From IMG/VR virus record IMGVR_UViG_3300030090_002310, positions 1 to 21,614 of that record: a stretch of 21,614 nucleotides of DNA. One strand, 5' to 3'. The notes under the pieces were generated by a model that searched no databases, had not been told where the DNA came from, and saw nothing but the letters and a program-made list of their open reading frames with translations. This DNA comes from a virus. The stretch's first letter is position 1, and the number at the start of each line of letters is the position of its first letter. Made by a program: the position numbers and the translations under genes. Positions 1-21,614 of this stretch are shown here, piece by piece.

Positions 1-1
1 A

Positions 2-64
2 TATACAAACTTCGGTAAGATTCGATTTATGGTACACAAGACACGGCGGAAACTTCTGAGGTAA
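2..64 (+). CDS. Possible 3' end of an upstream + strand gene (partial)
   Basis: An open frame enters from the left edge and ends at TAA 62-64. It gives a basic 20-residue tail rich in Arg and Lys. A second frame, starting at base 3, is also open until TGA 57-59, so the frame cannot be fixed from this fragment. The next + strand gene starts only 5 bases after the TAA, and its ribosome binding site lies inside these last codons. That spacing suggests an upstream + strand gene in the same operon. No function can be read. Confidence 0.35.
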   Translation, partial: YTNFGKIRFMVHKTRRKLLR

Positions 65-68
65 TGAC

Positions 69-395
69 ATGGAACATCAAGCAACTAGAGAAGTAGATGA
101 GGAGGGTAACATCACGTGGGTCAACCCCCCTTCTGTCTCAGGGCCATTCTACGATGAGTCAATAACAGATGCAGATAGATTGGAACAAGCATGGTATGAT
201 TTTAGGATAGAGAGGGACTATCTGTTGAGAAAAATGGATGTCTACCAAGGGGTGTTGCTATACAACACTCTGACAGAAGCACAGCAGACTGAGTTGGCTA
301 CATACAGACAGGCGCTTCTCGACCTGCCCAATGATTATGATACCCCCGAAGAGGCGATGGCGAACATCCCAGAGAAACCAGACTGGATGACTTAG
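69..395 (+). CDS. Tail-assembly-chaperone-like protein
   Basis: This 108-residue protein has a C-terminal half of the kind seen in phage tail assembly chaperone / tail fibre assembly proteins (Phage_tail_APC type). It shows an R-D-Y-L-L segment near residue 50, then a Leu-Thr-x-x-Q stretch, the typical Y-R-Q-A-L-L-D-L-P core near residues 78-87, and a short acidic tail ending near K-P-D-W. In that family such proteins help assemble tails or receptor-binding fibres. The N-terminal 40 residues are not recognised. A GAGGT ribosome binding site ends 6 bases before the ATG. It is the only complete + strand gene and it converges on the long - strand gene block, so it probably belongs to the virion module. 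The family call comes from motif memory; a short acidic protein with a chance match remains possible. Confidence 0.65.
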   Translation: MEHQATREVDEEGNITWVNPPSVSGPFYDESITDADRLEQAWYDFRIERDYLLRKMDVYQGVLLYNTLTEAQQTELATYRQALLDLPNDYDTPEEAMANIPEKPDWMT

Positions 396-401
396 AGTAA
401 C

Positions 402-542
402 CTATGGTCTGAACCCTGACCATGGTCTCAGTTGGTAAGTGAGGAACGACAGAGTCAGTACGAGAAACACGCTTGCGATTGTAAAAGCGGGTGGAACATC
501 AAACGTCAAATCATCTAAGAATCGAAGGTCTATCTCTATCAT
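402..542 (-). CDS. Small single-span membrane protein, 46 residues
   Basis: A short - strand gene reads from ATG 542 to TAG 402. The N-terminal 17 residues are acidic and polar. Residues 18-38 are hydrophobic (Ala, Phe, Val, Leu, Thr rich) and long enough for one membrane helix. A short tail with Arg, Pro and Trp follows. A GGAGGTG ribosome binding site lies about 10 bases upstream. The gene ends 6 bases from the stop of the convergent + strand gene, so it is the last gene of the - strand block. A single-span protein of this size could be a holin-like or envelope-interacting protein, but nothing in the sequence shows a function. The frame is supported by the ribosome binding site and the clear hydrophobic block; codon evidence is limited by the short length. 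Confidence 0.55.
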   Translation of the reverse strand: MIEIDLRFLDDLTFDVPPAFTIASVFLVLTLSFLTYQLRPWSGFRP

Positions 543-612
543 ATCAAATCACACCTCCACCAGTTGAATCTCCTACTTGTTCTTATTTTGTTCAAAGGTA
601 TTTGTTGTGCCA

Positions 613-906
613 TCAGTACCCCATCTCGAATTTGCTAGGCTTTTTCAACTCACGAATCTGCTGAGTGGCGAATCGAATTTTCTGTGTGCTATGGAGATGC
701 CAAAAGGTGTCTTTCGGGACTTTGAACTCCTGCTCTACTATACGGCATAGTTCGTATCTCGATGATGTCTGTAGGTCTTCGTCTATCTTGAGACCGAGTA
801 CCTCAGAGACCTCCTCGTCCGTGTACTTGACTCTCTTGTCTAACCACACATACGCATAACCCATCACGGTCATGAGTTTGCGAGCCGCCCACCGGAATAG
901 TACCAT
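613..906 (-). CDS. Hypothetical protein, 97 residues
   Basis: This protein is not recognised. It is basic and mostly helical in appearance, with an aromatic N-terminal part (F-R-W, then Y-A-Y-V-W-L) and a Lys-rich C-terminus. The segment around residues 28-50 (D-E-E-V-S-E-V-L-G, then helix) could be a helix-turn-helix, but the match is weak. The first ATG, at 906, is used here; internal ATGs at 873 and 864 are alternatives. An inverted repeat (907-912 with 918-923) lies directly against this start codon and could form an mRNA hairpin. The gene is 37 bases downstream of a zinc-ribbon gene in the same block. Confidence 0.75.
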   Translation of the reverse strand: MVLFRWAARKLMTVMGYAYVWLDKRVKYTDEEVSEVLGLKIDEDLQTSSRYELCRIVEQEFKVPKDTFWHLHSTQKIRFATQQIRELKKPSKFEMGY

Positions 907-923
907 GGTGTAGAAAGTACACC
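907..923 (-). promoter_or_regulatory. Inverted repeat touching the start codon of the 613-906 gene
   Basis: On the - strand the sequence reads GGTGTA, CTTTC, TACACC and then directly ATG. The arms are 6-base perfect complements around a 5-base loop. In mRNA this would place a hairpin against the start codon, where a spaced ribosome binding site would be expected. It could control translation or be a protein-binding operator. Only the symmetry is seen; the role is inferred. Confidence 0.4.
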
Positions 924-943
924 ACTCTATTTGTACGTTGCGA

Positions 944-1117
944 TTACTTATCTCTTTTCTTGAACACAGAGTCTATCCAGATATGCTTGCATTCCTTGCA
1001 TTCCCATAGAGACACTCTCTTTCCATCATCGTGATACTTACCACTCATGCGCCTAGGAATGTGCTTGTGATTGCAGTTGCGACAGCGTACCTTGAGCCTG
1101 TCCATCAAGCGGCCCAT
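944..1117 (-). CDS. Small zinc-ribbon protein, 57 residues
   Basis: Two Cys pairs (C-R-N-C near residue 12 and C-K-E-C near residue 41) are separated by about 25 residues, with His, Lys and Arg between. This is the layout of a treble-clef or zinc-ribbon metal site. The protein is strongly basic, so nucleic-acid or protein binding is likely, but the partner is unknown. The ATG at 1117 is preferred: it lies 1 base after the TGA of the upstream gene (TGAAATG) and carries a GGTGA motif just before it. A GTG at 1144 would add nine residues but would overlap the upstream gene. It follows another small Cys-rich gene and the chaperonin in the same unit. Confidence 0.75.
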   Translation of the reverse strand: MGRLMDRLKVRCRNCNHKHIPRRMSGKYHDDGKRVSLWECKECKHIWIDSVFKKRDK

Positions 1118-1118
1118 T

Positions 1119-1328
1119 TCACCGCGTCCACTTCTCGTAGGCACGTGTTGCCATTTTCTGCTTACTTCGACTCTTCCAATCGTTCTTCTGGTTGCTTGTA
1201 CGCATTAAAGCGTCTTCCACAAGACCATCAATGCACTTCGGGCACACCATACCACTGCTGGTGCTCTGTAACGTGATGACTCCCTTGGAGTCGCTACCAC
1301 CCTCTCGTTCGCAGACTACGCACTTCAT
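1119..1328 (-). CDS. Small two-Cys-pair zinc-binding protein, 69 residues
   Basis: The protein opens with C-V-V-C at residues 3-6 and has C-P-K-C at residues 30-33, which is a simple zinc-ribbon. The C-terminal 30 residues are Lys and Arg rich and probably disordered or nucleic-acid binding. The start codon overlaps the stop of the chaperonin gene by one base (TAATG), so translation is probably coupled to it. An AGAGGGG site inside the end of the chaperonin gene sits 7 bases before the ATG. Whether it works with the chaperonin is unknown. No family is recognised. Confidence 0.8.
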   Translation of the reverse strand: MKCVVCEREGGSDSKGVITLQSTSSGMVCPKCIDGLVEDALMRTSNQKNDWKSRSKQKMATRAYEKWTR

Positions 1329-2851
1329 TACTCGCCCCTCTTAGCAATCATATCGTCAATCTTGAGTATGGCTGTGGTAACTTCCGTAGCGCTCAGCACG
1401 GCTTGTCTGACTAGGGACGTCGGTTCTAACACACCTAGGTTCCACATGGAGATGACACCCCCGTCCTCTATGTTGGGACCATATTCGGTCTCATGGCTCT
1501 GCAACTTGTGCCTGAGATTGAGTATGCAGTCCAGTGGGTCATGGCCGCCGTTCTCAGCAATTGTCGCTGGGATTATCTCCAGTGCATCTGCAAACGCCTC
1601 TATCGCCATCTGGGCGCGTCCCTCCACGCTCGCTGCTTGCGTACGTAGATGTGCAGCCATGGCCGCGTATGCGCTCCCCCCTCCTGCAACGACCCCATCA
1701 CCATTCATGACGAGGCTGACCACACCTAGTGCGTCATCGAAGCCACGCTCGATTTCATCTAGCGTCGTGGTCGTTGCGCCACGTAGGACGAGAGTGGATT
1801 GGTCCGAGTCTATCTCCCCTTGTACGAAGAGGTAATCCACATCGTAGTGCCTCTCGCTGTAGACCATGCCCTTCGCTGAGCACTCGACGTCCGCCGGGGT
1901 CTGAGATACTGATACGCCCAGTGTGGATGACAATGCGCGCATGGTGCTCTCTGGTAGCCTTCTGACCACGCTTATTTCGTGCTTTTCTAGGTAAGTGCAC
2001 ACATGGTCCGCTGCTCCGTCTCTGACGAACACCATACCTCCCTCAGGCAGATACTCGACTAGCATCTTAGCCTGTGATAGCAAGTCCTCCTCGCCCTGCG
2101 ATTTGAACTGGCTGTAACCCTGCATATCGAGTTGCACTGTCACGTTCTCATCAGTCTTCTGTGGTTCGAGACCAGTGTTAATCAGAACGATGTGTTGACT
2201 CTTTTCTAACTCCGTCTCTAGGACGGGCATTTTATTGACAATGGCTCCATTGAATAGGTAGGAGTCTCTCAACGACCCACCCGGCAGCGGTAGCACACGC
2301 ACCTTCTCTGCACTACCTGCCTTCTGCACTGCTTGTACGCATAGTTCCGCGACGTCATCCAAAGCGGCATCCACTGTCTTGCCTGTGATGGCAGTGCGAG
2401 CGATGTCCTTCAAGTCGAAAGCGTACTTACCTTCCTTAGCATGAAAGGTCTCTCCCTCTCCTACGGAGAGGTGACTGTCAAGATACGAGACTGCCATTGC
2501 CGCTGCTTGGTTGTAGCCATTGCACACGATGTTAGGATGCAGGCCCTTGTTGAGCAGGCCCTCGCTATTGCCCAGCATTTCCCCAGTCAGTACGACAGTT
2601 GATGTGGTGCCGTCATAGCACAGGCTCTCTTGCGTCTTTGCGCCTTCGATAATCATCTTCCCTCCGGGGTGGGAGACATCCAGTTCTCCCATGATTGTAG
2701 CCCCGTCGTTGGTTACAACTGCGTTACCAGCAGCGTCTACCATCATCTTGTCCCTTCCTAGCGGACCGAGTGTGGATTTCACCGTGCCCACTATCATCTT
2801 CGCCGCGTTTATGTTCTTCCTCAATGTCCCTTCGTTCTCCGTTTCAGTCAT
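1328..2851 (-). CDS. Group II chaperonin (thermosome / CCT-like)
   Basis: This 507-residue protein is a clear group II chaperonin, the archaeal and eukaryotic ring ATPase that folds proteins in the cytoplasm. Seen are the N-terminal equatorial motif S-T-L-G-P-x-G-x-D-K-M near residues 26-37, N-D-G-A-T at 48-52, D-G-T-T at 80-83, the M-P / L-E-x-x-K-T apical-intermediate region near 208-233, G-G-G-S-A at 391-395 and the C-terminal I-L-K-I-D-D-M-I near the end. It is shorter than host thermosomes (about 540-550), mainly because the N-terminus is trimmed and there is no Gly-Met-rich tail. Usual G-D-G-T-T reads Y-D-G-T-T, and the Glu normally after G-G-G-A is missing. A GGAGGA ribosome binding site precedes the ATG. 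The gene lies between replication genes and zinc-ribbon genes. Virus-encoded thermosomes are known from magroviruses; the likely role is folding virion or replication proteins. Confidence 0.95.
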   Translation of the reverse strand: MTETENEGTLRKNINAAKMIVGTVKSTLGPLGRDKMMVDAAGNAVVTNDGATIMGELDVSHPGGKMIIEGAKTQESLCYDGTTSTVVLTGEMLGNSEGLLNKGLHPNIVCNGYNQAAAMAVSYLDSHLSVGEGETFHAKEGKYAFDLKDIARTAITGKTVDAALDDVAELCVQAVQKAGSAEKVRVLPLPGGSLRDSYLFNGAIVNKMPVLETELEKSQHIVLINTGLEPQKTDENVTVQLDMQGYSQFKSQGEEDLLSQAKMLVEYLPEGGMVFVRDGAADHVCTYLEKHEISVVRRLPESTMRALSSTLGVSVSQTPADVECSAKGMVYSERHYDVDYLFVQGEIDSDQSTLVLRGATTTTLDEIERGFDDALGVVSLVMNGDGVVAGGGSAYAAMAAHLRTQAASVEGRAQMAIEAFADALEIIPATIAENGGHDPLDCILNLRHKLQSHETEYGPNIEDGGVISMWNLGVLEPTSLVRQAVLSATEVTTAILKIDDMIAKRGE

Positions 2852-2852
2852 C

Positions 2853-3092
2853 TTACTCTTCCTCCTTCTTTATCTGTTCGATGGAATTTTCTAGCGATGT
2901 CGCGACCTTGTCTAGGTAAGGCCAATCCACTTCACTGGCTAGTCCAGCAGCGACTTTCTGTATGTCTACCAGTGAACTACCCTTGATTATCATCTTGAAG
3001 AGTATGTCCAATGCCCTCTTCAACTTGTAGTTCTCTTCTTCCGTCATATCCCTGTATATGGGCAATTCTCCTCTTGGGTTGTATTCTACCAT
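2853..3092 (-). CDS. Hypothetical helical protein, 79 residues
   Basis: This is an unrecognised, mostly helical protein with heptad-like Leu, Ile and Val spacing from residue 20 onward and a charged Lys-Glu tail. It starts at ATG 3092, overlapping the end of the exonuclease gene by 7 bases, with GGAGGT about 9 bases upstream. It ends 1 base before the chaperonin start. The tight packing suggests co-expression with both neighbours. A later ATG at 3047 would give a 64-residue form. No function can be assigned. Confidence 0.8.
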   Translation of the reverse strand: MVEYNPRGELPIYRDMTEEENYKLKRALDILFKMIIKGSSLVDIQKVAAGLASEVDWPYLDKVATSLENSIEQIKKEEE

Positions 3093-3694
3093 TCTACTTC
3101 TACCTCCACTATGTCACCAGTCTCAAATGACCTCGACTTCAAAATACCATGTTCCTTTCCGTGCTGATACACATCATACGTCAGTTTTGCATCCTTGACG
3201 CAGTAGTCACACACCTCGTCGTACTTACCTGCGCTCCAGTTGAGAGGGGCATCAACGCTCTTCATTGTCTTGCTCTCACCTAGGGTGTGTGTCACTAGAG
3301 ATTGTAGTGATGACTCCAGTTTCCCGTAGGAGAGAGACGCTTTCTGAAACAGTAGTTTGGTATCTATGACGTTGTCAGATTTCTGCATCACATCACCTAT
3401 GGCCCAGCAGTCGAGAGACTCCTTCAACACTGGGAAGTCGAATGCTATGATGTTGTGTCCGAGTATCTTACCACCCTTCTCAACGTGGTTCGTGATATGG
3501 TCACCCAACACCCGTGGGTGTAGGTCATGGGTCTCAACACCATCCAGCAACACGTCCTCCTTGGTGAATATGTGCGCGTCGCTGCCATCCCATGTTGCTA
3601 CCACTGAGGGATTGAAGAGGGCCTTGTTGTCCCAACCACCAATCTCCCATGAGTAGTTGCTCGTCTCAATGTCTAGTGCCATTATGTCAGTCAT
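3086..3694 (-). CDS. DEDDy-type 3'-5' exonuclease (RNase H-like fold)
   Basis: This 202-residue protein has the three exonuclease motifs in order: Exo I at D8-I-E10, Exo II with N81 and D86 in G-H-N-I-I-A-F-D-F, and Exo III with Y164 and D168 in Y-C-V-K-D. Together these supply the D-E-D-D metal-binding residues and the Tyr of the DEDDy class, which removes nucleotides from 3' ends. It resembles the proofreading domain of family B polymerases standing alone. The polymerase in this window keeps its own exonuclease domain, so this enzyme probably acts in repair, recombination or nucleotide recycling. The start overlaps the end of the upstream ATPase gene by 8 bases, with GGAGGAGAT as ribosome binding site. 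Confidence 0.85.
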   Translation of the reverse strand: MTDIMALDIETSNYSWEIGGWDNKALFNPSVVATWDGSDAHIFTKEDVLLDGVETHDLHPRVLGDHITNHVEKGGKILGHNIIAFDFPVLKESLDCWAIGDVMQKSDNVIDTKLLFQKASLSYGKLESSLQSLVTHTLGESKTMKSVDAPLNWSAGKYDEVCDYCVKDAKLTYDVYQHGKEHGILKSRSFETGDIVEVEVEW

Positions 3695-5090
3695 TCTTTA
3701 TCTCCTCCTTGAGTCTCAGATATACGACTTTCCCATCTTTGGCCGTATCGAACATGCTTGTTGCCCACTTAGAGAAGTGATTGAAGGCAGTCCCACGTGT
3801 GACACCATTCTGAGTCATGTATGTGGACATGACTGTGCCCTTCTTTCGCCATCCTTCTCCCCTGTTACCTAGTTCGACTGCTTCGACCGCTTGGAAGGCT
3901 ACTATCCACTTGTTCCTCTGTGTCGCTCGCTCGGCAACCTTTGGCCCAATCTCGACCTCACCCTCGAGCCACTGAATTAGGTTCTTGAACAGGTCATACA
4001 GAATCTCCTTGGACATGTCAACGTGCTCCCCAGTGACTTCCCAAGTCTCATCTAGCATAGCCATGTGTGTAGCGAATATCACAGTGTAGTTCTCCATAGC
4101 AGGTATGAATGAGGCCACCACCTCACTGATGCCCGGACCCAACCCTGTCAGTAACTCATAGTAATCCTCTATCGCATCGTACATCGCGGGGTAGAATGTC
4201 TGCTCATCCGCATGGAACAATTCTGTCATGGAATCCTGTAGTAGTTCTTCCTGCTCCGCTCTGGTCATTGAGTCCCACTCCACGAAAGGAGTCTCTGTCA
4301 CATCTAGGACCTTGTCCCTGAGTTTCTTCTCCAAGCCCATGAAGTACTCAGTGATGTCCTCGTAACTCACCTGCAACTTCGGCTGCTTCTTGTAAGCCAT
4401 CCCTGCTCTCAATTGACTGACGTTCATCCTCCTGTCCATGGTCCAGTTAGACCAGTAGAGAAGCACCCTCTGGAAGATACCCTTGGTCAACACATACTCC
4501 TTGACGCCCGCAGGTGGGTAGGTAGTAATCCACAGTGACACCAGCGATTCAGTCTCTATCCGACCCGTTTTGGTATGCTTTACGAGTACGTTGTTATTGC
4601 TACCTACGGGATTGCAGGCAGATTGCAGATACAGCACTGTCTCTTGACTGTGCTTGTTGGGATTGAGTATGATGGACCCCTCGTCGAAGTTCAGAGCCTT
4701 CCTACCATTCAAGAATCCTTCTTTCTCTATGCTCTCCTTGTTGCCTTCGCTATCGACGGTCTCCTCGAACCCACCAATCAACCCAGCGTCGGTACCTGTG
4801 GTGTACAGGTCTGTGGGCACGTGTATGTCTCTGAGAACGTCACCAACGAATTCCCAAGCGATAGACTTCCCAGTCCTGCTCGATTGAATCCAGAAGGTAT
4901 GCACTCTAGGGTCTAGGTGGCTTTCACCCCAAGGTATACGGATGTAAGGCACTGCTAACTGACCCTGTATGAAGAAGAAAGATAGCATGCCCGGTACGTC
5001 ATTGTCAATCGAGGTCTGTCCGAATCTCTCGATATACCCCTTGAAGACGGGGAACTTCTCTATCGCAGTGTAAGAATTTACAGGTCGCAT
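3687..5090 (-). CDS. P-loop ATPase, candidate replicative helicase
   Basis: The 467-residue protein has a P-loop at residues 70-76 (S-S-R-T-G-K-S), although the first Gly of the usual G-x4-G-K-S is replaced by Gln. A Walker B-like L-N-F-D136-E137 follows at the expected distance. A strand plus W-I-T-T-Y near residue 188 could be a sensor region. The C-terminal 60 residues look like a winged helix (T-R-G-T-A-F-N-H-F near residue 428), suggesting DNA binding. The layout is like primase-helicase ATPases of the DUF3987 or DnaB-like kind, and no other helicase is seen in this window. Its own promoter-like region lies directly upstream, with a TATA box about 28 bases from the ATG. Helicase activity is an inference; a packaging or regulatory ATPase is not excluded. 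Confidence 0.65.
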   Translation of the reverse strand: MRPVNSYTAIEKFPVFKGYIERFGQTSIDNDVPGMLSFFFIQGQLAVPYIRIPWGESHLDPRVHTFWIQSSRTGKSIAWEFVGDVLRDIHVPTDLYTTGTDAGLIGGFEETVDSEGNKESIEKEGFLNGRKALNFDEGSIILNPNKHSQETVLYLQSACNPVGSNNNVLVKHTKTGRIETESLVSLWITTYPPAGVKEYVLTKGIFQRVLLYWSNWTMDRRMNVSQLRAGMAYKKQPKLQVSYEDITEYFMGLEKKLRDKVLDVTETPFVEWDSMTRAEQEELLQDSMTELFHADEQTFYPAMYDAIEDYYELLTGLGPGISEVVASFIPAMENYTVIFATHMAMLDETWEVTGEHVDMSKEILYDLFKNLIQWLEGEVEIGPKVAERATQRNKWIVAFQAVEAVELGNRGEGWRKKGTVMSTYMTQNGVTRGTAFNHFSKWATSMFDTAKDGKVVYLRLKEEIKND

Positions 5091-5094
5091 AATT

Positions 5095-5112
5095 TGACCC
5101 CTGCTAGGGTCA
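5095..5112 (-). promoter_or_regulatory. Inverted-repeat operator candidate between TATA box and start of the ATPase gene
   Basis: On the - strand TGACCC, six bases, then GGGTCA form a perfect 6-base inverted repeat. It lies between a TATA-like box (5114-5124) and the ATG at 5090. Its position, just downstream of the TATA box and over the expected transcription start, is typical of archaeal repressor operators. The AGGGG part could also act as a weak ribosome binding site. The symmetry is seen; binding by a regulator is inferred. Confidence 0.45.
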
Positions 5113-5113
5113 G

Positions 5114-5178
5114 CATATATACTTTGTTTAGACTGTACATTAGACAGTTAGGATTCTTTGATGTCGGTTTATATATTC
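5114..5178 (-). promoter_or_regulatory. TATA-box promoter region for the helicase-exonuclease-chaperonin unit
   Basis: The 109-base gap between the XPF-like gene and the ATPase gene is AT-rich and has no start codon followed by a reasonable frame. Two TATA-like boxes read on the - strand: AATATATAAA at about 5168-5177 and GTATATATGC at about 5115-5124. The second is centred about 28 bases before the ATG, so its transcript would be almost leaderless. The first would give a leader of about 55 bases containing the inverted repeat. Archaeal TATA boxes normally sit about 26 bases before the transcript start. Confidence 0.55.
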
Positions 5179-5199
5179 GGACCCTATTATGTTATGAGC

Positions 5200-5907
5200 C
5201 TACTTACGTTTTAGGCGCCTTTCTATGTGTATTGCTTCTTCACTGGTCAAGACTTTAATTACCCTGTCAGCGAGCGTACTACCCATGCCCTTCACTTGCA
5301 TCAGAGACTCCTTGTAGAGCATCTCCTCTATCGAGCCACAAGTGTCGAGCATCTTCGTAGCCATCTGGTTCCCTATGCCGGGTATGGTCAACAGAACATC
5401 CTTGCGAACGTCATTAGTGCTCACTCTCCTTATCGCCTTGGCGCCGTGCAGAGATGCTGGCTTGTGCAGTTTGTCATGTAGTTTGACGACGAACATCGCG
5501 GCCTCGCTTACTTCTTTCGTGTAGAACACCTGAGCATCGAAGTCCGTCATGATACGGGTGATTAGACCAATCAACACGCTTTGAACGTACGAGTGTGAGA
5601 CTTTCTTCTTGGGGTCTCTCACATTCCTGTTAGCCATGGTGACGTACTCTGGTATCTTACCATGTATCAATAGGAAGAAACGCTCGTAGTTGGCATCCAT
5701 GTTGTCCATCTGCTTTGCTAGGTGTCCCGACTTCATGGATTGGAAGAGGTCCGAGAGAGACTTGGCCTCTATGCAAGCACCACCGAGGAGATAGTCACCG
5801 ACAACTAGAGTCTTCCTCTCAACACTCATCCCTTCCTTCGCTGCCCTTCTCATTATGGATTCACAGAGTCTCCCTCTCTCATTAGTGTCAATCAATAAGT
5901 CAGCCAT
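5200..5907 (-). CDS. XPF/ERCC4-family structure-specific nuclease with C-terminal helix-hairpin-helix
   Basis: The N-terminal domain has the ERCC4 nuclease layout: I-D-T-N-E-R at residues 6-11, G-D-Y at 37-39 and I-E-A-K at 46-49 followed by D53. These match the G-D-Y and E-R-K-x3-D metal-binding motifs, except that Arg is replaced by Ala. Residues 170-225 hold two helix-hairpin-helix units (I-P-G-I-G and V-K-G-M-G), the DNA-binding dimer domain of archaeal XPF and Hef. At 235 residues it is the short, helicase-free form. Such enzymes cut flaps, forks and 3' branches near DNA junctions, which fits repair or resolution of replication intermediates. The start overlaps the upstream zinc-finger gene by 8 bases. 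It is the last gene of the replication block before the next promoter region. Confidence 0.9.
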   Translation of the reverse strand: MADLLIDTNERGRLCESIMRRAAKEGMSVERKTLVVGDYLLGGACIEAKSLSDLFQSMKSGHLAKQMDNMDANYERFFLLIHGKIPEYVTMANRNVRDPKKKVSHSYVQSVLIGLITRIMTDFDAQVFYTKEVSEAAMFVVKLHDKLHKPASLHGAKAIRRVSTNDVRKDVLLTIPGIGNQMATKMLDTCGSIEEMLYKESLMQVKGMGSTLADRVIKVLTSEEAIHIERRLKRK

Positions 5908-6121
5908 TCTCTCTCATCCTCCTATGCATTCCACAGTATTCAGACCCATCTGCCTTTCTCAATTTGCACCGTTTCTTGCTGGTGGCTATGGCAATACACT
6001 GGTCTTCTTCTTTGGGGTTACCCCAACAAACCTGACACAGCCCACGGCTCTTGTAACCGTTCTTCTTCCTGTTATGATTTCTAGCACGCAGTTTTGTACC
6101 ACACTGCTTGCATCGCATCAT
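5900..6121 (-). CDS. Small zinc-finger protein with a C-x-x-H module, 73 residues
   Basis: Two Cys pairs near the N-terminus (C4-x-x-C7 and C29-x-x-C32) form a zinc-ribbon. The C-terminal half has a separate Cys pattern, Q-C-I-A then K-R-C-K then Y-C-G-M-H, which resembles the short cysteine module (DUF5763-like) that ends in C-x-x-H. The protein is highly basic in the N-terminal half. The start is coupled to the primase stop by ATGA. No function is known; nucleic-acid binding is likely given the charge and its place between the primase and XPF-like genes. Confidence 0.8.
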   Translation of the reverse strand: MMRCKQCGTKLRARNHNRKKNGYKSRGLCQVCWGNPKEEDQCIAIATSKKRCKLRKADGSEYCGMHRRMRENG

Positions 6122-7212
6122 GCTAAATCCTCTCCTGTGCCATCATAGAACTCACACTTACCCGTACAAAGACCCTCAACCATGAGCGTCTTACAGTTCG
6201 CATGATTGTAGCCCTTGTAAACTATGCTCTCAACCTGAGTTCGAGTGATGTCCTCGTTCCAATCGACCCAACCCTGCTCTGAGCATATCTGCACTATTTC
6301 CTCTACGTGCTTGTCCTTCTCCTCCATGCTCACTGACTCTGCCGGGAAGAACCATCTCATCCTGTCTGCTAGGTATGATGCTAGGTGATACCTCGCTCTG
6401 TGTATGGGATTGCCCTCTCCTAAGGCCGCTTGTGCTAGGCACGGGAGAATCTTCATGTTGTGTAGGGTGATTGTGGGCAACTCGCCAATCTTCTTCCTCT
6501 TGGCCTTGAACGGGTTCCTCTTCTTCGGAAGTGTGAGTTTCAGGGGAGTCTCTCCCAGTTCTATGTACCCGCCTCTGGGCTCCTGTGCTAGTTCAAACAC
6601 ATCGTCTGCTGATAGGGTCATGACCTCCTCGCTGGTCAGTGGCGTCACCCAGCATCCCCGCTTGGAGTTGTAGGAATTGGGTATGCGTATCATGCCTGCT
6701 AAGTCAAAGGCCACAGTAGGGTCATTGGAAGGAAGGTCGAGTAAGGTATGCCATTTTGAGAGCAGTGTCTTTCCCGCGCTCTTTATCTGAGTGACTTCTA
6801 ACCCATCTGATGGTAGGAAGGTGTCAACGAGCCTGACCCAGATGTGGAACCCACCTCCGGTGAAGTAGATGTAGTGAAGGAAGTTATTCTCCATCAGATG
6901 CTTGTGCAGCCTCTTGACCTGTTCGTGCATGAACTCGAACTCGACGTCTGCACCTCTATCACGGAAGTCCTTGCAGTCGAAGTCCATTACGAAGTGACTG
7001 ACTATGGCGGAGTTGTACTCGGCTCTGTGATGCTTGGGCGGCTGGGTCTTCCTGTATCCGTATGCGGTGAAGTAGGCATTGCCCGCTCCGTTCTTGCCCT
7101 TCCAGTACTTCTCCAGTTCCTCCCAGTTCCTGACGATTCGTCGCCCACCGTGCCTGTTGTAAGCACTGATTTCTAGGACTTCTCTAGGGAAATCAAGTGG
7201 TACGAATGGCAT
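6118..7212 (-). CDS. Archaeo-eukaryotic primase with PriL-like C-terminal iron-sulphur region
   Basis: The N-terminal 200 residues carry the AEP primase motifs: D77-F-D79 (metal binding), T118-G-G-G-F-H123 (nucleotide-binding S-G-x-G-x-H motif) and a later D-L-A-G-M-I-R-I-P with the basic residue. The C-terminal part has four Cys (in L-P-C-L, I-C-S, N-C-K and the G-L-C-T-G-K-C end) spread around an R-x-x-L-A-x-Y-L segment and a Y-K-G-Y-N-H-A-N-C stretch. This is the layout of the PriL C-terminal Fe-S domain or PriCT, so catalytic and Fe-S parts are fused in one chain. It would make primers for the viral polymerase. The ATG at 7212, with GGTGA 4 bases upstream, is preferred over a GTG at 7242 that would overlap the upstream gene. 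Confidence 0.85.
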   Translation of the reverse strand: MPFVPLDFPREVLEISAYNRHGGRRIVRNWEELEKYWKGKNGAGNAYFTAYGYRKTQPPKHHRAEYNSAIVSHFVMDFDCKDFRDRGADVEFEFMHEQVKRLHKHLMENNFLHYIYFTGGGFHIWVRLVDTFLPSDGLEVTQIKSAGKTLLSKWHTLLDLPSNDPTVAFDLAGMIRIPNSYNSKRGCWVTPLTSEEVMTLSADDVFELAQEPRGGYIELGETPLKLTLPKKRNPFKAKRKKIGELPTITLHNMKILPCLAQAALGEGNPIHRARYHLASYLADRMRWFFPAESVSMEEKDKHVEEIVQICSEQGWVDWNEDITRTQVESIVYKGYNHANCKTLMVEGLCTGKCEFYDGTGEDLA

Positions 7213-7226
7213 GACATCACCACACC

Positions 7227-7520
7227 TTACTCTGCATACCACTCTTCATTGCTGTACTTCTTATGGAAATCATGTCTAATCCACCGAGCGAGGTCACTAG
7301 GATATTTATTCATGAGCACTCTAGGGTCAATCGTCAGATTCAACACAGGGAAATATCCTCCTGCATCTTCATCATCGGTATACGCATCAAGGGTCATTTG
7401 CAGACTCACTTTGAAGTTATACCACTGCCCTTTAGGTAACGTGCTCCATATCACGTGCTTCTCCAGATTCTTCATATCTCTATCCAGAATCTCCTCTGTT
7501 CTTTCCATCTTTTTCTTCAT
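7227..7520 (-). CDS. Hypothetical protein, 97 residues
   Basis: This protein is not recognised. The first 25 residues are charged and helical, followed by a mixed region with several aromatic residues and an acidic T-D-D-E-D-A turn near residue 60. The ATG at 7520 is chosen: it lies 1 base after the stop of the nuclease gene (TGAAATG) and has GAGG 6 bases upstream. Longer readings would run more than 100 bases into the nuclease gene. It sits between the Cas4-like nuclease and the primase, so a role in replication is possible but unproven. Confidence 0.75.
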   Translation of the reverse strand: MKKKMERTEEILDRDMKNLEKHVIWSTLPKGQWYNFKVSLQMTLDAYTDDEDAGGYFPVLNLTIDPRVLMNKYPSDLARWIRHDFHKKYSNEEWYAE

Positions 7521-7521
7521 T

Positions 7522-8514
7522 TCATTCCTCATCATCATTCCCTCCATTCCAAGCAGGACAAAGTTCCATGAAAGAGCACCACGTGCAATTCCACTCCCTA
7601 GAGCCATCAGGCTTAGGGTAAGAAAACGGTTTAGGCTCAAACTCGTTGTTGATGTGTGCTTTGACCACACTCTTGATTTTGTTCATCACTGTCCTAGGTG
7701 CGTAACTGGTCTTCCTGCTACCTAGTTCCTCTATCTCCCACTCGGCCTTGACGCCGTTGTTCGCCCAACCTCTCGGGAACTCCCACGCCCAGTGGGTCAC
7801 GGGTAGGAATTCGGCGTAGTTACCCTCCTCGAGCATGAGTCGGTAGAACTGCATCTCCTCCCTCATCTTCTTGGCGGTCTTGAGCGTCCACTTGCCTGTC
7901 TTCAACTCCATGAGTATGAAACCGCCATCACCATCGGAGAAGATTGTATCAATGAAACCGCGCATGTGAATTGGTATTATCTCACCATCAATCTCCACGT
8001 CCAGCATGGCATGGGCAGATACCTCGTTACCAACTGCCTTCCAGTTCTCTCCGTTGGTGATTAGCAGTCTGTTCCACTGCCACTCCAACCACTGGTCTAT
8101 GACCTCCTCCTCACCGAGTTGGTACGGTGTGGGAGGCTTTGGGACGATGCTCTTCATCTTCTCTTTGGCTACCATTTTCTTATCACTCTCTATTAGTGAC
8201 AATACTTCTGGTAGAACATCATCCACATTGTCCCAGAAATATTCTACGATGTTGTGTACGTTGGTACCTCTGACCATATCATCGTTTTCTTGCTCTGGTA
8301 ACTTTAGTATGTTCTTGAATTTGTATTGTAGTGGGCACCAAGAGTAGTCACCAACGGTACTCTTGGTCACTCTCAGTTTGACAGCGTTACCGTCTTCGTC
8401 CACCATACCGGGCTGCCAGTTGTATGCACTCGACTTGTACGACTCAAGCAATTCAGCAGTGTGTGCTTCCGCACCCCTCTCCAAGAGGGAGACTTCATTC
8501 GGGTTGAACTTCAT
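7522..8514 (-). CDS. Cas4/RecB-like PD-(D/E)XK nuclease with iron-sulphur cysteines
   Basis: This 330-residue protein shows the RecB/Cas4 nuclease pattern: an R-G-T-x-V-H87 motif near residue 82, D189 in G-F-I-D-T, and E203-x-K205 in M-E-L-K-T-G. Four Cys, one at residue 60 (W-C-P) and three near the C-terminus (310, 313, 319), match the arrangement that holds the 4Fe-4S cluster in Cas4 and AddB-type nucleases. Such enzymes degrade or process DNA ends. No cas1, cas2 or CRISPR repeats are present, so a role in viral recombination or replication is more likely than spacer acquisition. The ATG at 8514 forms an ATGA overlap with the preceding small gene and has GAGGGGTG upstream. An ATG at 8568 would add 18 residues but overlap 57 bases. 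Confidence 0.88.
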   Translation of the reverse strand: MKFNPNEVSLLERGAEAHTAELLESYKSSAYNWQPGMVDEDGNAVKLRVTKSTVGDYSWCPLQYKFKNILKLPEQENDDMVRGTNVHNIVEYFWDNVDDVLPEVLSLIESDKKMVAKEKMKSIVPKPPTPYQLGEEEVIDQWLEWQWNRLLITNGENWKAVGNEVSAHAMLDVEIDGEIIPIHMRGFIDTIFSDGDGGFILMELKTGKWTLKTAKKMREEMQFYRLMLEEGNYAEFLPVTHWAWEFPRGWANNGVKAEWEIEELGSRKTSYAPRTVMNKIKSVVKAHINNEFEPKPFSYPKPDGSREWNCTWCSFMELCPAWNGGNDDEE

Positions 8515-8636
8515 TCTGAACACCCCTCGCATCTCATCTTGGTGAACGGCTTCCGGCAATTGGGACATGTGGGAACGCCTTGTGGCATGTACGTATCAGT
8601 GAGACCCTGCCACCCACACGAACACTGAGACAACAT
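8511..8636 (-). CDS. Tiny zinc-finger protein, 41 residues
   Basis: Three Cys groups appear in 41 residues: C-S-C near residue 5, C-P-N-C near 24 and C-E-G-C near 36. They could bind one or two zinc ions. The ATG at 8636 overlaps the stop of the previous tiny gene (TGATG) and GGAGGG lies about 6 bases upstream, inside that gene. An ATG further upstream at 8714 would add 26 residues but would run through the previous gene. It ends in an ATGA overlap with the Cas4-like gene, so it is probably translated together with it. Confidence 0.7.
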   Translation of the reverse strand: MLSQCSCGWQGLTDTYMPQGVPTCPNCRKPFTKMRCEGCSE

Positions 8637-8749
8637 CACAAACCCTCCTTGATTATGCAGTCGTAGCATCGTTCCTTCTTCGGGTCCCATGCAAGGTTCC
8701 TCTGCTTCTTGCATATGGAGCAGTATCTCCCTCTGTACTTGTTAGCCAT
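8636..8749 (-). CDS. Tiny zinc-finger protein, 37 residues
   Basis: Reading from ATG 8749 to TGA 8636, this 37-residue protein has C-S-I-C near residues 10-13 and C-Y-D-C near 28-31, with a basic linker between. That is a minimal treble-clef or zinc-ribbon. It is easily missed because it is so short. A GAGGAGTG ribosome binding site lies in the end of the MazG-like gene, whose stop is at 8751. Its stop overlaps the start of the next zinc-finger gene by one base. Good ribosome binding sites and perfect packing on both sides support it as a real gene. Confidence 0.7.
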   Translation of the reverse strand: MANKYRGRYCSICKKQRNLAWDPKKERCYDCIIKEGL

Positions 8750-8750
8750 G

Positions 8751-8936
8751 TCACTCCTCTTCCTCCAGTATGCATCTCTCAAGATACACGCAGGCATCCA
8801 TCAGTTCCTCTTGTAGATGTATCAACCACTCTTTCTTGGACAAGTCGGTGCGCTCCATCGTAGTGCCATACTTGTTCAGTCCAGCCACGCATCTCCTTGC
8901 TATCTTTATTATCACATTGTCTTCTATCTTGCTCAT
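8751..8936 (-). CDS. MazG-like / phage K-Y-G-T protein, 61 residues
   Basis: The core has K-Y-G-T-T near residue 23, then E-W-L-x-H-L-x-E-E-L-x-D near residues 36-47 and a V-Y-L-E helix. This pattern is common in short phage proteins related to all-alpha MazG-like nucleotide pyrophosphatases, where the E-E-x-x-D residues bind a metal. The full four-acid MazG motif is not seen, so it may not be catalytic. If active it would trim the nucleotide pool during viral DNA synthesis. The ATG at 8936 with a GGTGA motif overlapping the polymerase stop is preferred over one at 8993 inside the polymerase gene. Confidence 0.6.
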   Translation of the reverse strand: MSKIEDNVIIKIARRCVAGLNKYGTTMERTDLSKKEWLIHLQEELMDACVYLERCILEEEE

Positions 8937-8941
8937 TTCAA

Positions 8942-11329
8942 TCACCAGTATTTCTTCGGCTTGGATGCCCCTGAGGCTTCGTCCAAATCCCATCCTAGTA
9001 CGGAGTACAACACCTTCAACTTAGCCTTGATGAACTTCTCCACTACAACGGGATAGTCTATCTCAAAGCCCTCTATCTCCTCAGAGTTCCTGAACCCAAC
9101 CACATTGGTATTCGGTTTGTTCTCCGGGGTACCCACCACATACAACCAGCGTACACTGTCTCCGGTTCTATAGGGCATATCTGGGTTGATGTGCTCGTTG
9201 TAGTAGTACGCGCCCCTGACTGCCATCGGAGGGGTACCCTCGTACTTCTCCTTTCCTATGCGACCGTAGGGGGCTAACTCATCCACGCTCAGTTCGCCCT
9301 TGAGAGCGCTCACTGCTATGGGCCTGATAGTTTGGTTTACCTCCTCCTCGTCATGCCCGTTGCCCACCATGTCGAACACCTTGCCTTGTACGAGTTTCGT
9401 CAGTGGTGAGGCATTGGATGACTTGAGTGCAAACCCAGTCACCTTCATCGTGCCCTTCTTGTTCTCAGGCCAAGTGATGATGCCGAAGTTTCTATTCTTC
9501 ACGTCAGCAGTGGTCCAGTAGTCGAAGTAAGCCTCGAACTCCAACTTCATCGTAGGTAAGTCGAACTTATTGCGTATCACCTTATTCAGTTGCGATATAA
9601 GGTCCTCGACTTCATCGAATGGAATCTGAATGTAACCCGAGTCAGTGTGACCAGCGAGTGCTCGATAACCCATGGCCTCACTCTCAGTCAGCAGGGTCTC
9701 TATGCACTTCCTGCCGTAGTAAGTGATAGTCGCACCGACATCCGGGTCTATCCATCCACCACCGACTCTCCTCTGTGAGACGTAACCGTACATGGCATTC
9801 GTTGCCACCTTGACTGCTAGTTGTAGCATGTCGTATTGGAAAGCCTCATCTTCCGTCTCTGCATCCTTCATCTTCTGCTTGTACTCTTTCCTGAGTTCCA
9901 TCATGTCATTGACTATTGCAGGTAGGATGCCGACCTTGCTCTTATCCCAGTGTGTGCCATTGCCCACGCTCCTGATGTCGTTGGACACCCTGTTTCCTTC
10001 CACATACATCTCACCACCACGTCGCTTCGTGGTGACGCACAGGTTGGCATCGAGTATGATTCTAGGGTACATGGAGGCGAAGTCAATCAGAGCCACGCCT
10101 TCCCAGCGACCCGGTTTGGTCTCAGCGACAGTGGCGGCAGTGAGAGTGTCCCTCTGCCTGTTGAATAGTGTAGGGGCCTTGAGTGGTGTACGACGTGCGA
10201 ACTGCCCCCGTAGGTAGTTAGTCACGTTGTGTGTGCTTTGGAATCTGACGCCATGTGCCTTCTGCATGGCTATGAAGAATGGGATGGCATTGAGTTTCTC
10301 AGAGCATCTCCTCAGTAGGGTGGTGTCCCTCACGCAGTAATCGACGAACTCATTGAAGTTGTCCGTCCACCATGTGAATACATCGGCATCCATCTTGGCC
10401 CCTTCCTCCCCGAACTCCTTGTCGAGTTGTAGTTCCTCTGCTATGGTAGCGAGTTTCCTATCCCTGAACTGCCCCTTGCCACCTTTCTGCCACAGTGTCT
10501 CGAGCCCCCCACCTGATTGCCATGGTAGTGCTGTGTCAAAGCACAGTCTACCTAGTATGGGCTGGGCATTGTCTCTGTATCCTTTTTTCTTCCGTGGCTT
10601 TATCACTTGGTTTATCGGGCTTAGTCTATTAGCGTCATCAAGCCGTTTCATCAATTGCGGTAGGTCAGCCCACAGCAGTGCATGTGCAATCAGTATGTCG
10701 GGGTCACACTCCTCGAGGTGCTTCAAGAACGCCTCGTGCATGTCCTTCTCATTGGTGAACATGTAGAGCATGTACCCGCCTTCCTTCTCTATGAAGTCCA
10801 TCCACTCACTGTCCACCTCTAGGTTCCAAGCGAACACAACGGGGTTGTCGGCATGTGTATCGTCAATCGCTATCATGGTGGTAGCGCCCTCTTCCACGCA
10901 GCCATTCGGCTGCCACTCCATATCGAAGTACCATATCCTCGGTGTGAAGTCTGGTATGTCATTGACATTGGGGAACGTGTGGAACATGATTTGGTCCTCG
11001 TAGGGAGTGTCTGCCTCGTACGTGGTCATCTCATTCTTGATTTCATACAGGACCGTGGGATTGGTGCAATCAAGCCTCATCAGTTCAGTGCCATCTGAAC
11101 CAGTCGCAGTCAGGTCAGGGTGATATGTGACACCCGGATAGCGAGAGATTACACGACCCAGTCTTCTGTTATTGATTTGCGCTGGCACCCAGCAGTGTGG
11201 TGGGATGTACCCCTCATCGAATGGGGCAATCGTCTCCGTCGTCAATCCCTTCTCCGTTCTCGTACGCAGGTAGATGCTGGGCCATCCCACATCGTCCCAG
11301 CCGTTGGGATGGTAGTAGTCGACAATCAT
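8942..11329 (-). CDS. polB: Family B DNA polymerase
   Basis: The 795-residue protein has the family B order. Exonuclease motifs: D136-x-E138 in F-D-M-E-W, Exo II with W-A-D near 220-222, and Exo III Y330-C-V-R-D334. Polymerase motifs: A at D416-F-A-S-M-Y-P, B at K507-V-A-T-N-A-M-Y-G, and C at 560-564, which reads G-H-T-D-S rather than the usual G-D-T-D-S. A later K-S-S-N-A-S block matches the thumb-region Lys motif. D416 and D563 are the metal-binding residues, so polymerization should be possible. The Exo II Asn is missing, which may weaken proofreading. It would be the main replicative polymerase of the virus. The ATG overlaps the upstream gene (ATGA), and the clamp gene is one gene further upstream. 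Confidence 0.95.
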   Translation of the reverse strand: MIVDYYHPNGWDDVGWPSIYLRTRTEKGLTTETIAPFDEGYIPPHCWVPAQINNRRLGRVISRYPGVTYHPDLTATGSDGTELMRLDCTNPTVLYEIKNEMTTYEADTPYEDQIMFHTFPNVNDIPDFTPRIWYFDMEWQPNGCVEEGATTMIAIDDTHADNPVVFAWNLEVDSEWMDFIEKEGGYMLYMFTNEKDMHEAFLKHLEECDPDILIAHALLWADLPQLMKRLDDANRLSPINQVIKPRKKKGYRDNAQPILGRLCFDTALPWQSGGGLETLWQKGGKGQFRDRKLATIAEELQLDKEFGEEGAKMDADVFTWWTDNFNEFVDYCVRDTTLLRRCSEKLNAIPFFIAMQKAHGVRFQSTHNVTNYLRGQFARRTPLKAPTLFNRQRDTLTAATVAETKPGRWEGVALIDFASMYPRIILDANLCVTTKRRGGEMYVEGNRVSNDIRSVGNGTHWDKSKVGILPAIVNDMMELRKEYKQKMKDAETEDEAFQYDMLQLAVKVATNAMYGYVSQRRVGGGWIDPDVGATITYYGRKCIETLLTESEAMGYRALAGHTDSGYIQIPFDEVEDLISQLNKVIRNKFDLPTMKLEFEAYFDYWTTADVKNRNFGIITWPENKKGTMKVTGFALKSSNASPLTKLVQGKVFDMVGNGHDEEEVNQTIRPIAVSALKGELSVDELAPYGRIGKEKYEGTPPMAVRGAYYYNEHINPDMPYRTGDSVRWLYVVGTPENKPNTNVVGFRNSEEIEGFEIDYPVVVEKFIKAKLKVLYSVLGWDLDEASGASKPKKYW

Positions 11330-11607
11330 TCTTCCTCACCTCCGTAGATGGTGGGATGTCCTAGGTAGACCCAAGTGGCGTTTGTGTCTGTCAAATGAAA
11401 CTGTGGGTGCACCCTGAGGAGATTCGAGAGTTGCATTGGTGTGGAGGCCACGCTCTTGTGTATCTTCCCATTCACCCCTCTGTAGGAAGCCATGTAGTCT
11501 AGCAACTCAGAGAGGTGAAAGGGTATACCGATACCCTTCATCATACCGAATCGAATCATTGCCTTACGCTTGTAGATGTGCTTGTGTATCCCTGCCATCC
11601 TACTCAC
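11326..11607 (-). CDS. Hypothetical protein between clamp and polymerase, 93 residues
   Basis: This protein is not recognised. The first 50 residues are basic with a H-L-S-E-L-L-D-Y helix, and S-T-P-M-Q-L-S-N-L-L-R-V near residue 55 could be the recognition helix of a winged helix-turn-helix. The C-terminus is acidic. Both ends overlap neighbours by ATGA (PCNA-like clamp upstream, polymerase downstream), so the three are probably made together. A DNA-binding accessory role is possible but only inferred from position and the weak helix-turn-helix appearance. Confidence 0.75.
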   Translation of the reverse strand: MSRMAGIHKHIYKRKAMIRFGMMKGIGIPFHLSELLDYMASYRGVNGKIHKSVASTPMQLSNLLRVHPQFHLTDTNATWVYLGHPTIYGGEEE

Positions 11608-12368
11608 TCCTCTTGGTCTATCACTATCAGCAGCCTGTAAGCCCCTGCTCTCTGTTGCTCAATAATCAATGCAGTAGATGGGCCGAAGTGTATCTTGCTC
11701 TCCCTTGGTTCTAGGTAGCCCAAGCATGGAAGCAACCATGCTCCGTAGTGCGAGGTCACGCTGTATGCGGGACCTTGGGTATCTGTCAGATTCGTAGTGG
11801 CGAACAGGCGTATGTCATGCTGCTTGCCAGCCTGAATCGAAATCTCACCGCTCTCCGCATTCGCCTTCACGCTGTAGTCGGCCCCTGTGTTGAGGAGTTT
11901 CTTCAACGAGGAGAGTTTGAGCATCTCGGACAAATCAGCAGTACCATGGATGGGGTAATTCCCTTGACCGAATGACTCCCACATATTCTCTATGGAGGCT
12001 GATACCAAGTTCTCGTAGGTCGGAACGAGTTTGATGCTCGTGCAGTCGGTGACTGGTAATTGCATCTTGAGTTCGTTGTTGGTGATATACAGGGTCTTAC
12101 CGTTGCTTATCTGCTTGAAGGTCACATCACCACTGCACTTGCGCAGGAATATGCATACCTTGTCCAAGTCCGAGATGATGATGGTGCCGCCCTTCGTGAC
12201 CGCGCCCTCATACGACTCCGTGACTGTGAAGAAATGTGTCTGGTAACCCACGCTGTAGGCCAACTGATGACCCATCTCGACTATTCTGAGACTCAAATCA
12301 TTTATTGCGCTATCAAACTGGCCTAAGTGCTTGAGCCACTCCTTGCTGTCCAGTGTGATACTTGCCAT
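11604..12368 (-). CDS. PCNA-like sliding clamp
   Basis: At 254 residues it has the usual PCNA length. The strand-rich pattern, with a central T-Y-E-N-L linker region near residues 130-145 and repeated beta segments in both halves, fits the two-domain clamp fold, although sequence similarity is low and the C-terminal end (I-V-I-D-Q-E-E) differs from the typical A-P-K/R-I-E. The call leans on genomic position: it lies between the RecA-like gene and the polymerase, and the genome also has a clamp loader that needs a clamp. It would form a ring on DNA and hold the polymerase. An unrelated beta-rich protein cannot be fully excluded. It follows the RecA-like C-terminal gene by 9 bases. Confidence 0.7.
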   Translation of the reverse strand: MASITLDSKEWLKHLGQFDSAINDLSLRIVEMGHQLAYSVGYQTHFFTVTESYEGAVTKGGTIIISDLDKVCIFLRKCSGDVTFKQISNGKTLYITNNELKMQLPVTDCTSIKLVPTYENLVSASIENMWESFGQGNYPIHGTADLSEMLKLSSLKKLLNTGADYSVKANAESGEISIQAGKQHDIRLFATTNLTDTQGPAYSVTSHYGAWLLPCLGYLEPRESKIHFGPSTALIIEQQRAGAYRLLIVIDQEE

Positions 12369-12377
12369 GTTATCATC

Positions 12378-13100
12378 TCACAGTTTCTCCAGTTCGGGTA
12401 GCCCGAGCCAGTTCGGGGTCTTGCCCTGCTCGGTGACGAGGATGATGCTCCTCTGTCCCTGTAGCATGGCATTGGTCTTGCTCTTCTCGAATGTAGCAGT
12501 GTACTCCGAGCGTATGACACGCCCGTCCTCACCCTCCATGTCGTTCCTCTCGCACAGGACGATTTGGAACATGTAGTTGCTAGATGACTTCTCCCAAGCA
12601 GGCTTCCAAGAGGCAGCCGTATCCTCGTTCCTCCCCTGAGTGTAGTTCGTCATCTTCAAGTGGGTCTCCCAGAATACACGCACGCCTCTTTTGACGAGTG
12701 CACGACACAGTGCTGTCAGTTGGTGGAATCGTGTGGTCCTAATCTGCCAGTCCCACTGGTTCTGTATTCTAGTGCCCTGTCCCGCGCCTCTGTTGTCTGC
12801 CGCCTCGATACCATCCTTGGCTAGACCTAGGTCGGTGATTCTCATGTTGTTCTGACAGATGTTGTCCCACAGGTCTATGCCAGTGATGTGCACGCCCCAT
12901 AGGGTCTCGTGCTCGTTCACTAGGAACTGCATGATGGACATCACCCTGTCATGTGTAGCAGGGTAGTCGTAAGCGGTCCTGTCACCCTTCTGCATGACCC
13001 AAGGGTCCCAGCATCTGATGTTGTCGTTGTTGGGATAGAATGCTGACTTGGTCCCAGCACCACCACCATCGAAATCAATTACAGCGAGCATCTTGGTCAT
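12378..13100 (-). CDS. RecA/RadA (Sak4)-like ATPase, Walker B half
   Basis: This 240-residue protein starts where a RecA-fold ATPase normally reaches its second core strand: A-V-I-D9-F-D11-G-G matches the strand carrying the catalytic acidic residue, and I-T-G-I-D76-L-W-D is a Walker B strand. A basic loop with R-T-T-R-F-H-Q near 120 and a V-F-W-E-T-H-L strand near 143 follow the core pattern. There is no P-loop in it. The P-loop is in the preceding gene (13097-13348), joined by an ATGA overlap with GGAGGG 7 bases before this ATG. The two products together would make one Sak4/RadA-like recombinase. The most likely mechanism is coupled re-initiation; a frameshift or an assembly error are alternatives. 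Confidence 0.8.
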   Translation of the reverse strand: MTKMLAVIDFDGGGAGTKSAFYPNNDNIRCWDPWVMQKGDRTAYDYPATHDRVMSIMQFLVNEHETLWGVHITGIDLWDNICQNNMRITDLGLAKDGIEAADNRGAGQGTRIQNQWDWQIRTTRFHQLTALCRALVKRGVRVFWETHLKMTNYTQGRNEDTAASWKPAWEKSSSNYMFQIVLCERNDMEGEDGRVIRSEYTATFEKSKTNAMLQGQRSIILVTEQGKTPNWLGLPELEKL

Positions 13101-13348
13101 TCGCTTCCCTCCTCATTGCAGTACTTCTGAAACGCATCGAATACGATACCAGTCTTACCAGTGTTCTCATGACCCACCAGAGCCATGAAGATGTGGGTCT
13201 TGGGGCCATGCTGGTGGAGTTGCTCGAACTCACTGCGCAAGTCCGAGAAGGGGTCTGCCCCCTCTCGCTTGTGCGCCGGAGTATCAGCACGCTCGGCTGC
13301 TATCTCCTGAGCAATCTCCTCTTTCTTGCTCTCACCGAATCCTGCCAT
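13097..13348 (-). CDS. RecA/RadA (Sak4)-like ATPase, Walker A half
   Basis: This 83-residue protein carries a complete P-loop, G59-H-E-N-T-G-K-T66, preceded by a strand (I-F-M-A-L-V) and followed by one helix, then stops. It therefore contains only the first strand, P-loop and first helix of a RecA-fold ATPase, plus a charged N-terminal 45 residues that look disordered. The rest of the fold is in the next gene. ATG 13348 is preferred over TTG 13351: it has GGTGA 6 bases upstream and overlaps the previous stop by one base (TGATG). The stop overlaps the Walker B gene by ATGA. Alone it cannot be a functional ATPase. Confidence 0.8.
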   Translation of the reverse strand: MAGFGESKKEEIAQEIAAERADTPAHKREGADPFSDLRSEFEQLHQHGPKTHIFMALVGHENTGKTGIVFDAFQKYCNEEGSE

Positions 13349-13623
13349 CAATTCTCACCTTCTCTCTCCGCTGATGCTCTTCTTTGCTGCTCAGCCATTG
13401 CCTCGTTGAGTTCCTGCACGTCCCTCTTCACTTGAGCCAATGTTGCATCCACGTTATTCGCAAACCCTTCTAGTACCCTCAGGAATGCCAGCCTCTGCGT
13501 ATGCTCAGCCTGCAATTTCTGAGTTTGTTCTCTCAGTATATCGTATGCTTGCTGTTGGCTCGCAATCGTTGCCATATGCGCCTCTACTTCTTCTTCCAAT
13601 TGTTTCATCGTTTTCTTTGCCAT
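13348..13623 (-). CDS. Coiled-coil protein, 91 residues
   Basis: Most of this protein is a long amphipathic helix rich in Glu, Gln, Ala and Leu with heptad spacing (for example L-E-E-E-V-E-A-H and V-Q-E-L-N-E-A-M), so a coiled coil is likely. The ends are charged. A GGTGA site lies before the ATG, and the stop overlaps the Walker A gene by one base. It sits between the SSB-like protein and the RecA-like pair, so a structural or loading role in recombination is plausible, but no family is recognised. Confidence 0.75.
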   Translation of the reverse strand: MAKKTMKQLEEEVEAHMATIASQQQAYDILREQTQKLQAEHTQRLAFLRVLEGFANNVDATLAQVKRDVQELNEAMAEQQRRASAEREGEN

Positions 13624-13632
13624 ATTCTCACC

Positions 13633-14961
13633 TCAGTCGAATTGTCCCGAGCCAGTGTCACCACCGCCCATCCTGCGTCTCGAGCGTCTGTTGTCTGCAT
13701 AGACGCCCATGACCTTGATGTTCGGCAGTTGCTCACCGTCTCTAATGCTCATACCAATCCTACCGTAGACCAGAACTGTGCTCTTCTCGGCGTAGCCCCA
13801 CAGTTCGTCATCCACGTCCTCAAAGTGGAACGGGTTAGTCATGTCGTGACAGGCACTGCCTACCCAGCACATGACCTCGCTGCCGTTCCCACCTCCGTGT
13901 ATGTTCTGTAGACCCATGCTGGTGAGCGACAGGGAGTACCCCCTGCCGTCCTCGTCATACTCGTTGTCCCTGCCCTCGGTGTTCATCCTGCTGACAGTGC
14001 CCTTGGTGACGACGAGCGGTCCAGCCGCACCGTCCCTACCATCACTGCCTGTGAAGGTCCTCTTCCTCGACTCGTAAGCCTCCACCAGTTCGTCCAGTGG
14101 TACGTATAGGTCATCGACGAATTCCTCATCCGTCCAGAACTTGAACGGTTGAAGCAGTCTCTTCACATCATCGCTGACGAAGTCATTCGTGTATGCCATC
14201 GTCCTGTCGAAGTCCGAGTTAGTACCGAGGATGTCCTTGTAGTTGTCATTGGTCGATGTCGATTCCCTCACCTGTATGGTGCAGGGCACTCCTAGACGCA
14301 GGGTCATGTTCCTGTTGTCATCAGTCAGGTCTACTCTCCAAGTCTCCACCATGCCCTCGTTGACGAACCTGCTCTTCTCGTTGCCGAGGAAGTAAGCATA
14401 CCTACCCATCTGCGTATGTGGATAGGGGTTGCCCGCCTTGCTCAGGAGGCACAGCCAGTCATCACCCACTCGGAAACCGAGGGACGGAGGCTCCTCTACA
14501 GACTCCTCTGTCTCTATGACCTTGCTGGCTGTGTTGATGTGCCAAAAGGAGCCTTCCTTCATGTAGTGCCCGACTACACCGTCAGACACAGCCGAGTTGC
14601 TGTTCTCCTGCCACTTCTGCGAGGCATTCCTAACGAACCATGACCTCCTGTCGGATGTCCTCATGTCCACCCCTAGGAACTCACCTACGTAGGTGACTAG
14701 GTTGCTACCGCTACCACTCACGGTGGACCGCCTGTCCGCTGTGAAGAAGCCCTCGCTCCAATCCAGCAGAAGGTCCTCGTCCTCTACTCTCCAGTCATCA
14801 CACGCGTACGTATCGGTGATGTGCTGGATGAAGGACTGCGTCACCTTCTCCACTGATTCACTTGTTCTCTCGGCCTGCATCTGGAAGCGCTTCATCACTT
14901 CCTCAGGCCAGTCTTCATTCTTCATTCCCTTCTTGAAAGGGTTCTTTTCATCGTCACTCAT
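13633..14961 (-). CDS. OB-fold protein, candidate RPA-like single-stranded DNA-binding protein
   Basis: The 442-residue protein has a charged N-terminus, a long middle region, and a C-terminal domain (about 310-425) with strands V-T-K-G-T-V-S-R, Y-S-L-S-L-T, V-M-C-W-V-G, V-L-V-Y-G-R-I and N-I-K-V-M-G-V that fit an OB-fold of the RPA type. It ends with a basic stretch and a short Gly-rich acidic tail (G-S-G-Q-F-D), like the protein-binding tail of single-stranded DNA-binding proteins. The position between clamp loader and RecA-like genes supports a role in coating single-stranded DNA. There is no direct sequence match I can name, and its size is large for an SSB. Its start overlaps the clamp loader stop by ATGA. 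Confidence 0.55.
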   Translation of the reverse strand: MSDDEKNPFKKGMKNEDWPEEVMKRFQMQAERTSESVEKVTQSFIQHITDTYACDDWRVEDEDLLLDWSEGFFTADRRSTVSGSGSNLVTYVGEFLGVDMRTSDRRSWFVRNASQKWQENSNSAVSDGVVGHYMKEGSFWHINTASKVIETEESVEEPPSLGFRVGDDWLCLLSKAGNPYPHTQMGRYAYFLGNEKSRFVNEGMVETWRVDLTDDNRNMTLRLGVPCTIQVRESTSTNDNYKDILGTNSDFDRTMAYTNDFVSDDVKRLLQPFKFWTDEEFVDDLYVPLDELVEAYESRKRTFTGSDGRDGAAGPLVVTKGTVSRMNTEGRDNEYDEDGRGYSLSLTSMGLQNIHGGGNGSEVMCWVGSACHDMTNPFHFEDVDDELWGYAEKSTVLVYGRIGMSIRDGEQLPNIKVMGVYADNRRSRRRMGGGDTGSGQFD

Positions 14962-15896
14962 TGTGTCACTTCCTTTTTCATTTTGGCTACCATGTAATCA
15001 CAGTAGGAATAGTCATCTCCGGGCCATGTATGCTTGTGCACCATCAAATCACCGTACACTGCCATAATGCTCCATATCGAATCTAAAGCCTCATCACTCT
15101 CAAAGTGTGAGTATATGTTGCGATAGAACCCGTTCAGAACATAGTGCAGAGGCTGCCCTGCATCCAATAGTCCATGAAGGTTCTGCCTGAGTCTGAGCCA
15201 ATCGCCCTCTACAGCACGCTCCACGCTATCGTCATTGCTCATGGCCGCAAGCATCTCCACACGCTCCTCTATCTCCTGCACGTCTATCGAATCTAGGAAC
15301 ATGATGCATGAGCGCATGTCGCCGTTCATCAGTTCCACTAGGTCCTTGAGGGCCTCATGGGAACCAACGGTAGCGAACTCTTGCTCTATCAGCGATTGTA
15401 GCCTAGCCGCACCATCTGCGGGTGACACAGGCTTGAAGGTGTAGACAGAGCAACGTGAGCGTATCGCTGGACGTATCTTCTGCATGTCGTTGCATGTCAG
15501 TATCAACAGAGCATTGCTACTGTGCTTCTCTATCAGTTGCCTCATGGCATCCTGTGCTTGTGGGGTCAGCCCATCCGCCTCATCCAGCAGTATGACCTTC
15601 CTTGATACGCCTATGCCCTTGCTCCTCATGGCGAACTTGAGTTCATTCCGAATGAAGTCTATGCCCCTGTCGTCACTGGCATTGCTCTCTATGAAGTTCA
15701 TGGGGCCGAAGTCCTCCTCGAGCATGAGTCGGGCAATCACGTAAGCAGCACTCGTCTTACCAGTGCCCGGTGGCCCTGCGAATAGCAGAGCCTGTGGGAA
15801 TGTGGTTTCCTTCCACATACTGGCGTCCTTACACAGGGTCTCCAACCCTGCTAGGTCACTCAGTGTGAGTGGTCGTGCTCTTTCCAGTAGTTCCAT
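14958..15896 (-). CDS. Replication factor C small subunit (clamp loader)
   Basis: This 312-residue AAA+ protein has G-P-P-G-T-G-K-T at 41-48 (Walker A), L-L-D-E-A-D at 103-108 (Walker B), sensor-1 T-C-N at 134-136 and the S-R-C box at 147-149 that marks RFC and clamp loaders. Length and layout match archaeal RFC small subunits (about 320). It would open the clamp and load it onto primed DNA. No large subunit is visible, so the viral protein either forms the complex alone or uses host subunits. The ATG has no ribosome binding site and lies about 15 bases past the shared 19-base TATA element, so the message is probably leaderless. Confidence 0.95.
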   Translation of the reverse strand: MELLERARPLTLSDLAGLETLCKDASMWKETTFPQALLFAGPPGTGKTSAAYVIARLMLEEDFGPMNFIESNASDDRGIDFIRNELKFAMRSKGIGVSRKVILLDEADGLTPQAQDAMRQLIEKHSSNALLILTCNDMQKIRPAIRSRCSVYTFKPVSPADGAARLQSLIEQEFATVGSHEALKDLVELMNGDMRSCIMFLDSIDVQEIEERVEMLAAMSNDDSVERAVEGDWLRLRQNLHGLLDAGQPLHYVLNGFYRNIYSHFESDEALDSIWSIMAVYGDLMVHKHTWPGDDYSYCDYMVAKMKKEVTQ

Positions 15897-15910
15897 GGTT
15901 TAGTATACTG

Positions 15911-15929
15911 AGTTAATTTATATAGTCAA
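15911..15929 (-). promoter_or_regulatory. Shared 19-base TATA promoter element, copy 1 (before the clamp loader)
   Basis: On the - strand it reads TTGACTATATAAATTAACT, with a TATATAAA core at 15917-15924. It is identical to the copies at 20322-20340 and 21444-21462. The core lies about 25 bases before the clamp loader ATG at 15896, the usual archaeal TATA-to-start distance, and no ribosome binding site is seen, so a leaderless transcript is likely. The TAA in the element is the stop of the upstream gene. Confidence 0.75.
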
Positions 15930-16344
15930 CAGCCATTTCCTGTTCCTCGTCATGTGCAGTGACCCATATCAGGAACTCATCCCACGTCTTTGGCAGGGGA
16001 TTGTCCATCACCCATTCTAGCATGTGCCATCCGACTCTGTCAGTGATGCTCTGCCTGATGGAGTACATGGTATCCAGCCTGTCTAACAACAGCAACCACT
16101 TTGTCATGCTGTCGTTGTCGTAGTAGTTCTCCTTCAACTCCATACCAAACGGGCTCAGGAATATCTCCACGCATCTCCTCTGCCCCTCAGTTCCGCTTTT
16201 GAACAGGCTGCGCCACGTGATGCGCTTCTGCGCTCGCATACCTAGTTTGGAGTCGCTCCTGTTCTCCACCCACGTCTTCATCCTTAGTTCAGTGAGCACT
16301 ATGCCCAACCCCATCCACTCTTCTCTTCTATCCATCTCAGCCAT
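15913..16344 (-). CDS. Hypothetical protein, 143 residues
   Basis: This protein is not recognised. It is helical, Trp-rich and Arg-rich in the first half and acidic at the C-terminus, with no Cys motif or membrane helix. The ATG at 16344 is preferred because AGGTG lies 6 bases upstream; a GTG at 16353 and an ATG at 16335 are alternatives. The start overlaps the ligase-like gene by 8 bases. The last codons (D-Y-I-N then TAA) are written by the promoter element of the clamp loader gene, so its end is fixed by that promoter. Confidence 0.78.
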   Translation of the reverse strand: MAEMDRREEWMGLGIVLTELRMKTWVENRSDSKLGMRAQKRITWRSLFKSGTEGQRRCVEIFLSPFGMELKENYYDNDSMTKWLLLLDRLDTMYSIRQSITDRVGWHMLEWVMDNPLPKTWDEFLIWVTAHDEEQEMAVDYIN

Positions 16345-17647
16345 TGTCCACACCTACCAAATCCACATACTGCGTTACATCGGAGATACCCATCTCATTC
16401 TCCACGGATATGAAGGTAGGCGAACTCAACACGTTCATCCTCCTATCCACGAAGGGAGAACTGACACTGATTACGATGCACTCGTCCTCGGGTATCATGC
16501 GCCAGTTCTTCTCGTCTTTCTCTATATCACCAACTCTTCTTGTCACATCGTACAACACAGAGTTTTTCTCCGAGAGTATATGAAGTGTGCAAAGACCGAC
16601 TGGTATGAACTCAACACCGTCCAAGGCGGAGAAGGTGATTGTCATCTCCCCATCTACGTTCTTCACACCATCCAGTCTGAGGTAGTGCTTGTGTCCTTCC
16701 CTGTCCAAGACATAGCCATTCATGGATGCAGGAACGAACGGCCCGGTATCGGGGAACCTAATCATCCCATCCGACTTGACGAGCGCCTCCCAAGACTTCA
16801 CCTGCTTGGGCCAAGCAATCGGGTCTTGATGTGACTCAGCATATTTGCGCAGCCTTGCCCTTAACCCTAGTTGCGGATAATCAGGGTATGCCACGTCAGT
16901 AACAACAGTACCAGCACGTTCCACTACCATGTCATCGTTGGCGTAGTCCTTGAGGTACGGAGAGGAACTGGAGAAGTACTGCAATTCTACCTTGCCACCC
17001 GGTATCAGTTGGAAGACACCATCATTGAACTCATTCAATCCATCATGTGGCTTATGCTTGCTCCATCTGCGATACCACCGCTTCCTCAACGCAGCGTTAG
17101 GCTTGCGCCACCACTCTTTCGGGTCATACAGAGCATCAGGGTCATTCTCTATTGCATCTAGTATCTCCCTGTCACTCAGGAACTTCTTGCTGTTGTGTAT
17201 GACTTCTGGGCTGACATGAATCCTACTAGCCATGACATTCAGGAAACGGTCACGCGTAAAGGGCATCTTGCCCACTACCGATGACCAGAACAACTTGGCC
17301 TCTGTCTCATTCATCTGCTTGCTCAAGGGTAGGTACTCCGAGTCTCCTGACACGAAGGCTTCCCTTACGACCAGCATCTCATCCAATGACCAGCGAGAAC
17401 GATTGGAACCACTGCTCTCCGATGCCAGCAGCAGTGCAGTGCTAGTGTTGTTCAGTTCTCTCAACACGTCTATCGGTGTGTTCAGTTCTGCTGCTACTTT
17501 CAGAAGCACCATATTCTCAGTCAAGGTTTCTTCTGGAAAGAATATGTCATAACTCTGCTTGGCTGACCGCTCTATGGAATACAGACTGTTCTTGTTACCG
17601 AGTCGATAGGACTCCCATGCTGCTGATAGTTCGTAAAAGGAGGTCAG
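16337..17647 (-). CDS. Divergent DNA-ligase-like protein with apparent CTG start
   Basis: The frame is open well upstream of the first ATG (17512) and TTG (17524). The extra 41 codons look coding, and the most likely start is CTG 17647, which overlaps the previous stop as CTGA, as ATGA does elsewhere, with AGGGGG 8 bases upstream. The N-terminal 170 residues resemble an archaeal ATP-dependent DNA ligase DNA-binding domain: S-F-Y-E-L at the start, then E-A-K-L-F-W-x-x-V-V-G-K-M and V-S-P-E-V near residues 114-148. The C-terminal part has W-E-A-L-V-K like motif IV, H-K-H-Y-L-R-L like motif V, and an OB-like end. The catalytic Lys motif K-x-D-G is not found in its normal place; a K-S-D-G near residue 291 lies too late. 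It may be inactive or very divergent. Confidence is high that it is a gene and low for the enzyme. Confidence 0.6.
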   Translation of the reverse strand: MTSFYELSAAWESYRLGNKNSLYSIERSAKQSYDIFFPEETLTENMVLLKVAAELNTPIDVLRELNNTSTALLLASESSGSNRSRWSLDEMLVVREAFVSGDSEYLPLSKQMNETEAKLFWSSVVGKMPFTRDRFLNVMASRIHVSPEVIHNSKKFLSDREILDAIENDPDALYDPKEWWRKPNAALRKRWYRRWSKHKPHDGLNEFNDGVFQLIPGGKVELQYFSSSSPYLKDYANDDMVVERAGTVVTDVAYPDYPQLGLRARLRKYAESHQDPIAWPKQVKSWEALVKSDGMIRFPDTGPFVPASMNGYVLDREGHKHYLRLDGVKNVDGEMTITFSALDGVEFIPVGLCTLHILSEKNSVLYDVTRRVGDIEKDEKNWRMIPEDECIVISVSSPFVDRRMNVLSSPTFISVENEMGISDVTQYVDLVGVDNG

Positions 17648-17934
17648 GGTAGTAGCCCCCTGTAGTCATCCAACCACTCGTTCAGTTTGGGCTGCGTCCC
17701 TCGCCCCCTCTCCCTCTTGGTAATCTCCACCACTTTCCTCACGGTGATGCCAGTCTTAGCCGACTTAGCAGCCATGTACAGGCAGTCCACCAGCAGAGCG
17801 TAGTCGCTCCTCTTGTTGGTCCATGTGGGGTCGAGCCGTACCTTCTCGTAGAAGCGTATGGCCTTCATAGTCTGCTTGGGCGACAGCCCGAAGAGCAAAC
17901 CCAGTTGGTAACCTTCGATGACATCGTAACTCAA
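17644..17934 (-). CDS. TFB-cyclin-like protein, 96 residues
   Basis: The sequence fits one cyclin repeat of transcription factor B: G-L-S-P-K-Q near residue 16, A-I-R-F-Y-E-K-V, N-K-R-S-D-Y, then L-Y-M-A-A-K, a T-V-R-K-V-V-E-I-T helix and a final L-N-E-W-L-D-D-Y. TFB guides RNA polymerase to TATA promoters; here there is no zinc ribbon and only one repeat, so it may be an anti-factor, an alternative factor or an unrelated helical protein. TTG 17934 is preferred as start: GGTGA, which includes the upstream stop, lies 4 bases before it. An ATG at 17994 would add 20 residues but overlap the previous gene by 55 bases. The family call is from memory of the fold pattern and is uncertain. Confidence 0.55.
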   Translation of the reverse strand: MSYDVIEGYQLGLLFGLSPKQTMKAIRFYEKVRLDPTWTNKRSDYALLVDCLYMAAKSAKTGITVRKVVEITKRERGRGTQPKLNEWLDDYRGLLP

Positions 17935-17938
17935 CGAA

Positions 17939-18253
17939 TCACCTGTACCGATTGAAGGCATGGTATATCGTAGCCCAAATCTCGTTGTACGCATGGTGCA
18001 GCGTATTGTCTCTCACAGAGTTCTTGAAGTTAGGATAGTCTATGCCATCCACTGCTTCCGCTATCACCTTGGAGACAACGTCTCTCGGTATGAATGCTCG
18101 ATACGGGTAATCCGCATCTGAATCCTTGAAGTAATCGCAATCTGGAAACGTATTCGTAAGGTGTTCCAGTTTCCTCGCTCTCACTAGAAGTTCCGTTTCG
18201 TCATTCCAGTTCTCTACTATACTCAGCCATCCGTCGTTCAGTCCTATCCACAT
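17939..18253 (-). CDS. Conserved phage hypothetical protein, 104 residues
   Basis: The start M-W-I-x-L-N-D-G-W-L-S-I-V, the later Y-R-A-F-I-P-R and I-D-Y-P-N-F-K, and the C-terminal H-x-A-Y-x-x-I-W segment are features I recognise from a common phage and prophage protein family of unknown function. Those proteins are about the same length. A TATA-like promoter lies just upstream, and GGAGAGGAG precedes the ATG by about 5 bases. It heads the unit that includes the TFB-like and ligase-like genes. Its presence in an archaeal virus suggests wide exchange of this family between phages and archaeal viruses. Confidence 0.85.
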   Translation of the reverse strand: MWIGLNDGWLSIVENWNDETELLVRARKLEHLTNTFPDCDYFKDSDADYPYRAFIPRDVVSKVIAEAVDGIDYPNFKNSVRDNTLHHAYNEIWATIYHAFNRYR

Positions 18254-18283
18254 GTTCTCCTCTCCTATCTCTATCAGTTTGAT

Positions 18284-18298
18284 GCTTATTTATAACCC
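18284..18298 (-). promoter_or_regulatory. TATA-like promoter before the conserved phage protein
   Basis: On the - strand GGGTTATAAATAAGC follows directly after the kinase stop. The core TTATAAATAA (18286-18295) is centred about 37 bases before ATG 18253, which would give a short leader of about 11 bases containing the GGAGAGGAG ribosome binding site. It differs from the 19-base shared element, so this unit may be controlled differently. The 45-base gap holds nothing else. Confidence 0.55.
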
Positions 18299-18985
18299 TC
18301 ACGCCACTCGCCTCGCTACATCTTCTATCCTCTGTTGCATGATGTTCCTCGTCTGCGCATCACGCAATGTAGACAGCGCTTGTTCCATGGCGTCTTGACC
18401 GCCATAAGCATCGAATGACCTACCCATCTCTTCCTCTCCCATACCACCATAGAACCTCTCTGTGTGTGGTGGTTTGCTTTGCATTGATTCTAATTCCCCT
18501 ACTTGGGGTCCGAAGGCATCTCCCTTTGGCGCTCCTTGTGCTCGGTAGGGACCAGCACCACCCACGTCCACGTAGGTGGGTGTGCCATCGGGCCTGATTA
18601 GCACGTTGTCCATATTCATACCTAGTACGTCCCAGTTTGCTATCAGAGCCTGTGGGACGAAGTCCCGACGTAGCCTAGACCTGTCCATTGAGAGAGGCAT
18701 TCTCGACAATTCCTCGTACTGAGTCATCATCAGTGGATTCCCATGCACGTCTTCGTGCATCGAAGCATCCGGCACACCTACGCCTAACCTACTGAGATAC
18801 CTGTTCATGTCATACTCGTTCCGTATATGTGCGGGATGCGCCCCTCTCTTCACGACGACTTGCCTACCATCAGGCATCGTGTGTTGCACTGCACCAGTGG
18901 AGCCACCCAAGTACTTGGGATTCTGCTCCTTGAGTAAAGCCCACGCTTTAGCCATGGACGAGAACTCTGAAAAATCATACTCCAT
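18299..18985 (-). CDS. HipA-like / phage protein-kinase-fold protein
   Basis: The 228-residue protein has a kinase layout: Gly-rich loop G-G-S-T-G-A at 27-32, invariant-like K46 in V-V-V-K-R, E57 in N-E-Y, catalytic loop A-N-W-D119-V-L-G-M-N124-M-D-N and a metal-binding V-D140-V-G-G. The N-x-D...N-x-D-N arrangement is typical of HipA-like and related phage kinases rather than of ordinary Ser/Thr kinases. It lacks the larger C-terminal lobe of HipA, and the last 60 residues are Gln and Arg rich. It could phosphorylate a host or viral protein, for example to alter translation or structural protein assembly. Its place after the zinc-finger gene gives no firm clue. AGGTGA lies before the ATG. Confidence 0.7.
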   Translation of the reverse strand: MEYDFSEFSSMAKAWALLKEQNPKYLGGSTGAVQHTMPDGRQVVVKRGAHPAHIRNEYDMNRYLSRLGVGVPDASMHEDVHGNPLMMTQYEELSRMPLSMDRSRLRRDFVPQALIANWDVLGMNMDNVLIRPDGTPTYVDVGGAGPYRAQGAPKGDAFGPQVGELESMQSKPPHTERFYGGMGEEEMGRSFDAYGGQDAMEQALSTLRDAQTRNIMQQRIEDVARRVA

Positions 18986-18995
18986 CTTCTCACCT

Positions 18996-19592
18996 CTAAT
19001 CGAATATACCCTTTAGCATTTCTTCTGCTTCTGTAATCTCCGCATCCTCTTGCACGACTTGTTTGATGTCCATGCAATCAGGGCAGGTCTTCCTCAGTTT
19101 CCCTCTGCCTTCCTGTTGGAACTCTTTGTCACATGCTGCGCAGTGGTAAGTTCTCACCACTGGTTTGTAGCACTTGAGAGCAGACAGTCTTGCGACTTCC
19201 CTCCTGTGCTCCTTCTGACATGCTTCGCATCTCTTCTTCAATCTCCCCTTGCCAGCCCTTTCACCCAAGTCGCAACCGCAGTCAATGCAGGTACCAAGCG
19301 CTCGCACCTTGGGGATGTACGTCTCTTGCCTGTACTTGCGATGCCTCTCGATGTTTATCTTGGCTCGACACTCGTCGCACCATTTGATTCTCCCTCGACC
19401 ATGCTTGACTATGATGGTATCACAACCAGCGCACTTCTGTCTCCGCACGACTCGCTCCACTGGCTTGCGCGTAGCCTTCCTATGTGCATTCTTACACTCA
19501 GCAGAACCACATAGTTTCGGCTGTCTACCTCTTTTCACAGGGTGAATGAATGGCTCTTTACAGACAATGCAAATCGTCTCTTTCGTTTTCAT
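18996..19592 (-). CDS. Four-unit tandem zinc-finger protein
   Basis: The 198-residue protein repeats a module of about 35-45 residues four times: C-x-x-C, about 10-15 residues, a G-R-G-R or G-K-G-R-type turn with basic residues, then C-x-x-C or C-x4-C. Seen pairs start near residues 8, 54, 100 and 149. The linkers are Arg and Lys rich and the last 25 residues are acidic. This suggests multivalent nucleic-acid binding. The start at ATG 19592 is preferred: GGTGG lies 5 bases upstream and it overlaps the small membrane protein stop by one base (TAATG). A GTG at 19601 is the alternative. I do not recognise a family with exactly this architecture. Confidence 0.8.
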   Translation of the reverse strand: MKTKETICIVCKEPFIHPVKRGRQPKLCGSAECKNAHRKATRKPVERVVRRQKCAGCDTIIVKHGRGRIKWCDECRAKINIERHRKYRQETYIPKVRALGTCIDCGCDLGERAGKGRLKKRCEACQKEHRREVARLSALKCYKPVVRTYHCAACDKEFQQEGRGKLRKTCPDCMDIKQVVQEDAEITEAEEMLKGIFD

Positions 19593-19720
19593 TACAACCA
19601 CCCGAATAGTTTTGCTAGTACCAATGATGAGATTATCATGTTGATTGTAGTGGCGATTGTACGGTACAGAGCCAACTCACCGAAGTGCTTCTGACTCCAC
19701 TTCTCGACTTCGTCGCTCAT
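19592..19720 (-). CDS. Small single-span membrane protein, 42 residues
   Basis: Reading from ATG 19720 to TAA 19592, the first 20 residues are charged (E-K-W-S-Q-K-H) and residues 21-41 are hydrophobic (I-A-T-T-I-N-M-I-I-S-S-L-V-L), long enough for one helix. The ATG overlaps the upstream stop (ATGA) and the stop overlaps the four-finger gene start (TAATG), so it is held tightly in the unit. It is too short for many gene callers. A small membrane protein like this could be a holin-like, spanin-like or interaction protein; nothing specific can be read. Confidence 0.7.
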   Translation of the reverse strand: MSDEVEKWSQKHFGELALYRTIATTINMIISSLVLAKLFGWL

Positions 19721-20298
19721 TCAACCACCGCCTCGTCCATCCAGTTGTTCATGGCCTCCACATCCAGTTCGGCCATCGGCACTGGCACTGCCTCCATGGA
19801 CACCAGAGCATCACCTGCTCTAGTGGTCCACGTGTGACCCATCAACTCGTTCACGGCCTTGGTCACTGCCACACCATGCTTGTCGTCATTGGTATCCCAC
19901 TTCTCGTCATCGGTAATCTCCTTGGCTATGTCCTCTATGGCCTTCTTGACCACCACGCTCATCTGCTCTGCTGGCGCATCTGCGGGTACGAAGGCACGTA
20001 TAGCCATCCTCGATAGCCTTGCGATTATCTTCTTGGTGGGCAACTTCGCAGTTATCCTCTGTGTGACAGCAGCGCACCTCCTGTAGCCATAGCCCTTGGT
20101 CTTGGTGTTCCCGTCCCTGTCCGTCCTCAGCACCACGGAGGCACCAGTATCCAAGTCCATCACCAGTATCCTCGGATTGCTGTAGTAGTCCTCATCCGCG
20201 TCATGTCTCTCCCTCTCGGCCTTCTTGAGAGCCATGCCTGCCTTCTGCAAGGCAGAGCCTGCTCCGTCCGTCCACTCATGCTCATTCATCCCATCCAT
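19717..20298 (-). CDS. Hypothetical protein, 193 residues
   Basis: This protein is not recognised. It has a charged N-terminal helix (K-K-A-E-R-E-R-H), a strand-rich stretch with L-V-M-D-L-D-T-G near residue 45, a basic Y-G-Y-R-R segment near 72 and a helical C-terminus. The ATG at 20298 has GGTGA 4 bases upstream and is the first gene after the 19-base promoter copy at 20322-20340. It heads the unit with the small membrane protein, four-finger protein and kinase. The promoter and leader resemble those at 21418-21462. Confidence 0.8.
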   Translation of the reverse strand: MDGMNEHEWTDGAGSALQKAGMALKKAERERHDADEDYYSNPRILVMDLDTGASVVLRTDRDGNTKTKGYGYRRCAAVTQRITAKLPTKKIIARLSRMAIRAFVPADAPAEQMSVVVKKAIEDIAKEITDDEKWDTNDDKHGVAVTKAVNELMGHTWTTRAGDALVSMEAVPVPMAELDVEAMNNWMDEAVVE

Positions 20299-20340
20299 TC
20301 TTTCACCGCCTTTTCATTCATAGTTAATTTATATAGTCAA
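20296..20340 (-). repeat. Extended 45-base promoter-leader repeat, copy A (partner at 21418-21462)
   Basis: Both sites hold the identical 19-base element followed by 26 bases that match at 21 positions through the GGTGA ribosome binding site and the ATG. The spacing is the same at both sites with no gaps. The clamp loader copy (15911) shares only the 19-base part. This is best seen as a duplicated expression cassette. Confidence 0.7.
20322..20340 (-). promoter_or_regulatory. Shared 19-base TATA promoter element, copy 2
   Basis: Identical to the copies at 15911-15929 and 21444-21462. The next gene starts 24 bases further on at ATG 20298, with GGTGA between, so the leader is very short. The TGA of the upstream gene (20337-20339) is part of the element. 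The 26 bases after it match the same stretch after copy 3 at 21 positions, so a 45-base block is shared between these two sites. Confidence 0.75.
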
Positions 20341-20606
20341 GATTCCTCTACCACTCTCACGAACTCGTTGCACTCTTTGCATGCCAGTATCTCCCCTATG
20401 TTGGTGGTCATCACTAGGCAATCCTCGACCATGGTATCGCAGTTGTGGCACATCGTCTCCTTCGCCATCGCTGCCATCAGCACCTCAGCCTCCTCGTCAG
20501 TGCCTGTGAAGTTGAATACCAGTTGGCTTCCTGCTATGTCATAAGTCACACCGTCTAAGGTGATGAATCCATCACTCGTGATTTCATTCGGTGTGTACAT
20601 GCTCAT
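20337..20606 (-). CDS. Zinc-binding hypothetical protein, 89 residues
   Basis: The C-terminal half has C-H-N-C near residue 53 and C-K-E-C near residue 76, a zinc-ribbon; the C-terminus is acidic. The N-terminal half is beta-like (I-T-L-D-G-V-T-Y). GGAGGG lies about 7 bases before the ATG. Its TGA lies inside the promoter element for the next unit. No family is recognised. Its zinc pattern joins at least six other Cys-pair proteins in this window. Confidence 0.8.
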   Translation of the reverse strand: MSMYTPNEITSDGFITLDGVTYDIAGSQLVFNFTGTDEEAEVLMAAMAKETMCHNCDTMVEDCLVMTTNIGEILACKECNEFVRVVEES

Positions 20607-20608
20607 CT

Positions 20609-20704
20609 CTATCCCTCCTCAAGATGGCTATTGTCTGTCCTATGCATTGTCCATTCTAGCCATACATCGTAGTGGTACTTGTGCAGCCATTGCTCGCAAT
20701 TCAT
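20609..20704 (-). CDS. Tiny hypothetical protein, 31 residues
   Basis: Reading from ATG 20704 to TAG 20609, this short gene is Trp, Tyr and His rich and soluble-looking, with no Cys pair or membrane helix. It fills the gap between two clear genes exactly: an ATGA overlap at its start, with GGTGA 4 bases upstream, and a stop 2 bases before the next ATG. These signals match those used elsewhere in the unit, which is the main support for it. Function is unknown. Confidence 0.55.
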   Translation of the reverse strand: MNCEQWLHKYHYDVWLEWTMHRTDNSHLEEG

Positions 20705-21051
20705 GTTATCACCGCCCATTTCTGTGGTACGTACTGTTCACTATCGGTATCCCAGTGCCATAGCACTAGGTCGCCGCAGGTCATCTCCAAGCGTTCCTGC
20801 TGCTCCACCCAAGACTTGAGGAAGGATGTCAGCAAGGGAGTCAGCCCTGTGACGTATAGGTTGAAGTTCTCATAGTGTGAATCGCCACCGCTCGCTCCTA
20901 GCAAGAACGTATTGATGAAGTCACGACATACCTTCTCATGCACATCGGTAGCAGTCGGGTTTGCCACTGGGTTCTGAAAGAGATAGTAGTCCATCTCCTC
21001 CCCGTCATTGGTCTTCACCACGTGCCTACCACTGCACAGTCCTATGTTCAT
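20701..21051 (-). CDS. Hypothetical protein, 116 residues
   Basis: This protein is not recognised. It has a G-A-S-G-G-D loop near residue 54 and a W-H-W-D-T-D segment near 99, with mixed strands and helices. No catalytic motif is seen. The start overlaps the coiled-coil gene stop by ATGA, and the end overlaps the 31-residue gene by ATGA, so it is translated with both. There is no evidence for a particular role. Confidence 0.78.
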   Translation of the reverse strand: MNIGLCSGRHVVKTNDGEEMDYYLFQNPVANPTATDVHEKVCRDFINTFLLGASGGDSHYENFNLYVTGLTPLLTSFLKSWVEQQERLEMTCGDLVLWHWDTDSEQYVPQKWAVIT

Positions 21052-21386
21052 TTTCCAAGCCCCCCTTCCTTGCTTCCCTCTCTAGTGGTAGCGAGTACCC
21101 GACTAAGTCTCTTGATTTCCTCCTTCAACTCGTCTACTTGGTCCTGCATCTTCTGGGTGTCACTACGCTTGTCGAGATACACATTACACATGTCTATTAT
21201 GGCCTCTATGTCATCCATGTAGTTCCGTCTCGAGTAGTCGTCTTTCGTCACACCCGCCTTCAACTTCTTAGCAAGCGCCAGTATCACCGCGAAGTGCTCC
21301 AACTTACGCTCCTCGCACCTCTCAAGATAGTCGATTATCCTGTCCTTGTCTCCGCTTTGATACACATAACCCCTATTCGTTGCCAT
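21048..21386 (-). CDS. Coiled-coil hypothetical protein, 112 residues
   Basis: The protein is helical and highly charged. The last 50 residues (D-Q-V-D-E-L-K-E-E-I-K-R-L) show heptad spacing for a coiled coil. ATG 21386 is preferred because GGAGG lies 7 bases upstream; ATG 21392 is only 1 base from it. A 15-codon leader frame (21373-21420) overlaps this start. It is the first main gene after promoter copy 3. No family is recognised. Confidence 0.78.
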   Translation of the reverse strand: MATNRGYVYQSGDKDRIIDYLERCEERKLEHFAVILALAKKLKAGVTKDDYSRRNYMDDIEAIIDMCNVYLDKRSDTQKMQDQVDELKEEIKRLSRVLATTREGSKEGGLGK

Positions 21387-21420
21387 GCTCATTCCTCCTT
21401 GTTGCTTCTTCTTTGTTCAT
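21373..21420 (-). CDS. Possible 15-residue leader peptide
   Basis: After promoter copy 3, GGTGA and 4 bases precede an ATG at 21420 that opens a 15-codon frame rich in Glu, Arg and Asn, ending in TAG at 21373, inside the next gene. The ATG lies 24 bases after the promoter element, exactly as the real gene start after copy 2, and the flanking 26 bases match that site at 21 positions. This could be a regulatory leader peptide for the coiled-coil gene, or just a copied start region. The codons are too few to prove translation. Confidence 0.35.
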   Translation of the reverse strand: MNKEEATRRNEHGNE

Positions 21421-21462
21421 TGTTTCACCATCTTTTTATTCTTAGTTAATTTATATAGTCAA
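21418..21462 (-). repeat. Extended 45-base promoter-leader repeat, copy B (partner at 20296-20340)
   Basis: This is the second copy of the 45-base block. Here the ATG at its end opens only the 15-codon leader frame, whereas copy A opens a 193-residue gene. The match includes the 19 identical promoter bases and 21 of the next 26. Confidence 0.7.
21444..21462 (-). promoter_or_regulatory. Shared 19-base TATA promoter element, copy 3
   Basis: Identical to copies 1 and 2. The TATATAAA core is at 21450-21457. A transcript start is expected about 21427, just before the GGTGA of the 15-codon leader frame. The TGA of the upstream small gene (21459-21461) lies inside the element, as in copy 2. It would drive the unit of small proteins down to 20337. 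Confidence 0.75.
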
Positions 21463-21602
21463 GTCTCTATCTCATATGCGGACAGGTACAGAGGACTATC
21501 ATCTTGTGACTCCATTTCGGGGTCACCCGTGACCTCTGGTATCAAATCGGTTGGCCCACTCGATGCTATCTTCCTTGCTTTCCTGATATAGGGCATCAAC
21601 AT
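21459..21602 (-). CDS. Hypothetical protein, 47 residues
   Basis: Reading from ATG 21602 to TGA 21459, the protein has a basic N-terminal helix (Y-I-R-K-A-R-K) and an acidic C-terminal half (P-E-M-E-S-Q-D-D). AGGAG lies about 5 bases before the ATG at the window edge. The gene appears complete. The stop is inside promoter copy 3. No family is recognised. It may belong to a unit extending beyond the window. Confidence 0.6.
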   Translation of the reverse strand: MLMPYIRKARKIASSGPTDLIPEVTGDPEMESQDDSPLYLSAYEIET

Positions 21603-21614
21603 GTTTCTCCTATG

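Follow-up and report, generated by a model that had tools for sequence, protein, structure and literature searches.

The RecA core is among the oldest and most conserved ATPase folds. To our knowledge, it is not known to be built from more than one chain, Walker A and Walker B otherwise lying close together. In the RecA/RadA/RAD51 superfamily, including RAD51C, RAD51D, and XRCC2, the core is on one polypeptide, and the Sak4/UvsX-like recombinases are also single chains. The Sak4 gene often adjoins an ssb gene (up to 80%; PMC5928155). Natural splitting occurs in archaeal RNA polymerase A'/A'' and in PolB. Nothing relevant to split RecA-like ATPases was found in the literature searched.

Here, we examined a 21,614-base IMG/VR virus contig (IMGVR_UViG_3300030090_002310, positions 1-21,614; hereafter the window), in which a predicted RecA-like ATPase is encoded by two overlapping cistrons. 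It is comparable to the split RNA polymerase and PolB in that one ancestral chain is represented by two gene products, presumed here to reassemble, whereas the viral cut lies inside one ATPase core and parts Walker A from Walker B. The likeness to the RecA/RadA/RAD51 superfamily consists of the predicted fold, the P-loop, the acidic beta-2 strand, and Walker B. The intact relatives conform to that superfamily also in having one polypeptide, whereas the window and 14 other contigs have two cistrons. Sak4/UvsX-like recombinases share the RecA-core-only size of the conserved domain and the viral replication/recombination setting; however, the window ATPase is in two chains and has no significant profile match to them. 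The features of the split gene are as follows.

13097 to 13348, minus strand: ORF1, 83 aa (translation); N-terminal helix region, beta-1, P-loop GHENTGKT, and Walker-A helix
12378 to 13100, minus strand: ORF2, 240 aa (translation); rest of the RecA core
13097 to 13100, minus strand: ATGA stop/start overlap of ORF1 and ORF2, 4 nt (sequence)
13108 to 13112, minus strand: GGAGG Shine-Dalgarno-like site, 7 nt 5' of the ORF2 ATG (sequence)

The P-loop was located near the C-terminal end of ORF1, which terminates with ...GHENTGKTGIVFDAFQKYCNEEGSE before its stop codon; beta-1, the P-loop, and the Walker-A helix were placed by homology to the model of an intact relative, L021. ORF2 begins with MTKMLAVIDFDGGG and carries the acidic beta-2 strand (D9 and D11), Walker B (D76), and a WETH motif. 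When 28 homologues were aligned, D9 and D76 were invariant and D11 was nearly invariant. ATGA-type overlaps were also observed between several neighbouring genes, e.g. at 14958-14961, 11604-11607, 11326-11329, and 6118-6121.

Neither ORF1 nor ORF2 was recognised by Pfam or PHROGs, and no convincing family was obtained for the halves or the intact homologues from Pfam, PHROGs, NCBIfam, or PDB sequences. No homologue was found in a genome collection of 84,980 species or in a phage collection. The sequence libraries name no family, and the identity rests on structure models. An AlphaFold model of intact L021, built with 40 sequences (pLDDT 82, pTM 0.78), matched RecA/RAD51-family structures with a Foldseek E of 1.7e-10 and Z up to 17.8, the identity to the solved members being only 8-17%. 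In this model, residues 65-78 form the Walker-A helix and 84-89 the strand that follows, and the cut maps to the loop connecting them (79-83). The window ORF2, modelled alone, aligned to RAD51 residues 145 or 153 through 336 (Z 12.6) and to Sak4 8rc5 at Z 10.8. The alignment to RAD51 starts just after the Walker-A helix, so that ORF2 lacks only the P-loop part. The PHROG Sak4 profile (PHROG 124) gave only weak matches, with E 0.012 at best and in 3 of 40 members.

These results bear on an earlier note, which had described a RecA/Sak4-like ATPase from the sequence alone. Its two cistrons cut between Walker A and Walker B with an ATGA overlap, its ribosome site 7 bases before the second ATG, and its assignment of D9, D11, and D76 to ORF2 were all confirmed in the sequence, and the three residues are conserved across homologues. 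The reading as a RecA-like ATPase also held, given the RecA/RAD51 fold of the intact-relative model, whereas the Sak4 identity was not established by sequence profile. The spacing of about 20 residues from Walker A to the acidic residues was slightly low; K65 of the P-loop and D89/D91 of intact L021 are 24-26 residues apart.

Subsequently, the occurrence of the split in related viruses was examined. The same cut was present in at least 15 related contigs, namely the window, L001, and 13 others, and this recurrence in 14 other contigs indicates that the arrangement is more than chance. L001 (contig 3300030207_001848, also listed as L016) is a separate strain, with 93 positions differing from the window over 15.6 kb; the differences include a 3-base in-frame insertion in ORF2, while the junction is identical and the halves of both strains contain no stop codons. 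The larger split group consists of 13 contigs (L036, L037, L038, L039, L057, L069, L082, L092, L093, L094, L095, L097, and L152) with differing sample numbers and quite different junction sequences. At every split junction, an ATGA joins the ORF2 start to the end of the preceding ORF, with a Shine-Dalgarno-like site 4-10 nt 5' of the start (14 junctions were inspected in one comparison, and that of L039 from its own sequence). With the split present in two strains and throughout a separate clade, a sequencing error can in practice be dismissed; the split is a real, inherited feature, raw reads not being among the evidence. The earlier note had proposed looking for the same split in related viral contigs, and it was found in 14. 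The note had also held that unbroken genes in related viruses, with an extra or missing base in the reads, would mean an error; unbroken relatives do exist, so that only half of this was met. Its overall reading, a genuine split of a RecA-like ATPase, was supported by the checks that were run.

Separately, the differences between the window and L001 were clustered in patches at 6655-6961, 11398-11566, and 13337-13587, as recombination would give.

Taken together, these findings suggest that the two cistrons likely specify two translationally coupled polypeptides that assemble into a functional RecA-fold ATPase. Both polypeptides would be made from one message, and translation of ORF2, which has its own Shine-Dalgarno site, would probably begin by termination-reinitiation at the ATGA overlap. 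ORF1 is predicted to contribute beta-1, the P-loop, and the Walker-A helix, and ORF2 the rest of the core including acidic beta-2 and Walker B. Because beta-1 is a central strand in this class of P-loop ATPases, the ORF2 sheet would need ORF1 to occupy its centre; binding of the two chains would most likely be non-covalent, the ORF1 strand taking that position. The single ATP site thus rebuilt may act in viral DNA recombination or replication. Reinitiation, assembly, ATP hydrolysis, and the recombination role are all inferred, and there is neither a two-chain model nor biochemistry.

The history of the split was considered with the help of the intact relatives. An unbroken single ORF was observed in close and distant relatives (320-346 aa in the first ten examined), including L021 and L022, the nearest relatives of the window, which read YCNTGGDKILAVIDF where the window has YCNEEGSE / MTKMLAVIDF. 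The loop at the cut is longer in intact L020 and L032 and shorter in L034; this variation among intact members indicates that the cut site tolerates change. In the ATPase tree, the 13-contig split group was recovered together (100/100), and the window pair grouped with intact L021/L022 (98/94), a placement with which the DNA polymerase tree agreed (97/97). None of the 200 ATPase bootstrap trees had fewer than two changes. We therefore favour two independent splits at one loop, while one split followed by one re-fusion remains possible.

The re-fusion history, in which one old split was healed in the L021/L022 lineage, is compatible with the two-chain enzyme and is the alternative that survives best. 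In its favour, the polymerase tree unites the two split groups and L021/L022 (84/84), and one gain plus one loss on that tree amounts to two steps, equal to two gains. Against it, the ATPase tree has no branch that unites both split groups to the exclusion of intact L017-L020. A single split clade was also marginally rejected (AU p 0.044 for the ATPase tree and 0.030 for the DNA polymerase tree); however, the AU test does not exclude re-fusion. On balance, we regard re-fusion as the less probable of the two histories.

It is also conceivable that the split is a loss-of-function change and that the halves are decaying remnants of a broken gene. The window and L001 may be a young pair and are too similar for a selection test of their own, so that the selection result applies to the larger clade only. 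In addition, L039 (2752-3477) has, seven codons into ORF2, an in-frame TAA in place of the CAA of its near-twin L036; this one sign of breakage could be a real nonsense variant or, equally, an assembly slip. Against decay, dN/dS in the larger split clade was about 0.1 for ORF1 and 0.06 for ORF2, indicating strong purifying selection on both halves at near-saturating synonymous divergence. Between L036 and L038, more than 60% of the synonymous sites differ, with dN/dS of 0.10 in ORF1 and 0.07 in ORF2, comparable to the 0.05-0.10 of the intact genes; for L097 and L152, synonymous divergence is close to saturation and pN is 0.09 and 0.06. The P-loop is retained in every split ORF1 aligned and the acidic residues in ORF2, and the halves of the window and L001 are, as noted, free of stop codons. 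A broken gene is thus very unlikely. No second, intact copy was detected on any split contig searched; G004, G007, and G014 are 115.5, 110.9, and 102.1 kb long, respectively. The split contigs are not certified complete, and the rest of the genome or the host could still hold an intact one.

Another possibility is that the halves work apart, ORF2 being nucleotide-free or served by another P-loop partner and ORF1 acting as a separate regulator. Two observations favour this: ORF1 of the larger clade gained a tail of its own, and a complete DUF3846 gene of 107-108 aa can be inserted between the halves, as in the following contigs.

L057, 2752 to 3075: DUF3846 gene between the halves, Pfam E 2e-6
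L092, 2166 to 2492: DUF3846 gene between the halves, Pfam E 6.5e-11
L097, 2175 to 2501: DUF3846 gene between the halves, Pfam E 5.4e-8

The inserted gene overlaps both halves, ORF1 at its end and ORF2 at its start, the latter by ATGA. It is absent from L037, which is nearly identical to L057, and from L152, which is close to L097; very close relatives with and without the insert show that the gene comes and goes at the junction. Against separate functions, conservation extends to the complete P-loop of ORF1 as well as to the acidic ATP-site residues of ORF2, as would suit an ATP site formed jointly, and the strand missing from ORF2 would be central to its fold (an argument resting partly on general structural knowledge). 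We consider it highly improbable that the halves act separately.

Programmed ribosomal frameshifting, which would fuse both frames into one protein, is similarly hard to sustain. The frames overlap in the window, and a 16-nt stretch is available where a shift could occur. However, the 14 inspected junctions contain neither a slippery heptamer nor a long homopolymer, the ORF2 start codon of the L036 group is immediately preceded by a TAA in its own frame, and the whole DUF3846 gene between the halves rules out a frameshift fusion in L057, L092, and L097. A split intein was also considered and rejected: the ORF1 tails past the helix are only about 6-20 aa, too short judging from the usual sizes of inteins.

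The weakest alternative, a sequencing or assembly error in a truly unbroken gene, is suggested by the intact relatives, including the window's nearest, but is all but excluded, even without raw-read data, by the identical junction in a distinct strain and the different junction sequences of the 13 other split contigs.

Returning to the two-chain enzyme, we examined the ORF1 tail of the larger split group. In four distinct sequences, [RK]QT[TNK]LxxF was found 5-7 residues from the ORF1 C-terminus. These PCNA-box-like tails are at the C-terminal ends of the following ORFs.

L036, 2501 to 2755: ORF1 with PCNA-box-like tail
L038, 2501 to 2755: ORF1 with PCNA-box-like tail
L092, 1910 to 2173: ORF1 with PCNA-box-like tail
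L093, 2226 to 2495: ORF1 with PCNA-box-like tail

The tail is present in most members of the larger clade and absent in the window, L001, L097, and L152. The PIP box consensus is Qxx[aliphatic]xx[aromatic][aromatic] (PMC6881253; see also PMC3504372), as in RQTSMTDFY of p21; the ORF1 tails are similar, but the second aromatic is missing. When each tail was shuffled, a motif of this kind arose in about 0.1-1.3% of the cases, and the tails are related by descent rather than independent. The idea leans partly on a downstream 254-aa gene being a sliding clamp, for which Pfam, a PDB sequence profile, and a search of nine contigs with PCNA_N gave no confirmation; a host clamp could possibly be the partner instead. 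A bolder joint reading, which we offer only as a possibility, is that the two independent same-loop splits were adaptive and that regulation acts on the in-trans assembly of the ATP site, the larger-clade tail having become clamp-binding and bringing the recombinase to the fork, with DUF3846 as an optional third partner.

If the P-loop strand and helix are indeed a stable separate protein, a RecA core can be assembled in trans. The locus would then serve as a naturally occurring split protein for which unbroken sister genes provide the controls, and the origin of new subunit interfaces by gene fission could be studied in it. It also points to a blind spot: annotation would overlook this split ATPase, as Pfam and PHROGs recognise neither of its halves.

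Finally, we compared the gene neighbourhood. The order of RFC-like AAA ATPase, 442-aa protein, ~90-aa protein, ATPase, and ~254-aa protein was alike in the split and intact viruses, sometimes with a small extra gene within it, and PolB is just downstream in the window. The relevant genes of the window are listed below.

13348 to 13623, minus strand: 91-aa gene, upstream, overlapping the ORF1 start by 1 nt; conserved neighbour
11604 to 12368, minus strand: 254-aa gene, conserved downstream; no Pfam match, a clamp only guessed from position and size
13633 to 14961, minus strand: 442-aa gene, conserved neighbour; no Pfam match, an SSB only guessed from position and size
1328 to 2851, minus strand: TCP-1/cpn60 family chaperonin, Pfam E 2.3e-114

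The window also encodes ERCC4 and PD-(D/E)XK nucleases. Magroviruses are described as having PolB, an ERCC4-type nuclease, and related replication genes (PMC10160649); the literature examined on them does not mention this ATPase or the split, and no named magrovirus was among the PolB matches listed from the phage collection. The likeness of the window to them comprises PolB, ERCC4, PD-(D/E)XK, the RFC-like ATPase, and the TCP-1 chaperonin, and by gene content, with no named magrovirus record compared, it fits the magroviruses (PMC10160649, PMC12999244). The carriers of the split ATPase are ocean viruses whose hosts are probably archaea.
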